In this document: positions 1 through 64,000 of the stretch, in pieces
How positions within the stretch are numbered: position 1 is the stretch's first letter
Layout of the letters: every line of letters starts with the position of its first letter
NCBI GenBank assembly: GCA_030427835.1
Contig: JAUICN010000003.1
Span: 164,965-228,964 of the forward strand
Source: Polyangia bacterium
GTDB lineage: Bacteria; Myxococcota_A; Polyangia; Polyangiales; JAUICN01
DNA length: 64,000 nt
Reading direction: 5' to 3'
The notes under the pieces: model-generated
Database searches by the model: none
What the model was told of the DNA's origin: nothing
What the model saw: only the letters and a program-made list of their open reading frames with translations
Made by a program: the position numbers and the translations under genes

Positions 1-2
1 GT

Positions 3-119
3 CGGAAATCACCCTGTGTCGACCCCTGGCCGAGCTACCCAATCAACGGAGCCAATACCGACCTCAAAGACAAAGTCTTCGCCGCCAAGCCCGGGAGACT
101 GCAGCGGGGCCGGACCTGA
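3..119 (+). CDS. 3' end of an unidentified upstream gene (partial)
   Basis: One forward frame is open from the left edge to a TGA at 117-119. Nearly every third base in it is C or G, as in the confirmed genes of this window. The readable tail includes DPWPSYPINGANTDLKDK. The stop lies three bases before the ATG of the aldehyde dehydrogenase, which suggests the same operon. The fragment is too short to assign a family. That it is coding is inferred from codon use and spacing only. Confidence 0.5.
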   Translation, partial: RKSPCVDPWPSYPINGANTDLKDKVFAAKPGRLQRGRT

Positions 120-122
120 GCT

Positions 123-1832
123 ATGTTCATATCCATGACATCCTTTGCCTTTCCCGAGCCTCCCCAACCCATTGCGCCCACCGCCATCGATGAGGTGGAT
201 CGACGCCTCGGCCAACTCCACGCAAAGCGAGATGCATGGACCCAGGTCACCGTGGCACAACGGATTCAACTGCTGCAACAGTGCATGGAGACCACCGTGG
301 CTGCCGCCAGTGGCTGGGCCGAGGACGCCTGCAAGCTCAAGGGCATCCAGCCCCACGCACCCCTTGCAGGAGAAGAGTGGCTTGGCGGCCCTGTCACCAC
401 ACTCCGGCACCTGCGGCTTTTGGTTGAATCCCTGGAATACCGGGGGCAACGCCCGCCTCCGAAAATGGAGACCCGCGCCGATGGAAGGACCGTCGCCACC
501 GTATTTCCCACCGACATCAAAGACAAGATCATGTTCACGGGATTCCGAGCGGAAGTATGGGTGGGTCCTGAAGACACCGCTTCCCAAGGTGCGATCTACA
601 CCCAACCCCCAGGGCCGGGGCAGGTGTGCTTGGTGCTGGGCGCCGGCAACGTGTCCTCCATCGCCCCCATGGACGCCCTGCACAAGCTCTTCGTGGAAAA
701 CGAGGTGGTTCTGCTCAAGATGAACCCGGTGAACGCCGTACTAGGCCCCCACATCGAACGGGCACTCGCACCGATCATCCAGGCCGGGTTCCTCTCCGTG
801 GTCTACGGCGGCATGGAAGTGGGCCAACACCTCACCGACCATCCCCAGATTGACACCCTGCACATCACCGGATCGGATCAAACCTACGACGCCATTGTGT
901 GGGGTGCCGACCCCGCAGAGCGCAAGCAACGAAAGGCTTCCGGGGAGCGACTAAACCAACGCCCCTTCACGGCAGAACTGGGTTGCGTGACACCGATCCT
1001 GGTGGTGCCGGGCCCCTGGAGCGAATCCGACATGGATTTCCAGGCCATGCACGTGGCCGCCATGGTGCAACAAAACGCGAGCTTCAATTGCAATGCAGGC
1101 AAGGTGCTCACCATCGCGGGTGAATGGGACCTGGCAGACACCTTCATCGCCAGGGTGCGCGATGCCCTCTCCCAAACCCCCGGGCGCAAGGCCTACTACC
1201 CGGGTGCCATGGACCGGTACAACGCGTTCCTCGAACACTACCCCAACGCCATTGCCCTGGGGGCCCGTACCGATGAGATGGTGCCCTGGACCACCCTACC
1301 CGACGTGCCTGCCACAGCCGGGGAATACGCCCTTCGCACGGAGGCTTTTTGCGGAGTGCTGGCGGAAGTAAAACTCCCTGGGAAGGACCCGGGCGAGTTC
1401 CTCACGAACATGGTCAATTTTGCCAACGACGTCTGCTGGGGAACCCTTTCCTGCCAAGTGTTGATCCACCCCAAGACCCAAAAGCAGTACGCCGCACAGT
1501 TTGAACAGGCTGTGACCGATCTGCGTTACGGCGGCGTGAGCATCAACGCCTGGGCTGCCGTGCTTTACGGCCTGGTCAGCACCTCCTGGGGCGCCTACCC
1601 CGGGCACCCGCCAGAGGACATCCAATCCGGAGCGGGGGTGGTGCACAACACCTTCATGTTCGACCACCCTGAAAAGTCAGTCCTCTACGCGCCCTTCCGA
1701 ATTCAACCCAAGCCCCTGTGGTTTCCAAATCATAAGAACCTACTGCGGGCAACCCAGAAGCTTCTCGCCATGGAATCCCGCCCCAGCTACCGCCGCCTCC
1801 TGCCCCTCGTGGCCTCCGCCCTGAAAGGCTAG
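123..1832 (+). CDS. aldehyde dehydrogenase family protein
   Basis: A 569-residue protein with the NAD(P)-dependent aldehyde dehydrogenase fold. Visible landmarks are a Rossmann segment near residues 170-250 with LLKMNP (Lys199) and the ITGSDQTYDAI helix start, the general-base glutamate in TAELGC (about Glu285), and the nucleophile in NASFNCNAGK (about Cys323). It is longer than a typical 480-residue ALDH, mainly through the N-terminal region before the NAD-binding part. The substrate cannot be told from sequence. The start is the ATG at 123; another in-frame ATG lies at 135. It follows a probable gene by 3 bases, so it is likely the second or later gene of an operon. Confidence 0.88.
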   Translation: MFISMTSFAFPEPPQPIAPTAIDEVDRRLGQLHAKRDAWTQVTVAQRIQLLQQCMETTVAAASGWAEDACKLKGIQPHAPLAGEEWLGGPVTTLRHLRLLVESLEYRGQRPPPKMETRADGRTVATVFPTDIKDKIMFTGFRAEVWVGPEDTASQGAIYTQPPGPGQVCLVLGAGNVSSIAPMDALHKLFVENEVVLLKMNPVNAVLGPHIERALAPIIQAGFLSVVYGGMEVGQHLTDHPQIDTLHITGSDQTYDAIVWGADPAERKQRKASGERLNQRPFTAELGCVTPILVVPGPWSESDMDFQAMHVAAMVQQNASFNCNAGKVLTIAGEWDLADTFIARVRDALSQTPGRKAYYPGAMDRYNAFLEHYPNAIALGARTDEMVPWTTLPDVPATAGEYALRTEAFCGVLAEVKLPGKDPGEFLTNMVNFANDVCWGTLSCQVLIHPKTQKQYAAQFEQAVTDLRYGGVSINAWAAVLYGLVSTSWGAYPGHPPEDIQSGAGVVHNTFMFDHPEKSVLYAPFRIQPKPLWFPNHKNLLRATQKLLAMESRPSYRRLLPLVASALKG

Positions 1833-1866
1833 AAACCACGAGTGAGCGTTACGCTAGCAAGCAACC

Positions 1867-4800
1867 CTACGGTGCTCGCAGCGTGCCGGTCAGGTCGTAG
1901 GCTTCCGCGCCAGTGCCATTGTTCTCGGTGATACCTAGGTAGTACACCCCAGAGCTGGCAAACACGTGGTCCAGGTAGGGGTCATCGCCAAAGCCACCGT
2001 CGTTCTGGTGCAGCACGGTGGAACCGTCCGATGCGTACAGGGTCATTTCGAAATCCCCACCGGAGACGCTTTCACGATCCGCAAACACCGTTGCCTTGAG
2101 TCGGTCACCCGCCACGGCGTTCACCACGTAGTAGTCCTCGTCATCCCCGCTGCCGTCGGCGACCGATCCCGTGAAGCGAAACACGGTATCCGTTCCGATG
2201 GTATCGGTGGCAGCCATGGTGGTGTCGTTGGGCTCGGTCTCCGCCACAGCCGCACGATTCACGGCCACTTCCTGGTAAAACGGAACCTGTTGAGCAGGCC
2301 CGTCGGCCGCAGCCAATCCATCCACAGTCACCACGTAGAAACCACCTTCGGTCAGGGCCGACGTGGGGGCAAATATCACCCGTGCACCAGACGAAGTTCG
2401 TGTACCGGCCACAGCGGCACCTGTTCCGTCGGTCACACGCACCGTGGAGGAAGTCACAGAGGAGCCGAGAACGTCACGCGTCAACACCACTTCGATGGAG
2501 TCACCCGTACCCAGAGGTCGCGCACCGTCGTACAGCTGTGCAAAGGGCCGCAGTCCAATCACCTCCAGGGGAAGCTCCGACTGTTGCCCAAGCCAGCCCA
2601 CACCCTGGTTGCCACCAGGCCCTCCAAGGGCGCCGATGTCGTTGCGTGAACCATCTGCGTCGTTGTAGTGGCTTGATAGGTTACCTGAGTTTACCCCTGG
2701 GCTACCGGAAGACAGGCCGTAGTAGCTGCCAAACTCCCGCACATCACCCGCCCGGGCGAACACCGGAGCTCCCACCACGTTCATATGGCCAATCGCCTCA
2801 TCCGCCCGCTCCAGCAAGGAGTAGGTCGCGCGAAGAAGGGGGCTTTGGTACAGGTTGTCTCCCCCATTGCCCCACACGATGCTGTTCATGACGAACACGT
2901 TGGAGAAGCCGTTGTCACCTTCACCATAGATACCGCCGTCGTCCCCATACTGACTGTTGCGCACCACCGTATTGTTCACGAACTGTGCCCAGCCACCCGC
3001 TTCCACACCATCACCCGCGGAACCCGCGAAGATATTGTTGCGCACCATAATGGATCCCAGAGAGTCCCCACTGGGGTAGAGATCGAACGCGTCCGAAGAA
3101 TCCACATCGTTGAGGCCTGCCTCGTTGTTCGCGATCAAGCCAAGGGTTTGAACGTGGGTCGTGATCTCGACGGCTTCGCTCTCAAACCCACCAATGGCCG
3201 AGTTGTTCGCCACATACAGATTGAGCTCGTCGTCCTCATCCATGTTGTTGGAGATGTCCAACCCCAGGTCGTACACATCGTTGAGAAGGTTGCCGAAAAT
3301 CAGCACATCCAACTCAGACGCGTCATCACTGTATTCGTCCAAAGAGAGAGTGAGCGCATCGTCGTCTGCAGCGCCAAACATGTTGGCGGCCACCACCAGG
3401 CGGGTCTCACCCCCATAGCTTGCAACGTTGGCCTCAAACCCAACACTGCCGGCGCTCACACCCTCATTGCCTGTCACCTCAATGTAACCTGTGGCCTGGG
3501 CCGTGCCGGAAGTGGATCCATTGATCCAACCGAGATCCAACTCGATGAGGCTTCCATAGTTCACCCCGAAAGCATTGTTCTCGACCACAAGATTGAGGTG
3601 GCCGTCCGGAGAAGGGCCCACATCCAGATCAATGGCGTCGTCCACCGCAAAGAACGTATTGTCACGCACCTGAATATCCAGGGTGCCACCGTTGTTGGTA
3701 TCGGCCGCGCCTGAAGTGTTTCCGTTCATATCGATGCCCCGGGATTCCGCAGACCCAAACACGTTGTCCTCCACAACAATCTGGGTGGTGGCTCCCGGAG
3801 CGGTGTTCACATCGTCGATTTCAATAAGATCCGAATCGGAACCCACCAGCTGATTGCCACGCACGGCAATGGTGATGTCGCCGTCGGGTACGGGGTTGAC
3901 TGCAGACGCGCTCACCAGCTCAAAGGTCACTGCAGTATCGTAGGATCCTCGAATGATGTTGTTTTCCAAAAGCAGGCTAGCCGCACCGCCATCACCAAAA
4001 TAGCCAAGGTCTTCAATGTAGATAGGGTAGCCATCGTAGTTGTAGAGAATCTCGTTGTCGCGAATCACAAGATCCAAGTCCCCCGCCATGGCCGGCGTCT
4101 CCGCCTGAAACCCAAGGTACAGGGTCTCCTCCACCCGGTTGACGCGATTGTGTGAGAACTCAAGGGAAAGCGCACCACCTGTGGGAACCACCATGGATCC
4201 ACCCGACGGCAAGGACTGGTCGGTATCGGCCTCAAGCACGTACCCGTCAATATCTTGAAAAGAGCAGTTTTCGATGCGCAGCTCCGAAAGCAAACCGCCT
4301 GCCACGATTCCACCGTCGGAAAACTCGAACGAACTCCCCAGCACCACGAGGCTCGACGTATGCATCAAGTCACTGGTGTCGATGCGCACCATGGCATCTG
4401 GGGTATTGCCAGAGTCATCGCCTGAAAAACGACAGTCCGAAACCACCACGTGGGAATCCAGCGCGGACAGGGCCACATCGGGCGCCTCCGTAATGGAGAT
4501 GCCCTGAATCCAGGTTGTCCGACCATCGTTGTCGATGTCCAAAATCCCCTCGTCGCCCACCTGGGAGTGGTTGCTGCCATCCAGGTCCGTGACATGGGTG
4601 GACGGGTCGTAGGCCGCCAACAGGGTGGCCTCGCTGGCGTCACTCAAGGTGGAAAACGCCGGGAACCCACCCACCAACATCACCGTGTTGGCGCCCGCGA
4701 CGGTAAGGTTCACCTGTTCTTCATAGATCCCTTGCGCAATCAACACCGTGCCTCCGCCGGCAGTCTCAATCGCATCGACACCGTCCTGGAGAACGTCAAA

Positions 4801-5886
4801 GGGTGCCGCAAAGGTACCGGTTCCCCCGGAGGAGGCCGCCACGTCCACAAACACCTGGTTGCTCGAAGACTGTAGGGTCGCGCTGACCTCCACGGCGTTG
4901 GTGTCCTCCTGCCCCTCGGTATCCACCGCACGGACCACAAGATAGACCGTGGCCCCCGCAACAATGGCCGCGGCATCGGACGATGTGAGGTTTGCCGCAG
5001 TTTCCCCAGCCTGGGTCGTAAAAGAAGGGCTGGAAAAATCATGCCCGCCGGAGGTCGTCGAAACGTACACGTTGTAGATCACCTCAGAAGACAGATCCTT
5101 GTCGTCCGTGGCGGCCTTCCAAAATACATGAACGGTGGTCGCTCCGAGGGAAAGGGCTCCAGCTAGGCCACCGAAGAACGGTGCCGATCCGCGCTCTGTG
5201 GCGTGGAAGCTCCAAACCTCACCGCGGGCCACACCCTCGTCGTTGCGCGCGTCCACACGCCAGTAGTGTTGCTCGTCCTCCGCAAAGTTGTGGTCCGGCG
5301 CAAACATGGTGGACACCTGGTTTCCTTGAAAAGAAGCGTTTTGCGTGGTGGCCACCGCAACCTCGAAGGCATCGGTACCCAGGTACACGTCGTAGGAAGT
5401 GGCATCCTGAGCCACACCCCAGGCAAGCACCATGTTCAACTCCACGTCTACGGCCTCATCTGCAGGGCTCGGGTCGGTCACCTGATCGGGAGCTCCTGGC
5501 TGCACCGTGGTGAATGCCCACACGGTTCCCGTGGACTCACCCTTGGAATGCACGGTGTCCACGCGCCAATAGTACGTGGTGCCCTTGCTCAATCCCTCAG
5601 GAGAAAAGGTAGCGCCTGTCTGATTTCCCAAAAACAGGTCGGAGTCCCCGTTCGCAGCCAGCACATCCGCCACGGAAGTACCAAAGTAGACATTGTAGGA
5701 AATCACATTCTCCGGGCCGCTCCAGCCCAGTTCCACATCGAGCGCAATCCCGGTCGCACCCTGGGCCGGCGTGGGGCTACTCGCGGCATATTGCGAGGCC
5801 GACTTGCCGTCAGAATCTCCCCCTCCGCCACAGGCAACCACACATGCCAACAAAACAACCCCGAGCCCCTTACACAATAAACGCAT
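1867..5886 (-). CDS. large surface lipoprotein: FnIII-like repeats, parallel beta-helix, PPC domain
   Basis: A lipoprotein of about 1339 residues. The ATG at 5886 is preceded by GGAAAGAGGGA, and translation gives a signal peptide ending in a lipobox (LLACVVAC) followed by glycines. This is preferred over a start 20 codons upstream. Two fibronectin III-like modules come first (about 35-225), recognisable by the SYNVYFGTS and TTYYWRVDT patterns. A long Asn/Asp-rich region of right-handed parallel beta-helix repeats follows (about 370-1080; many V.DN.F and L.IENNS-like rungs). Then come an Ig-like domain (about 1110-1200) and a C-terminal bacterial pre-peptidase (PPC) domain starting AETEPNDTT. 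It is likely anchored in the outer membrane and exposed. Such beta-helices often bind or cleave polysaccharide, but no catalytic residues are evident, so the function is unknown. Confidence 0.85.
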   Translation of the reverse strand: MRLLCKGLGVVLLACVVACGGGGDSDGKSASQYAASSPTPAQGATGIALDVELGWSGPENVISYNVYFGTSVADVLAANGDSDLFLGNQTGATFSPEGLSKGTTYYWRVDTVHSKGESTGTVWAFTTVQPGAPDQVTDPSPADEAVDVELNMVLAWGVAQDATSYDVYLGTDAFEVAVATTQNASFQGNQVSTMFAPDHNFAEDEQHYWRVDARNDEGVARGEVWSFHATERGSAPFFGGLAGALSLGATTVHVFWKAATDDKDLSSEVIYNVYVSTTSGGHDFSSPSFTTQAGETAANLTSSDAAAIVAGATVYLVVRAVDTEGQEDTNAVEVSATLQSSSNQVFVDVAASSGGTGTFAAPFDVLQDGVDAIETAGGGTVLIAQGIYEEQVNLTVAGANTVMLVGGFPAFSTLSDASEATLLAAYDPSTHVTDLDGSNHSQVGDEGILDIDNDGRTTWIQGISITEAPDVALSALDSHVVVSDCRFSGDDSGNTPDAMVRIDTSDLMHTSSLVVLGSSFEFSDGGIVAGGLLSELRIENCSFQDIDGYVLEADTDQSLPSGGSMVVPTGGALSLEFSHNRVNRVEETLYLGFQAETPAMAGDLDLVIRDNEILYNYDGYPIYIEDLGYFGDGGAASLLLENNIIRGSYDTAVTFELVSASAVNPVPDGDITIAVRGNQLVGSDSDLIEIDDVNTAPGATTQIVVEDNVFGSAESRGIDMNGNTSGAADTNNGGTLDIQVRDNTFFAVDDAIDLDVGPSPDGHLNLVVENNAFGVNYGSLIELDLGWINGSTSGTAQATGYIEVTGNEGVSAGSVGFEANVASYGGETRLVVAANMFGAADDDALTLSLDEYSDDASELDVLIFGNLLNDVYDLGLDISNNMDEDDELNLYVANNSAIGGFESEAVEITTHVQTLGLIANNEAGLNDVDSSDAFDLYPSGDSLGSIMVRNNIFAGSAGDGVEAGGWAQFVNNTVVRNSQYGDDGGIYGEGDNGFSNVFVMNSIVWGNGGDNLYQSPLLRATYSLLERADEAIGHMNVVGAPVFARAGDVREFGSYYGLSSGSPGVNSGNLSSHYNDADGSRNDIGALGGPGGNQGVGWLGQQSELPLEVIGLRPFAQLYDGARPLGTGDSIEVVLTRDVLGSSVTSSTVRVTDGTGAAVAGTRTSSGARVIFAPTSALTEGGFYVVTVDGLAAADGPAQQVPFYQEVAVNRAAVAETEPNDTTMAATDTIGTDTVFRFTGSVADGSGDDEDYYVVNAVAGDRLKATVFADRESVSGGDFEMTLYASDGSTVLHQNDGGFGDDPYLDHVFASSGVYYLGITENNGTGAEAYDLTGTLRAP

Positions 5887-6110
5887 TCGATTCCCTCTTT
5901 CCTTCCGACCGGATTCTCCCCAGGCACAGGGAGTGAGGCAATTCATTTTTCGCTCTCACACGAAAGTCACACATTTAATGAAATTTCAGGGACGCCCAGA
6001 CGGGGACAGTTGCCCCAAAGTCAGGACATGAACCCCAAAATCAACGGGCCTACCGGAGTAAACCCATGAAATACCGCAAACCCCCATGGGCATTCCGGTC
6101 GCCTGTGCGA

Positions 6111-6162
6111 TCACACCGTGCGGTCACACTGTGTGGCTACACGGTGCAGCTACACTGTGCGG
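6111..6162. repeat. four tandem 13-bp repeats, each centred on CACNGTG
   Basis: Four adjoining 13-bp units: TCACACCGTGCGG, TCACACTGTGTGG, CTACACGGTGCAG and CTACACTGTGCGG. Each carries a 7-bp palindrome CACNGTG at the same place. The array ends exactly at the stop codon of the recombinase gene and lies 225 bases upstream of the lipoprotein start codon. It could be a set of protein binding sites or a decayed minisatellite. The rest of the 276-base gap holds no gene that can be supported. Confidence 0.7.
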
Positions 6163-7086
6163 CTAAACCGCCCGGGGGTGGTAAGTGGCGTGCAGAACGC
6201 GCAAATGCTCGGCAGCAACATGGGTGTAGATCTGCGTGGTGGTCACATCGCTGTGCCCCAGCAGCGTTTGCACCGCGCGCAGGTCAGCACCACCCCGCAC
6301 CAGGTGCGTGGCAAAGGAATGGCGCAGGGTGTGGGGGCTCACCTTGCCGGCGATCCCTGATGCGGACGCGTAGTGGCGAATGCGCCGCCAGAACGTCTGC
6401 CGTGTCATCCCTGTTCCGCGCTCGGTCACAAAAAGCGCCGACTCACCTGGTTGTCGCGCCCCCTCCTTGACCCACAGCGGCCGGCCACTGGCGCACCATT
6501 GTTGAACAAGCGCGCACACCGCATCCGCCACCGGCACCACGCGCTCCCTGTTGCCCTTGCCCGTCACCCGCAGCCAACCCTCCCGGTCGTTCAACTGCCC
6601 CAGGCGCAAACCCACCAACTCCGACACGCGCAATCCCGCGCCGTAAAGCACACACAGCATGGCTGCGTCCCGCAGGCCCAGGCAGGTGGACACATCTGGC
6701 GCAGCAAGGAGCGTTCGAACGTCTGTTGCTGACAACACGGAAGGCAACGCTGCTACAGGTTTAGGAGACTTCAGCACCTCTGCTGGATTGTGTTCAATGC
6801 CCAACTGGAGCACCGCAAACCGGTAGAATCCACGAACCGCAGACAACCCCCTCGCCCGGGACCGGGGCGACAACCCCAGGGCCGCAAGGTGCTCCAAATA
6901 GGCCCGAACATCCTCGGTTTGAACCCCACCCGGGGGCTGCTTTCGATCGATCATGAATCGGGAAAATCCGCGCAGATCCCGGCCGTAGGCCTCCAACGTC
7001 AACCGCCCCAGGCCCCGCTCCACCTGCATGTGCACAAGGTACCGATCCACCCCCACATCCCATTTCTGCATCACCGTCGATCCCAT
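6163..7086 (-). CDS. xerD: tyrosine recombinase, XerC/XerD type
   Basis: A 307-residue integrase-family recombinase with an N-terminal SAM-like core-binding domain (about 10-100) and a C-terminal catalytic domain. All six catalytic residues are visible: Arg153 (GAGLRVSEL), Lys177 (TGKGNRERVVP), His252 and Arg255 (PHTLRHSFATHL), His278 (LLGHSDVTTT) and the nucleophile Tyr287 (QIYTHV). Length and motifs fit the XerC/XerD chromosome-dimer resolvases that act at dif with FtsK; I lean to XerD. The start ATG at 7086 has GGAG five bases upstream. AT-rich direct repeats lie just upstream, and a 13-bp repeat array follows the stop. No phage genes surround it, which favours a housekeeping Xer protein. 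Confidence 0.88.
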   Translation of the reverse strand: MGSTVMQKWDVGVDRYLVHMQVERGLGRLTLEAYGRDLRGFSRFMIDRKQPPGGVQTEDVRAYLEHLAALGLSPRSRARGLSAVRGFYRFAVLQLGIEHNPAEVLKSPKPVAALPSVLSATDVRTLLAAPDVSTCLGLRDAAMLCVLYGAGLRVSELVGLRLGQLNDREGWLRVTGKGNRERVVPVADAVCALVQQWCASGRPLWVKEGARQPGESALFVTERGTGMTRQTFWRRIRHYASASGIAGKVSPHTLRHSFATHLVRGGADLRAVQTLLGHSDVTTTQIYTHVAAEHLRVLHATYHPRAV

Positions 7087-7191
7087 CGCACTCCAACCCC
7101 ATGGAACCCACCCCCACCCCCCACGTCAACAAACCACCTAAAAAGCCCACCCACAGGGTCAACAGGAGCGCGTGCAGAATCAAAGTTTTCA

Positions 7192-7242
7192 CCGCGCAGA
7201 TAATTTCATGCACAAATTACTATTCTGCCGCGCAGATAATTT
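7192..7242. repeat. two identical 15-bp direct repeats, CCGCGCAGATAATTT
   Basis: The 15-mer CCGCGCAGATAATTT occurs at 7192-7206 and again, identically, at 7228-7242, 36 bases apart. It sits in an AT-rich island between the stop of the outer-membrane protein gene and the start of the recombinase gene, both on the minus strand. The GCGCA and TAA elements are faintly like a Xer half-site. It may be an operator for the recombinase, a recombination site, or simply a duplication. The remaining bases of this 172-base gap show nothing else. Confidence 0.75.
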
Positions 7243-7258
7243 ACGGATCCATGGAACC

Positions 7259-10006
7259 CTAAAAGTACTGATCGAAGGAAGCGTAGACTGTGACGGGGGG
7301 GCGTTCGTTTCCGCGTAGGCCGTCGCTGCCGAGCCCATTGGGATCCCGGGTAAGCGGTATGCCCAGGTCCACGGAAAGCACCCCGGGTTGCACTCCCCCG
7401 TACTCGAAGTGGAATCGCAACCCGCCGCCGGCCTCCACCACACCACGGGTGCCACCCACGCCCACCGCGTCAAACACCGCACCGCCACCCACAAACGTGG
7501 CCCACTGCAGCTCCCTTAACCACACCAGGTGAAACACGTTGCCCGCCAGGTCACGCACAAAGGTAAACCGGTGCTCCACGGAACCGTAGGCACGGCCGCG
7601 GCCCACAAACTCATCCGTCTGCACACTGCGCAGCAAAAACGGATCCCCCAAACGCATCTGCTCTGCTGCCAGCGCGTCGCCCAACGTCCAACCCAGGCCC
7701 CCCACAAACACCCAACTGTGCCAAAGGCCCATGGGCCGTGTCAGGTTGCCGCGCACAGAACCGGAACCGGTCAACAACAACGAGCCGTCATCCCGAAATA
7801 CGGGGCCCAGTCGCCCACGCGCACTCCAGTAACCGCCCATGCGCGGATCGATGGAAAACACGCGGGTGTCCATTCCCACAGAGCCCTGCACCGAGGGCCT
7901 CCATCCCCCCTGGGCCTGATCCGCAAAACTGGAATGCAACCGGTCCAATCGAACTCCGGTGGACAAGAACCCCTGTCGACTGTTGTTGTGACGTTTGGGG
8001 CCCCACCCCGAAAGCAGGGACACCGAACCACCCGAAGCTGCCACATCGTGGAACAGGGCAAAGGCATATCCACGCTCCAGGTTGAAACGCCTGCGCATGG
8101 CAAAATCCAGAAACCCGGTCACCTGCCCCTCCGACACAAACGCGTTCAAGCCAAACCCACGCAACAGGGGTGGCCGCCAGGCGTGGGCCATGGCGTCGTC
8201 ACCCCGGGGGTGGCCCGCGGTGAGAGACGCATCCTGCTCCCTGGCTCCCCTTGGATCCACCATCACATCCTTCGAATCCAGGGCAGAGGTTTGCAAACTC
8301 GCAAGTGAAAACCCTGGCCCTTCACCGTCCCAGAGGTGCCCTCCCCCAGCCCCATCCACGCGAATCTCCACAGGTTCGTGACGAGGCAACCCCTGCCGTT
8401 CCACCTGAAGCGCGCCACCGACCCCACGCAACTGGTAGTTCACGGGTCGCAATGGGATCTCCAGCCACTCCTGCACATGGCTTGCAAGTCGCGGGTCCGC
8501 GGCGTGCAGAGCTTCTCGAGCCCGCTCCCCCGCCAACCATTGGCGCTGCACCTCCAACCAACGGGCCCCGGGTAACCCATCCCGGGCGCGTACCATCACA
8601 GCCCGTCCATGGGCACGCCTGCGCCAGGCCCGATCCGGGTCCTCCCCAAATACATCCAACGCCCCCGGCGCCCCTTGCATCACATCCGCAAAGGGCACCT
8701 GCGGCGCGTACAGCAACTGGTCCACCGCCGGGTGAAACGAGGCAAAGCGAACCAGATCCCCTGCCGACTTCGCATCACCATCGGTTTCGTGGTCCAACCA
8801 CAGCGACGCACGCAACTCCGATGCCCAGCCCACATCCCCAGCAGGTTCGCCCTGAAACGTTTCCTCCATCACACGGGTGTACTGAGCCAAGCGAATGGCC
8901 CTTCCGTGCAACTCAAGGGCCGCCCTCACAGGAAAAATCTGAAACGCCCGGTCCGACACCGCCACAAGGCCAGGCATCGATGCCGCAAGCTCCAACCGGG
9001 AAGGCACCTGAACAAACACGGGGGGCGCCACCGCCCCTCGCTCCAAATCCACAGGGCTTCCCCCATCCGAAAGCACACGGCGCGCCGTTGCCATTTCCTT
9101 TCGTACCCGTGTCACCGTTTTTCGACGCAACGGATCACGCAACCCGTCACCATCCAAATCCCCCATGGGAGTGGCGGACCAGAAGACTCCCGTTGGGCCG
9201 TCACCCGGGGTGCCGTCTGTTTTCAATGGGTGGGGCCACCAACGGCCTGCCGCAAACAATGGCGCAAATGGGCCCGTCACCTCCACATGCCCATCACCCT
9301 GGGCCCGCTTCCCACCCACAAGCCATTCCAACCCACGGGGGGCAAACACCCGCACCCGGTGGGGTACCCGAAATCGCCACCGATCCCCGTTGACCACCAG
9401 CGGGTACCAGGGTGCCCCCAGGGTCAGCTGCCCCCTTGCCACCCCATGACGCCCGTACCGCTGTGGCACCTGAAGCACAACGGTGTAACGCAACTCCGCC
9501 TGGACCGTGGACCGCTCCCCACCGTTTTCTACCGGAGGATCAAAGCAAACCCTACGACCAAACTCGGAGCCCACCGAACCCTGCCGCACCCCATCCAGAT
9601 CCACGGGTTGCCCGTTCCAACGCATGGACCGAAACCGCAGCGCTCCGAGCGACACCCCCCTGGGGAACACCCAACGAAAGTTCTGCTCGTTCAATTGGGA
9701 GGGCACCCGTTCCACCCGCGAGAAATGGCTCCACAGACACAGCGGTACCCCTGCGCCCTGGGAGGCCGGCCCCGACTCTCCTTGCCACTGCAATTCTTGC
9801 CGCCTGAGGATGACCGACACATGGGCCACCAGTTCCCGGGGAGCCCCTTGCCCGTCCACCGCAATCCGGTATCCCAGGGGCTCCCAGCCCCCATTGAACA
9901 CCGCCCTCTCCTGCGCCGCAACCGGCACCCCATTGAAGAAACATGGCAGCAGGGCACCCATCGCTAACATCCACAGCCCGACCCAACGGTGTTGCTGGCG
10001 CCTCAC
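7259..10006 (-). CDS. outer-membrane beta-barrel protein, Omp85/surface-antigen-like
   Basis: A protein of about 915 residues that I place only loosely. From a GTG at 10006 it begins with a positively charged stretch, a hydrophobic segment and an Ala-rich cleavage site (PVAAQE), so it is exported. The last 300 residues alternate polar and aromatic residues in amphipathic strands and end in an aromatic residue (SFDQYF), as outer-membrane barrels of the Omp85/two-partner secretion group do. No POTRA domains and no HExxH motif were recognised in the middle part. A longer open frame reaches 10135, but it would place 43 low-complexity residues over a repeat array, so the internal GTG is preferred. 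Substrate and partner are unknown. Confidence 0.7.
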   Translation of the reverse strand: MRRQQHRWVGLWMLAMGALLPCFFNGVPVAAQERAVFNGGWEPLGYRIAVDGQGAPRELVAHVSVILRRQELQWQGESGPASQGAGVPLCLWSHFSRVERVPSQLNEQNFRWVFPRGVSLGALRFRSMRWNGQPVDLDGVRQGSVGSEFGRRVCFDPPVENGGERSTVQAELRYTVVLQVPQRYGRHGVARGQLTLGAPWYPLVVNGDRWRFRVPHRVRVFAPRGLEWLVGGKRAQGDGHVEVTGPFAPLFAAGRWWPHPLKTDGTPGDGPTGVFWSATPMGDLDGDGLRDPLRRKTVTRVRKEMATARRVLSDGGSPVDLERGAVAPPVFVQVPSRLELAASMPGLVAVSDRAFQIFPVRAALELHGRAIRLAQYTRVMEETFQGEPAGDVGWASELRASLWLDHETDGDAKSAGDLVRFASFHPAVDQLLYAPQVPFADVMQGAPGALDVFGEDPDRAWRRRAHGRAVMVRARDGLPGARWLEVQRQWLAGERAREALHAADPRLASHVQEWLEIPLRPVNYQLRGVGGALQVERQGLPRHEPVEIRVDGAGGGHLWDGEGPGFSLASLQTSALDSKDVMVDPRGAREQDASLTAGHPRGDDAMAHAWRPPLLRGFGLNAFVSEGQVTGFLDFAMRRRFNLERGYAFALFHDVAASGGSVSLLSGWGPKRHNNSRQGFLSTGVRLDRLHSSFADQAQGGWRPSVQGSVGMDTRVFSIDPRMGGYWSARGRLGPVFRDDGSLLLTGSGSVRGNLTRPMGLWHSWVFVGGLGWTLGDALAAEQMRLGDPFLLRSVQTDEFVGRGRAYGSVEHRFTFVRDLAGNVFHLVWLRELQWATFVGGGAVFDAVGVGGTRGVVEAGGGLRFHFEYGGVQPGVLSVDLGIPLTRDPNGLGSDGLRGNERPPVTVYASFDQYF

Positions 10007-10055
10007 GCGAATGCTACCCGCTCCCTGTTTCTGCCCGACGCCGCCCCTCGGGACA

Positions 10056-10130
10056 GGATTGCGCAGCACACCACAGCACGGGATGCTACTGCGTAGGAAG
10101 CCACGGCGCAGAACGTCACGGCACAGGACA
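10056..10130. repeat. degenerate tandem repeat, 15-bp period, five units
   Basis: Units in register are GGATTGCGCAGCACA, CCACAGCACGGGATG, CTACTGCGTAGGAAG, CCACGGCGCAGAACG and TCACGGCACAGGACA, approximating YYACNGCRYAGGANG. They lie between the divergent starts of the barrel-protein gene (10006, minus) and the small membrane-protein gene (10169, plus), where both promoters should be. The array is either a multi-site operator or one of the 15-bp microrepeats that recur in this window. Confidence 0.65.
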
Positions 10131-10168
10131 ACCACACCTTGGACGATCCAACCCCCGAACCTTCACAC

Positions 10169-10465
10169 ATGCCCACAACAGAACAGGCTCCCCCTGGGGA
10201 ACCCACAAGCCTGTTGACGTCGGTGCCCTGGGTAGGCGCTGCACTCATCCTGGCCACGGCCCTCATCGTGCTCCTAGTGTTGCACACAATGGCACGGCAG
10301 CTGGAACGCAAGACAAGGAAACGCACCGAAGAGGCACTGGCAAAATACAACGCAGAAACACAACAACGCACTGAAACAACCCCCACCCAGCCCCCGTCCC
10401 CAACTCACTGCGCAAACCCGGCGCCCACGGCAAACTCGGCACCGTCCTCCCCCGGGAACGTGTAG
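10169..10465 (+). CDS. small single-pass membrane protein, unknown function
   Basis: A 98-residue predicted protein. After a short polar N-terminus it has one transmembrane helix (about 22-40, with WVGAALILATALIVLLVL). A charged helical stretch follows (QLERKTRKRTEEALAKYNAE), then a Pro/Thr-rich tail. A longer form starting at a TTG at 10139 is possible. The stop is 14 bases before the amidotransferase-like gene, so the two are probably co-transcribed. I do not recognise a family. The charged helix after the membrane segment suggests a cytoplasmic coiled coil, but small proteins of this kind are easily miscalled. Confidence 0.5.
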   Translation: MPTTEQAPPGEPTSLLTSVPWVGAALILATALIVLLVLHTMARQLERKTRKRTEEALAKYNAETQQRTETTPTQPPSPTHCANPAPTANSAPSSPGNV

Positions 10466-10479
10466 GATGGGATCACCCC

Positions 10480-11265
10480 ATGGCCACACTCATCGGATAC
10501 ATCGCCCAGGACAGGGAGGAACTCTCCCCACGATTGCAAGCTGTCGCAGAAACCCTACGCGCCACCCATGCCGCCACCGCCTGGGGGGTAGGCTTCTACC
10601 AGGGGGGTGAAGTACTCCACAAAAAGAAGCCGCTCACCTCTCCCACGGATGACCCCACCACCCAGGATCCCTCGTCCACCCCGGGCGCCATCCCTCCCCC
10701 CTGGCACGAACTGGTGGAGGGTGTACGCACCCCCTGTGCCCTGTTCCACGCCCGGCTGAGGACCGTGGGAGACTTTCGGGCAGAAAACACACAACCCTTT
10801 CGCTTCGGGTCCTGGAACTTCGCCCACCACGGAACCCTGCACGGGTTTGAGCAACTTCGGGAGCCCATGCTCGCCCACTGCCCTGACTTCATCGCCCGCA
10901 ACGTGCGCGGCAACTCCGACAGCGAGCTCCTTTTCCACTGGCTGCTTTCATTCATTCGAGAACATACGCCCCTGGACCGACTCGACCCCGAAGCCCGCGC
11001 CCTCACCCAGGGCGTTCAAGAGGGCATCGCCCAATTGCAGCAACTCTGTCGCTCCAAGGACCTGCCCCGTGCCGGCGTCACCTCCATTCTCACCAACGGG
11101 CGAGCGCTCTACACCCTCTCGGACGAGCGTTCCTTTCAGCTCCTGGCAGACAAAAAGGATCCCTTCACCATCGTCGCCGACGTCAAACCAAACGGTGCCC
11201 CCCTGAGGCAACTCCAGAAAATCACCGCCACCGAGCCGCCAGAGATCCTCTCCACACTCGAATAG
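10480..11265 (+). CDS. class II glutamine amidotransferase-like protein lacking the N-terminal Cys
   Basis: A 261-residue protein of the YafJ-like GATase type 2 family. Conserved stretches are the FRFGSWNFAHHGTLHGF block (residues about 108-124) and RNVRGNSDSELLFHWLL (about 140-157), which in active enzymes shape the glutamine pocket. In the family the catalytic nucleophile is Cys2, exposed after Met removal. Here the protein begins Met-Ala-Thr-Leu-Ile-Gly, and no alternative start would place a Cys there. A low-complexity insert (PTDDPTTQDPSSTPG) is also present. It is therefore probably a binding or scaffold protein, or has lost hydrolase activity. It follows the small membrane protein and precedes cutA. 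Confidence 0.8.
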   Translation: MATLIGYIAQDREELSPRLQAVAETLRATHAATAWGVGFYQGGEVLHKKKPLTSPTDDPTTQDPSSTPGAIPPPWHELVEGVRTPCALFHARLRTVGDFRAENTQPFRFGSWNFAHHGTLHGFEQLREPMLAHCPDFIARNVRGNSDSELLFHWLLSFIREHTPLDRLDPEARALTQGVQEGIAQLQQLCRSKDLPRAGVTSILTNGRALYTLSDERSFQLLADKKDPFTIVADVKPNGAPLRQLQKITATEPPEILSTLE

Positions 11266-11316
11266 GCAAACCGCACCACCCCTACAATTCACACCGCCGA
11301 AACACGCCCCACCGCC

Positions 11317-11643
11317 ATGCCCGAAGACACCCCCATCCTTGTGCTCACCACCGTGAACACGGTCGACAGCGGTACCATGCTCGCGAACAAACTGGTGGAA
11401 CAACGCCTGGCTGCCTGCGTTTCCACCCTACCCCCCATGCAATCCACCTACCGCTGGCAGGGTGAACTGTGCACCGAAACCGAACAACTCCTGCTCATCA
11501 AAAGCACCCGTGCCGTTCAGGCCCATTTACTCTCTGAGCTGGAACGGCTCCACCCCTACGAAACCCCCGAAATCCTCGTGCTCAACCCCGCAGAAGTCTC
11601 TCCGGCCTATGCCCGTTGGCTGGCGGAGTCGATCACGCCCTAG
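11317..11643 (+). CDS. cutA: divalent-cation tolerance protein CutA
   Basis: A 108-residue protein of the usual CutA length. Family landmarks are VLTTVNTVDSGTMLANKLVEQRLAACVS at the N-terminus, YRWQGEL in the middle, and LHPYETPEILVL followed by YARWLAES at the end. CutA forms compact trimers with a ferredoxin-like fold. It has been linked to copper tolerance in E. coli, though its true role is unclear. The gene lies 51 bases after the amidotransferase-like gene and converges on the next gene with a 3-base gap. Confidence 0.93.
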   Translation: MPEDTPILVLTTVNTVDSGTMLANKLVEQRLAACVSTLPPMQSTYRWQGELCTETEQLLLIKSTRAVQAHLLSELERLHPYETPEILVLNPAEVSPAYARWLAESITP

Positions 11644-11646
11644 GCA

Positions 11647-12528
11647 CTACTGGGGCGAAGCTCCCCGGCGAATGCGCAGTTGAATCGAAGACAGCTGCCT
11701 TCGTGCGCCGGGTGCGTACATGGAGTGGGGCCATTTGCGGAGCAACGTACGCAGATGTTTGCGCGCAGACTCAAGCCGACCACGCGCCTCCTCGATCTGA
11801 ACCAACAGCCACGTCCCATCGTCCTGCAGATCGCGCTGGGTCTGCTGTTGACTTACCTTTTCGGCATAGGTCGCCGCCCGTTCGTTGTTGCCCAAACGGA
11901 ATAGGGCACGGGACAAATACCATTCCACCTCCGGTTGGTGGTACCCCCCCTGCATCCATTGCAGGGACTTCTCAAGCGTGGTGGAGGACTCCGAGAACCG
12001 GCCCGATTCAAAGAGCTCCGCCCCCCGTCGAAACGCATCCTGGGAAAGCTCCCTACGAAACCGGGCCGCCACATCAGCAAACAGTGCGGCCTCCACAGGC
12101 GAAAGCTCAAGCCCCTGGACTTGCTCGTACTGGACCAACATTTCTTCGCGCTTGGATTCACGAACCAACCCGTACAGGGCCTGGGTCCGGGCCTGGGCCT
12201 CCTTGCGTCGCTCCCCGTATTGGGCCTGTTGAAGCAACTCCTCCCGCAACTGGGCCGCCTCACGGGAGGCCGTCTCCTGCCGCATTTCCACCTCGCTCAT
12301 TCGGGATTCCGTGGCGAGCTTCAGCCCCAAAAACGACAACACCGCAAACAACACGTAGGCCACCGCACCATTCACCGCAAAACGCCGTTCTCCGGAAGAT
12401 TGCCGCTTGGCAATGGCTTTCATGTCCGCCGCAAGGCTCGAGATCAGGTTGTTGGTCTTGATAATCAGGCCCCGGGACTCAATGACCTCCTTGCGGATCT
12501 CCGCGATTTCCTCATCAAACTCACGCAT
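11647..12528 (-). CDS. membrane-anchored coiled-coil / TPR-like protein
   Basis: A 293-residue protein. An N-terminal charged helix (1-48) is followed by one transmembrane segment (about 53-70, VAYVLFAVLSFLGLKLA), a long Glu/Gln/Arg-rich coiled coil (about 73-130) and a helical C-terminal half. In that half, LFESGRFSESSTTLEKSL, YLSRALFRLGNNERAATYAEK and ARGRLESARKHLRTLLRKWP look like tetratricopeptide-type helix pairs. It resembles coiled-coil/TPR scaffold proteins of the envelope (compare YbgF/CpoB), but identity is not established. It is transcribed divergently from the lipoprotein gene at 12583. Confidence 0.65.
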   Translation of the reverse strand: MREFDEEIAEIRKEVIESRGLIIKTNNLISSLAADMKAIAKRQSSGERRFAVNGAVAYVLFAVLSFLGLKLATESRMSEVEMRQETASREAAQLREELLQQAQYGERRKEAQARTQALYGLVRESKREEMLVQYEQVQGLELSPVEAALFADVAARFRRELSQDAFRRGAELFESGRFSESSTTLEKSLQWMQGGYHQPEVEWYLSRALFRLGNNERAATYAEKVSQQQTQRDLQDDGTWLLVQIEEARGRLESARKHLRTLLRKWPHSMYAPGARRQLSSIQLRIRRGASPQ

Positions 12529-12582
12529 CGCCCAAACCTATCCTGTTTGACGCCCCCGTGCAGGCCGCGTAGGCAAGCGTCC

Positions 12583-13017
12583 ATGGAACGCCTCGTAGCC
12601 CATTTCGCCCGACCTCTCACAGGCCCGCTCGCTTTTGCTGCATTGGCTTTCCTGGCCACCGCCTGCGGGGGCCCCAAACAATACGAGCTACTGGGTACGC
12701 CCACCGCCCCAGGGACAGACGGAATCATTCAGCTAGAAGAAGTGGAGGGCAACAACCATCTGCTCACCATCACCCTGCGCAACCTTGTCCCACCCAGGCG
12801 GCTGGACGGAAACCTTCGCAGCTACGCGGTGTGGCTCCAGGTTCCGGGCCAGGCCATCCGTGCGGGCAACCTGGAATACAACGACAAAAGCCGTCAGGGC
12901 ACGCTTGTAGCCACCACCCCCTACACCAAGTTCACCCTTCTAATTACTGCGGAGCGTAGCGACACACCCAATCGCCCCGGCAACACCATCGTCATCGAGC
13001 AAAAAATCTCACTGTAG
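12583..13017 (+). CDS. small lipoprotein, unknown function
   Basis: A 144-residue protein with a clear type II signal peptide: positive N-terminus, hydrophobic core and lipobox LATAC (Cys28) followed by GG. The mature part looks like a single beta-sandwich, with alternating strands such as HLLTITLRNLVPP and YAVWLQVPGQAI. The open frame extends further upstream, but that part overlaps the opposite-strand gene and lacks a signal, so ATG 12583 is chosen. Gly at +2 and +3 after the Cys argues against inner-membrane retention, so the outer membrane is likely. It is followed by efp after 56 bases. Confidence 0.75.
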   Translation: MERLVAHFARPLTGPLAFAALAFLATACGGPKQYELLGTPTAPGTDGIIQLEEVEGNNHLLTITLRNLVPPRRLDGNLRSYAVWLQVPGQAIRAGNLEYNDKSRQGTLVATTPYTKFTLLITAERSDTPNRPGNTIVIEQKISL

Positions 13018-13028
13018 GCACCCAGAGG

Positions 13029-13058
13029 CCCTGTCTTTCTAGCCCCTATCTTTCTAGT
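13029..13058. repeat. 15-bp tandem duplication upstream of efp
   Basis: CCCTGTCTTTCTAGC is followed at once by CCCTATCTTTCTAGT, with 13 of 15 positions identical. The pair lies in the short gap between the lipoprotein stop and the EF-P start codon, 16 bases before that ATG. It therefore falls in the 5' leader or translation-initiation region of efp. Confidence 0.75.
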
Positions 13059-13073
13059 CAAGGAACGGTTCCC

Positions 13074-13637
13074 ATGTACGACACTTCCGATATCAAAAAA
13101 GGCCTCAAGGTCGTCTTCGACGGCGCCCCCTACACCGTGGTGGAGTTCCAGTTTGTGAAGCCCGGCAAGGGCCAGGCCTTCACCCGAACCAAGTTCAAAA
13201 ACCTGGTGACCGGATCCACCCTGGAGCGAACCTTCAAGAGTGGCGAAAAGCTGGCCCCCGCGGACACCGAGGAGCGGGACATGCAGTTCCTCTACCGGGA
13301 GGGAGACCAGTGGGTGTTCATGGACGTCAGCACCTACGACCAGGTCCTGGTCCAGGACGAGCAGATGGACGACACCCGCGGCTACCTTGTGGATGGCACC
13401 CAAGTCACCGTGCTGTTCTACCTGCAACGGCCCATTCAAATCACACCCCCCACCTTCGTGGAGCTCGCCGTCACCCACACCGAGCCCGGCTTCAAGGGCG
13501 ACACCTCCAGCAGCATCACCAAGCCCGCCACCATGGAAACGGGGCTCGAAGTGGGCGTGCCTCCCTTCATCAACATCGGTGAAGTTCTGAAAATCGACAC
13601 CCGCACCGGGGAATATGTCGAGCGCGTCAAAAAATAG
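13074..13637 (+). CDS. efp: translation elongation factor P
   Basis: A 187-residue EF-P with the usual three beta-barrel domains: KOW-like 1-63, OB 64-127 and OB C-terminal. EF-P enters ribosomes stalled on consecutive prolines and helps peptide-bond formation. The tip loop reads VKPGKGQAF, with Lys32 as the residue that EpmA beta-lysylates in enteric bacteria. The C-terminal signature (SITKPATMETGLEVGVPPFINIGEVLKIDTRTGEY) is intact. The modifying enzyme gene epmA follows and overlaps it. The start ATG at 13074 is preceded by AAGGAACGG. Confidence 0.96.
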   Translation: MYDTSDIKKGLKVVFDGAPYTVVEFQFVKPGKGQAFTRTKFKNLVTGSTLERTFKSGEKLAPADTEERDMQFLYREGDQWVFMDVSTYDQVLVQDEQMDDTRGYLVDGTQVTVLFYLQRPIQITPPTFVELAVTHTEPGFKGDTSSSITKPATMETGLEVGVPPFINIGEVLKIDTRTGEYVERVKK

Positions 13638-14604
13638 CGCGCCCCCTGAAGCTCAAATGAAACCCATTTCCGTGGGCGGCGTCCGTGAACGCCACCACAT
13701 GCTGCGCACGATTCGCGCCTACTTCCAGGAACAGGATTTTCTGGAGGTGAGCACACCCATGCTCGTGCCAAGCCCCGGCACCGAAGTCCATATTGAAAGC
13801 CCCCAGGTCCATGGCCTGGCAGCCCACCCCCTGTGGCTTGCCCCAAGCCCTGAACTTCAAATGAAGCAGCTACTCACCCAGGGGTACGAGCGCATCTTTC
13901 AAATCGCCCACGCCGTCCGGGCCGAAGAACAGGGCGACCGCCACGAACCCGAGTTCGCCATGCTTGAGTGGTACCGAACCACCCCGGACCTCAACACCCT
14001 GATGGACGACACCGTCGAGCTTGTGCGGCGCACGGCCCGGGCCCTTACCGGTGCCGAAACCGTGGCACTAAACGGCCGATCCATCCCCCTTTCAGGCCCC
14101 TGGAGCGTGCGTACCATCGAAAGCCTTTACGCCGAACACGGGTACGACGCATTCACCCTGGCCCAGCACAACGAAACCGAGTTTTTTCAGGTCTACGTCG
14201 ACCGCATCGAACCCCGCCTGGGGTGGGGCAAGCCCACCCTCGTCACCGAGTGGCCCGCTCCCTTTGCTTCCATGGCCCAACGCAATCCTAAGAATCCCAG
14301 GGTCTGTGATCGTTTTGAGGCCTATGTGGGTGGCATCGAACTCTGCAACGGCTTTGTGGAACTCACCGACCCCGTCGAGCAAGAACAACGGTTCCGTGAA
14401 GCCTCAGAAAAACGGGTGCGCCTAGGAAAATCCCCCTACCCCATCGACACCCAGTTCATCGCCGCCCTCAAACGCGGCATGCCCCCATCCTCTGGCAACG
14501 CCCTGGGCCTCGACCGCCTCCTCATGCTCTGCACCGGCGCCCCCCGAATCCAAGACATCATCGCCTTCCCCCAACGAAGCATGGCTCCGCTCCGTTCTCC
14601 TTAG
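13615..14604 (+). CDS. epmA: EF-P--(R)-beta-lysine ligase EpmA (GenX/PoxA)
   Basis: A 329-residue class II lysyl-tRNA-synthetase paralogue without the anticodon-binding domain, close to E. coli EpmA in length (325). Visible motifs are motif 2 (EEQGDRHEPEFAMLEWYRT), the binding stretch RFEAYVGGIELCNGFVELTDP and motif 3 (SSGNALGLDRLLMLCTG). It activates (R)-beta-lysine and joins it to the EF-P tip lysine. The first ATG overlaps the end of efp by 23 bases, implying translational coupling; an alternative ATG lies at 13657. EpmB, which makes beta-lysine, is not in the window. The gene converges on mazG with a 4-base overlap. Confidence 0.93.
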   Translation: MSSASKNSAPPEAQMKPISVGGVRERHHMLRTIRAYFQEQDFLEVSTPMLVPSPGTEVHIESPQVHGLAAHPLWLAPSPELQMKQLLTQGYERIFQIAHAVRAEEQGDRHEPEFAMLEWYRTTPDLNTLMDDTVELVRRTARALTGAETVALNGRSIPLSGPWSVRTIESLYAEHGYDAFTLAQHNETEFFQVYVDRIEPRLGWGKPTLVTEWPAPFASMAQRNPKNPRVCDRFEAYVGGIELCNGFVELTDPVEQEQRFREASEKRVRLGKSPYPIDTQFIAALKRGMPPSSGNALGLDRLLMLCTGAPRIQDIIAFPQRSMAPLRSP

Positions 14605-15281
14605 GGCGTGGGGTCCGCCTTGTTCTCAGCGGCGCTCACGTCGTCGGAAAAGCGGTCGATGGATTCCCGGAGGGCGGCCTCGGGATCGACTCCCTGCCCG
14701 GCGCTCCAGGCTGCCAGGGCAAACAGCAAATTCCCTATTTGCTGTGAAGGAAGTTGCTCCTGAAGCGCGTCCCACCCTGGAATCGCTGGGGTCTCGGGTT
14801 GCACGCCCACGGCCTGGGCCTTTTCCACCACCCGGGTGGCCCGCAATAGGGCAGGCATGGCCCGGGGAACGCCATCCAGCACGCCAGCGCCGGGTTTTCG
14901 CCCTGAATCCTTCCGCTCCTCGGCTTTCACCGCCTCCCAGCTCGAAAGCGCTTGAGCTCCGTCCCCGGCCCTCGGAGCATCGCCAAACACGTGGGGGTGG
15001 CGGCGGATGAGCTTGGAGGAAATGCCCTCCGCCACGTCCTGCACGTCAAACCACCCCTCACGCCGGGCCAGGGCCGACAAAAACACCACCTGGAGCATCA
15101 GATCCCCCAACTCTTCCTGGAGATCCTCCGGATCTCCCCGATCGATGGCATCCACCACCTCGTAGGCCTCCTCAAGTACGTACGCCCGAAGGGTTTGGGG
15201 CGTCTGTTCCCGGTCCCAGGGGCACCCTTGCGGCGCCAAAAGGCGCTCCATCACGTCCACCAGCCCCTGAAATTGGTCCAT
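14601..15281 (-). CDS. mazG: nucleoside triphosphate pyrophosphohydrolase MazG
   Basis: A 226-residue all-alpha NTP pyrophosphatase. The family start is present (QGLVDVMERLLAPQGCPWDREQT). The magnesium-binding EExxE...ExxD pattern lies in LEEAYEVVDAID and LQEELGDLMLQVVF, and KLIRRHPHVFG follows. In E. coli, MazG removes non-canonical NTPs and influences (p)ppGpp levels and survival in starvation. The second half is shorter and less conserved than the tandem-domain E. coli form. Its 3' end overlaps epmA by 4 bases on the opposite strand. It is divergent from the TetR gene. Confidence 0.92.
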   Translation of the reverse strand: MDQFQGLVDVMERLLAPQGCPWDREQTPQTLRAYVLEEAYEVVDAIDRGDPEDLQEELGDLMLQVVFLSALARREGWFDVQDVAEGISSKLIRRHPHVFGDAPRAGDGAQALSSWEAVKAEERKDSGRKPGAGVLDGVPRAMPALLRATRVVEKAQAVGVQPETPAIPGWDALQEQLPSQQIGNLLFALAAWSAGQGVDPEAALRESIDRFSDDVSAAENKADPTP

Positions 15282-15353
15282 GGCCCTGCCCTACAACAAA
15301 CCCCGACAAACGCCCAACAAACAAAACGTCCTAAATTTGAGACAAAATGTGAA

Positions 15354-15388
15354 TGATATCGATCAGTTTCGTGAGCATGATACCGATC
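15354..15388. promoter_or_regulatory. direct repeat TGATAYCGATC, candidate TetR-family operator
   Basis: TGATATCGATC at 15354-15364 and TGATACCGATC at 15378-15388 are spaced 24 bases start to start, about two helical turns. They lie in the AT-rich 180-base gap between divergent mazG and the TetR-type regulator gene. The first copy includes the palindrome GATATC/ATCGAT. The position suits autoregulation by the adjacent repressor, but this is inference. Confidence 0.45.
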
Positions 15389-15465
15389 TAGGGCAATAAA
15401 TCCGTGACAACTCCCCAATTAAAGCTACATTTCTGACCGGCCACCCCTATTAGAAAGAAGTGAAC

Positions 15466-16170
15466 ATGGGATACAAGAAAAGTGAAACAAGTTGTAAGCA
15501 GATCATTCGCTCGGCCGTTCGGGTCGTGGCCCGACAGGGCTACGCAGGAACAAGCCTGCTCGACATCGCCCAGGAGGCGGGCATGAGCAAAGGTGCGGTC
15601 CACTACCATTTCCCCACCAAAGAGGCGCTCATTGAGCGGGTGCTCGAGGTGGCCTGTGAAACGGTCGTGCAGCGCTCCGTGGAGACCTGGCAGCAGCAAG
15701 GATCCTCTGCCCACGTGGATTCCAAGCAGATCATTCGTCAGGCCATGGAACAGCTCTGGCTCACCCGACTCGGTCGCGACGAGGACACCATGGTCATTGC
15801 TGACCTATGGGCCCAAAGCCAGCACCAACCCTCCCTCCAACCCAAACTCACCACCTACTACAGGCAGGCCGTCTCCAAGCTTCTCGATCATTTGGCAGAA
15901 GCCGCCCCAGCCATGGGTCTACGTCCCAAAATGCGACTTGAGGTCATCACCCGAACCATTCTCGGGCTGCTGGACGGCATGATGATGCAGGCCCTGGTGG
16001 ACGAACACGCCATTTCCACCCCAGACGCCATCAACGCCCTGCAAGAGGTGGTTGTCTCCATGTTCGAGCAAATCGAAGATTCACCTTCGCACATCGCGAG
16101 CAGTGACTTCCCACCCCACCCGCTGGACGTGGAACCTACCCCGCATCATGTAGAAGTGGGTGGCAACTAG
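15466..16170 (+). CDS. TetR/AcrR family transcriptional regulator
   Basis: A 234-residue regulator. The N-terminal helix-turn-helix is typical of TetR: IIRSAVRVVARQGYAGTSLLDIAQEAGMSKGAVHYHFPTKEALI (split by helices, about residues 12-56). The C-terminal ligand-binding domain is all helical, and the ligand cannot be predicted. ATG 15466 is chosen; a GTG two codons earlier is possible. The gene overlaps the start of holB by 11 bases and heads a run holB-metG-tatD, although control of those housekeeping genes is not implied. Paired direct repeats upstream may be its own operator. Confidence 0.9.
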   Translation: MGYKKSETSCKQIIRSAVRVVARQGYAGTSLLDIAQEAGMSKGAVHYHFPTKEALIERVLEVACETVVQRSVETWQQQGSSAHVDSKQIIRQAMEQLWLTRLGRDEDTMVIADLWAQSQHQPSLQPKLTTYYRQAVSKLLDHLAEAAPAMGLRPKMRLEVITRTILGLLDGMMMQALVDEHAISTPDAINALQEVVVSMFEQIEDSPSHIASSDFPPHPLDVEPTPHHVEVGGN

Positions 16171-17107
16171 CGGTTCCCAGCATCCCCCCCAGCATCCCCA
16201 GGAGGCGCGGCTCCTACAGGCTGTCCAACAGGGCAGCCTGGCCCATGCGCTTCTGTTTTCGGGCCCAAACACCGCGGCCCCCATGGATACCGCCCGCAAG
16301 CTGGCCCACCATGCATTCCAACAGGACGGCGGCACACCGCCCACCCCCGAGCAGCTGACCGCAGGCACTCACCCAGACTTTCGGGTATTCGGCCCAAGCG
16401 ATCGGGCGTCGCGCACCCTGCCCGTGGAACAGCTTCGGGATGAAATCCTCCCGCTCACCCGTTTTGCGCCCTTCCAGCAATCCACCAGTTGGTTCGTATT
16501 CGATAGGGCAGACCTTTGCCTCGGTTCCGTGGAAAACGTCAACATCCTTCTGAAAACCTTGGAAGAACCACGCCCCGGCGTGCACTTCATCCTGATTTCC
16601 AGTCGCCCACGGGCCCTGCCCGATACCGTCCGTTCCAGGTGTCAGCACCACAGTTTCCGCCCGGGAATATCCACAGCCCAAGGCGCCCACGGAGGCACGG
16701 CCACACAGGAAGAACAGAAAGCACTCGAACAGCACCTGCAACACTGGGCCGGCACAACCCCCTCTTCGAGCCCGCTGGATCCCCCATGGAAGACCCCCCA
16801 GGACATGTCCCACATGCTGGAACAGTGGCTCCACCTTCTCTGGGCACACACCACATTCCAACCCACGGGCCCGCACCCACCTGGATCCGTACAGGAGACC
16901 CTAGATCCAAAAATGCTGGGACCGAAACTGACGGCCAAGCTGACCCAGCAACTGGATCACACGCTTTCGGCCCTTCAGCGCAACGGGAACATGGCCATTC
17001 AAACCGAGGCCCTGCACCATCGCATGGCGCAGCTTCTTACAGGGGTCGCCGGGGCTCCCCAAGCCCCCCCAAACGCCCTGTTGCACAGCCCCAGGCCCAG
17101 GGGCTAG
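16160..17107 (+). CDS. holB: DNA polymerase III delta' subunit (clamp loader)
   Basis: A 315-residue delta'-like clamp-loader subunit, part of the complex that loads the sliding clamp. Visible features are HALLFSGPNTAAPMDTARKLAHHAF, where the Walker A loop is degenerate as usual for delta', and the sensor region NILLKTLEEPRPGVHFILISSRPRALPDTVRSRCQ (in two parts), typical of the family. The expected Zn-binding cysteines are absent. The start is a GTG at 16160 inside the end of the TetR gene. A 12-bp tandem duplication near the start (16176-16200) gives QHPPQHPQ. metG follows after 12 bases. Confidence 0.85.
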   Translation: MATSGSQHPPQHPQEARLLQAVQQGSLAHALLFSGPNTAAPMDTARKLAHHAFQQDGGTPPTPEQLTAGTHPDFRVFGPSDRASRTLPVEQLRDEILPLTRFAPFQQSTSWFVFDRADLCLGSVENVNILLKTLEEPRPGVHFILISSRPRALPDTVRSRCQHHSFRPGISTAQGAHGGTATQEEQKALEQHLQHWAGTTPSSSPLDPPWKTPQDMSHMLEQWLHLLWAHTTFQPTGPHPPGSVQETLDPKMLGPKLTAKLTQQLDHTLSALQRNGNMAIQTEALHHRMAQLLTGVAGAPQAPPNALLHSPRPRG

Positions 17108-17119
17108 GGTCCGCACCCC

Positions 17120-19162
17120 ATGTCCACCCCCTCCCCATCGTCCGCCGCGGACGCACGCCGGTACTACATCACCACTCCCATCTACTACGTCAACGACCGC
17201 CCCCACGTGGGCCACGCCTATTCCACCGTGGCCGTGGACGTCATGCACCGCTTCCAGGAACTAAAGGGAGCTCGGGTCCATTTCCTAACCGGCACCGACG
17301 AACACGGCCAAAAGATTGAACGCCGCGCCCAGGAAGAAGGCATTGACGGGCAAGCTTTCACCGACCGCATGGCGCCCCCGTTTCGCCAACTCTTCGACAC
17401 CATGAACTGCGGGTACGACGACTTCATTCGCACCACCGAACCCCGGCACAAGCGCCAGGTCCAGGCCCTATGGAAACGACTGGAAGAAAGCGGCGACATC
17501 TACCTGGGAGAATACGAAGGGTGGTATTCGGTCTCCTCCGAAACCTTCTTCACAGAAAAGGAGCTACTGGAGGGCAACCTGGATCCCATCACCCGCAAGC
17601 CCGTGGAGCGGGTCCGGGAAAAAAGCTACTTCTTCAAGCTCTCCAAATACGGTCCAAAGCTACTCGAATGGTTCGAGTCCCACCCGGATTTTGTCCAACC
17701 TTCCACCCGCTTCAACGAGGTCAAACGCTTCGTGGAAGGTGGCCTGCACGACCTCTCCATCTCCCGCACCTCCTTTCGGTGGGGCATTGGCGTACCCAAC
17801 GATCCCCAACACGTGGTCTACGTGTGGCTCGACGCCCTCACCAACTACCTCTCCGCGCTCGGCCTTCTCGAGACCGGCCCCGCAGGCGCGCCTTCAGGGC
17901 AAACCGACCTCGCGCACTTTTGGCCCACCAAGGGCACCCTCTCCACCACCCGGGCCGTACACGTGGTGGGCAAGGACATCCTACGGTTCCACGCCGTGTA
18001 CTGGCCCGCCTTCCTCATGGCCGCGGGCCTGCAACCCCCCCACCAAATCTGGGCCCACGGCTGGCTCACCGCCGACGGGGTAAAAATGAGCAAGAGCCTC
18101 AAGAACTTCGTCTCCCCCCTTCCCCTGGTGGACGCCCTGGGCACCGATCCCCTCCGTTATTACCTCATGCGCGACGTGGCCTTCGGGCAGGACGGGGATT
18201 TCAGCCACGCCAACCTGGTGGCTCGCTACACCGGTGACCTGGGCAATGGCCTGGGCAACCTACTCAACCGGGTCGTCCAGTCCATCCTCCCCAAGGCCAC
18301 CGAAGGTCGCATCCCCACCCCCGGGCCATCCACCTCCCTGGAAGACAGCCTCGTGACCCTGGCCCAGCGGGTCAGCCAAGACACCGCCACCCACTACCAC
18401 GCCTTTGCGCCCCACCGCGCCCTGGAATCCATTTGGGAATTGGTGTCCGCCGCCAACAAATACGTGGACCAAACCGAACCCTGGGCATTGCTCAAGTCGG
18501 ATCCCAACCACCGGCTTCCCACCGTGCTGTACACCGTGTTGGAAAGCCTCCGGTGGCTCAGCGTCCTGCTTTCCCCCGTGCTCCCCTCCAAATGCCAGGA
18601 TCTGCGCAAACAACTGGGCTTGCCCCCGCTTGCCGTTCGACAGGGCCTCGATCTCTGGCCCCAGGCCTGGGGCGCCCTCATCCCCGGCACCATGACCCAA
18701 CCCGGCACTCCCCTTTTCCCAAGGTTGCCCGAAGCCGTCCAGGATCAACTGCTCGGCGCCCCCATCGCTGCGCAGGCTCCCCCTCCACCAGACAACCACA
18801 CCAAGAAACCCCAAACCCACAACAGCAACGGTAAACCCATGATCGAATTTGACGACTTCACCAAAGTGGATCTCCGCCTCGGCAAGGTGCTGCAAGCGGA
18901 GGCCGTTCCCAAGAGCACCAAGCTACTCAAGCTCCAGGTGGACATTGGCGAGCCGCAACCGCGCCAAATCCTGGCCGGCATTCGCACCACCTACGCCCCA
19001 GAGGACCTCATCGGCAAAAAGCTTGTGGTGGTCGCCAACCTGAAACCCCGAAAACTCATGGGCCTGGAATCCCAAGGCATGGTGCTCGCCGCCAGCGACG
19101 ACGACGGCCTAAGCGCCCTGTTCGTGGATAAGGACATCACCCCCGGTGTGTCCGTAGGCTAG
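17120..19162 (+). CDS. metG: methionyl-tRNA synthetase with C-terminal tRNA-binding domain
   Basis: A 680-residue class I synthetase. The ATP-binding motifs are PHVGHAYS (HIGH-type) near residue 33 and KMSKSLKNF near 324. The connective insert has no CxxC pairs (YEGWYSVSSETFFTEKE), so this is the zinc-free form. The last 110 residues, from MIEFDDFTKVDLRLGKV, form a Trbp111-like OB-fold domain that binds tRNA and commonly dimerises the enzyme. A Pro/Asn-rich linker precedes it. It attaches methionine to elongator and initiator tRNA. It lies between holB and tatD in one probable operon. Confidence 0.96.
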   Translation: MSTPSPSSAADARRYYITTPIYYVNDRPHVGHAYSTVAVDVMHRFQELKGARVHFLTGTDEHGQKIERRAQEEGIDGQAFTDRMAPPFRQLFDTMNCGYDDFIRTTEPRHKRQVQALWKRLEESGDIYLGEYEGWYSVSSETFFTEKELLEGNLDPITRKPVERVREKSYFFKLSKYGPKLLEWFESHPDFVQPSTRFNEVKRFVEGGLHDLSISRTSFRWGIGVPNDPQHVVYVWLDALTNYLSALGLLETGPAGAPSGQTDLAHFWPTKGTLSTTRAVHVVGKDILRFHAVYWPAFLMAAGLQPPHQIWAHGWLTADGVKMSKSLKNFVSPLPLVDALGTDPLRYYLMRDVAFGQDGDFSHANLVARYTGDLGNGLGNLLNRVVQSILPKATEGRIPTPGPSTSLEDSLVTLAQRVSQDTATHYHAFAPHRALESIWELVSAANKYVDQTEPWALLKSDPNHRLPTVLYTVLESLRWLSVLLSPVLPSKCQDLRKQLGLPPLAVRQGLDLWPQAWGALIPGTMTQPGTPLFPRLPEAVQDQLLGAPIAAQAPPPPDNHTKKPQTHNSNGKPMIEFDDFTKVDLRLGKVLQAEAVPKSTKLLKLQVDIGEPQPRQILAGIRTTYAPEDLIGKKLVVVANLKPRKLMGLESQGMVLAASDDDGLSALFVDKDITPGVSVG

Positions 19163-19184
19163 ACACCTGGAGAACGCCGCTCCC

Positions 19185-19967
19185 GTGCTCATCGACAGCC
19201 ACTGCCACATCACAAGTCGGCCCTACACCAAGGACCGCGCCCAGGTGGTCCGTGCCGCGCGGCAGGCCGGCGTTGAAGGCTGCCTGTCTGTGGTCTGTGT
19301 GAACGCGAATCTCCTCGCCGCAAAACAGGCGCGAAGCATCGTTGCCGCCATGCCCCCGGGCTTTACCGTCAAGGAAGCCCTGGGCATTCACCCCCACGAC
19401 GCGAAGGACGCCACCCCACCGGTACGGGAGTACATCCGCCAATGTGCCGAGGACCCCACCACCGTCGCCGTGGGGGAAGCGGGCCTCGATTACCACTACA
19501 ACCATTCCCCCAAACACCAGCAGATCGAAGTCTTCCAGTGGCACGTGGCCCTGGCCCAGAAGGTCCACAAACCCCTGATCGTGCACACCCGAAACGCTGC
19601 GGCCGACACGTTAAGCGTTCTCCAACAGGCCTACAGGGCGGGTGTGGGGGGCGTCATCCACTGCTTCAGCGAGGACGTGCCCTTTGCTCGAAGGGCCCTG
19701 GATCTAGGGTTTTACGTGTCCTTCAGTGGGATCCTCACCTTTCCCAAGAGCCACAGCATCCAGGCTGCGGCCCGGTTTGCCCCCCCCAACCGAATCCTCG
19801 TGGAGACGGACGCCCCCTACCTCGCTCCCATTCCCCACCGGGGCAAACGCAATGAACCCGCCCATGTACGGCACACCGCCCGCCACCTGGCACGCCTCAA
19901 ACATTGGGATTTTGCCCATTTGGACCAGGTCCAACGAAACAACGTGCGAGAGCTGTTCGGCTTCTGA
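19185..19967 (+). CDS. tatD: TatD family metal-dependent DNase
   Basis: A 260-residue TIM-barrel metallohydrolase. Metal ligands are seen in DSHCHI (residues 4-8), VGEAGLDYHY (the Glu ligand), PLIVHTRNA, GVIHCFSED and ILVETDAPYLAP. This pattern belongs to TatD/YcfH-type 3'-5' exonucleases involved in DNA repair or tRNA processing. The start is a GTG at 19185 with GGAGAA ten bases upstream. The holB-metG-tatD order matches the common bacterial arrangement of tmk/holB and ycfH (TatD) near metG, which supports the identification. Confidence 0.92.
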   Translation: MLIDSHCHITSRPYTKDRAQVVRAARQAGVEGCLSVVCVNANLLAAKQARSIVAAMPPGFTVKEALGIHPHDAKDATPPVREYIRQCAEDPTTVAVGEAGLDYHYNHSPKHQQIEVFQWHVALAQKVHKPLIVHTRNAAADTLSVLQQAYRAGVGGVIHCFSEDVPFARRALDLGFYVSFSGILTFPKSHSIQAAARFAPPNRILVETDAPYLAPIPHRGKRNEPAHVRHTARHLARLKHWDFAHLDQVQRNNVRELFGF

Positions 19968-19972
19968 ATTCC

Positions 19973-20000
19973 TTGACTTTATCAAGTGTAGACGTAGAGT
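19973..20000 (+). promoter_or_regulatory. sigma70-type promoter of rplC with overlapping inverted repeat
   Basis: TTGACT (19973-19978) and TAGAGT (19995-20000) are separated by 16 bases, a good housekeeping promoter about 70 bases before the L3 start codon. The -35 box lies within the inverted repeat CTTGA-CTTTA-TCAAG (19972-19986), a possible operator. The region is distinctly AT-richer than its surroundings. Confidence 0.6.
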
Positions 20001-20067
20001 TGCCGGCCATTTCCCCCGGGCCCCATGTACCGTGGTCACCGGGCGATAGGAAGAGTTTGGAGTTTCC

Positions 20068-20733
20068 ATGAGTAAGAATGTGGGCCTCATCGGCCGAAAA
20101 CTAGGCAGCACACAGATTTTCCAGGAAGACGGCACAGTCGTTCCTGTGACCGTTCTTGAAATGGGCCCCTGCACAGTGGTCAACCGCAAGACCAAGGAAC
20201 GTGACGGCTACACCGCCATCAGCCTCGGGTTTGGTAAGGCCAATCTCAAAAACACCCCCAAGCCAGAAAAGGGCATCTACGAGAGCCTTGGCGTGGAAAC
20301 TCCTGAAACCGTGACCGAGTTTCGGGTCGAGTCAGATACTCTGGAGAAGTTCGAGATTGGCCAGGAAGTCCGTGTGAACGACATCTTTGCCGAGGGCATC
20401 ACCGTGGACGTCACCGGAACCTCCAAGGGTCGCGGTTTCACGGGTGTCATGAAACGCCACAACTTTCACGGTGCAGGCACCGCCACCCACGGTACCCACG
20501 AGTACAAGCGCCACGGTGGCTCCATCGGTATGAACATGACCCCCGGGCGAACCCTCAAGGGAACCAAAATGCCGGGCCAGCACGGGTCCAAGCGCACCAC
20601 CACCCTCAACCTGAAGGTGGCCAAGATTCTTGAGGACAAAAACCTTCTGCTCATTGCGGGATCGGTGCCCGGGCCCAACCAGGGCACCATCACCGTGCGC
20701 AAGGCCATCAAGGGCCGCCCCCCACAAGCCTAG
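20068..20733 (+). CDS. rplC: 50S ribosomal protein L3, stand-alone gene
   Basis: A 221-residue bacterial L3 of normal length. The signature THEYKRHGGSIGMNMTPGR followed by KGTKMPGQHGSKRTTT is complete, as is the N-terminal GLIGRKLGSTQIF. L3 binds 23S rRNA early and shapes the peptidyl-transferase region. In most bacteria rplC is the second gene of the S10 operon. Here no ribosomal genes adjoin it, and it has its own promoter and leader. The neighbour is rlmE, another large-subunit assembly gene. Whether a second copy exists elsewhere cannot be seen. GGAG lies five bases before the ATG. Confidence 0.95.
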   Translation: MSKNVGLIGRKLGSTQIFQEDGTVVPVTVLEMGPCTVVNRKTKERDGYTAISLGFGKANLKNTPKPEKGIYESLGVETPETVTEFRVESDTLEKFEIGQEVRVNDIFAEGITVDVTGTSKGRGFTGVMKRHNFHGAGTATHGTHEYKRHGGSIGMNMTPGRTLKGTKMPGQHGSKRTTTLNLKVAKILEDKNLLLIAGSVPGPNQGTITVRKAIKGRPPQA

Positions 20734-20750
20734 GGGTCCACAAAGCCAAA

Positions 20751-20794
20751 ACCGATCGGTGCTGTGGGCTGCCACCGGTAGCTCGGGCAGCCCA
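20751..20794 (+). other. palindrome and stem-loop between rplC and rlmE
   Basis: ACCGATCGGT at 20751-20760 is a perfect palindrome. Five bases on, TGGGCTGCC (20765-20773) pairs perfectly with GGCAGCCCA (20786-20794) around a 12-base loop. The hairpin ends 14 bases before the rlmE ATG and is not followed by T residues. It is therefore more likely an RNA structure affecting rlmE translation or mRNA processing than a simple terminator. Confidence 0.5.
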
Positions 20795-20808
20795 ACCCGA
20801 ACCTGTCC

Positions 20809-21429
20809 ATGAGTCGCCCACGCCACTCCGATCATTTTACCCGCCGTGCCAAGCGCTCGGGTTACCCCGCCCGGTCCATCTTCAAGCTCGAGGAGATCCA
20901 TCGAAGGTTCTCCCTCTTCCGCACAGGCCAAAAGGTCCTGGACTTGGGCGCCGCACCGGGTTCCTGGTCTCTTTTTGCCGCCCAACAGGTCGGCCCCTCG
21001 GGTCGCGTCACGGCGGTCGACATACAACCCATTTCCCAGGCATTCCCCTCCCACGTAAGGGTCATCCAAGGGGATGCCTTCGCGTTTCCGTTACAGACCG
21101 AAGCCACAGGGGACACGCCCAGCCAAGACAACGCCCAAGACGTGTTCGATCTTGTGTTGAGCGACATGGCCCCGAGTACCACCGGGCACCGAAACACCGA
21201 TCAGGCCAGGAGCATGGGCCTGGCCACCCGCGCCTTTGAGGTCGCCCAACGCACCCTGCTCCCGGGAGGATCGTTTGTGGTGAAGCTCTTCGATGGCCCA
21301 GACGTTCCAGAGCTTCAGCAACAACTTCGAAAAGCATTCAAAACCGTCAAACGCACCCGGCCCGAAGCCACTCGAAATATCAGTTCCGAATTCTTCTGGG
21401 TCGCGACGGGATTTCAGAGTGAACCGTAG
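20809..21429 (+). CDS. rlmE: 23S rRNA (uridine-2'-O)-methyltransferase RlmE (RrmJ/FtsJ)
   Basis: A 206-residue SAM-dependent methyltransferase. The SAM site is VLDLGAAPGSWS (43-54) and the catalytic tetrad is Lys26 (IFKLEE), Asp119 (LSDMAP), Lys159 (FVVKLFDG) and Glu194 (SSEFFW). It methylates U2552 of 23S rRNA late in large-subunit assembly. It follows rplC after 75 bases with a stem-loop between. Its last 50 bases overlap the 3' end of the opposite-strand glnD homologue. Confidence 0.94.
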   Translation: MSRPRHSDHFTRRAKRSGYPARSIFKLEEIHRRFSLFRTGQKVLDLGAAPGSWSLFAAQQVGPSGRVTAVDIQPISQAFPSHVRVIQGDAFAFPLQTEATGDTPSQDNAQDVFDLVLSDMAPSTTGHRNTDQARSMGLATRAFEVAQRTLLPGGSFVVKLFDGPDVPELQQQLRKAFKTVKRTRPEATRNISSEFFWVATGFQSEP

Positions 21430-24127
21430 GCAGCTCTTCGCGGCATACCTTCAATAGCTCCTCCCGCAGGGCCGCCATCCCCTCCGGGCCTGATTCCCGG
21501 CGGCTTCCCTTGCGCGGACCTTCCGAAGCCTGGTCCTCTTGCAGGTAAAAAATCTCCACGGCACGATCCCCCTCCGTATTCACACGGGCCAGGTGAATGG
21601 AAAACCCGTGGTCAAAAAGCACCCGTGTGGCCATGGCAAGTAACCCTCGACGATCCGCCGCGGCCAGTTCCAAAATCGTGAACTGGCTCGAAGAACTTCC
21701 GTCCACGGTTACCTCCGCCTCAGAAGAAGTCACCGGGCGGCGGGCCCATCGATCTCCAGCATTGCCCAGTTGATCCACCGCGTCGCGCCAGTATTCCTCA
21801 TCCTCCATCAAACGATGCAACCGAACGGCCAATCGATCCATCCAACGATCCTCAAGCACCCAACCCGCATCGGGTTTCGCAATCTGAAACAGATCAAGCA
21901 CCCCCGAGCGCCCGTCCCAATCGAACGAGTAAATCTCGGCGCCCACCACGTCGATCCCCTCCAGAGCCATGCCGGTGGCGAAGCGCGACAGCAGGCCTGG
22001 GCGATCCTCTGCCACCACCGCAAGGGTGCCCACCTCGTTAGAAGCATCCCAATGGAGCAACGGTTTGCCATGACCGGGCGCTCCCACCAGTGCCATGTGT
22101 GCCTTCATTTCTTCAAAGGATCGGCCCACAAAATATCGATCGGGAAGGGAGGGCACCACCTCCTGCGCAAGCTGGGGCAGGTTCTCCGGAAGACCCGGAT
22201 CCCCTGAATTCAACCAGGACAGCAGCTTCTCCCGGGCCCCGTCCGAAACCCCCGCTATGGCACCCCGACTGGTGAGCTCCTGCAACGCCCTTTGGTAAAG
22301 TCCGTTGTAGAGCTGAAGCTTCCAGGCCGTCACGTCCGCCGGGTTGGTCGCCATGGCAATGGCCAAGTCCAACAGAAAAAGATCGTGAAGCTTGCGTCGA
22401 GTTTGTGCAAAATCAGCCACCTCTTGCACCACCTCCGGATCGTGCACATCCCGCATTCCACTGGTTCGCAACAGGGAACCCCGACGGGCAACCAGCCATT
22501 GGGTATGGGCCGCAGACCTCTCGTCCATGCCAAGCCGAACCGCGATCCGATGGGCAATATTCCCCCGCTTCTCTTCCACCCCACGACGAAACAGGGAGGG
22601 AGAGATATCGTGCAACAGGGCCGCCAACACCACCGGTGCAAGATTCACCACTTCCGCTGCGCACCGACTGGCCACATCAAACTGCTTCAGGGCATCTCCC
22701 CGACGCAACGAAAGCAGAAACTCCACTGCACGCACCGCTTGAACATCCGCAGTGTACAGGTGAAACGCATCGTAGCGCACACGCCCCATCAGTTTCTCAA
22801 ACTCGCCCACAAACACCTGAATCAAACCAAGGCTGTGAAGCTCAGCCACCATGGATCGCCCCCGTGGCCCAATAGAACGGGTGCTGCCAATCAACCTCAG
22901 GAACGTTCGCCCAAGCTCGGCCAGGTGTTCGGGTGCCCCCCCACGGCCCACCTCGATCGCCAAACCTGGCACCTCGCGTGCAATCCGATCCTTGGAGTGG
23001 GGATGAAACTGAAGGCCCCACCGCAACAGCCCTTCCAGGTAAGCGAGAACCGTTTCCAAACCCAACACCTCCGTGGGAGGCGCCGCGAACACCAACTGGT
23101 CGCCGAACTTTTTCAACTCGGGCGAAAGGGAACGGGCAGGAACCCGCCAACGCTTGGGTTGCAACTCCGCACGTTCCATCAGCCGTTGGCAGGTCCTGTC
23201 CACCACGGTGGCCGCGCCGTAGTAGTTGCGCATGAAACGCTCCACGCCCAACTCCTGACCCTGGTCCTCAAACCCACAAAGAACCGCCACCTCTTCCTGG
23301 TCCGCAAAGGTAAGGCGGTCATGGGCACGCCCCGCACGCAAATGCAACCACGACCGGACCCGCCACAGAAAGTCCACAGAGCGCTCGTACTCCTGCCACT
23401 CCCGGCGCAACAGGGCACCGTTGCGCACAAGGCTCCTGGGGTCACTGTCCGCCCAACGAAACCCGGTGGTGTCCGCATCGCGAACGCCGCCCGGGCCGTA
23501 TTTCACATCCGGTTCCAACAAAAACGGTGTACTGCCATAACGTCGGTGCCTGTCCCGAACCGATTCCTGCAAGGCAGAAAGCATGGTCGGGCAATGGCGA
23601 ACCACCCAAGTCGACCGAAACCGTTCGATAGGCGCAACCAGTTCCCGGTTCCAACCCATCGGGTAGAGGTCCCACAACATGGTCGCCGTAACCACATCCT
23701 CACGGGCCAGTTGGCAAAGTTCGTCCGCGGTATGCACCGAATGCCCCACGCGCACGCCCGCATCCCAGAGCGGGTACAGCACCGACTGAAACAGTTCCTC
23801 ATGGGCAGGACTCCCCCCCCCCTCACCGGAACACAAAAACAGGAGATCCAAATCACTGTGGGGTGCCACCCTTCCCCGACCCAGGCCCCCCACCACCACA
23901 AAGCACAACTGGGACGCCCTAGGATCCTCGGGTGGCAACACCATGTTGGCAATACTGCTCAAAACACCCCGAATGGCGCCCCCGAAGTGCTGTGACAGAT
24001 CCCGTGCGCCCTGACCCTGCTCCAGCCCCTGGAGAAAACGACGGCGATGCAACTCCAAATAGGACGCACACTTCTCAGAGAAATGCGTCAATTCCGAGGA
24101 GCCGGCCTTTTCCACACCACTCACCAC
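21380..24127 (-). CDS. glnD: GlnD-like PII uridylyltransferase with eroded HD (uridylyl-removing) domain
   Basis: A 915-residue protein with the GlnD domain order: nucleotidyltransferase (about 70-200; GGLGRGRVAPHSDLDLLFL with Asp92/Asp94), linker (YGPGGVRDAD), HD domain (about 455-600), then two ACT domains that sense glutamine (LAVVAEDRPGLLSRFATGM and ILELAAADRRGLLAMATRV). GlnD adds UMP to PII proteins in nitrogen limitation, and its HD domain removes it. Here the transferase motif is intact, but most HD metal ligands are replaced: YTVDEH reads YTADVQ, GDH is lost, WLVxxH reads WLVARR, and VAD reads LAI. Only the HD doublet (506-507) remains. A G10 tract follows the catalytic motif. The start is probably GTG 24127. 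Confidence 0.87.
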   Translation of the reverse strand: MVSGVEKAGSSELTHFSEKCASYLELHRRRFLQGLEQGQGARDLSQHFGGAIRGVLSSIANMVLPPEDPRASQLCFVVVGGLGRGRVAPHSDLDLLFLCSGEGGGSPAHEELFQSVLYPLWDAGVRVGHSVHTADELCQLAREDVVTATMLWDLYPMGWNRELVAPIERFRSTWVVRHCPTMLSALQESVRDRHRRYGSTPFLLEPDVKYGPGGVRDADTTGFRWADSDPRSLVRNGALLRREWQEYERSVDFLWRVRSWLHLRAGRAHDRLTFADQEEVAVLCGFEDQGQELGVERFMRNYYGAATVVDRTCQRLMERAELQPKRWRVPARSLSPELKKFGDQLVFAAPPTEVLGLETVLAYLEGLLRWGLQFHPHSKDRIAREVPGLAIEVGRGGAPEHLAELGRTFLRLIGSTRSIGPRGRSMVAELHSLGLIQVFVGEFEKLMGRVRYDAFHLYTADVQAVRAVEFLLSLRRGDALKQFDVASRCAAEVVNLAPVVLAALLHDISPSLFRRGVEEKRGNIAHRIAVRLGMDERSAAHTQWLVARRGSLLRTSGMRDVHDPEVVQEVADFAQTRRKLHDLFLLDLAIAMATNPADVTAWKLQLYNGLYQRALQELTSRGAIAGVSDGAREKLLSWLNSGDPGLPENLPQLAQEVVPSLPDRYFVGRSFEEMKAHMALVGAPGHGKPLLHWDASNEVGTLAVVAEDRPGLLSRFATGMALEGIDVVGAEIYSFDWDGRSGVLDLFQIAKPDAGWVLEDRWMDRLAVRLHRLMEDEEYWRDAVDQLGNAGDRWARRPVTSSEAEVTVDGSSSSQFTILELAAADRRGLLAMATRVLFDHGFSIHLARVNTEGDRAVEIFYLQEDQASEGPRKGSRRESGPEGMAALREELLKVCREELPTVHSEIPSRPRRIRN
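23813..23822 (-). repeat. homopolymer G10 tract within glnD
   Basis: Ten consecutive C on the plus strand, read as G10 in the gene, code for Gly residues 103-105 directly after the DLDLLFL catalytic motif. Tracts of this length can slip during replication. Gain or loss of one base would truncate the protein before the rest of the transferase domain. It is by far the longest G/C run noticed in this window. Confidence 0.8.
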
Positions 24128-24137
24128 AGCCCCAGTA

Positions 24138-24153
24138 TGGCCAGCCTATTGCA
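24138..24153 (+). promoter_or_regulatory. sigma54-like -24/-12 element
   Basis: TGGCCAGCCTATTGCA matches the sigma54 consensus TGGCACGNNNNTTGCA except at two positions, and GG and GC are spaced by exactly 10 bases. It lies just upstream of glnD (which runs the other way) and 118 bases before the PEGA-domain gene. Given the nitrogen-regulatory neighbour it is plausible, but chance matches are common. Confidence 0.3.
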
Positions 24154-24270
24154 CAATTCCAGCCCAAGGTGACGCTCCCGGTGTTTACCCGAAGAACCCT
24201 AGGAAAAAACGAAGACAAAGACACGGGACAGGGAGACCGGTACTTTGCAGCTTGCGCCACCCCCACTACA

Positions 24271-25446
24271 ATGGGTCCTGTCGTCCACCGGAAAAACACC
24301 GTGCCCAACTCCCCCCCAGATAGCGATTCTCCCCCATCGCCCATTCCAGAAAACACCCAGCCCCACTGGCGTCCCACAGGCGAACACCCATCTGCCGAAC
24401 ACCCTTCCAGCGGAACTGCGAACACCGGCGGCGCAAACAGGGGGACGGAGCAGACCCCTAAAGGTCCGTCCCCAGGGCCCAAGAATCTTGATGAACTCGC
24501 CCACAGCATTCGTCCCTCCTGGCAACCTCCTCCAGGCACGGCCCCTTTGGAAGCTGCCGGCGCTGAACGAATCGCAGTCGAAAAAGTCGCGGGCGAACAC
24601 AACCTCGGCAAACCCATGCCCCCCAGGGCAGACCTGCCCGTTTCACCAGAACCAACGCGGCCCGATTCCACTTTTCCACGGGCTAAGAGTTCCCCAAAAA
24701 TGTGGATTGCCGCCCTGTTACTGCTTCTCGTGGCAGGTTTAGTCATCGCCCAGTTTTTGCAGAGCCCGCCCGCAACCCACGGGACAGGTCACCCTACGAA
24801 TGAAAAAAGCGACCTGAAGGCAGATCCAATAGGGAAGGTGGAAACATCAGGCACGGGTCCACTAGACGAAGCACAACCGATAGAAGAGCAACCGGCAGAG
24901 ACAATAGAAGAGCAACTGGCAGAGGCAGAGGAGCGGCGTGTGGAAATGCAACCAGCAGAACGCGCGTCGTCTGCTGCTCGCACGAACTCCGCCCCGGCAG
25001 TTTCACCGCCACGGGAGGTCGCTCCCCAGACGCAATCGGCCACAACACAGGTTGAACCCACAGAAACACGGCAACCCGCTGCACCAGCGAGGGGTCAAAC
25101 CGCTGCCTTTCCACAGGCGATCACCCATCAGATTCAACTGAGCACCACACCTCCAGATGCATATCTCTCAGTCAATGGGCGTCGGGTCAACAACCCCTAC
25201 GGGACGCAGCTTCCACGGGGCACAGTGTTCATTCGTGCCCAAAAAGAAGGCTACCATCCCGCTTCCATGCGCTTTGATCTTACCGAAGACCGCACACTCA
25301 ATATTCAACTCCGATCGAAAACCCCACCTGCACCGCCCCCAGAAACAACGCCGGAACCCAGGCCACCCAACACGACCCACCAGGGCACCCAGGGAACTTC
25401 GCCGCCGGCTGAACCAAGCACACTCGTCACCGACAATCCATACTGA
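24271..25446 (+). CDS. single-pass membrane protein with PEGA domain
   Basis: A protein of about 391 residues. A Pro/Ser-rich cytoplasmic region (1-145) is followed by a transmembrane helix (about 147-167, MWIAALLLLLVAGLVIAQFL), an Ala/Glu/Pro-rich linker and a C-terminal PEGA domain (about 288-355; LSTTPPDAYLSVNGRRVNN and VFIRAQKEGYHPASM). PEGA domains occur at the surface side of Myxococcota kinases and S-layer-type proteins; no kinase part is present. A 24-bp duplication (24880-24927) gives IEEQPAET-IEEQLAEA. The frame is open upstream to 23932, but there it overlaps glnD. ATG 24271 and GTG 24301 are the likeliest starts. Confidence 0.65.
   Translation: MGPVVHRKNTVPNSPPDSDSPPSPIPENTQPHWRPTGEHPSAEHPSSGTANTGGANRGTEQTPKGPSPGPKNLDELAHSIRPSWQPPPGTAPLEAAGAERIAVEKVAGEHNLGKPMPPRADLPVSPEPTRPDSTFPRAKSSPKMWIAALLLLLVAGLVIAQFLQSPPATHGTGHPTNEKSDLKADPIGKVETSGTGPLDEAQPIEEQPAETIEEQLAEAEERRVEMQPAERASSAARTNSAPAVSPPREVAPQTQSATTQVEPTETRQPAAPARGQTAAFPQAITHQIQLSTTPPDAYLSVNGRRVNNPYGTQLPRGTVFIRAQKEGYHPASMRFDLTEDRTLNIQLRSKTPPAPPPETTPEPRPPNTTHQGTQGTSPPAEPSTLVTDNPY
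24880..24927. repeat. 24-bp in-frame tandem duplication
   Basis: ATAGAAGAGCAACCGGCAGAGACA is repeated at once with two changes. It adds eight residues to the low-complexity Glu/Gln linker between the membrane helix and the PEGA domain, so it changes linker length without affecting the folded part. Confidence 0.8.
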
Positions 25447-25490
25447 GCGCAACCGAGACAAACGCGCGGCACCGCCTTTCCGGTAGGACA

Positions 25491-28400
25491 CTAAGAGGTT
25501 CGGTGATCCCACCAAAGGTTCGAAAGCTTCTCCTCCGCGGAGTTCTGCTTCAACCGTTCCTTCAAGTGAACGAAGTCTACCCGATCCAAATCCTGATCCT
25601 GGTTGGAACAGATGTAGATCATGCGCTCCGTCCCATCTTCATCCACCACCCGTTGCAAGCACTGAGCACAGATCGCTTTCATCATGCACTGCATGGGTGA
25701 GTTGATACTTCCGATCGCCCTATGGCAGGGCTTAAGGTAGGGCTTGAGCACTCCGCTGCGGGCGTGTTTCACGGCATTCATCATGCCATCCGAACCGATG
25801 GCAATCACCCGATCCACATCGCGCAAATCCACCAACACCTCACCCAGCTCCCCCTTCTGGTGAGCCACCATCGCCTCCACGATATTCCCACGGAAGTAAC
25901 GGTCTGAGGTCCGCTGGGGTTCAATCGCATCACCCGCGTCGCTGGTCCAAATCACTTGCTCGCTGTGTGCTTCGATCATGTCCCGTTTGAATAGGGTGGA
26001 ACTGTGGCGATACCCCGCAAAGTAGATGGAGCGGGATCCCCGTTCCTGAAGGGCCTTCGCAATGGAGAACAGCACCGCATTGCCGAGCCCGCCCCCCGCT
26101 AGCAACACGGTTTCCCCCTCCGGAATTTCTGTGGGTTCACCCGTGGGGCCCATCAGCACCACAGGATCTCCTGGTTGCAAATGGGCAAGCATCCTGGAGG
26201 ACGTTCCCATCTCCAATGCAATCGTGGACAGCAGCCCGGCACCAGGTTCGGTGGACGCCCCCGTGAGCGCAAGGCCCTCGGTCACCAATGGCACATCATT
26301 CAATCGGCGCGCATCCCGCTCAAAGGTCTGAAAACGATAGAACTGTCCGGGCCGAAACTTCCGGGCAGCCAGGGGAGCTTTCACCACAACTTCCACAATC
26401 CCAGGGGCCAGTCGTTGCACCCGATCCACCGTGGCCTGCAAGTTTTGGGAAAGTGTATCGGCGAACCGTTGCCACTGCGCTTTTGGTGCGGCCCGGTCCA
26501 AGGCGCCCTCATGATCAAACAGGGAGACCACCTGGCCAAAACCATCCTTGGCACTGGCCATGGCCTTCACCACACTGCCCGCATACTTGGGGTGATTGTC
26601 CCCATAGAAGCTCACAAAACGCCCATCACGGTGGTAGTCCGTCAGTACGCCCGAAGCATCCTCACTGGCAACCAGTTCAAGAGATCCATCGCCCGAGCGC
26701 ACCGCCCGGTGCGGCACATAGTAGCCATCTTCGCCAAGGTGAAGCGACCCTGGGTGCTCCTCCTCGTAACCCGTATTCGGCCCTGTTCCTGCGGCCACCG
26801 CAACCGTTCGCGCCGGCAGCCGCACCTGGGAACCTGTCTTACGGGGGCGGCCCTCTTCGTTCAGTTCCATTCGGTCGAACGTCACGGCTTCCACAGCGCC
26901 CCACTTGTCCGCATGGGCCTCCACGGGCGACATGAGCTCCACGTACTCAATCCCCTCTTCCAGGGACTTCTCCACTTCTTCGTGGTTCAAACGATAGGCC
27001 GGTGAACCTTCCAATCGCCGACGGTACGCAATCCGCACGCCCCCCCATTGACGAACCAGGGATTGCAAATCCGGTTCCTCGCCGGCCTGCGATGCACGTT
27101 GGCGTTCACCAAGGCATGCCGCCCCGTGGGACCGCATCTCGTCCACCACCTCCAGCTCCTCCTCCGAAAAGCTTTCGCGCAACGATTCCTCTCCCTGGGC
27201 CTGCGCCAGGGCATCGTACCAACGGGCAACCTTCTCCACCTGCACCACGTAGTAGGCCGCAAGCTCCGTCGCCGTATCAATGGCGGTCAACCCCCCACCG
27301 ATCACCACCGCAGGCAAACGCACCTGGAGGTTCGCCAGGGACTCCCGCTTGTAGGCCCCCGTCAGCTGCAGCCCCATCAGTAGGTCGCTGGCCTTTCGGA
27401 TCCCACGCATGAGATTGCCCTTCATGGGAATCAGGGTGGGTTTGCCCGCACCGGCCGCGATCCCCACATGATCAAACCCCATGGCCCACGCGTCCTCAAG
27501 GGTGACTGTCCCCCCAAAACGAACGCCTCCGTGCGCCCGAAAGTGCGGTTGCCGAAGAAGCATCAAATAGATCACCGAAAGGAACGTTTTGTCCCATCGC
27601 ACGGTGATGCCGTATTCGCTTACCCCACCAAACCCCAATGTTGTCCTGGACTCCAGGGGCTCCTGCAACTGTCGAAAATCGTACACCGGAGTCACGTGGC
27701 CGTTCTCATCGGCAAGCAGTGAACCCGGCAGGGGTTCAAGTTTCAGCCCATCCACGCCCACCACCCCAAACCCTTCATTGAGCAAGTGGTGTGCAAGCGT
27801 GTAGCCAGCCGGCCCCATCCCCACCACCATCACATGGTGGCCGTGGTAAGCCCGTGGCACCGGTCGCGTAACGTTCAGCGGGTTCCAACGGGTGAGCAGG
27901 GAGTAAATCTCAAATCCCCAGGGCAACTCAAGCACGTCCACCAACGCTTGGGTTTCCACGGCGGGAATATTGACCGGTTCCTGTACCTGGTAGACGCAAG
28001 CCTTCATGCAATCATTGCAAATTCTGTGGCCTGTCCCAGCCGCCATGGGGTTGTCCAGCGTGATGGTCGCAAGGGAACCAATAAACTCTCCTGCCTTGCG
28101 CAGCAGGTGCATTTCGCTGATTTTCTCGTAGAGCGGGCAACCGTTGAGATCCACGCCCAGGGGGTTCTTCTTGATCTCCCCTTGCTTGCTACGAAGCCCC
28201 TTGCTGCAGGAATCCTTGTCCCGGCTATGGCAATACAAGCAATAGTCCACCTGCCCCTCAATGTGCCGGTGAGACATACGGGTATCGGTCAGGGCAAAGG
28301 GTTCGACCCTCTGGCGACGGTGCTCCGCACCCTCAAGCGCCTCAGGCAAATCTTCCCGATGCCTTCGCAGGGGCACGAGCGCATCAAACTTCTGTTTTTT

Positions 28401-29273
28401 AGGTTGGAACAGGGAAGCCCAACGATCCTCGGCAGGCCAATGGGATTGGCGATCCCATTCCAACACCAACGCACGTTCCATGGCCTCTAATAGAACGGTC
28501 GCCCAATCCCCGAAGGCCACACAGTTCTCAGCCGTCACGCAGTCCCCTACACTTCCCAACCTCCCGGGGGAATCGTCAGGTGGGTTGCTTTCAGCAGTCT
28601 GCACCTTCCCCGGCCCGGCCCCCACAGAACGGTCTGGGATCCCCCGTTCCAAGACTGCAAGAATTTCCTCGGGCAACGCATCCTTGGCCTGCCCTACCCA
28701 TTGCTCAAACTTGGGTTCCCAGGAAGCTCCCCCTGCCTTGGCCATTTTGCGGGCCACGGTTTCCACTTCCAGCAGTCGCAGAACCGCAATAGAGGCGCAC
28801 AGCTCCCTATCATTCTTGAGCGATGCATCGCGGCCCTCCGGCACCCCAAGCACACCCACAACCCTGTTCCAAACCTGCTGCGCTTCGTCATCGCTGCCCG
28901 CCCACCCCTTCAGGGCCCGGCGCTTGTGTACCCTAGGCTTTACGAACTTCTTGAGTGCCTCGAGCACGGGGCCATGGGTACCGTGAGCCCTGCGACGGAG
29001 CTCCACTTCCTGCTCCACCCCAAAAAGCTTGGCCACGAAGGCCCCCACCCAGGGTCCCAGGTCAAGCACCAGGGCCGAACGGTCCCCGTCGGAAAGCCCC
29101 TCTGGGGTGAGCGATTGGACCCTCGCCTGCTCAAGGTGAGCGCAGGCCTCAGGTGCGTTTTCCGCAAGCCATTCCAAAAAACGCCCGTGCAAGCGCGACA
29201 GCCCCTGCACATCATAAAGGGAGTCAATGGAAAATCCCTCAAATCCGAGGGTAAGCGTCGGTTCCGAGGACAT
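25491..29273 (-). CDS. large FAD / Fe-S NAD(P)H oxidoreductase (GltD-like plus PyrK/FNR-like fusion)
   Basis: A 1260-residue protein. Residues 1-330 match nothing I recognise. Two cysteine clusters follow (CLYCHSRDKDSC near 345 and CNDCMKAC near 420, with CPLYE between), like the N-terminal Fe-S region of glutamate synthase small subunits. Next is a GltD-like FAD/NADPH module (VMVVGMGPAGYTLAHHLL near 482 and VVIGGGLTAIDTATEL near 690). From about 965 there is a ferredoxin-reductase module as in PyrK/NfnA (RPGQFYRFQTF, then LLAGGGLGNAVLFSIAKAL). A final cluster (CMMKAICAQC, then CSNQDQD) resembles the PyrK 2Fe-2S site. The order recalls NfnA-NfnB fused in one chain. Electron donor and acceptor are unknown. 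A start at 29324 is also open. Confidence 0.8.
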   Translation of the reverse strand: MSSEPTLTLGFEGFSIDSLYDVQGLSRLHGRFLEWLAENAPEACAHLEQARVQSLTPEGLSDGDRSALVLDLGPWVGAFVAKLFGVEQEVELRRRAHGTHGPVLEALKKFVKPRVHKRRALKGWAGSDDEAQQVWNRVVGVLGVPEGRDASLKNDRELCASIAVLRLLEVETVARKMAKAGGASWEPKFEQWVGQAKDALPEEILAVLERGIPDRSVGAGPGKVQTAESNPPDDSPGRLGSVGDCVTAENCVAFGDWATVLLEAMERALVLEWDRQSHWPAEDRWASLFQPKKQKFDALVPLRRHREDLPEALEGAEHRRQRVEPFALTDTRMSHRHIEGQVDYCLYCHSRDKDSCSKGLRSKQGEIKKNPLGVDLNGCPLYEKISEMHLLRKAGEFIGSLATITLDNPMAAGTGHRICNDCMKACVYQVQEPVNIPAVETQALVDVLELPWGFEIYSLLTRWNPLNVTRPVPRAYHGHHVMVVGMGPAGYTLAHHLLNEGFGVVGVDGLKLEPLPGSLLADENGHVTPVYDFRQLQEPLESRTTLGFGGVSEYGITVRWDKTFLSVIYLMLLRQPHFRAHGGVRFGGTVTLEDAWAMGFDHVGIAAGAGKPTLIPMKGNLMRGIRKASDLLMGLQLTGAYKRESLANLQVRLPAVVIGGGLTAIDTATELAAYYVVQVEKVARWYDALAQAQGEESLRESFSEEELEVVDEMRSHGAACLGERQRASQAGEEPDLQSLVRQWGGVRIAYRRRLEGSPAYRLNHEEVEKSLEEGIEYVELMSPVEAHADKWGAVEAVTFDRMELNEEGRPRKTGSQVRLPARTVAVAAGTGPNTGYEEEHPGSLHLGEDGYYVPHRAVRSGDGSLELVASEDASGVLTDYHRDGRFVSFYGDNHPKYAGSVVKAMASAKDGFGQVVSLFDHEGALDRAAPKAQWQRFADTLSQNLQATVDRVQRLAPGIVEVVVKAPLAARKFRPGQFYRFQTFERDARRLNDVPLVTEGLALTGASTEPGAGLLSTIALEMGTSSRMLAHLQPGDPVVLMGPTGEPTEIPEGETVLLAGGGLGNAVLFSIAKALQERGSRSIYFAGYRHSSTLFKRDMIEAHSEQVIWTSDAGDAIEPQRTSDRYFRGNIVEAMVAHQKGELGEVLVDLRDVDRVIAIGSDGMMNAVKHARSGVLKPYLKPCHRAIGSINSPMQCMMKAICAQCLQRVVDEDGTERMIYICSNQDQDLDRVDFVHLKERLKQNSAEEKLSNLWWDHRTS

Positions 29274-29475
29274 ACGACAAAAGGAGCCCGATTGTGGCCC
29301 TGGACCGCCCAAGGTCAAGTCCAAATCCTGCCCCCAGCAGCCTGGATGGGCTTCTTGTCACAAGCGAAACCCAAACCAGAAAAACCAGGTTACCAGAGCC
29401 CAAGCCCACAGAACCCAGCGCCGTACCCAAAAGGGCGCGTGTATTTTCAATCCACCCTGCTACCGTCCCGAGCCC

Positions 29476-30579
29476 ATGGCGGCACTGACCTACGAGAACT
29501 CGGGCGTAAATATCGACGCGGGCAACACGTTTGCCCAACGGGTGGGAGCCCTTGCAAAAACCACCCATTCGCCCCAGGTCCTGTCCGGTATCGGAGGTTT
29601 TGCTGGCCTATTTGAGGTTCCCACGGGTTACACCCACCCCGTCCTGGTCTCAGGAACCGATGGCGTGGGAACAAAGCTCAAAATCGCGATGGAGCTTGGC
29701 CAACACAGTACAGTCGGAATCGACTTGGTCGCCATGTGCGTCAACGATATTCTCGCCGTGGGCGCCCGCCCCCTGTTCTTTCTTGACTACCTGGCCACCG
29801 GAAAACTCAATGTGGACGAGGCCACCGAGGTCGCCACAGGGATCGTGGAGGGCTGCCGTCAGGCGAGTTGCGCGCTCATCGGCGGAGAAACCGCTGAACT
29901 CCCAGGCTTCTACCCTGGAGGAGAATACGACCTGGCGGGCTTTGTGGTGGGCATCGCAGAACGGGACGCGCTCTGGGGGCCACATCGGGTCAAGCCCGGG
30001 GATATCATCGTGGGGTTGCCCTCCACGGGCCTCCACTCCAACGGTTTCAGCCTTGCGCGCAACATCGTGCGTCAGGCCGGGTGGTCCATGGACCACATGT
30101 GGGATTCCCTTCAACACCCACTCGGGCACACCCTGCTCACCCCAACAAAGATTTACACCCCCGTCATGGACGCCCTGTTCCCAGGGCAGCCCCAGGCCGC
30201 GGACAAGGCAGGGGCTTCCGATAGGGACCATGCAGGCGCCCCCCTGCCCGGCACCGCAGTCCGTGCAGCGGCCCACATCACAGGGGGTGGCCTCCCTGAA
30301 AACCTGCCGAGAGTGATTCCCCAGGGCATGTACGCATCCATTCAACGTCAAAGCCTTGAACCCATCCCTCCCCTTTTCAAGCTACTCCAGGATGCGGGTT
30401 CCGTGGCTGAGGAAGAAATGTTTCGCACCTTCAACATGGGCATTGGGTTCACCCTCATCGTGGACCCCGCCCACAAAGACACCATCCTAGAAAAACTGCA
30501 GCCCTTTGGCCCACGGGTGCTTGGTGCCATCGAAAACACAACTGGAAGTGACGCCGAAAGTCGCGTGACCTTCCTGTAA
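29476..30579 (+). CDS. purM: phosphoribosylformylglycinamidine cyclo-ligase (AIR synthetase)
   Basis: A 367-residue enzyme of purine biosynthesis that closes the imidazole ring (FGAM to AIR, using ATP). Family motifs are TYENSGVNIDAGN at the start, SGTDGVGTKLKIA, GIDLVAMCVNDILAVGA, CALIGGETAELPGFY, ITGGGLPENLPR and MGIGFTLIV. It is slightly longer than usual because of an insert (PQAADKAGASDRDHAGAP) near residue 245. ATG 29476 is chosen because the conserved protein begins there, although the frame is open upstream. purN follows after 13 bases. Confidence 0.95.
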   Translation: MAALTYENSGVNIDAGNTFAQRVGALAKTTHSPQVLSGIGGFAGLFEVPTGYTHPVLVSGTDGVGTKLKIAMELGQHSTVGIDLVAMCVNDILAVGARPLFFLDYLATGKLNVDEATEVATGIVEGCRQASCALIGGETAELPGFYPGGEYDLAGFVVGIAERDALWGPHRVKPGDIIVGLPSTGLHSNGFSLARNIVRQAGWSMDHMWDSLQHPLGHTLLTPTKIYTPVMDALFPGQPQAADKAGASDRDHAGAPLPGTAVRAAAHITGGGLPENLPRVIPQGMYASIQRQSLEPIPPLFKLLQDAGSVAEEEMFRTFNMGIGFTLIVDPAHKDTILEKLQPFGPRVLGAIENTTGSDAESRVTFL

Positions 30580-30592
30580 CGGCCCGTTTCCC

Positions 30593-31222
30593 ATGGACGC
30601 CACCTCCACCAAACGGGTCACCGTACTCATCTCCGGAACAGGATCGAACCTGAGAGCGCTACTTGCCCACACGGCCGCAGGCGTGGACTACGAAATCACA
30701 TCCGTCATCTCGGACAGGGCCACCGCAAAGGGCCTGGGTTTCGCCCAGGAGCGAAACATCCCCACAGCTGTGGTCTCACCCAAAGCCCATACCAATCGCA
30801 CCCAGTGGAACCAAGCGTTACTCGCTGAAATAGAGCAAACTCGCCCTGACTGGATTGTCACCGCCGGCTTCATGCGCATTCTGGGCCCAGACGTGATCCG
30901 CAAATTCCCCCTTAGAATCGTCAACGTTCACCCGTCGCTGCTGCCCTCCTTCCCAGGTGTTCATGCGCCACGTCAGGCACTTGAGGCAGGCGTACGCGTC
31001 ACTGGATGCACCGTGCACCTGGTGGACGAAGGCGTGGACACCGGTCCCATCCTTGCCCAAGCCTCCGTTCCCATTCTCGCCCAGGACAACGAGCGGGATC
31101 TTCACACACGCATTCAGGCGGTGGAACACCAGTTGCTTCCCGAAACCCTGCAACAACTCGCAACTCGCCATTTTGCGCCTTTTCCATGGATCCCGTCACC
31201 CACCACCACTTCGACGCTGTAG
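30593..31222 (+). CDS. purN: phosphoribosylglycinamide formyltransferase
   Basis: A 209-residue formyl-THF-dependent GAR transformylase, the third step of purine synthesis. Visible are the phosphate loop VLISGTGSNLRALL, the catalytic triad Asn111 and His113 (VNVHPSLLPSFPG) and Asp149 (DEGVDTGPIL). It lies directly behind purM, the classical pairing. The C-terminal ten residues are Thr/Ser-rich and overlap the start of the next gene by 37 bases. Confidence 0.95.
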   Translation: MDATSTKRVTVLISGTGSNLRALLAHTAAGVDYEITSVISDRATAKGLGFAQERNIPTAVVSPKAHTNRTQWNQALLAEIEQTRPDWIVTAGFMRILGPDVIRKFPLRIVNVHPSLLPSFPGVHAPRQALEAGVRVTGCTVHLVDEGVDTGPILAQASVPILAQDNERDLHTRIQAVEHQLLPETLQQLATRHFAPFPWIPSPTTTSTL

Positions 31223-32523
31223 TCTGCGGAAGCGAACTCGCACCACAGGCCTGCAGCGCCCTGCTCGCGCGAGCAGGGCTAAGGGTGTGCCTGGTAAGCA
31301 CGCCCCCATTCGGGGCCCACGGGCATGGCACGGCCTCGGGCGACTTCCTCCTCGGGTGTACCCATACGCCGCAGTTCAGACTGCTGTGCGAACAACTCGG
31401 AATCAGCCATGGCAAGTATCGATTGGATGCCACAACCCACGATCCTCCATGGGCACCCCACGCAGTTCTCGCCACCCCACAGCAACGCATCCTGCTCCCC
31501 CTAGAACCGGATCTTCTAGCCAAGGAACTCCAGCGATTGGGCACTCCAGCTGCGCAAGCATTTCTACAGTTCCATGCCCGGGCGGTGACCGCGGATCCCA
31601 CCGCCCCCTCCCAATCCGTAGAATCCCTAGGCCACCCCTACAACCCTCTCATCAACGCCACGGTTGCCTGGAGCTGTAGCAATGCCCACCCCAGCATCGA
31701 GGGCGTTGAGAACGCCTATCTACGTTGGATACAATCCACACAAAACAACACGCTGCTGGAGGCACAGTTCCGGCGCACCATCGTTGAAACCATCGAAAAA
31801 CACGGCGGATCCCACAACCCCGAAAAGCACGCCATCGAGGTCCATCGCAAATCCTCGGGCCATTGGCAGCTCACACTAAACAACGACCAACCCGTCACAT
31901 GCGACAACCTGGTAGTCGGTTGCACTCCCCAGGAAATCCCCTGGAAAAACGACCACGCCCATTCTAGCGTCAACACACCGAGCATGGATCCCGTGCCGGT
32001 GCGCTATTGCATACGAAAGTTCTCGCCTCTCACCTCAGAATCCAACCCCCACTCCGTCTTGCCACCCGGAGTTCAACAACCCACGGTATTTGTGCCGGAC
32101 GCAGCACAACCTGTACTCCTAGGGACCCACCGAAACCCCAGGGACATTCTTCATCTTAATGGGCAGGCCTGGCTCGACGAACCAAACTTTCACCGAGCGG
32201 GCATCCAGCGCCAGATCCAGCACATCGATCAAACCATTCGCTTTCTCTATCCAAATCTTTTTCAGAGCTGGAACCAGGCCGCCACCGTAGAAGTTCGGGC
32301 GGTCCAATTTCGGTATTCCAACTCCCGTCAGGATCCTAAAACCAACCCGTGGCAACGGCTCGTTTCCACAGCAAACCAATGGATGGCGCAACGGGACACC
32401 AGGTTTGGAACACTCAACTACTGTGGTCATCACCTGTTTCCTGAACAGGGATCCCAAGGCCAACTGCAAGCTGCCCTCGATGTATTTCAACACATCACGG
32501 GCGAACAGGTGATCCGGGACTAG
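31186..32523 (+). CDS. Rossmann-like flavoprotein-type protein with degenerate nucleotide loop
   Basis: A 445-residue protein. It opens with a beta-alpha-beta pattern (FDAVVCGSELAPQACSALLARAGLRVCLV) typical of FAD or NAD(P)-binding oxidoreductases, but the GxGxxG loop reads GSELAP. A later strand-loop (CDNLVVGCTPQEIPW) resembles the second dinucleotide motif of amine-oxidase/protoporphyrinogen-oxidase-like proteins. The C-terminal part ends with a motif resembling FAD contact near TLNYCGHHLFPEQGSQGQL. A substrate cannot be assigned. It overlaps the end of purN and ends with a 4-base CTAG overlap with trpC on the other strand. Confidence 0.65.
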   Translation: MDPVTHHHFDAVVCGSELAPQACSALLARAGLRVCLVSTPPFGAHGHGTASGDFLLGCTHTPQFRLLCEQLGISHGKYRLDATTHDPPWAPHAVLATPQQRILLPLEPDLLAKELQRLGTPAAQAFLQFHARAVTADPTAPSQSVESLGHPYNPLINATVAWSCSNAHPSIEGVENAYLRWIQSTQNNTLLEAQFRRTIVETIEKHGGSHNPEKHAIEVHRKSSGHWQLTLNNDQPVTCDNLVVGCTPQEIPWKNDHAHSSVNTPSMDPVPVRYCIRKFSPLTSESNPHSVLPPGVQQPTVFVPDAAQPVLLGTHRNPRDILHLNGQAWLDEPNFHRAGIQRQIQHIDQTIRFLYPNLFQSWNQAATVEVRAVQFRYSNSRQDPKTNPWQRLVSTANQWMAQRDTRFGTLNYCGHHLFPEQGSQGQLQAALDVFQHITGEQVIRD

Positions 32524-33380
32524 TCGGTAGGGTGGGCATCGAGAAGCGCCCTTACAGCAGACCCCGGGTCAGGTGATCGGGCCAAGGATTCACCTACCAA
32601 TACTGCACGGGCCCCCACGTCCCGTGCCTGGTGCAATTGCTGCGACTGGCGAATGCCACTCATCAACACCGGGAGCTTTGCATCCGTGACCTTTGAGCAC
32701 AACGACAGCGCGCCCAACCAGTCCACATGGAAACTGTGAAGGTCCCGTGCATTGATCCCCACAAGATCACAGGGGCCATGGTTTGCCCGGTGCAGCTCTT
32801 CTCCATTGGCCACCTCCAGCAGGGGCGCCAGGCCCCGCTCGAAACACCGTTGAGCAAGTTGCTCAATCTCCCTATCGTCAAGCACATTGGCAAGCAGCAA
32901 CACCATCGACGCGCCCGCAAGGTGGGCCACGTCCACCTGAATGGGATCCACCACGAACTCCTTGAACAGCACCGGCACGGAAACCGTACGGGTCACACGC
33001 CGAACATCCAGTACCGATCCACCAAAGCCCGGCGCGTCCGCCAATACACTCACCGCCGAGGCGCCCCCATCCACATACGCCTGGGCCAGGCGCTGGGCGC
33101 CCGCCACCTCCCGCGGGCGAATGAGGCCCGCACTTGGGCTACGGAATTTCACTTCCGCAATAAGCTTTACGGGGCCTTGCACCTTCTTCCCATGCGAGCC
33201 TGAGCTCCCATCAAAAACAGCTTCTTCAACCGCGGAACCCCGAAACACTTCCAAGGCATGCATGCCACGATCACTGTCCCCTGAAACATTGGACAAACAA
33301 CGGTCCAACCATTTCCGGTGGGATCTGCGACGAAGCACCTCCACCCGCTTGCGGGCCACGATGGCTTTCAAGTAGTCCAT
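32520..33380 (-). CDS. trpC: indole-3-glycerol phosphate synthase
   Basis: A 286-residue TIM-barrel enzyme that converts CdRP to indole-3-glycerol phosphate in tryptophan synthesis. Motifs are KLIAEVKFRSPSAG (catalytic Glu and Lys), VSVLADAPGFGGS, PVLFKEFVVDPIQV (catalytic Lys), LAPLLEVANGEELHRA, VGINARDLHSFHV and VLVGESLAR. Compared with most homologues a Ser/Gly-rich insert (VSGDSDRGMHALEVFRGS) lies near the N-terminus. The start ATG at 33380 is two bases behind the trpD stop. It is the last gene of trpG-trpD-trpC. Confidence 0.94.
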   Translation of the reverse strand: MDYLKAIVARKRVEVLRRRSHRKWLDRCLSNVSGDSDRGMHALEVFRGSAVEEAVFDGSSGSHGKKVQGPVKLIAEVKFRSPSAGLIRPREVAGAQRLAQAYVDGGASAVSVLADAPGFGGSVLDVRRVTRTVSVPVLFKEFVVDPIQVDVAHLAGASMVLLLANVLDDREIEQLAQRCFERGLAPLLEVANGEELHRANHGPCDLVGINARDLHSFHVDWLGALSLCSKVTDAKLPVLMSGIRQSQQLHQARDVGARAVLVGESLARSPDPGSAVRALLDAHPTD

Positions 33381-33382
33381 TG

Positions 33383-34543
33383 CTAGGTTCCTGACGAATC
33401 TGAGAGGACGTTCTTCCAACGCCCCAGCAGACGGATCACAGCCCCTGAATCCAACACTGAATCGATCCGACGCCGGGCATCCAACAACGTCGACTCTTTC
33501 CCGGCAACGCACAACGCCGCCGCCCCATTCATGACCACGGCCACGCGTTGGGGCACCGGTTCTCCCCGGCACACTTGCAATGCAATGGCAGCGTTTTCTT
33601 CCGCATCACCGCCCGCAAGGCTTTCCACCCCCACCGATCCATCAAACCCGAAATCCGACGGTTGGAGTTCAAAGCGATGCACATGTCCCTTATCCCATTC
33701 CGCCACATGGGTGATACCCACAGGGGAAACCTCGTCCAATCCGCCAGCTCTCGACTCGCCAGCTCTCGATTCGCCAGCTGGCGACTCGCCTGCGTTAGAA
33801 TCTCCGACAGTTGCCCCTTCTCCGTGCACCACCCAGGCCCGGGTCACGCCAAGCCCGCCCAGCACCCGGGCCATTTGCTCCACGCGGTCCGGGTCATACA
33901 CACCAAGAAGCTGATGGGTCGCACCCAATGGATTTGCAAGGGGCCCCACCAAGTTGAACAGCGTGCGAACCGTCAAAGCACGCCGAACGGGCGCCACGTG
34001 CCCCATGGCAGAATGGAACCGTGGCGCAAAGAAAAACCCAATCCCCACTTCACGCAGGCTGCGCATGACCGCCTGAGGCCCAGGGTCCACCGCAACCCCA
34101 AGGGCCTCCAGGAGATCGGCGCTGCCCGATCGGGAGGAAACCGCGCGATTGCCATGCTTGGCCACGGGAACGCCGCAGGCCGCCACAACCATGGCCACCA
34201 CCGTAGAGATATTGAAAGATCCCGAACCATCCCCACCTGTCCCGCAGGTGTCGAGCAGCACCGGGAAGTCATTCCCAGGGGCTTGCACACCCAACACGCC
34301 ACTATCCCGACATTGTTGCCGCAGGGTACGCGCGACCGTAGTCAACTCCTCGTCCGTTTCGCCACGAATCGCCATCCCCACCAGCAACGCACCGATATAC
34401 GCCGGTTCAAGTTCCCCGCGAAGAATCAGAGAAACCACCGTTTCCATCGTATGCCTCTCAAAGGCACGTCCCTCCATCACATCCGACATCCATCGTGAAC
34501 GGACATCACGATCCGGAATGGAGAGTTCACCGCTCTCGCTCAT
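33383..34543 (-). CDS. trpD: anthranilate phosphoribosyltransferase with in-frame repeat insert
   Basis: A 386-residue enzyme, about 40 longer than usual, that joins anthranilate to PRPP. The PRPP and metal sites are clear: DTCGTGGDGSGSFNISTV, VPVAKHGNRAVSSRSGSADLLEALG and NLVGPLANP. In normal enzymes a short VVHGxGLDE loop follows. Here it is expanded to VVHGEGATVGDSN, then three to four AGESR-type pentads, then GGLDEVSP, produced by a 15-bp tandem repeat (33746-33790). The catalytic residues flank but are not interrupted by the insert. Its start overlaps the trpG stop by 4 bases. Confidence 0.94.
   Translation of the reverse strand: MSESGELSIPDRDVRSRWMSDVMEGRAFERHTMETVVSLILRGELEPAYIGALLVGMAIRGETDEELTTVARTLRQQCRDSGVLGVQAPGNDFPVLLDTCGTGGDGSGSFNISTVVAMVVAACGVPVAKHGNRAVSSRSGSADLLEALGVAVDPGPQAVMRSLREVGIGFFFAPRFHSAMGHVAPVRRALTVRTLFNLVGPLANPLGATHQLLGVYDPDRVEQMARVLGGLGVTRAWVVHGEGATVGDSNAGESPAGESRAGESRAGGLDEVSPVGITHVAEWDKGHVHRFELQPSDFGFDGSVGVESLAGGDAEENAAIALQVCRGEPVPQRVAVVMNGAAALCVAGKESTLLDARRRIDSVLDSGAVIRLLGRWKNVLSDSSGT
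33746..33790. repeat. 15-bp tandem repeat, in frame within trpD
   Basis: Plus-strand units are AGCTCTCGACTCGCC, AGCTCTCGATTCGCC and AGCTGGCGACTCGCC, with decayed copies on both sides (33731-33745 and 33791-33805). Read on the coding strand each gives five residues of the AGESR/AGESP type. The run lengthens a surface loop between conserved blocks of the enzyme. Confidence 0.85.
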
Positions 34544-35130
34544 CGCTGTCCCCGTTCGCCGCCATGTGCAAGAAAACTACCCAAAAGCGCGTGCCCATGC
34601 TCCGTCAAAAAAGATTCCGGATGAAACTGGACCCCTGCCACCGGATGATGGCGATGGCGCACCCCCATCAACTCCCCATCCTGCGTCCATGCGCAACGTT
34701 CCAGTACCTCTGGAATCGGCTCTTCCACGATCAGGGAATGGTATCGCGTGGCGGTAAAGGGCGAAGGAAATCCCGAAAAACACCCCCGTCCATCATGGAG
34801 CACAGAGGAGGTGCGACCATGCATCAATCGCGGAGCACGGATCACCCGAGCGCCAAAGGCCTCAGAAATCACCTGGTGTCCAAGACATACCCCCAAAATA
34901 GGAACCTCACCGGCCATTTCTCGAACCACATCCAGACAAATTCCTGCGTCTTTCGGAGCTCCAGGCCCGGGAGACAGCAAAACTCGGTCGTATCGCCCAG
35001 CGCGTAGCTTCGGCACGTCCGTCGCATCGTTGCGAAACACGTCCACTTCCGCTCCCAACTCCCACAGGTACTGAACCAAATTGTAGGTAAAGGAATCGTA
35101 ATTGTCGATGACTGCCACTCGAACTGCCAT
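34540..35130 (-). CDS. trpG: anthranilate synthase glutamine amidotransferase subunit (TrpG/PabA)
   Basis: A 196-residue class I glutamine amidotransferase that supplies ammonia to TrpE (or PabB). The triad is Cys82 (ILGVCLGHQVISEAFG), His170 and Glu172 (VQFHPESFLTEHG). The start MAVRVAVIDNYDSFTYNLVQYL is typical, so ATG 35130 is chosen over an upstream start. trpE is not adjacent: the gene before it runs the other way. It may therefore serve both anthranilate and p-aminobenzoate synthesis. It is the first gene of a tightly overlapped trpG-trpD-trpC unit. Confidence 0.93.
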   Translation of the reverse strand: MAVRVAVIDNYDSFTYNLVQYLWELGAEVDVFRNDATDVPKLRAGRYDRVLLSPGPGAPKDAGICLDVVREMAGEVPILGVCLGHQVISEAFGARVIRAPRLMHGRTSSVLHDGRGCFSGFPSPFTATRYHSLIVEEPIPEVLERCAWTQDGELMGVRHRHHPVAGVQFHPESFLTEHGHALLGSFLAHGGERGQR

Positions 35131-35172
35131 GGATGTAGCGTAGCAGCGCAGAACCATCTAAAACAGGAGACC

Positions 35173-36435
35173 ATGGACAGATCGAAGAAACCCCAGGCCC
35201 CGAGCCCAAATCCACCCGCTCCCGCAAAGCCACCACTGCCCCACCAGGCGCCCAAAAACCGAGCACGTTCCATTCGGGATTTGCGTCCCAAGGGGGCCAG
35301 TCGGGTATCTTCGGTACCACCTCCCCTACATCCCACTCCACAGGAAGGTGCCCCTTCCCCTTCCATGGCGCCACACTCTCCCGCCGCGGGGGTTCATCCA
35401 GCGGGCACCCCAGCCCCAGGACATCAAGCTGCGGGGTTTCATGCTCCAGGTTCCCATCCATCCCAAGGGAACCAACCCCAGGCACCTCAACCTCACGCGG
35501 TCCAGCCCCACATCAACCACCCCACCGCTCCGCGGTGGCCGTCACCCCACGCGCCCCAGCCCCCCACCTTTGAAGACATCACTGGGATAAGCTCGGAAGA
35601 ACTGGGTCAGGGAAAATCCATGCGTTGGATCGCCGCGATCGCTGTGGGCGCCATCATCGGTGCAGCCGTTGGAATGGGAGGGCACAGCGTCTGGCAACAA
35701 CGCCGGCTCTACGACCGCGCCATTCAAGACGCCTCCAGTCTCGTGGGTACCGTAAAGACAAGTCAAGAGGTTCTCAAGAAGGCCACAGCCCACATCACTT
35801 CAGCCACCCATGCCATTGCATCGGAACAGCCCACCGTCGCCTATTCCGATCTGGAAAAGCTTCGTGCCCTGGAAAACCCATTTCGAAGCACCCATTTCAG
35901 CCGAAAACTGTACTACGCCCTCGCCCCAGAAACCGTCGATCTTCTGTTTCGCTATTTCATCGACGTGCAAAAGGCCTTTGACCAGTTTCAAGCCGTGGCG
36001 CGTGCGACCCTTCCCGATTCCAAGAAAGCCGAACTCGACGACGCACTGGCACAGGCGGCAGGTGGCGGCCTTCCAGACGTTGGCTGCGTGCCCGGGGGGA
36101 GCCAAGAGCCCACCTGTGAGCTGGTCTTTCTCGGCTCCCGTTCGGGAAACAAAGTCGAAGTGCGGCTAAGAAAAACCTCAAAACAAAACCGCTCCAAGGC
36201 ATTGGCTGAAAGTTGGGAAGCCCTATCGGAAGGGCCCGCAGATCACGTATTGGTCGTGGATCCACGCCGCAGCCGAGGCGTCCTGGGCACCGCTACCACC
36301 GCATTGGATCGCTACAAAACCGAACTCACACAAGCGGCTCTCACCCTGACCCAAGCCACCGATCAAGAAGAGCGCCTGATCAAGGAGCTGAACATCGCAG
36401 CCGATCTCAAAACACTGTCAAACACGGGTGGATAG
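35173..36435 (+). CDS. membrane protein with long Pro/His-rich cytoplasmic tail
   Basis: A 420-residue protein without a recognised family. Residues 1-145 are rich in Pro, Ala, His and Gln. Part of this (codons at 35389-35523) has a five-residue rhythm: GVHPA, GTPAP, GHQAA, GFHAP, GSHPS, QGNQP, QAPQP, HAVQP, HINHP. One transmembrane helix follows (about 152-170, WIAAIAVGAIIGAAVGMGG). A helical, probably periplasmic domain (about 175-420) comes next, with a short beta section around CVPGGSQEPTCELVFLG whose two cysteines may form a disulfide. It is divergent from trpG. Confidence 0.7.
   Translation: MDRSKKPQAPSPNPPAPAKPPLPHQAPKNRARSIRDLRPKGASRVSSVPPPLHPTPQEGAPSPSMAPHSPAAGVHPAGTPAPGHQAAGFHAPGSHPSQGNQPQAPQPHAVQPHINHPTAPRWPSPHAPQPPTFEDITGISSEELGQGKSMRWIAAIAVGAIIGAAVGMGGHSVWQQRRLYDRAIQDASSLVGTVKTSQEVLKKATAHITSATHAIASEQPTVAYSDLEKLRALENPFRSTHFSRKLYYALAPETVDLLFRYFIDVQKAFDQFQAVARATLPDSKKAELDDALAQAAGGGLPDVGCVPGGSQEPTCELVFLGSRSGNKVEVRLRKTSKQNRSKALAESWEALSEGPADHVLVVDPRRSRGVLGTATTALDRYKTELTQAALTLTQATDQEERLIKELNIAADLKTLSNTGG
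35389..35523. repeat. 15-bp-period coding repeat (nine pentapeptides)
   Basis: Nine consecutive 15-base blocks in codon register encode pentapeptides of the pattern (G/Q/H)-x-(H/P/Q)-x-(P/A/S). Nucleotide identity between blocks is low (GGG or GGT/GGA starts, CAT at the third codon in several), so the array is old. It lies in the Pro-rich tail before the membrane helix. Confidence 0.55.
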
Positions 36436-36483
36436 GCACATCGAATCGACCTAGACACGTGGGCCGACGCGAACAGGGAAAGC

Positions 36484-37413
36484 TCAGGAGTGCAACATCC
36501 GCTCGATATGTTGGAGCGTATTGAGATCTCGTACGGAAGATTGAACGGAGCGTCTGCGCCAGGAGCGCACGAAATTGCCAAACACCTCGTGCACACCCTC
36601 CATGCCCATCAGGGAGCTTGAAGAAATCTGCTGCACCACCCGAGAGGGCAACATCATCTGCTGCCGATCGTAGAGCGAAGCGATCCAACGTAGCCAGTCC
36701 ACGCGATGCTCCTGGATCGCCAACCGAACCGCATAGTGCGCCACAATCTCCACCTGACCGGAATCAAACACTTCACCGGCCGCCACCCGCTCTTCCATAT
36801 CGTCAGCTACCATGCGCAGCACCTGGGCCATTTCATCCCACCGCTCCCGTTGAAGGGCGCGCTCAAGCACTTCCCCCACAAGCTTCAGCCTCCAGGTACT
36901 CTGGGGCTGCATGGACGTTACGGTTTCCTCCTGGGCAAGCCTCTGGGCACCGCAGTGGGGACAGGACAAAGAACCATCCGGCACGGCACTGCCACAACGA
37001 TTGCAAAGTTGAAAACGGCTGGTCACGGGTCGACCCACACCATCCGCAAGGGCCGCTCGGTCATTGGGTATCCCCGGCTCAGGCATGCCGCCGGGTTCCA
37101 CACGGCTTACGGATTCCAACTGGGGGCGGTTCCCGGACTCTTCCACAAGCACGACCTCCTGGGCCCCCACCCGAATACGGTCCCCGTGTTGCAACACCAC
37201 GGGCCCCTGAACCCGTTCACCGTTGACGCGAACCCCGTTGCGACTGCCCAGGTTCTCCAGAAGAACCCGATCGGCCTCCACAAGCAAGCGGGCGTGGTGC
37301 CGGGATACAAGCGGATCTTCCACCGTAATATCACACTCAGGGCTCCGCCCGAGGGTGACCTCCGGTCCTGACAAATCCACTTCATATAGGAACAAACGCA
37401 GTCGAAAACGCAC
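36484..37413 (-). CDS. FHA-domain protein with zinc ribbon
   Basis: A 309-residue protein. The N-terminal FHA domain (1-90) has the phosphothreonine-binding motifs VTLGRSPECDI, VSRHHARL and LENLGSRNGVRVNG. A linker follows, then a zinc ribbon CNRCGSAVPDGSLSCPHCG (about 137-155, four cysteines) and a helical C-terminal domain without known match. FHA proteins read Ser/Thr kinase signals, which Myxococcota use widely; the kinase partner is not here. It converges on the preceding membrane-protein gene with a 48-base gap. Confidence 0.85.
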   Translation of the reverse strand: MRFRLRLFLYEVDLSGPEVTLGRSPECDITVEDPLVSRHHARLLVEADRVLLENLGSRNGVRVNGERVQGPVVLQHGDRIRVGAQEVVLVEESGNRPQLESVSRVEPGGMPEPGIPNDRAALADGVGRPVTSRFQLCNRCGSAVPDGSLSCPHCGAQRLAQEETVTSMQPQSTWRLKLVGEVLERALQRERWDEMAQVLRMVADDMEERVAAGEVFDSGQVEIVAHYAVRLAIQEHRVDWLRWIASLYDRQQMMLPSRVVQQISSSSLMGMEGVHEVFGNFVRSWRRRSVQSSVRDLNTLQHIERMLHS

Positions 37414-37641
37414 CCGTTACCCCCAAGCGATCCCCCAAACAACCTGTTCGATCTATGTTTTGGCGCACCTACCCCGTGAACACCGCCCATCCCTAGTGTA
37501 GGCATCCTTCGGTTCACCCGTCAAAGGCTAGGCGAGCCAGGCCAGGTCAATTGTGGCCGATCCATTCCCAGAAACAGCCATCATCTCCATATCCTACGAC
37601 AACCAGTGGAGTTCCCTTCCCTCCGGCAGTACTCTAGTCCC

Positions 37642-37878
37642 ATGGACGAAGGTCAGGCACAGGGGATCCTCCAGTCAGCGTTCGATCGCCATGTAACACC
37701 CCTTCTGGACCGGGATCAGGGTGCTGTATCAATCGTGAGCATCAAAAAACAGATCGTCACCCTCCGGCTGGAAGGTGCGTGCAGGGGTTGCCCTGGGAAG
37801 AAATACACACTGCAGTCTATCCTGGAACCCACATGCAAGGCGGCACTGGGAGACGATGTCCGGGTCGCGCTGGTCTAG
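37642..37878 (+). CDS. NifU-like C-terminal domain protein (Fe-S carrier)
   Basis: A 78-residue stand-alone NifU C-terminal domain. The diagnostic cysteine pair is in LEGACRGCPGKKYTLQ (CxxC, near residues 46-49). The flanking helices match too (AFDRHVTPLLDRDQGAVSIVSI and ILEPTCKAALGDDVRVALV). Such small proteins hold a labile 4Fe-4S cluster and hand it to target enzymes. ATG 37642 gives the usual compact domain. It converges on the next gene with a 4-base overlap. The 228 bases before it (37414-37641) hold nothing identifiable. Confidence 0.85.
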   Translation: MDEGQAQGILQSAFDRHVTPLLDRDQGAVSIVSIKKQIVTLRLEGACRGCPGKKYTLQSILEPTCKAALGDDVRVALV

Positions 37879-38672
37879 GCGTCAGGCGAGATTTCGCCGG
37901 TTTTCCAAGAATCCGGATCCTCCTCAATCAAACCGCAAAACAGCAACGTGCCACCTGCAACCACCCCAGGCATGAACAACATACCCAAAACGGGAATGCC
38001 CATCAGCACGGACGCCACCAGCCCAAAACCTAGAACTTCCCCAGGATAGGCAGCCAAAAACGATACCCTCCGAGAAAGGGGCCAGTTTCTCCGGGCGGCA
38101 GGCCAATCCAGCATATCCACCGACCAAAACAGAGCCGTGATACCCAATCCAACCACGGATCCTAGCACCTGACCGACTCCAGGGATGAAAACACCTGCAA
38201 GCGTTGTGGCCACAAGGCTACCCAGGTACACCGCCACCTTGCCCCCTTCCAGCCCCACGGTCCGCAGAATATCCTTAAGCAAATCCCCCATGGAAAAGGG
38301 CCGCACCGGCAGGACCCCAAGGGATTGCTCCACCTGTTGGCTGAGCCAGTCGTTGAACGGAGCAAACACGATCAACGACAGAATCGACGTCCCGGTGGCC
38401 ACTCCTCCCAACCCCAGCAAATAAAAAAGCCACTTCGACAATCCCCTTAGAAAACGCCCCCCCCAGGAACCCTCCTCGTTTAGATCCGGCCAGAGCTGTA
38501 GGAAAGCCGCCTCTCCCCAATGAAAAAGAGCCGCCACACCCAGCACAAAAATAAGCAGGGAAATCAACATGGGGATCACCCATGCGCGAAGCAACGAAGG
38601 TTGTGTAAAGAAGACCAGCCTTAGCCCCAGTAAAGGAGCCTGCCAGCCTGACACGGTTGCACGGAGCGCCAA
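37875..38672 (-). CDS. EI24/CysZ-like integral membrane protein
   Basis: A protein of about 265 residues with four to six hydrophobic segments, including PMLISLLIFVLGVAALF, WLFYLLGLGGVATGTSILSLIVFAPFND, VATTLAGVFIPGVGQVLGSVVGLG and VASVLMGIPVLGMLFMPGVVAGG. The FAPFNDWLSQQVE segment and overall pattern fit the EI24/CysZ family, one member of which transports sulfate in E. coli. Substrate use here is not shown. I place the start at a TTG (38672) with GAGGGA just upstream, overlapping the MCE gene by 7 bases. A GTG at 38654 is an alternative. Its position behind an MCE gene may mean envelope transport. Confidence 0.7.
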   Translation of the reverse strand: MALRATVSGWQAPLLGLRLVFFTQPSLLRAWVIPMLISLLIFVLGVAALFHWGEAAFLQLWPDLNEEGSWGGRFLRGLSKWLFYLLGLGGVATGTSILSLIVFAPFNDWLSQQVEQSLGVLPVRPFSMGDLLKDILRTVGLEGGKVAVYLGSLVATTLAGVFIPGVGQVLGSVVGLGITALFWSVDMLDWPAARRNWPLSRRVSFLAAYPGEVLGFGLVASVLMGIPVLGMLFMPGVVAGGTLLFCGLIEEDPDSWKTGEISPDA

Positions 38673-38679
38673 GAATCCC

Positions 38680-40164
38680 TCACTGCCCCAGGGATGCTGC
38701 GCCCGCAAAAGGAAGGATGGACTTGAGGTCCTTGTCGTTAAACTGAAGCATCGCTCCCAAGAAGTAGTCTCGGGAGGCCACATTCAGGGTGTCATCCACG
38801 CCCGCAATCAACCACATGCGTTGAACCAACTCCATGGCAAGACGTGTGCGCAACCGAGGGTAGGCCTTTTGGCCAAAGGCAAACAGGTCCGACTGTATTT
38901 CCAGCTTGTCCCTCAGCAAATGCAAATCCAAGCCAACCCCACCTTCCGACTCCATGATTCCGAAACGGATGGTGGCTGCATGAATACGCTTGGCAAACAT
39001 CAAAGAGAAACGAAACGCGTCCCGGGTCATGATTCGGGTTTCCTGGTAGGAACTGGGCTCCCCCTCTGCGGGAGGGCTCCGCCTCACCGTCGTCTGCAGC
39101 ACCTCGGTAAGTCCCCTGGGATCGTCCACAAGCTGAATCAGGTAATAACGGTCTTCACGTGGTTTGAGCTGAATCGAAACAAAATTCTTGAATGAAGCAC
39201 TCAACAAGTTGTACTCGCTACGCAGTCCCACAATCGTCTGCAAACGGGCGATGGGGCGCACAAAACTACCCACGTCCTCCACCACGCCCTGCACCTCATC
39301 TGCGATGGCACTATCGGAAGTAAGCCGACCGACAGTTCCCTCACCTCGGGCGGTTCGCCCAGTCACAGTCTTAATATCCCCAAGTACCTCCTCCAGTTGG
39401 TGAGACGCCCGATTAATAGACGACAGGGACGCAGACACATCAGACCCCGCCTGAGTTAACCCATCCCTGTTTGTGCCAATAATACTGCGAACATCCGCCG
39501 TGAGAGCTTCCACGTTCTCAAGCGCACGTACCAGCTTTGGTCCGGCAGCCTCGGTGGTCTGCTCAATATTCGAAAGAGATCGCCCAACCACCTCCTCATT
39601 CGTCTGAATGGTGCGGTTGATCGCCTCCAGGGCCTGGCTAAGATTGCTTAACGCCTCCGACATCTGCCGGCCACCCTCATCGGTGCCAAACACTTGCTCC
39701 ATTTGATACGCGATCTTCTGTACCGAATCCGCCGTCTTCCCCACGCTTTGCAAGATCGCGTCCGTGGAAGGGGCGCTTTCGGCCGAAAGCAGCTGCGACC
39801 CATCGCCTAGGGGCTCCCCAGCAGGCAAGCCCGGATCGATCACAAGAATCGACTCGCCAAGAATCGACGCACTGCGTTTGGCCACGGTCGCCCCTTCATA
39901 CACGGGAACACCCTCGTCCAATCGAATGTCCACCCGCGCCACATTTCCGTCCAAGGAAATATCGCCGATATAGCCCACCTGAATGCCCGCAATCACCACG
40001 CGGGACTTGGGAACCAGCCCCTGGGCATCGTCAAACAAAACCCATACGCCATAGTTCCGGTCCCCCGAGGACTGTTCATCCACGAAACGGTACACCGCGT
40101 AACCTACACTTAAGACGAGTACGACCAAAAGGCCGACCTTCGCCGATTTCCAAACATCGGACAT
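38680..40164 (-). CDS. MCE/MlaD-family lipid-transport protein
   Basis: A 494-residue protein. One N-terminal transmembrane helix (about 8-27, VGLLVVLVLSVGYAVYRFV) is followed by an MCE domain (about 38-115; VWVLFDDAQGLVPKSRVVIAGIQVG and the KRSASILGESILVIDPG stretch). A long helical coiled-coil region (about 130-290) and a C-terminal beta-rich domain (about 300-494, RYYLIQLVDDPRGL, AATIRFGIMESEGGVGLDL, RTRLAMELVQRMWLIAGVDD) come next. MCE proteins form rings that move phospholipids across the periplasm. The ATPase and permease partners (MlaF/MlaE) are not in the window. It is divergent from manC. Confidence 0.88.
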   Translation of the reverse strand: MSDVWKSAKVGLLVVLVLSVGYAVYRFVDEQSSGDRNYGVWVLFDDAQGLVPKSRVVIAGIQVGYIGDISLDGNVARVDIRLDEGVPVYEGATVAKRSASILGESILVIDPGLPAGEPLGDGSQLLSAESAPSTDAILQSVGKTADSVQKIAYQMEQVFGTDEGGRQMSEALSNLSQALEAINRTIQTNEEVVGRSLSNIEQTTEAAGPKLVRALENVEALTADVRSIIGTNRDGLTQAGSDVSASLSSINRASHQLEEVLGDIKTVTGRTARGEGTVGRLTSDSAIADEVQGVVEDVGSFVRPIARLQTIVGLRSEYNLLSASFKNFVSIQLKPREDRYYLIQLVDDPRGLTEVLQTTVRRSPPAEGEPSSYQETRIMTRDAFRFSLMFAKRIHAATIRFGIMESEGGVGLDLHLLRDKLEIQSDLFAFGQKAYPRLRTRLAMELVQRMWLIAGVDDTLNVASRDYFLGAMLQFNDKDLKSILPFAGAASLGQ

Positions 40165-40304
40165 AAGGAGGCGCGAAGCGTAGGTTGCCCGGGCCGCCAG
40201 GGCAAGAGCGTATGCAGCAATGCCTGCCCGTCGACCAGGTGCGTCATGGATTCCAGGCCCGCCCTATCGTTGCAAAAACGACTCCGAGCGCACACAGTCT
40301 GCCG

Positions 40305-41495
40305 GTGCAAACATCCCAGGCGTACGCGGTGATCATGGCTGGAGGTTCAGGAACACGGTTCTGGCCCGCATCCAGGAAGGGTCACCCCAAGCAGCTCCTT
40401 TCCCTCGTCCAGAACCACCACGTGGACAACCCCGGAGCCGATCGCCCTTCAGGGCCCTCAGACGCCCCTCAGCCCGCTCCCACCGCGGCCGAAACCCTGA
40501 TTGGCGCTACGGTGCGCCGTCTCAGGGCCCTCGTGGACCCCAGCAACATCCTGATCGTCACCACGGAGGCTCTCCGCGAGGCCACCCAACAAGCCATTCC
40601 GGATATCCCTTCCGAAAACATTCTTGGGGAACCGGCAGGTCGCAATACCGCTCCCTGTTTGGGCTGGGCATGCCAACACATCCTACGCCGGGATCCGGAG
40701 GCCACCGTCGCGGCCCTACCCGCCGATCAACACGTCGTCGACGAAGCCGCCTTTGTGCACACCCTCAGGGCTGCCTTTGAGGCCACCCAGCACAAGAGGA
40801 TCGTGGTCGTTGGCGCCAAACCCACCCGGCCCGATACCGGTTATGGCTATATCGAAGTTGGAGACTCACTAGAGGCCGCCACAACCGTTGAGATCTCTGA
40901 AACAAACACATCGCCTGGCCCTAGAGCTCCCCGGGAAGTTCAGCGGTTTGTGGAAAAACCCAATCTCGAAAAGGCCAAAACCTACCTCGAAACCGGGAAC
41001 TACCTATGGAACACTGGAATGTTCTTTTTCAGGGCATCCAACATGGTCGCCTCCATCGGGGAACACCTCCCCCAACTGGCGCAACAGCTCATCCCCCTGG
41101 CCACCGTGCCCCCTGAGGAGGAGCAGGCCTGCATTCAGCAGATCTATGACCAGGTCACCCCAGTCTCCATCGATCATGGGGTCATCGAGAAAGAAACATC
41201 CCTTGCGGTCATTCCTTCAGAGTTTGGGTGGTCGGACCTGGGCACCTGGACCACGGCCTGGGAACTTTCTGAAAAGGACACCGCACAGAACAATAGGCGC
41301 CCCCGCACCGTGCACCTCGACAGCCGTGGCAACCATATCTCGGCAGATCCCCAAAAGTGGGTCGCCATGGTTGGTGTCACCGACTTGGTGGTGGTGGATA
41401 CCCCAGATGCCCTGCTCATCATCCCCAGGGAACAATCCCAAAAAGTTCGTGACGTGGTGGACGCACTCAAAGAACAAGAATCCAAAAGCCTATAG
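40305..41495 (+). CDS. manC: mannose-1-phosphate guanylyltransferase
   Basis: A 396-residue nucleotidyltransferase making GDP-mannose. The signature is AVIMAGGSGTRFWPASRKGHPKQLL. Further motifs are VTTEALREATQQAIPD, LGEPAGRNTAPCLGWA, VAALPADQHV, VVVGAKPTRPDTGYGYIEVG, VEKPNLEKAKTYL, NYLWNTGMFFFRAS and PSEFGWSDLGTW. It has a Pro/Ala-rich insert of about 20 residues after the first motif. It is a single-function form without the C-terminal phosphomannose isomerase domain. The start is most likely GTG 40305, ten codons before the signature Met. manB follows after 50 bases. Confidence 0.93.
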   Translation: MQTSQAYAVIMAGGSGTRFWPASRKGHPKQLLSLVQNHHVDNPGADRPSGPSDAPQPAPTAAETLIGATVRRLRALVDPSNILIVTTEALREATQQAIPDIPSENILGEPAGRNTAPCLGWACQHILRRDPEATVAALPADQHVVDEAAFVHTLRAAFEATQHKRIVVVGAKPTRPDTGYGYIEVGDSLEAATTVEISETNTSPGPRAPREVQRFVEKPNLEKAKTYLETGNYLWNTGMFFFRASNMVASIGEHLPQLAQQLIPLATVPPEEEQACIQQIYDQVTPVSIDHGVIEKETSLAVIPSEFGWSDLGTWTTAWELSEKDTAQNNRRPRTVHLDSRGNHISADPQKWVAMVGVTDLVVVDTPDALLIIPREQSQKVRDVVDALKEQESKSL

Positions 41496-41545
41496 ATCCA
41501 CGATTTTGGCTCGAAACAGGGTCACCCATCCACTAGGGTTTGGCC

Positions 41546-42916
41546 ATGAATCCTCTGATTTTTCGGGAGTATGACATCCGTGGCAATGCCCAAAGGGATC
41601 TGAACGACGCCCTTGTGCAACAATTGGGTCGCGCCCTGGGCACACACTGGAAGAGCCAGGCCCACAGGGGTTCCCAACAGGTTCGCATTGCCGTGGGTCA
41701 GGACTGTCGCCTTAGCTCCCCGCGCCTGTTTGAGGCCCTCACCCAGGGCATTCGTTCCACAGGGTGCCATGTGGTGGACCTGGGTATGGTCCCCACCCCA
41801 CTGATGTACTTTGCGGTCCATCATCTGAATCTCGACGGCGGTGCCCAAATCACAGGAAGCCACAATCCCCCTGGAGACAACGGATTCAAACTCATGTCCG
41901 GCAAGGACAGCCTCTATGGCAAAGACATTCTAGGCCTGCGCACCCGCATCGAACGATCGGACTACCTCGAAGGTCCCACGGGATCCATGGAACGCTACGA
42001 TATTGGATCGGCGTACGTGGGATTTGCCAAGGGCAACATCACACTGGGGCCGCACCCCATACCCTTTGCGGTAGACGCGGGCAACGGCGCATCGGGCCCC
42101 ATCGCTGAGGCCACCATGGGCGCCCTGGGAATGGACCCGAAATGGCTATTTGCCACCCCCGACGGCAACTTCCCCAACCATCATCCCGATCCCACCGTGG
42201 AAGCCAACCTTGCAGACCTCAAGAAATCGGTCGCCCACAACAAACTCCGTTTTGGCATCGCCTTTGACGGGGATGGCGATCGCATGGGCGTCATCGATGA
42301 GCAGGGGCAAGTGATCTGGGGAGACCGCCTGCTCACCCTCTTCGCACGACACATTCTAGAACAACACCCAGGCGCCAAGATCCTGGGAGAGGTGAAGTGC
42401 TCCCAAACCCTGTACGACGACATTGCAGACAGGGGTGGAGTCCCCATCCTTTGGAAAACAGGGCATTCCCTCATCAAAGCAAAAATGAAGGAGGAGAAAG
42501 CGCTTCTCGCTGGCGAAATGAGTGGGCACATCTTCTTTGCGGATCGATTCTTTGGGTTCGACGATGGCCTCTATGCCGCCCTACGCCTCATCGAGATCAT
42601 GAGCCACACGCAGGCACCGTTGAGTGAGCTGCTCTCCGATCTTCCCAACACATTCACCACCCCTGAAATACGTGTGGATTGCGCCGACGATCACAAGTTT
42701 CAAGTGGTGAACAAGATAAGAGATCACTTCCAAGTGGATCACGATGTCATCACCATCGACGGCGCACGCATCCAGTTCGGAAACGGATGGGGTCTCGTAC
42801 GGGCCTCCAATACCCAGGCCTCCCTTGTAACGCGTTTTGAGGCCCAGTCCCTAGCCGACCTTGAGGCCATACAAACCACGGTAAATGCAGCCATCGAAGC
42901 CGCCCTTCAACCATAG
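41546..42916 (+). CDS. manB: phosphomannomutase / phosphoglucomutase
   Basis: A 456-residue alpha-D-phosphohexomutase. The active serine is Ser105 in the TGSHNPPGDNGFKL loop, the magnesium loop is FDGDGDRMG, the sugar-binding loop is GEMSGHIFF, and the phosphate-binding end is VRASNTQASLVTRFEA. With ManC and Pgi it links central sugar phosphates to GDP-mannose for surface glycans. It begins FREYDIRG as in the AlgC/ManB group. It converges on hisF with a 14-base gap. Confidence 0.94.
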   Translation: MNPLIFREYDIRGNAQRDLNDALVQQLGRALGTHWKSQAHRGSQQVRIAVGQDCRLSSPRLFEALTQGIRSTGCHVVDLGMVPTPLMYFAVHHLNLDGGAQITGSHNPPGDNGFKLMSGKDSLYGKDILGLRTRIERSDYLEGPTGSMERYDIGSAYVGFAKGNITLGPHPIPFAVDAGNGASGPIAEATMGALGMDPKWLFATPDGNFPNHHPDPTVEANLADLKKSVAHNKLRFGIAFDGDGDRMGVIDEQGQVIWGDRLLTLFARHILEQHPGAKILGEVKCSQTLYDDIADRGGVPILWKTGHSLIKAKMKEEKALLAGEMSGHIFFADRFFGFDDGLYAALRLIEIMSHTQAPLSELLSDLPNTFTTPEIRVDCADDHKFQVVNKIRDHFQVDHDVITIDGARIQFGNGWGLVRASNTQASLVTRFEAQSLADLEAIQTTVNAAIEAALQP

Positions 42917-42930
42917 GCCACCACGGGCGA

Positions 42931-43785
42931 CTAAGACGTCGCGGATGCCACGGTCGGTGGTACGGATGGATCGGGCAACCCATCCGGCGTTCCTGGGGTT
43001 ACCGGACGCACAATCACCCCCTTTTCCTGAAGATAGGCCTTGGCCTCTCCCAACGTATGGATGTGATCATGAAAAATCGTGGCGGCCAGTGCTGCGCTCG
43101 CGGCTCCCCGGGTAAGTGCATCCACCAGGTGATCCAGATCCCCAACACCCCCTGAAGCGATCACCGGGATACCCACCGATTGGGCAACCTTCCGTGTAAG
43201 TTCCAAGTCACAGCCGATCCCTGTGCCATCCCTGTCCATGCTCGTTAGCAAAATCTCCCCGGCACCCAACTCCGCCACCCGTGTACACCATTGCACCGCC
43301 TCCAGACCACTGGGGCGCCTTCCACCGTGGGTGCACACATCCCACCGAAGTTGTTGTGCGAGAAGCTCCCCCTCCACTGGCACACGCCTGCGTGCATCCA
43401 CCGCGACCACCAACACCTGTCGACCATATTGCTCAGACACTTCTTGAATGAGCTCGGGCCGTACGATCGCAGCCGTGTTGATTGACACCTTGTCCGCACC
43501 TGCGTTCAACAGCGTGCGAACATCCTCGAGCGTACGCACTCCACCACCCACCGTAAGAGGCACAGCGGTCCTCTCAGCAGTGCGCTCCACCACGTCGACA
43601 AACGTCCCACGGCCCTCGTGGGAGGCAGTAATATCCAAAAAGCAAATCTCGTCGGCGCCGCCATCGCTGTATCGAGACGCACACTCCACCGGATCACCTG
43701 CGTCTCGAATCTGTTCAAACTGCACGCCCTTCACCACCCGGCCGTCACGAATATCCAAACAGGGAATAAGACGCTTGGCCAACAT
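42931..43785 (-). CDS. hisF: imidazole glycerol phosphate synthase cyclase subunit
   Basis: A 284-residue TIM-barrel enzyme that, with HisH, turns PRFAR and ammonia into IGP and AICAR. Catalytic aspartates are in [14 protein letters not shown] and VVAVDARRR. Other motifs are [44 protein letters not shown] and [14 protein letters not shown]. It carries a C-terminal tail of about 25 Pro/Thr-rich residues beyond the fold. The ATG overlaps the hisA stop (TGATG). It is the last gene of the gyrA-his run. Confidence 0.95.
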
Positions 43786-44516
43786 CAGGCGGTCTCCGGG
43801 TTCGCACACGCAAGCGCCTGCTCCACGGAAAAGGCGCCGTCATACAACGCCCGTCCACACACCACCGCGCGAGCACCGGCTTGCTGCAAACGCCGAATAT
43901 CATCCAACGATCCCACTCCCCCCGAAGCGATCACATCCATGTTTCCCGCCAGGGCCTGCAGTCGAAGGGTGCCCTCCACATCCGGACCTTCTCCCGTACC
44001 GTCCACATGCACCTGCGTATAAAGGGCTGCAGCCGCACCCCACTGCCCTGCGGATTCCACCAGTTGATCCACGCGCACGCCGCTGTCACGGGTCCAACCA
44101 TCCACAGAAACCTGATCCCCACGGCTATCCACAGCCACCACAATTCTCTTTGGATATTTCGTACACAGCCCAGCCACCCATTCAGGGTTTGCAACCGCAG
44201 CCGTACCGAGCACCACTCGGTGCACCCCTGCATCCAACCAGGCTTCCACCGAAGCATCGTTGCGGATCCCGCCTCCCACCTGAAAACGGATCCCTGGAGC
44301 CGCCGCCATGGCAGACTCTATCGCTGCCACCGCACAGGGTTTACCGCTGCGTGCCCCCTCCAAATCAACCACATGGATCCAGGACGCACCCGCTCCCAAA
44401 TAACCCTGTGCCACATCCGCGGTGGAGTCTCCGTAGCGGGTCACCTGGTTGTAATCGCCCTGGCGCAAACGAACCACGGCCCCCTCAAGAACATCGATGG
44501 CTGGAAAAAAAATCAC
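43785..44516 (-). CDS. hisA: ProFAR isomerase
   Basis: A 243-residue TIM-barrel isomerase acting just before HisF. The catalytic aspartates are in [20 protein letters not shown] and [16 protein letters not shown]. Phosphate sites are [10 protein letters not shown] and [14 protein letters not shown]. It shares the half-barrel repeat with hisF. It follows hisH after 33 bases and overlaps the hisF start. The first codons contain a T8 run (MIFFP), which is tolerated. Confidence 0.95.
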
Positions 44517-44549
44517 AGAACACTCCCACTCAAATACACGGCCTTGGCT

Positions 44550-45152
44550 TCAGTTTCCCGACAGGAACCGCTTCAACAAACGATGCCCCCCAGAATGGCT
44601 TTTTTCAGGATGAAACTGGGTTGCCAATAGATTCCCCCGTTCCACGGCGGCGCAGAACTCTGGGCCATACGTCGCGGTAGCCGCCACCCACTCCTCGTCC
44701 TCAGGTTTCACATAATAGGAGTGGACAAAGTAGTACCATTCGGGCTCTTCAAACAATCTTCCACAACCTCGCACCTGGTTCCAACCCATATGAGGCACCT
44801 TAAGTTCCGCGCAGTCGGGATCAAACCGGTGCACACCACCCGCAATCCATCCCAACCCCGCCGCACCGGGCGCCTCTTCACTTTCGTCAAACAGCAACTG
44901 CAACCCCAGGCACAGCCCTAGGTACGGTTTTTCAGCAGAAAGGTGGGCACGAAGGGCATCTCCCCAGCCCTCCCGAAGAACCTGTGCACCGTGACGAAAC
45001 CCACCTTGGCCTGGAACCACCACCCAATCTGACCGTGCAAGATCTACGGGTTCGTTCACCACAGTCACCCGTGCGTCTGCCCGCTCCAGGGAGCGAACCA
45101 CACTGCGCAAGTTGCCAAGGCCCAAATCAGCCACCGCAACCGATCGGTGCAC
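44550..45152 (-). CDS. hisH: imidazole glycerol phosphate synthase glutaminase subunit
   Basis: A 200-residue class I glutamine amidotransferase that channels ammonia into HisF. The triad is Cys81 (YLGLCLGLQLLF), His181 and Glu183 (ATQFHPEKSHSGG). The N-terminal ADLGLGNLRSVVRSLERA and the VPHMGWNQV block are typical of HisH. Translation starts at a GTG that directly follows the hisB stop (TAGGTG), so the two are coupled. Confidence 0.95.
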   Translation of the reverse strand: MHRSVAVADLGLGNLRSVVRSLERADARVTVVNEPVDLARSDWVVVPGQGGFRHGAQVLREGWGDALRAHLSAEKPYLGLCLGLQLLFDESEEAPGAAGLGWIAGGVHRFDPDCAELKVPHMGWNQVRGCGRLFEEPEWYYFVHSYYVKPEDEEWVAATATYGPEFCAAVERGNLLATQFHPEKSHSGGHRLLKRFLSGN

Positions 45153-45764
45153 CTACAGAACACCCTTGGTGGACGGAACGCCAACACTCCGTGGATCCAA
45201 CGATGTGGCCTGCCGAAGGGCATTGGCAAATGCCTTAAAAGAAACCTCAATACAGTGGTGCAAGTTCTGCCCCGCAAGAAGGCGCAGGTGCAGATTGCAC
45301 TGGGCGCCCCGGGCAAACCCCTCAAAAAACACTTCCGTGAGTTCCGAATCAAACTCACCCAACTTGGCACGGGGCAGCGGCATATCGGCCACAAAGAACG
45401 TACGCCCAGACAGATCAAGCACGCACTGCACCAACGCCTCGTCCATGGGCAGGGTGGCAGAGCCATACCGATAAATCCCAGACTTGTCCCCAAGGGCAGT
45501 GGAAACCGCTTCTCCCAGAGCAATCCCCACGTCCTCCACCAGATGATGACCATCCACGTGAATGTCTCCCGATGCGCGCACGGTAAGATCCATACGACTG
45601 TGCTTGCTCAACTGCTCCAACATATGCGTAAAGAACCCGATGGGGCATTCCACAGCGTACTCCCCCACTCCATCCAAGTTCACTTCCACCTGAATGTCGG
45701 TTTCCTTGGTGGAACGGGACACCTGCGCACGTCGATCCACAACGGCACCCTCCGCACTAGTCAT
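45153..45764 (-). CDS. hisB: imidazoleglycerol-phosphate dehydratase
   Basis: A 203-residue monofunctional IGP dehydratase without the histidinol-phosphatase domain of the E. coli fusion. Manganese-binding motifs are [50 protein letters not shown] and [17 protein letters not shown] choose ATG 45764, which has GGTGG five bases upstream and lies inside the end of gyrA (8-base overlap). A GTG three codons earlier is also possible. Histidine genes thus read on directly from gyrA. Confidence 0.94.
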
Positions 45765-48375
45765 CGTTTCCACCCCCCGCAGTGGGCGCCTCCGGAGCCT
45801 CAGATTCCCCTAGTACCATTTCCCCCATGCCCACCTCGGCCTGGGCGTCGTTGGCCAGGGGTTCCACGTCCACCACTTTCTCCCCCTTGGACAGGCGAAT
45901 CACACGAACACCCTGGGCAGAACGGCCCGTCTCTCGAATCTCTTCCACGCGCGTACGGATCACTTGGCCACTGTCGGTAATCACCATGAGCTGATCGTCG
46001 GAAGACACCAGGCGCAGCTTCACCAGGGCGCCATTTCGCTCCGAGGTTCCAATGGCCACAATCCCCTTGCCGCCACGGTTTTGCTCACGCCACTCAGACA
46101 CGGGAGTTCGTTTTCCGAATCCGTTTTCACTCACCGACAATACCTGTTGGGCATCCTCCTGAACCACATCAAAGCCAACCACCTGATCGCCCTCACGCAG
46201 TTCGATACCCTTCACACCCATGGAATCTCGCCCCATGCAACGGGCCTGGCCCGCCTGAAAACGAATGCTCTGCCCAAACGCCGTACCGAGAATCACGTGC
46301 TGCTCGTCAGAAACTACCCTGGCGGTCAACAACTCATCCCCTTCTCCCACGGCTACCCCAATGATTCCGGTAGACCGAATATTCCCGTAGGCAGAAAGTT
46401 GGGTACGCTTCACACGCCCCTTGCGAGTACAGGTCATTAGCGAAGTCTCTTCGCTAAACTCTGTCACCGGAACCACCACAGCCACCCTATCGTCAGGCGC
46501 CATGCCCACAAAATTCGCAATATTGCGACCCCTTGCGGCCCTGGAGCTTTGAGGAATTTCATACACCCGTTTGAGGTAGGTCGTGCCTCCCTGGGTGAGA
46601 AACAGCACATGATCATGGTTGTTGGCCACAAACAGATACTGCACAAAATCCTCATCGCGCGTGTCCATGGCACGGGTTCCACGCCCGCCACGGCCCTGTT
46701 CACGGTACTCCGTTACCGGCACACGTTTGATGTAGCCCCGGTGACTCACCGTCACGACCACATCCTCGTTGGCCACCAAATCCTCAATACGAATATCGCC
46801 CGCGGCCTGCACGATTTCCGTTCGACGGTCGTCACCGTAACGTTCGCGGACCTCTTCCAGTTCAGAAGTGATCACTGCGCGAAGGCGCTCGTCGCTTGCA
46901 AGGATCCCTTCCAGGTCCTTGATTCGATCGCTAAGCACTCCGTACTCAGCCGCAAGTTTTTCACGCTCCAGCCCCGTCAACCGAGACAGACGCATATCAA
47001 GAATCGCCCGAGCCTGGCGTTCCGAAAGAAAGTATTGGCCCCGCTTGGACGCGCCATCAATTTCCTCCTGGGGGCGACCTGCACGACGTACAAAGTCCTG
47101 CAGCCCATCCAGAGGCAACTGCATCAACGCCGCACGGGCCTGCTCCGGATCCCGAGACTCCCGAATGGTACGCACCACCAAGTCCACCTCGGTAACCGCC
47201 ATCCCAAGACCTTCGACCAACTCCCGTTGGGCGCGGGCCTGCTGCAAGTCATGGTGCGTCCGTCGAGTCACCACCTCACGGCGATGTTGGACAAAATGCT
47301 CCAGGGTATCCTTCAAGCTCAGCAAACGGGGCTGACCGTTGACGATGGCCATGCAGTTGACCCCAAAGGAGGTCTGCAACGGGGTAGATTGGTACAACGT
47401 GTTCAGCACCACCTCACCGTAGGCATCGCGCTTCAGCTCGAACACCACGCGCATTCCGTCGCGATCGGATTCATCGCGGATATCCGAGATCCCTTCAATC
47501 CGCTTGTCACGCACCATATCGGCAATGCGCTTGAGCATTTCCGCTTTATTCACTTGGTAGGGGATCTCAGTGACCACGATCTGTTCCCGATCGTTTTTGC
47601 CAGCAATGGGCTCAATGGTCGCACGGGCCCGCATGACCACCCGACCTCGCCCCGTCTCATAGGCCTGTTTCACCCCGCTTGTGCCATAGATGAACCCGGC
47701 CGTTGGAAAGTCGGGAGCGGTGACACCCTTAAGGCCACGTTCAGGGTCGCCAGCCATCAATTGGGCCACGGTAAGTGTAGGGTCTTCGATTAGCCGAATG
47801 GTAGCGTCCACCACTTCCGCCAGGTTGTGGGGCGGAATATTCGTGGCCATGCCCACCGCGATCCCCCCTGAACCATTCACCAACAGGTTTGGAAACCGGC
47901 TTGGCAACACCAAGGGCTCCCGCTCAGATTCGTCAAAGTTGGGGCCATAATCCACCGTTCCCTTGTCGATATCCGCCAACAACTCGGATGCCAGCCGATC
48001 CAGCCGCACCTCGGTGTAACGCATGGCAGCTGCCCTGTCGCCATCCACCGATCCAAAGTTGCCCTGACCATCCACAAGGGGGAAACGCATGGAAAACGAC
48101 TGGGCCATGCGCACCAGCGCATCATAAACAGCCGTGTCTCCATGGGGGTGGTACTTGCCCAGAACATCACCCACGATGCGGGCGCTCTTTTTGTAGGATT
48201 GATTCCAATGCACTTTTTGTTCGTGCATGGAGTACAGAATCCTCCGATGAACAGGTTTTAACCCGTCCCGAACATCTGGAATCGCGCGTCCGATAATCAC
48301 GGACATCGCGTAGTCCAGGTAGGAGCGACGCATCTCGTCTTCAATATTGACCGGTAGTTTTTCGGACTGTGCCAT
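45757..48375 (-). CDS. gyrA: DNA gyrase subunit A
   Basis: An 872-residue type IIA topoisomerase subunit. The active Tyr120 lies in [11 protein letters not shown]. The quinolone-determining region reads [20 protein letters not shown], with Thr81 and Asp85 at the resistance positions (Ser83/Asp87 in E. coli). The GyrA-box region (EQGRGGRGT near residue 560) and repeated blades of the C-terminal pinwheel (for instance [14 protein letters not shown]) indicate GyrA rather than ParC. No gyrB is adjacent. The ATG at 48375 has no clear ribosome-binding site. The acidic tail ends in GGGNDD and overlaps hisB. Confidence 0.94.
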
Positions 48376-48495
48376 AGGGAGGCACAAACCCTACACCCAG
48401 CCCCGCCCTGGGGCCACCACACCCCTGCACATCCGTCCACGATCCCCAAAAAGTGCCTATCTGAAGGCCGATCACGTTACCCTCGGAACGCTCGA

Positions 48496-49329
48496 ATGAA
48501 CCAGGCATACAACCACCCCCGCAATGCCCGATCCCAGGTGGCCCCAGAGGGAGCCCATGTTGCCGCCACTCGGCACAACGCCACGGTTCTGCTTGCCACC
48601 CTTCTCACCGTAACTCTGGTGGGTTCCGCCGTATGGAAAGTCACCCTAGACACCACGGTTGAGCAACACGGAACCATCGACGATCCTGAACGCACCCTGG
48701 CAAACCACGCCTCGAACAGCCCTTCCGCCCCCAGTCAACGGGGCAGGCGGAGTCCCACCCGCAGAAATACCCTCCCCGCCATTGCGGTCGAAGGAGACCG
48801 TATGGCATTCCACGACACCCTGGCGCAACGCCTACCCGGAGATCGAACCGTCGCCCAAACATTGGCCAGCTGGGACCAGGGCCAACTCGATCGCATGCAG
48901 CAAAGGTACCCGGGCAAAGCGGGCCGCTACGCGGTGCACGTCATCTCGTACCCATCGCCAGACAGTGCCATCGAAACAGCCGACTACCTAAAGCACAAGG
49001 GCTACTCCGTGTACGTCGAAGGGATCCGCCTGGAAGTTCAGGATAGACACCCAGACAAACTACCTGTCTGGAGAGTTCGCATCGGGCCCTTCAGTCGTTT
49101 CTATGAAGCTGAAAAATACCGCCGCAACCTTGAGTCCCGTGAGCACATCTACGCCCATGTGGTCAAGGGGGTACCGGATTCTCAACAGGCGGACGACCCG
49201 AGGGCGAACGCTCCGGAGGCACACCCCCGGCAGGTTCGCGCCCAACGGATTCACGCCCAGCAGGTTCACGCCCAGCAAATTCACGCAAGTAACGACGTAG
49301 GATCACCCGGGCCAGGTAGCTCGCCTTAA
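48496..49329 (+). CDS. SPOR-domain envelope protein with repeat tail
   Basis: A 277-residue protein. It has one N-terminal transmembrane helix (about 29-47, ATVLLATLLTVTLVGSAVW), a polar Ser/Arg linker and a SPOR domain (about 142-220; GRYAVHVISYPSPDSAIETADYLKHKG and WRVRIGPFSRFYEAEKYRRNL). SPOR domains bind septal peptidoglycan stripped of stem peptides. The tail is a QVRAQ-RIHAQ-QVHAQ-QIHAS pentapeptide repeat made by a 15-bp DNA repeat. Its last 167 bases overlap the 3' end of the opposite-strand penicillin-binding protein gene, a biologically fitting partner. Confidence 0.82.
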   Translation: MNQAYNHPRNARSQVAPEGAHVAATRHNATVLLATLLTVTLVGSAVWKVTLDTTVEQHGTIDDPERTLANHASNSPSAPSQRGRRSPTRRNTLPAIAVEGDRMAFHDTLAQRLPGDRTVAQTLASWDQGQLDRMQQRYPGKAGRYAVHVISYPSPDSAIETADYLKHKGYSVYVEGIRLEVQDRHPDKLPVWRVRIGPFSRFYEAEKYRRNLESREHIYAHVVKGVPDSQQADDPRANAPEAHPRQVRAQRIHAQQVHAQQIHASNDVGSPGPGSSP

Positions 49330-50599
49330 TGCGCCACTCGGTTGGGTTGACCACCAGGGCCGCCACCGCAATTTTCGGATCCTCCATGGGCGCAAAACCC
49401 ACCCACCACGTGTAGCTACGATAGGGGTTCTGCGATGCGAGCGTACCGGTCTTTCCGGCAATGCGAACACCCGGCAAGTAGGGGCGCCCTTTCCGATCAT
49501 GAAAATCCTTTTTCGCGGTACCGTGGGTGACCGTCCTCTCCATGGTGGACACCACTCCCTGAATTACAGACGGCGAGGCTACTCTTCCCATCCTACCCTG
49601 CTCATCAGAGAGCTCCGCCTCCAGCGACGGCAGGTTGCGCGAGTTCCCGGATGCGTCTGTGTAACGCGCGATTTCCTGTAGCGCCAAAGGCCGCCCCCCA
49701 CGGGCCAGTACACTCGCAATCCACGCACCATGGAAAGGAGAGAGGTGCGTGTTCCAAAAACCTGCAGCAACCCTCGCAAAACCCAATCCCTCTCCTTCGG
49801 ACTTGTGTGGAATGTTTGCAGGACCGGCCATCGCTAAAATATCCGCAGGCACGGGTGCACCAAACCCAAATCGTCGGGCCATATCCTGAAGCCCGTTCGA
49901 ATCCAAATGTCCCATGGCAGATTTTGCAAACACCACGTTCAAGGAACCCGCCATGGCCTCCGCGAGCGTCGCGCAGTCCCTGTCCGCTTCTGAATCGCGC
50001 AACAGCGACGCCGTGAGCCGACGCCGCCCACCGTGATAACAAACCGGCCCTTCCGGGTCCATGCCTGCCTCCAATAGGGCCGCCGCAGTTACGATCTTAA
50101 ACACAGACGCTGCGGGTGGGGTGGCATCCAATGCCAAATCTGGGGCATTGGGATTGAGGGCGGAATGGCTTGCGTGAGCCAATACCCGTCCATCGGTCGG
50201 GTCCACCGCCACCAGTGCACCGAAGGGCACCTCGTATTTTCGGAGAATCCGCTGCGCTTCGTCCTGCAGCTCTGGAATCCAGGTAAGATCCGCGTACCCT
50301 CCTCCTTCCACAGGGGCCCGATAACCGCCATTCAGCAGGGAAGCCGCCTGAAACCTCACCGCAAAGGGGCCGTTTTCCGGATGGCCCTGTTTTTTTTTCA
50401 CACCGGTGTTCTCGGTACTGTCCTGGGCCCTGGCCACCGCAGATCCCGCGGCCACGCCCTCCGCTGCAGCTTCTCCCTGGCGCCCCTTGCTTCCACAACC
50501 CGCCAGTAGGCCACCCCACAGAACGGCCGCAACACCAGCCAAGACACATCCAAACGATGCCTTGGCACAAAACTTACGAGTTTCGCTTTGGTTCCCCAC
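49163..50599 (-). CDS. penicillin-binding transpeptidase lipoprotein
   Basis: A protein of about 478 residues. A lipobox signal (GLLAGC) is followed by an Ala/Gly-rich stretch with an A9 run (VKKKQG), then a transpeptidase domain. The serine-enzyme motifs are SVFK (in PPAASVFKIVTAAALLEAG), SLN (AGSLNVVFAKSA) and KTG (IAGKTGTLASQNP). It lacks the N-terminal dimerisation domain of long class B PBPs, so it is a short D,D-transpeptidase or carboxypeptidase-like enzyme of the periplasm. The C-terminus is a GREPA/GRESV repeat. The start is uncertain: GTG 50599, or ATGs at 50623 and 50638 that would overlap pgi. Confidence 0.8.
   Translation of the reverse strand: MGNQSETRKFCAKASFGCVLAGVAAVLWGGLLAGCGSKGRQGEAAAEGVAAGSAVARAQDSTENTGVKKKQGHPENGPFAVRFQAASLLNGGYRAPVEGGGYADLTWIPELQDEAQRILRKYEVPFGALVAVDPTDGRVLAHASHSALNPNAPDLALDATPPAASVFKIVTAAALLEAGMDPEGPVCYHGGRRRLTASLLRDSEADRDCATLAEAMAGSLNVVFAKSAMGHLDSNGLQDMARRFGFGAPVPADILAMAGPANIPHKSEGEGLGFARVAAGFWNTHLSPFHGAWIASVLARGGRPLALQEIARYTDASGNSRNLPSLEAELSDEQGRMGRVASPSVIQGVVSTMERTVTHGTAKKDFHDRKGRPYLPGVRIAGKTGTLASQNPYRSYTWWVGFAPMEDPKIAVAALVVNPTEWRIKASYLARVILRRYLREFAGREPAGRESVGREPAGGVPPERSPSGRPPVENPVPP
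49216..49290. repeat. 15-bp tandem repeat read as protein on both strands
   Basis: Clear units are CAGGTTCGCGCCCAA, CGGATTCACGCCCAG, CAGGTTCACGCCCAG and CAAATTCACGCAAGT, with a decayed copy before them (49216-49230). On the plus strand they encode Gln/Val/His/Ala pentads at the end of the SPOR protein. On the minus strand they encode GREPA-type pentads at the end of the transpeptidase. Confidence 0.85.
50390..50398 (-). repeat. A9 homopolymer in the PBP gene
   Basis: Nine T on the plus strand read as AAA AAA AAA (Lys-Lys-Lys) in the linker of the penicillin-binding lipoprotein, soon after the lipid anchor. Runs of nine A can cause polymerase slippage, so part of the transcripts may be frameshifted. 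Confidence 0.6.
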
Positions 50600-50621
50600 G
50601 ACGGCCGCTACAATACCCCCC

Positions 50622-51986
50622 ATGGCCCGTGTTGTCATCGACGGTTCCCATGGAACGCCCTACCCCTCCGCGGACCCGGATTCTTCCTGGGGCCCAAAGT
50701 GGCACGCCTCCATGGCAAACGCGTACCAACAGGTCACTCAAGACATCGCATCAGGAGAGATTGGTTATTGGGATCTCCCCTCCGACACATCGCTGCGGCA
50801 TGATATCCAGAAATGGTCACCCGCGATCCATGTCGATCATATCGTCGTACTCGGCATCGGCGGCTCTTCCCTGGGCGCCCGAGCCATTACCGAGGCGCTG
50901 GCAAGCGAACACACCTTACCGGCACCCGTGGGGCGCTCACCAAGCATTTGGTTTCTCGACAACTCCGACCCCACTCGACTGGCCCAACTACTTCAAACTC
51001 TCGATCTCACGCGAGCCCTATTTGTGGTGGTATCCAAGTCCGGCAACACCCTGGAAACCCTCACCCAATGGGAAACCGTTCGACAAAGACTTGAGGCCGC
51101 CAATTTGCCCCTGGCCGCCCACGCCCTGGGCATCACCGACCCGGAGAACGGATACCTACGTAAGGTATGCACCCAACACGCCATTCCCACATTTGAGGTC
51201 CCCCCAAACGTGGGTGGGCGCTTCAGCGTGTTGAGCGCGGTCGGTTTGTTGCCGGCACACCTCTGCGGTGTGGATATCGCTGACTTGCAACGGGGTGCCC
51301 AATCCATGCGCCTCCAATGTGAACACCCTCAACTCGAACAAAACCCAGCCGCCCTGCTTGCGGCCCTCCACGTACATCACCACCTCGATTTCCACCGGTG
51401 CATCCACGTGTACATGCCCTACTCCGATTCCCTACGGGCCACCTCGAGCTGGTTCGTTCAATTGTGGGCCGAAAGCCTTGGAAAAATCGCAACTGAAAAC
51501 GGGCAGAAAATTCACAGAGGGCCCACGCCCGTGGCGTCTGTGGGTTCTACCGATCAGCACAGCTTGCTGCAGCTACTCATGGAAGGCCCCGAAGATAAGC
51601 TGGTCACCTTCGTGCAATGCAACCGTCCGCAGAAGCAACTCACCATTGCCCCAAATCAAGGCCCTCTCCAAGGCCTGGTGGGCATGGATCACCACCAAGT
51701 TCTCCTGGCCCAGTTGCAGGGAACCCGGGAAGCTCTCGCCCGATCCAATAGGCCCTCCGTAACCCTCGAAATCGAACAACTGGATGCACAACACCTTGGC
51801 GCGCTGTTGTTTCTCCACATGGCAACCACCTCCTACGCCGCCCAGTTCTACGGAGTTCACGCCTACAACCAGCCCGGGGTGGAACTCGGAAAAACCCTTA
51901 GTTTCGAAACACTTCGCCAAGCCTCCACCCACCCAAGGCCCCCACGGGCATCCCGGCGAAAGTGTCAAATCCACTTGGATTTTTGA
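50622..51986 (+). CDS. pgi: glucose-6-phosphate isomerase
   Basis: A 454-residue SIS-domain isomerase interconverting glucose-6-P and fructose-6-P. Motifs are HIVVLGIGGSSLGARAITEAL, FVVVSKSGNTLETL, NVGGRFSVLSAVGLLPAHL, SSWFVQLWAESLGK, PTPVASVGSTDQHSLLQL and FYGVHAYNQPGVELGK (catalytic Lys). It feeds manC-manB and the glycan genes with sugar phosphate. The ATG lies in the palindrome CCATGG, whose other strand carries a possible start for the transpeptidase gene. The C-terminal tail after LRQASTHP is Arg/Pro-rich. Confidence 0.94.
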   Translation: MARVVIDGSHGTPYPSADPDSSWGPKWHASMANAYQQVTQDIASGEIGYWDLPSDTSLRHDIQKWSPAIHVDHIVVLGIGGSSLGARAITEALASEHTLPAPVGRSPSIWFLDNSDPTRLAQLLQTLDLTRALFVVVSKSGNTLETLTQWETVRQRLEAANLPLAAHALGITDPENGYLRKVCTQHAIPTFEVPPNVGGRFSVLSAVGLLPAHLCGVDIADLQRGAQSMRLQCEHPQLEQNPAALLAALHVHHHLDFHRCIHVYMPYSDSLRATSSWFVQLWAESLGKIATENGQKIHRGPTPVASVGSTDQHSLLQLLMEGPEDKLVTFVQCNRPQKQLTIAPNQGPLQGLVGMDHHQVLLAQLQGTREALARSNRPSVTLEIEQLDAQHLGALLFLHMATTSYAAQFYGVHAYNQPGVELGKTLSFETLRQASTHPRPPRASRRKCQIHLDF

Positions 51987-52017
51987 ACCACCAGCGAACT
52001 CAGGATACACTACGTAG

Positions 52018-52971
52018 GTGACCACACGTGTTCCATCGGAGGACGAGCCCACCACGAGTCCGAGCTCCCTGACCAATACCGGGACGGTCACCCCCCAACG
52101 GCAACCGCTCGTCAAAGCACCCAAGGAGAATCGAGCGTGCCTCATTATCCTCCACGGTGGTGAACTCGGACGAAAAATCTCGCTTCAAAAGCAGGTCACC
52201 CAGATCGGGCGATCCTCCAAGGCGGGGGTATCGTTGGACCACGATAGCGTCTCGCGTCTCCACTGCAAAATCACCCGTTCAGGAACCCGCTACATCCTAC
52301 GGGATCTCGGTTCCACCAATGGCACCATCGTCAATGACGCACTGGTCGACGAGATCACGCTGTCCGACCAGGACCTCATTCGCGTGGGGCGTACCATCCT
52401 AAAATTCATCACCGGAGACAACGTGGAAAGCCAATACCACGAAGAAATCTACCGGCTCATGACCGTGGACGGCCTTACCAATACCTACAATCGGCGGCAC
52501 TTTGAAGAACTTCTGGAACGGGAAATCGCCAGAAGCGAGAGGTATGGCCACCCCTTTTCGCTGATCGCATTGGATCTCGATCACTTCAAGAAGGTCAACG
52601 ATGAATGGGGACACCTGGCCGGAGACACCGTGCTTCGAGACACCTGCGATATCATCACGTCACGGCTCCGTAAAAACGACACCCTAGCGCGCACCGGGGG
52701 GGAGGAGTTTGGCATATTTTTACCAGAATCTACGCTTGACCAGGGCCTGGAAGCTGCCGAAAAACTACGGGAAGCCATCGCAAATACCCCCATCCAAGTG
52801 GAGGATCGCCACATCCAAATCACAGCAAGCTTCGGGGTCGTGAGCTGGAAAAAAGGAATCGGATCCATCCAGGAACTGATGAAACAGGCAGATCAGCAGC
52901 TCTACCTCGCAAAGGATCGCGGCAGAAACCGGGTAGAACCCACTAGACCGCGTCGGAATTTAGATGAGTGA
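52018..52971 (+). CDS. FHA-GGDEF diguanylate cyclase
   Basis: A 317-residue cytoplasmic signalling protein. An FHA domain (about 42-130; TQIGRSSKAGVSL, VSRLHCKI and LRDLGSTNGTIVND) precedes a GGDEF domain (about 145-310) with the intact active motif GGEEF (227-231). The product-inhibition site is RKND (218-221), five residues upstream, as in feedback-controlled cyclases. It makes c-di-GMP from two GTP, presumably gated by binding to a phosphothreonine protein. FHA-GGDEF proteins are typical of Myxococcota. The start is a GTG at 52018. Confidence 0.92.
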   Translation: MTTRVPSEDEPTTSPSSLTNTGTVTPQRQPLVKAPKENRACLIILHGGELGRKISLQKQVTQIGRSSKAGVSLDHDSVSRLHCKITRSGTRYILRDLGSTNGTIVNDALVDEITLSDQDLIRVGRTILKFITGDNVESQYHEEIYRLMTVDGLTNTYNRRHFEELLEREIARSERYGHPFSLIALDLDHFKKVNDEWGHLAGDTVLRDTCDIITSRLRKNDTLARTGGEEFGIFLPESTLDQGLEAAEKLREAIANTPIQVEDRHIQITASFGVVSWKKGIGSIQELMKQADQQLYLAKDRGRNRVEPTRPRRNLDE

Positions 52972-53102
52972 AAGATCGGTGCCCAGCGGAACCTCCAGGG
53001 CGTGACAGTTGACGAGGCAATGCCGAGTATTGGTGAGGAGACTGGAGGGTCATGGTGGTTTTGCTGGGTGCCGAGAGTCGATCAGATAAACTCCGACGCG
53101 GT

Positions 53103-53822
53103 CTAGGGCAACAGGGACTTCAGGCGAAGACGCACAAGATCCGTAAACATCTTGGTGGAGTCCGACAGGGGCGACACCTTAGAATTGTCCTCATGACGCC
53201 AAATCACAGGAACTTCCTTCGTCACGTACCCCAGCTGTTTGGCGAGCAAGAGAATCTCCACATCAAAGGCAAAGCCTTCCAAGGTTTGTTTTGAAAACAG
53301 TTCCTGGGCAGCCTGCCGACGAAACACCTTAAAACCACATTGGGTGTCGTGAAATCCACCCAACAGCGCAGACCGTACAAGAAAGTTAAAGGTTCGGCCC
53401 ATCACCTCGCGAAAGCGTGGTTGACGCACTCGAATGTCGCTGCCGTCCAGCGCCCTTGAACCCACCACCACGTCCACTCCACCGCGCGCATATTCAAGCA
53501 AACGATCCACCTCTTCGATGGGGGTGGAAAGGTCCGCATCCATAAAAAGCAGATAGTCGGCCTTCGCCTCCAACATACCCCGCCGAACCGCAGCGCCCTT
53601 CCCCCGGTTTCGATCCAGCTGCAGCAGACGCACAGTCGGATGTTCCTGCTCCACCCCAGCAACCACACCAGCCGTGCCGTCAGAAGAACCATCGTCCACC
53701 ACCAGGATCTCGTGATCCGGATGGCCTTTCGACAAAAAGCCCAATGTTTCCATGAGCGTTCGATGTATGCGGGTTTCCTCGTTGTATGCGGGAACAACCA
53801 CGGAGAGCGTCGGTGGATTCAT
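53103..53822 (-). CDS. glycosyltransferase family 2, polyprenyl-phosphate glycosyltransferase type
   Basis: A 239-residue GT-A enzyme. The N-terminal LSVVVPAYNEETRIHRTL, EILVVDDGSSDGTA, NRGKGAAVRRGM and the DxD motif in LLFMDADLSTPIEEVDRLLE match the dolichyl-phosphate glucosyl/mannosyltransferase group (Alg5/DPM1-like). DTQCGFKVFRR and GFAFDVEILLLA are further landmarks. It has no membrane helix of its own. Such enzymes load a polyprenyl phosphate with a sugar that a GT-C enzyme then uses, and a GT39-like protein lies 5 kb away. It follows the YfhO-like gene by two bases. The 131 bases before its 3' end hold no supported feature. Confidence 0.9.
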   Translation of the reverse strand: MNPPTLSVVVPAYNEETRIHRTLMETLGFLSKGHPDHEILVVDDGSSDGTAGVVAGVEQEHPTVRLLQLDRNRGKGAAVRRGMLEAKADYLLFMDADLSTPIEEVDRLLEYARGGVDVVVGSRALDGSDIRVRQPRFREVMGRTFNFLVRSALLGGFHDTQCGFKVFRRQAAQELFSKQTLEGFAFDVEILLLAKQLGYVTKEVPVIWRHEDNSKVSPLSDSTKMFTDLVRLRLKSLLP

Positions 53823-53824
53823 GA

Positions 53825-55645
53825 TCAGGGCCGGGGCCTAGCACGATCCCTCTGCCCTGTCCCCGTGCCTCCTTCCACACCCATGGGAAAGGCTCGCAAA
53901 GCGACCCGCCGCCGAAGATAGCGAGAAAGAAACCAGGCACCCACAACCCCCCAAAGCAACAAGGCAAACAATTGGCCACCTACCACCCACCCCAGCCTGC
54001 GGGGCGAGTGTTGAAGGCGCACAACATGTTCCCCCTTCGGTAGTTCCAGGGCCAGCCTACCCCCTGAATCACGGGAAAGTCGTCCAAGCGAACTCGTCCA
54101 GTCGGGATCCCACGTTTGATTGATCACCACCGACCCCGGCGCGGCCATCCGCACACGGAACACAAAACGGTTTCCGGTCCGTTGCTCCATCAACACCCTA
54201 TTGCCCCGCGGCACCCGCACCTGGGATACCGCTCCCGCCCATACCCCAGGGGCGGTTGCGGTGTTCATCCCTGAGTAACAAATCCGGTGCCCAACACCCC
54301 ACCGGGGAAACCGAGCCAACTCCGTGAACCGGGAATCCGGCAAATAGTAATAGGTGGTTGAGTCATGCAACTCAGGCTGGGCCGCAATCCACCAGGCATG
54401 GCGCGGACGGTAGTGGGCAATCATCCCATACCCCACCACCAGCACGACCAACGCCCAAGGGGCAACCCCACGGAAACGAACGTGCGCGCCACAACGCTTT
54501 GCCCACAACACAAGCCATTGCAGCCCCTCCGCGGCTAGCCACGCGACGCCAAAAGCCGCCAGCACCGAGAACCGAGACGGAACCCGTAGGGAAGAAAACG
54601 GTGGGATCCGGTGCAAAAGGGACCAGGGCGCCCACCAGGCAAACGCCCCCATGGCCAAGGCAGAAAAAATCAGCACGCCAACCAGAAGCCAGCCGCGGCG
54701 GCGCCAGGCCGAAACGCACCCAAGCAAACACAACGCCACCCCAAGAGGGCCCACATAGGCCGTGTACTCGGACCATCGGTATTCATGCCCTGGCACCGGA
54801 GTATCTCCAGTACGCACTTGGGTCCAAAGCCCCCAGAACTCCCCAAGGGAGAGCGCATCTGAACCGTGGGTAGGTCGTGGAAAACGCGCCAGGGTGTCCA
54901 ATATCGGCACCCAACGAATCAGGGTCAGCGCACAAACCCCCGCACCCATCACCAGCAAAATTCCCAAAACTCGGGCCAACCCGCGGGAACGGACCTGGGG
55001 ATCCCAAACCCACAACAGCAATAGGTCCACCCCGAAAAATAGAGCAAAAAACGGTATTGGGTAAACCCCTCCCTCCAGGGCACAAAGGGAAACCAACCCC
55101 AAAAAAGCCCAAAAGGCGACGAGCGAGCCATCTTGCAGAGCCCGCCTCCAGAACCACCAAAGCAGCGGCAAGTAGTAGAAAGGGAGAAACGCCATATGCC
55201 CAAGGGAGCCATGCCATACAAAGAAGCCACTTAGGCCCCAAAGCGATGCGCCCAGGGCGGCGCTAGGGCGACCCAACTCACCCGCACGCCTCAACACCAA
55301 ATAAAACCCCCACAGCCCCACCGCAGTGTGGAAGGTCAAAAAGGTCTTCATGGCAAGGGTGACACCCAGGGCAAGGGCCAAGAGAAACCAGGGCGAATAC
55401 ACCTGGGCCTGAGGATCACCAAACAAGGTCACCCCACCGCATTGATAGGGATTCCAGGTTGGAAACTCTCCGTCACGCATCACAGTGGCATAGGCCGCCT
55501 CCCAGTGATGCTGAAACTGCAGCCAATCCCATGGCGCAATCCGATCCCAATCGGACCATGCATCCCACCAGAACAGCACAGATGTCGCTAGGGCAACCCC
55601 CCAGGCACAAGCTGCTTCTCGACCATTCCAGTGCACGGAAACCAT
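53825..55645 (-). CDS. YfhO-like multi-pass membrane protein (GT-C fold)
   Basis: A 606-residue protein with about 11-12 transmembrane helices. The first periplasmic loop has WNPYQCGGVTLFGDPQAQVYSPWF, the pattern of the YfhO family of GT-C-like proteins that glycosylate lipids or teichoic acids in other bacteria. The SSLRVPSRFSVLAAFGVAWLAAEG segment and a C-terminal beta-sandwich stretch (NQTWDPDWTSSLGR and GEHVVRLQHSPRR) before the last helix also fit. It is probably co-transcribed with the polyprenyl-phosphate glycosyltransferase, which may supply its donor. It is divergent from the sulfatase-fold gene. Confidence 0.8.
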   Translation of the reverse strand: MVSVHWNGREAACAWGVALATSVLFWWDAWSDWDRIAPWDWLQFQHHWEAAYATVMRDGEFPTWNPYQCGGVTLFGDPQAQVYSPWFLLALALGVTLAMKTFLTFHTAVGLWGFYLVLRRAGELGRPSAALGASLWGLSGFFVWHGSLGHMAFLPFYYLPLLWWFWRRALQDGSLVAFWAFLGLVSLCALEGGVYPIPFFALFFGVDLLLLWVWDPQVRSRGLARVLGILLVMGAGVCALTLIRWVPILDTLARFPRPTHGSDALSLGEFWGLWTQVRTGDTPVPGHEYRWSEYTAYVGPLGVALCLLGCVSAWRRRGWLLVGVLIFSALAMGAFAWWAPWSLLHRIPPFSSLRVPSRFSVLAAFGVAWLAAEGLQWLVLWAKRCGAHVRFRGVAPWALVVLVVGYGMIAHYRPRHAWWIAAQPELHDSTTYYYLPDSRFTELARFPRWGVGHRICYSGMNTATAPGVWAGAVSQVRVPRGNRVLMEQRTGNRFVFRVRMAAPGSVVINQTWDPDWTSSLGRLSRDSGGRLALELPKGEHVVRLQHSPRRLGWVVGGQLFALLLWGVVGAWFLSRYLRRRVALRAFPMGVEGGTGTGQRDRARPRP

Positions 55646-55780
55646 TCACGCCCATCAAACCACTCCGCCGGCATCAATACAAACCAACGGCATTCCACGG
55701 CGCAACCCACAGCAGGCAATTGACGCAAGACCGTTCGGTGCGTACCAATTGCGGCAACCGAGTTCCCAGCGCTCCCCATC

Positions 55781-58474
55781 ATGCCCGCCCCAAATCCCCC
55801 ATCGTCCAAAAACTTGCACGTCCTCGCAGGTCACCTCACCACGGGCGCACTCCTAGGCATTCTTCTGGCATGCACCGACGGGGTCATCGCCATGGTCCGC
55901 GCATGGGACACCCTTCAACCCACAGGGATCGGAGACCTCACGAAAACCTTTCTGAGTCTCGGCTTTCACCTTACTGCCCTGTATTCACCCGTAATATGTG
56001 TCGTGGCCTGCATCCTCGGCACCGTAGATCTTTCGCTACGGGCCACACCTTGGTTACAGCCAGCTCTCCGGGTACTTCAAAGCAGGGCAGAATGGAAACG
56101 CTCTCGACCCGAGCTATGGGCCACTGGGATGGCGCTCCTCATGTCCTCAGGACTGTGGTGCGTGACCGCGGTTCCAGTGTCAGAACATTTTGCAACCGCC
56201 TACCACAACCCGCAAATGGCGGCCGTCACGCTCACGGTGACATTGGCATCCCTCGCGGTCGCACTTTTTCTGTTCGCCATGATCATCGGCGTACCCCTGC
56301 GATGGTTCACACAGGGGTTTTCCAAGCATGCATCCCTTGCAACCCTTACAGGACTTCTCGCGGTGTTGCTCATCATCGCGACGATCCTCCTTGCCCCAAA
56401 ACTAACTTGGATTGCAGACGCAATCGATTCCATGGCCCTCATCGTCATGCCCATCGCGGTGATTCTTTACCCAATTGGCCCCTGGATCTGGCTCCGCGCG
56501 TTTGCACCACAAACCCACGCGCACTCCCCTCCCAAGCGCCCACACGCCAACAGCAAGGCATGGCTAGGCACTCTGGTGCCCCTGATGTGGGTTGCGGGCA
56601 CATGGCTCGTCTCTGCCAACACCTACGGACCCAACAACCACCTGCGTCACCTGCTCGAGCACCGTGCGGTCGCGGGTCATACCGCCCTACGTCTTCACCT
56701 CACACTCACAGACAAGGACAGGGACGAGTTTTCCTCCTGGTTTGGCGGCGGAGATTGCGATGACTCCAACCCGAACGTGTATCCGGGAGCCCTCGATGCG
56801 CCGGGCGACGGAGTGGATGCCGACTGTTTCGACGGGGACGGCTCAAGGGACGTGGCAGAGCTCTCCACAGGGAACTACGGCACCAGCCCCCTGGCCACCA
56901 AACCCAACATCTTGCTAGTCACCGTGGATGCCCTGCGCAGGGATCATCTCGGTTGCATGGGCCACTCCCGAAAGGTCACCCCCTATCTGGACAGCCTATG
57001 CAACGCCTCCACCCGGTTTCATCAAGTGGTCGCGCCCTCCTCCCGGTCCATTCGCTCCATCCCGGCCATGTTCACCGGCAACTACCCCTCCCAAATCGCC
57101 TACGGCACCGAATACCTCTACCCCGCCCTGCTGGAAGAAAACCGAACCCTTCCAGAGGTACTGCAAGCGCACGGCTACAACACCGGTGTTGTGATGGGCA
57201 CCGATTACTTCACACGGGTACGCGGATTCTTCCAAGGGTTCAAGCACGTGGTGCAGCTACAGAACTACAAGCCCAATCGGCGACGGGCCGTGGATCGCGC
57301 GGTTCAGCTGTTTCAACGAAAAATCAACCCAGACCAACCCTGGTTTCTTTGGGTCCACCTATTCCATGTTCACGAACCCTACCTGTGGGATGGAAAACTC
57401 TCCGCTTTCGGAGACGACGCAGACGGCAAATACGATACCGAACTGCAAATCGCAGATCAGGAGATCCAACGACTCGTAGGCCACGTCAAAACCCACTCCG
57501 ATCCAAATCGCCTGGTGACTGTCATCGCCTCTGATCACGGCGAAGCCTTTGGTGAACATGGCACCTACGGCCACTGTTACACCCTCTACGACGAGGAACT
57601 TCGAGCCACCCTTCTCATTGAAACCCCTGGCGTGGAACCCCGTGACGTGCACGCTCCCGTAGGATTGCAGGACCTCACCCCCACCCTATTGAACCTGGCA
57701 AAACTCCCCATGCCGGCCGCCACCCCCTCACGAAGCCTCGTGCCACTCATGACCGGAGAATCCCAACGGCTATCGCGCGAACATCTCTACGCGGAACTCG
57801 TGCCCGACGGGCTTTTCCCCTACGATCAAAAAGCCGTCTACAAAGACAACCTAAAGCTTATTTGGTGGGTCAAGGACGGAACTCACCGGCTGTTCGATCT
57901 TGCACAGGACCCAAAGGAGCAACGGGATCTGTCGAGGGACTCACCCGGGTTGGCAGAGGAAATGCTGGGTGTACTGCGCGCTTGGACGAGCCAAACCCAC
58001 CGAAGTGAAAACCAGCGTCGCCGATACGTCCAAGCCCACCGGTTGAGCGAGCCGCCTGTTCACATGACCCACCCCCAGGAGTTCGTGTATCCGGGAAAGT
58101 TCACTTTTCTTGGGTTCGATCTTCCGAAAACCACCTATCAACCTGGGGAGCGAATCCCCATGACGTTCTACTACCGTGTGGACAACCACATCGAGAAGGA
58201 TCTGTTCTTCTTCCTTCGTTTCCAGGGGCCCGAAGGCTATCGACTCCCCAGGGACTTTCATGCCTACCACTACCCCCTGCGTGGTCGGTACCGAACCACC
58301 GAGTGGAAACCCGGCGAAATCCTTCGCGATCAAGTAGAACTTATTGTTCCACAACGCATACGAACACCCCTGGATCTCAAGCTTCTCTGGACCGTACTCA
58401 AGCGCCAGCGGTATGATGTGCCCACTTCCACAGGACAACGATCCATCCATCTAGCGGACATTCAAATTCGGTGA
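55781..58474 (+). CDS. membrane-bound sulfatase-fold hydrolase/transferase with MopE-type Ca motif
   Basis: An 897-residue protein. Six or seven transmembrane helices (1-275) are followed by a MopE-like Asp-rich motif (GGDCDDSNPNVYPGALD and GVDADCFDGDG, about 325-355) and a sulfatase/alkaline-phosphatase-fold domain (about 370-690). Metal sites are ILLVTVDALRRDH and VIASDHGEAFGEHG. The nucleophile loop is APSSRSIRSIPAMFTG: there is no Cys for formylglycine, so a Ser probably acts, as in phosphoethanolamine or phosphoglycerol transferases. A C-terminal beta-sandwich (about 770-890) resembles carbohydrate-binding tails. It overlaps the next gene by 4 bases. Confidence 0.85.
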   Translation: MPAPNPPSSKNLHVLAGHLTTGALLGILLACTDGVIAMVRAWDTLQPTGIGDLTKTFLSLGFHLTALYSPVICVVACILGTVDLSLRATPWLQPALRVLQSRAEWKRSRPELWATGMALLMSSGLWCVTAVPVSEHFATAYHNPQMAAVTLTVTLASLAVALFLFAMIIGVPLRWFTQGFSKHASLATLTGLLAVLLIIATILLAPKLTWIADAIDSMALIVMPIAVILYPIGPWIWLRAFAPQTHAHSPPKRPHANSKAWLGTLVPLMWVAGTWLVSANTYGPNNHLRHLLEHRAVAGHTALRLHLTLTDKDRDEFSSWFGGGDCDDSNPNVYPGALDAPGDGVDADCFDGDGSRDVAELSTGNYGTSPLATKPNILLVTVDALRRDHLGCMGHSRKVTPYLDSLCNASTRFHQVVAPSSRSIRSIPAMFTGNYPSQIAYGTEYLYPALLEENRTLPEVLQAHGYNTGVVMGTDYFTRVRGFFQGFKHVVQLQNYKPNRRRAVDRAVQLFQRKINPDQPWFLWVHLFHVHEPYLWDGKLSAFGDDADGKYDTELQIADQEIQRLVGHVKTHSDPNRLVTVIASDHGEAFGEHGTYGHCYTLYDEELRATLLIETPGVEPRDVHAPVGLQDLTPTLLNLAKLPMPAATPSRSLVPLMTGESQRLSREHLYAELVPDGLFPYDQKAVYKDNLKLIWWVKDGTHRLFDLAQDPKEQRDLSRDSPGLAEEMLGVLRAWTSQTHRSENQRRRYVQAHRLSEPPVHMTHPQEFVYPGKFTFLGFDLPKTTYQPGERIPMTFYYRVDNHIEKDLFFFLRFQGPEGYRLPRDFHAYHYPLRGRYRTTEWKPGEILRDQVELIVPQRIRTPLDLKLLWTVLKRQRYDVPTSTGQRSIHLADIQIR

Positions 58475-60618
58475 ACTCGCCCAAGCCAGATTGGCCAAAA
58501 TTTGTGGTGACTGCCGCATGCGCCCTACTCACCCTGTGCGGTACCATGGGAATACATCATGCGTACTCCCATGGTTGGAACGCGCACTGGTATCTAGTCA
58601 CCCAGAGCAACCATTCCAACGTGCCCACGGACAAGGAGATTCACGTGGTCGCCACCCAGGAGGCCCGCGCTAGTTTTCCGAACGTTCACCTCCCCCTGGC
58701 GCGTATCATCCAGCACTGGCCTTTCCATAGGGCCAACCTCCCCGATCGGTTACCACGGTTCCGCGCAGAGCTGGAAACTGAAATCGTAGTCGAGGGTGAT
58801 CCAAGGCGAGTTCGAGTCGCCTCACCCAACACAGCAACCCTCTCTGGCTTGCCATCCACCCAGTGGCTCAAACCAGGCCACCATGCCATTCGTGTGGACT
58901 GGAAAGGCGATTTTCAAAAGCCCCATTCCCAACAATGGGAACACCAACCTGTCGCTCTCAAGCTCCAGTGGAAAACAAAAAAAGGCCCCTGGTCGGACGT
59001 GCCCTTCGCAGCCCTCTCCCCCCGTCAGCGGACCGGCTTCCAACCGCCACTGAGCAAAGCCGCGGCCCAAACGGCCTGCCTGGCGGCCTTCTTCGCGTTT
59101 CTTGTCGCCCTCTTTACCCTCTTGCGCCCCGCATACTCTCCTGCCGGCACCCGGTGGCGATACTCCGTCGCGTTCCTCGCGGTCCTGCTCCCCCTGTCCG
59201 CTAGCCTACGACTTCACGACTACGACGTGATGCCCGATTTCCGTGAAAACCAGGACGAACTGTTTGCCACCTGGAACGGGTGGCAGCTTCTGGAGAACGG
59301 CACAACGAGAGGTTGGAGCCTCTGGCCCGGAGATTACAGAAGCAGTGTGGAAGCGACACCCTTTTCCTACTTTCAAAAAAAGCCTCTCTACATCATCCAA
59401 CCCTATTTTGAGCACCCTCCTCTGGCACATGTGCTTGCCGGCGCGGCCGCAAGGTACGGCGGGGCCAAGCACTGGTCCCACGCAAAGCTGAAGCACACCC
59501 GTCTTGTCCCTATTGCGCTCGGTATTCTCACCGTCGCCCTGGTCTTTCTGCTCGGGTTAGGGGTCACCCAGAGCCACCGTTCGGCCCGGTGGGCCGCCTT
59601 CCTCGCGGCATTCTTCCCGTACCTCGTGCTCCAAGGCCGTACGGTCAAAGAGGAATCCCTGGTCGCGCCGCTCGCCCTTGGATCCCTGATCCTACTGGTG
59701 CACCATCTGCGACGTGCGGAACGACCATCGGCGTCCCCGCCGAGCAGGATCCTGTCCCACGCGCCATGGATCCTAAGCGCGGTGCTCGCCGGCCTTTGCC
59801 CCATTGCAAAGCTCCCGGGAGCCGCATGGATGGCCGTGGGCCCCCTCGTGCTCGGCGCACGACGTCAGTGGAAACAGGCATGGCTCTACGGGATCCTCAC
59901 CAGCACCACAGCGGCTCTCCTGTTGGCCTATGCCGCGTGGCAGGATTGGGATAGGTTTTGGGCGACAACGGAACTCCAGGCCGTATACCGCGCACCCAGT
60001 TGGTCCATGCTGCGCAACGCGCTTACCACCCTAAAAATTAACCATCAGGTCATCGATTCAAGCCCCCTACTCTTCCTGTGGGCTTCCCTGTTCGCATGTG
60101 CGGCCCGTGGGTCATTTTCAAACACGCGGCCATCCATGGGCGATCCACCTTTTCCGGCAACGCCCGACACGCTTTGGCAACCACTCACCATCGGTGCAGT
60201 CCTCTATGTCACCGCCATGGGGCTCTCAGCTGGCACCTGGTACTACGGGTGGTACCTCCTACCGGTGGTCCCCCTGCTCTGCGTCAGCGGCGGGCACCTG
60301 ATTGCACGCGTGGTCTCCCGGCCTCATTTTTTTTGGACGCTCATTATCCTGCTCTGCCTCGTCCTTCCGCTTGCCCAGTTTCCCGTGGAGCTGGATTTCC
60401 TGCCCACAGACGATCGACAGGCCCGCAATTGGATTACAGGCACCCTGATTCTTTCTTGCCTCCCTGCTGCCCTGTTCCAGGCATTCCCCAACCGCCCCTT
60501 CCGATCCCTGGCAAGGGCAAATACTCTTTTGGCACTGCTCATGTGGGCAGGTCTATCCACCTACTTCACCGTGCACTACGACCTCATCTACGGCCAAATC
60601 GACGCACTTACCCGTTGA
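58471..60618 (+). CDS. GT39/ArnT-like membrane glycosyltransferase
   Basis: A 715-residue protein. There is an N-terminal membrane helix (about 10-30), a periplasmic beta-rich domain (about 45-190) and then some ten transmembrane helices. The loop after the second helix contains DFRENQDELFATWNGWQLL, an Asp-Glu pair in the position used by GT-C enzymes such as PMT and ArnT, followed by FEHPPLAHVLAGAAARYGG. Such enzymes move a sugar from a polyprenyl-phosphate carrier to a lipid or protein on the periplasmic side. The start (GTG) overlaps the stop of the sulfatase-fold gene, so the two are made together. Confidence 0.82.
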   Translation: MNSPKPDWPKFVVTAACALLTLCGTMGIHHAYSHGWNAHWYLVTQSNHSNVPTDKEIHVVATQEARASFPNVHLPLARIIQHWPFHRANLPDRLPRFRAELETEIVVEGDPRRVRVASPNTATLSGLPSTQWLKPGHHAIRVDWKGDFQKPHSQQWEHQPVALKLQWKTKKGPWSDVPFAALSPRQRTGFQPPLSKAAAQTACLAAFFAFLVALFTLLRPAYSPAGTRWRYSVAFLAVLLPLSASLRLHDYDVMPDFRENQDELFATWNGWQLLENGTTRGWSLWPGDYRSSVEATPFSYFQKKPLYIIQPYFEHPPLAHVLAGAAARYGGAKHWSHAKLKHTRLVPIALGILTVALVFLLGLGVTQSHRSARWAAFLAAFFPYLVLQGRTVKEESLVAPLALGSLILLVHHLRRAERPSASPPSRILSHAPWILSAVLAGLCPIAKLPGAAWMAVGPLVLGARRQWKQAWLYGILTSTTAALLLAYAAWQDWDRFWATTELQAVYRAPSWSMLRNALTTLKINHQVIDSSPLLFLWASLFACAARGSFSNTRPSMGDPPFPATPDTLWQPLTIGAVLYVTAMGLSAGTWYYGWYLLPVVPLLCVSGGHLIARVVSRPHFFWTLIILLCLVLPLAQFPVELDFLPTDDRQARNWITGTLILSCLPAALFQAFPNRPFRSLARANTLLALLMWAGLSTYFTVHYDLIYGQIDALTR

Positions 60619-60721
60619 AGCCACTTGCTTTTCATGGCCGTTCCCACGCACCATGGGGCCTAGGTACCACGGTACAAAGGTTGCCATCCCCCATGCCGTG
60701 GCTACTGTATTGAAACCAGGG

Positions 60722-60738
60722 CAGTTTCTGAAGAACTG
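60722..60738. promoter_or_regulatory. inverted repeat upstream of lon, with TTGAAA box
   Basis: CAGTT-TCTGAAG-AACTG lies 73-89 bases before the Lon start codon, just behind TTGAAA (60710-60715), which could be a -35 element. No convincing -10 box was found at the right distance. It may be the lon control region. The rest of the 192-base gap shows only a long-range CATGGGG...CCCCATG pairing. Confidence 0.3.
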
Positions 60739-60810
60739 TCAAAAACACACTGTAGCGAAGACACTCTTTACTCGAATCCCCCTCACCCCAAACATCTCGC
60801 TGGAAGCAAC

Positions 60811-63279
60811 ATGTCGGACGACCCTGAAGAACAAATCCAAGACCAGGAAGTGGACCTTAGCGGAGACATACCCGTTCTCCCCATCCGCAACGCAGTCCTG
60901 TTTCCGGGAGCCGTGGCACCTTTTGATGTCGGCCGCGAAAAATCTGTCGCCCTTGTGGAAGACATTGAGGGCGAACAGCAGCCCATGATCGCCATATTCT
61001 CCCAGCGGGATCCGTCCACCGACGACCCTTCTGAAGATGACCTCTACCCCGTGGGCGTCGCCGCACGCGTACTTAAGGCCCTCAAACACTCCTCGGGCAA
61101 CTACAGCCTCATCCTACAGGGCATGACCCGGATCCGGTTGGAAGAAGTGGCCTCAGAAGAACCCTACCTTAGGGCACGGGTCTCAAAGCTCGGTGAACCC
61201 CACGCAGACGACGTGGAAGCGGAAGCCCTTTCCATGAGCCTTCGTGAGGTAGCCAAACAGGTGGTTCAGCTCATGCCAGAACTGCCAAGGGAGGCCAGCT
61301 CGCTCATCGACTCCATTCAAGAACCGGGGCAGCTGGCTGACCTCGTCGCCGCTAACCTGGACGCCCCCATCGAGGAAAAAGCCCAACTGCTGGAGACCAT
61401 CGATCCCAAAGAACGGATCCGAAAGGTCCTTCGGCTGCTTACACGGCAACTTGAAATCCTAAAAATGCGTGAACGCATCAACTCCCAAATTAAGGAGGAG
61501 ATGGGTAAAAACCAGCGGGAGTATGTGCTTCGACAACAGCTCAAGGCCATCAAGGAAGAGCTGGGGGAAGAAGACGGCGATCACGGAGATCTGGACGCCC
61601 TGGATGAGCGCATCGCCAAGGCCAATCTTCCCGACGAATCGGAAAACGTCGCACGCAAACAGCTCAAACGACTTCGTGCCATGCAGGTGGGGTCCGCAGA
61701 GTACACCGTTGTGCGCACCTACATCGATTGGCTGCTAGATGTACCCTGGTCAAAACAGACCAAGGACAATCTGGATATCGCCCAGGTGCGCGCCGTACTG
61801 GACGAGGACCATTCCGGCCTCGACAAGGTCAAAAAGCGCATCGTGGAGTACCTCGCAGTCCGAAAACTTAAAAAGGACAAAAAGGGACCCATTCTGTGCC
61901 TTATCGGCCCCCCTGGCGTTGGTAAAACGTCGCTCGGGCGGTCCGTTGCACGCGCCCTGGGAAGAAAGTTCGTTCGGCTTAGCCTTGGAGGCGTGCACGA
62001 CGAAGCGGCCATCCGTGGTCACCGTCGGACCTACGTCGGCGCCCTGCCCGGACAGGTCATTCAGAACATGAAGAAGGCCGCAACCGTCAACCCCGTGTTC
62101 ATGTTGGATGAAATCGATAAGATCGGACACGACTTCAGGGGGGATCCCTCGGCGGCACTCCTTGAGGTGCTGGATCCGGAGCAGAACGATACCTTTTCCG
62201 ACCACTACTTGGAGGTCCCCTACGACCTGTCCAAGGTGATGTTTATTGCCACAGCCAACGTGGGCGACACCATTCCGGCACCACTTCGGGACCGAATGGA
62301 GATCATCGAGATCCCAAGTTACACCCGCAAGGAAAAGCTCAGCATTGCTCGCCATCACCTGTTTCCAAAACAGCTAGAAGAGCACGGCCTCAATGACGAA
62401 CAGCTCCAGGTGCAGGACGATGCACTGGCTGCCATCATCGATCACTACACCCGGGAAGCCGGCGTCCGAAACCTCGAACGGCAAATCGCCAGCACCATTC
62501 GTGGCATTGCCGTAAAGGTTGCAGAGGGAGAAGAGGGCTCCTGGTCCGTGGACGACAAGGACGCACTTCACCCGTACCTAGGCGCTCCCAAATTTACCTC
62601 TGAGGTGGCAGAACGCACCCAGGAGCCCGGAGTGGCCACCGGCCTCGCCTGGACTTCGGTGGGCGGTGAAATTCTGTTCATTGAAGCCACCCGCATGCAC
62701 GGTAGCGGGAAACTGCAACTTACCGGTCAGCTAGGGGACGTGATGAAGGAATCCGCGCAGGCGGCGCTAAGCTACGTGCGAGCCCACGCTAACCAGTTTC
62801 GAATCGAAGAAGATTTTCTGGAGAAGAGCGACATTCATATCCACATCCCCGCGGGTGGGATGCCCAAGGATGGGCCAAGCGCCGGTGTGACCATGATGAC
62901 CGCGTTGGTTTCCCTCCTCACTGGCCTTCGTGTTCGTCATGACGTGGCCATGACCGGAGAAATCACCCTGCGTGGCCGAGTCCTTCCCGTAGGGGGGGTC
63001 AAGGAGAAGGTATTGGCGGCCCACCGCGCAGAAGTGAAACGTGTCATTCTGCCGGAAAGAAACATGGCCGACCTGGAGGAGGTTCCGGAAGAGGTCCGGG
63101 AGAGCCTGGAGTTCATACCTGCCACCCGTATGGACGACGTGCTTGCCGCGGCCCTGGAAAGCCCCGAGTCCCTTGTGCTGCACCCCAACAGCACAGCACC
63201 AGAAGCCATGAGCCCCAGGACTGAAAGCCAATCCCCCGCAAAAAAGGGCAAGGAAGAGGGCGCCGGCGCACCTGCGTAG
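60811..63279 (+). CDS. lon: ATP-dependent protease Lon
   Basis: An 822-residue Lon protease of the classical LonA type. The N-terminal substrate domain (IPVLPIRNAVLFPGAVAPFDVG) precedes the AAA+ module, with Walker A GPPGVGKTS (from residue 366) and Walker B VFMLDEIDKIG. The protease domain has the Ser690 (PKDGPSAGV) and Lys733 (GGVKEKVLAA) dyad. It degrades misfolded and regulatory proteins in the cytoplasm. A Lys/Glu/Ala-rich tail ends the protein. It is probably a single-gene unit, followed 18 bases later by gpsA. Confidence 0.97.
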   Translation: MSDDPEEQIQDQEVDLSGDIPVLPIRNAVLFPGAVAPFDVGREKSVALVEDIEGEQQPMIAIFSQRDPSTDDPSEDDLYPVGVAARVLKALKHSSGNYSLILQGMTRIRLEEVASEEPYLRARVSKLGEPHADDVEAEALSMSLREVAKQVVQLMPELPREASSLIDSIQEPGQLADLVAANLDAPIEEKAQLLETIDPKERIRKVLRLLTRQLEILKMRERINSQIKEEMGKNQREYVLRQQLKAIKEELGEEDGDHGDLDALDERIAKANLPDESENVARKQLKRLRAMQVGSAEYTVVRTYIDWLLDVPWSKQTKDNLDIAQVRAVLDEDHSGLDKVKKRIVEYLAVRKLKKDKKGPILCLIGPPGVGKTSLGRSVARALGRKFVRLSLGGVHDEAAIRGHRRTYVGALPGQVIQNMKKAATVNPVFMLDEIDKIGHDFRGDPSAALLEVLDPEQNDTFSDHYLEVPYDLSKVMFIATANVGDTIPAPLRDRMEIIEIPSYTRKEKLSIARHHLFPKQLEEHGLNDEQLQVQDDALAAIIDHYTREAGVRNLERQIASTIRGIAVKVAEGEEGSWSVDDKDALHPYLGAPKFTSEVAERTQEPGVATGLAWTSVGGEILFIEATRMHGSGKLQLTGQLGDVMKESAQAALSYVRAHANQFRIEEDFLEKSDIHIHIPAGGMPKDGPSAGVTMMTALVSLLTGLRVRHDVAMTGEITLRGRVLPVGGVKEKVLAAHRAEVKRVILPERNMADLEEVPEEVRESLEFIPATRMDDVLAAALESPESLVLHPNSTAPEAMSPRTESQSPAKKGKEEGAGAPA

Positions 63280-63297
63280 GGTGTGCAAGCATGGGGG

Positions 63298-64000
63298 GTG
63301 ACCGAAACGCACCCACCCGCTACCGCAAACACAAAGATAGTCGTGGTTGGGGCAGGATCCTGGGGGACCGCGCTCGCCCGGCTCACTGCCCTTTCAGGAC
63401 ACCCCACCACCCTGTGGAGCCGAAATCAGGCCCGGGTGAACTGGATCAACGAACAACGCGTCAATCCAGACTACCTGCCCCAGATCCCCCTTCCCCCAGC
63501 GTTGCGCTGCTCCACCGAACTCAACGCGCTCAAGGATGCCCAGATCATCATTTGGGCAATCCCTTCCCACGGGTTTCGGCAAGTTCTCGAAGAGTTCCAA
63601 CCCCTCATCTCCACAGACGCCTGCTCCTGCGTCGCAATCAAGGGTATTGAGCAGGGATCCCTGCACACCATGGCCACGGTCATGGAACACGCCGCCCCTA
63701 CCTTGGCCAAACAAAGCACCTACCTGGGAGGCCCGAGTTTCGCCCGCGAAGTAGCCACAGACATCCCCACCGCGGTCACCCTCGCTTCCAGGAACCCAGC
63801 GGCCCTGGAGTTCGTGCAAACCACGCTGCACACGCCGCGGTTCCGCGTGTACTCCACAGACGATGTCACCGGAGTGGAAATTGGGGGCGCGCTAAAAAAC
63901 GTCATGGCCATCGCCGTTGGAGCATCAGAGGGGCTTGGCTTTGGCCACAATACCCGAGCGGCATTGATCACACGCGGCCTTACTGAGATCACGAGAATCG
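63298..64000 (+). CDS. gpsA: NAD(P)-dependent glycerol-3-phosphate dehydrogenase (5' part)
   Basis: The frame runs off the right edge. From a GTG at 63298 it reads a nucleotide-binding start KIVVVGAGSWGTALARLTA, then IIIWAIPSHGFRQVL, CSCVAIKGIEQG, TYLGGPSFAREVATDIPTAV and GVEIGGALKNVMAIAVGASEGLGFG with the catalytic Lys. These are the full set of GpsA motifs up to about residue 234 of 330. It makes sn-glycerol-3-phosphate for phospholipids. The exact start is uncertain because no strong ribosome-binding site is seen. Confidence 0.92.
   Translation, partial: MTETHPPATANTKIVVVGAGSWGTALARLTALSGHPTTLWSRNQARVNWINEQRVNPDYLPQIPLPPALRCSTELNALKDAQIIIWAIPSHGFRQVLEEFQPLISTDACSCVAIKGIEQGSLHTMATVMEHAAPTLAKQSTYLGGPSFAREVATDIPTAVTLASRNPAALEFVQTTLHTPRFRVYSTDDVTGVEIGGALKNVMAIAVGASEGLGFGHNTRAALITRGLTEITRI

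Follow-up and report, generated by a model that had tools for sequence, protein, structure and literature searches.

GlnD is the textbook two-way switch of bacterial nitrogen sensing. What becomes of such a switch when one of its two sites has been stripped of the residues presumed to work it? The question is raised by a gene in the window, the 64,000-nucleotide stretch of DNA from a Polyangia bacterium that was analysed here, whose product (Table 1) seems equipped for the forward reaction. It resembles the bifunctional uridylyltransferase/uridylyl-removing (UTase/UR) enzymes of E. coli and R. rubrum in its order of domains (nucleotidyltransferase or NT, PF08335, HD, ACT), in its transferase motif and in having a PII partner with Tyr51; unlike them it has lost four of six HD ligands and the lysine of HDxxK.

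A GlnD homologue by its domains

By profile the protein is a clear homologue, yet it lies under the curated line for the name PII uridylyltransferase: the TIGR01693 match is nearly full length and, at 405.8 bits, does not reach the equivalog cut-off of 519.4. PF08335 (GlnD_UR_UTase) is present at 100.9 bits against a cut-off of 21. Identity to other GlnDs of the same order is only 28–34%; the protein is probably a GlnD ortholog, though of its place in the tree we are unsure. The transferase motif, GGLGRGRVAPHSDLDLL, conforms to GGxGRx(6)SDxD, and at the catalytic G, R, S and D positions checked the protein is identical to E. coli GlnD and to nearly all intact relatives. Transferase invariants have been lost at 4–5 of 32–34 positions, a toll similar to that in E. 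coli or in control relatives. As for the ACT region, the repeat at residues 817–861 scores above the Pfam cut-off, the first repeat is weakly matched (E 0.015) with strands and a helix predicted there in an AlphaFold2 model, and seven of eight invariant positions are kept. Alignment and Pfam profiles alike bear out the impression of the first-pass annotation that the transferase motif and ACT region are intact. The model of the whole protein has a mean pLDDT of 80.8 and an all-helical HD region; a fold search with it returned GlnE and archaeal CCA-enzyme matches only, which are uninformative for the HD site, and a solved GlnD structure, sought by sequence, was not found.

Table 1. Positions in the window of the glnD homologue and of the sites discussed
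Feature	Positions	Strand	Basis
GlnD homologue	21380..24127	(-)	915 aa, GTG start; PF08335 8e-29, PF01842 ACT 1.1e-11, TIGR01693 405.8 bits
Nucleotidyltransferase motif GGLGRGRVAPHSDLD (residues 80-94)	23846..23890	(-)	alignment with E. coli and relatives
GlnD_UR_UTase region (PF08335, residues 185-316)	23180..23575	(-)	Pfam profile match
HD domain (residues 433-621); most ligands gone, fold kept	22265..22831	(-)	ungapped HMM alignment, AlphaFold2
Q463 = E. coli H471 position	22739..22741	(-)	alignment, HMM
H506-D507, HD doublet kept = E. coli H514/D515	22607..22612	(-)	alignment, HMM
P510 = E. coli K518 position, HDxxK lysine	22598..22600	(-)	intact-sequence comparison, HMM
V517 = E. coli H524 position (GDH)	22577..22579	(-)	HMM
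R549 = E. coli H556 position (WLVRQH)	22481..22483	(-)	alignment, HMM
I590 = E. coli D597 position (VAD)	22358..22360	(-)	alignment, HMM
ACT region (residues ~701-866)	21530..22027	(-)	PF01842 at 817-861, weak PF13291 at 701-735

Loss of the HD ligands

Six HD positions, reading H, HD, H, H, D, are ones that we take to be metal ligands, by analogy with the HD superfamily at large and from their invariance in this set. With K-12 GlnD (from NC_000913) as the E. coli reference in a MAFFT alignment with relatives, four of the six prove to be lost and the H506-D507 doublet alone is kept, as the first-pass annotation had claimed; its numbering of Ile590 at the VAD aspartate was also correct. The lysine of HDxxK, invariant among intact GlnDs, is a proline here. 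Might a more careful alignment restore the ligands at shifted positions, the outcome that had been named as fatal to the claim? An HMM built from only the 77 GlnDs having all six ligands (Myxococcota plus E. coli) agrees with the MAFFT result and restored none: it aligns to residues 433–621 without a gap, at 144.6 bits and a mean accuracy of 0.97, so a shifted register does not bring the ligands back. One caveat to dismissing a register shift is D587, which is one helical turn before I590 at a position where intact sequences have threonine and which could in principle approach the HD site.

Nor is this what long-branch drift alone would do. Of the seven ligand and lysine positions the window GlnD has changed five; two other GlnDs with branches of about its length (L164 and L166), like E. 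coli GlnD, have changed none. At other invariant HD positions 8 of 24 are changed in the window GlnD and 3 of 24 in L164 and L166. Since these equally divergent proteins kept all ligands, drift alone is ruled out. The pattern strongly suggests that UR activity has been lost from the window GlnD, although what remains, H506-D507 with D587 nearby, may form a weak or altered metal site.

Recurrence among myxobacterial GlnDs

The survey of relatives proposed with the original claim was made with related myxobacterial MAGs, in an aligned set of 114 GlnDs, 77 of them having all six ligands (11 added sequences, mostly of the same class and phylum, are included). At least one ligand is lost in the other 37, all of which fall inside one 49-row part of a tree built without the HD columns. 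As judged from the alignment, HD ligand loss is recurrent in the window's order and no oddity of one protein. A large group (f4) has mostly HHS or HHA...Q...I/V at the ligand positions, in the dead sequences of family f9 H524 has become proline and D515 serine, glutamate or glycine, and in L005 and L036 D597 to valine is the sole ligand change. Because these last two keep all but D597, and L032 keeps D597 itself, the ancestor of these two groups was intact and losses number at least two, if regain is disallowed. The best trees require 3–4 changes; the AU test does not reject a tree in which all dead sequences form one clade (p 0.22).

Like the window GlnD, L006, L010-12, L015-17, L019, L020, L023-27, L031, L032 and others have lost ligands and kept the transferase. 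Most of these dead relatives, however, keep H471 and have lost D515, H556 and D597, whereas the window GlnD keeps D515 and has lost H471, which points to a different route of erosion. The other dead rows have changed 65% of the seven ligand and lysine positions on average, as against 18% of the other HD positions invariant in intact sequences. Positions changed in the majority of rows number 5 of 7 and 4 of 24 respectively (Fisher p=0.012, indicative since the rows are related). GlnD proteins with a UR-dead site would be a variant new within a known enzyme family and recurrent in the order; in the open-access literature we found no paper describing a GlnD with a dead UR site, nor any on the GlnD of Myxococcota.

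Selection on the HD domain

Measures of selection come from the relatives' sequences and do not cover the window's own lineage, which lacks a close relative among the genomes compared. The ratio of HD to NT protein distance is 2.07 in a dead clade of 16 rows versus about 0.75 in intact groups, with a weaker shift, to 0.94, in the f9 dead sequences. No domain of the 16-row clade is more constrained than the transferase, and HD evolves about twice as fast as it, at a rate close to that of the linker. There dN/dS is 0.036 for NT and 0.071 for HD (HD about 0.05–0.07), against 0.113 and 0.082 in intact pairs, so that HD is relaxed relative to NT while purifying selection persists. With its dN/dS still low, the HD domain of that clade is not decaying as junk; it is the extra constraint of catalysis that has gone.

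Could the HD site instead still work, weakly or differently, with H506, D507 and a shifted D587 holding one metal for slow removal of UMP or for cleavage of some other nucleotide? The purifying selection just described, the closeness of D587 to the lost aspartate and the doublet that most dead relatives lack would all accord with this. However, nothing in register replaces the three missing histidines and the HDxxK lysine, and relatives have eroded further, from HD to HS, HA, HG or HE, which argues that the site is dispensable; on balance we consider a working site unlikely.

A GlnD that may write but not erase

UR activity resides in the HD domain of R. rubrum GlnD and UTase activity in its N-terminal domain (PMC3480911), and a review locates the two activities of GlnD in the same way (PMC4285133). 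With the activities in different domains, a GlnD deprived of its HD site should still be a transferase, controlled by glutamine via ACT. What we infer for the window GlnD is loss of UR and retention of transferase activity, and the earlier proposal that it adds UMP without removing it fits a conserved transferase site, an eroded UR site and a PII that keeps Tyr51. The reading we favour, and hold to be probable though well short of assured, is of a GlnD with a dead HD site, a kept transferase and a glutamine-sensing ACT region, which would modify PII at Tyr51 and be incapable of removing the group.

At low glutamine such an enzyme would uridylylate (or otherwise nucleotidylylate) PII at Tyr51; at high glutamine, sensed via the ACT region, its transferase would stop, the GlnD itself being unable to take the group off. 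Persistence of the HD fold suggests that the domain carries a signal or holds PII: folded, selected and catalytically dead, it would probably link ACT sensing to the transferase and/or hold PII. PII might be reset as it is diluted and newly made, or a separate hydrolase might do the work; some relatives could use their additional intact GlnD. The broader proposition, that PII uridylylation has repeatedly evolved to be one-way at GlnD with the dead HD domain allosteric and reset left to an unrecognised enzyme or to dilution only, we would put at even odds.

Versatility of GlnD chemistry on Tyr51 of PII has a precedent. Actinobacterial GlnD adenylylates GlnK (PMC4285133); there a different nucleotide is transferred, whereas in the window GlnD it is the 'eraser' site that is lost. 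A lineage repeatedly losing the off-reaction yet keeping the tyrosine target raises the question of how PII is reset. Dead-HD GlnDs are natural candidates for UTase-only enzymes in which to study control of the transferase by glutamine and by the HD domain, and the annotation 'bifunctional UTase/UR' may be wrong for some proteins.

PII, GlnE and the resetting of PII

The window's genome (3.3 Mb, 98% complete) is the sole member of its family among those compared, and no second GlnD was found in it. Its PII, on contig C27, reads YRGSAYIVDF with Tyr51 present; glnB (L256 8288-8641) sits immediately ahead of a type I glnA (8695-10119), and downstream of this region is a 175-bp tandem repeat of 2.7 copies, 97% identical (L256:12700-13168, G000 C27). 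Of the 18 dead-HD genomes 17, among them the window's, have a canonical PII with Tyr46 and Tyr51; the remaining one (G038) has a weak PII-like match only. Tyr51 could be kept for the binding of targets such as AmtB or GlnE and not for modification; one genome without a GlnD match, G022, has a PII without Tyr51, a single case with a divergent PII. GlnE of the window's genome has both nucleotidyltransferase motifs (GSDIDL and GSDLDL). GlnE was found in 9 of the 18 dead-HD genomes, which means that these genomes do not share one target cascade, and GlnE loss as the cause of HD death shows no correspondence.

That another enzyme must deuridylylate PII, as first proposed, goes further than these genomes show. 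Three dead-HD genomes have extra intact-HD GlnDs (one dead and one intact copy each in G008 and G015, one dead and two intact in G028), and neither the window's genome nor most dead-HD genomes have any. The extra copies in G028, G015 and G008 are L148, L154/L258, L149 and L163; the intact L148, L149 and L163 cluster together in another part of the tree than the dead copies. Those neighbouring genes that were scanned around the extra intact copies gave no clue.

A specific candidate for a separate HD hydrolase is a 'headless' CCA-transferase-like HD protein of 343 aa (G000 C4:32724-33752; L275:1048-2088), roughly 48–67% identical across the order. It is in all 18 dead-HD genomes, its H/HD/H/D residues are intact in the copy of the window's genome, and it is absent from family f2 and has no strong match in G007, where the HD domain of GlnD is intact. 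That contrast amounts, however, to about two independent absences; the protein is also in most genomes with intact GlnD and in two without a full-length GlnD match (G013 and G022), which makes it ancestral, with some other role, and we found no operon that joins it to glnB or glnD. Since almost the whole order has it, we treat it as no more than a lead, and that deuridylylation has passed to it or to another such hydrolase strikes us as quite improbable.

Equally improbable is a drift of the whole enzyme from the PII pathway, with the transferase lost too or a non-PII substrate adopted: the very long branch (1.5–2.5 changes per site), the altered transferase invariants and the TIGR01693 shortfall would suit it, but the catalytic transferase motif is intact, in the dead clade of 16 rows the transferase evolves most slowly of all parts, and PII keeps Tyr51.

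Neighbouring genes

A 504-aa ORF with a PEGA domain (23932-25446, plus strand) is encoded on the strand opposite to glnD, and its called start falls within the 5' end of that gene. Also near glnD is a gene for a 1277-aa protein (25491-29324, minus strand) with a glutamate-synthase-beta-like pyridine nucleotide oxidoreductase core and a C-terminus like that of DHODH electron transfer proteins; it is PRK06567-like, with a score below the PRK06567 cut-off. On the other side rplC (20068-20733, plus strand), for ribosomal protein L3, is the sole copy found in the genome and is on another contig than the gene for L5 (C17:5572); it stands alone between a TatD-like ORF (19185-19967) and an RlmE-like ORF (20809-21429), both named by eye.
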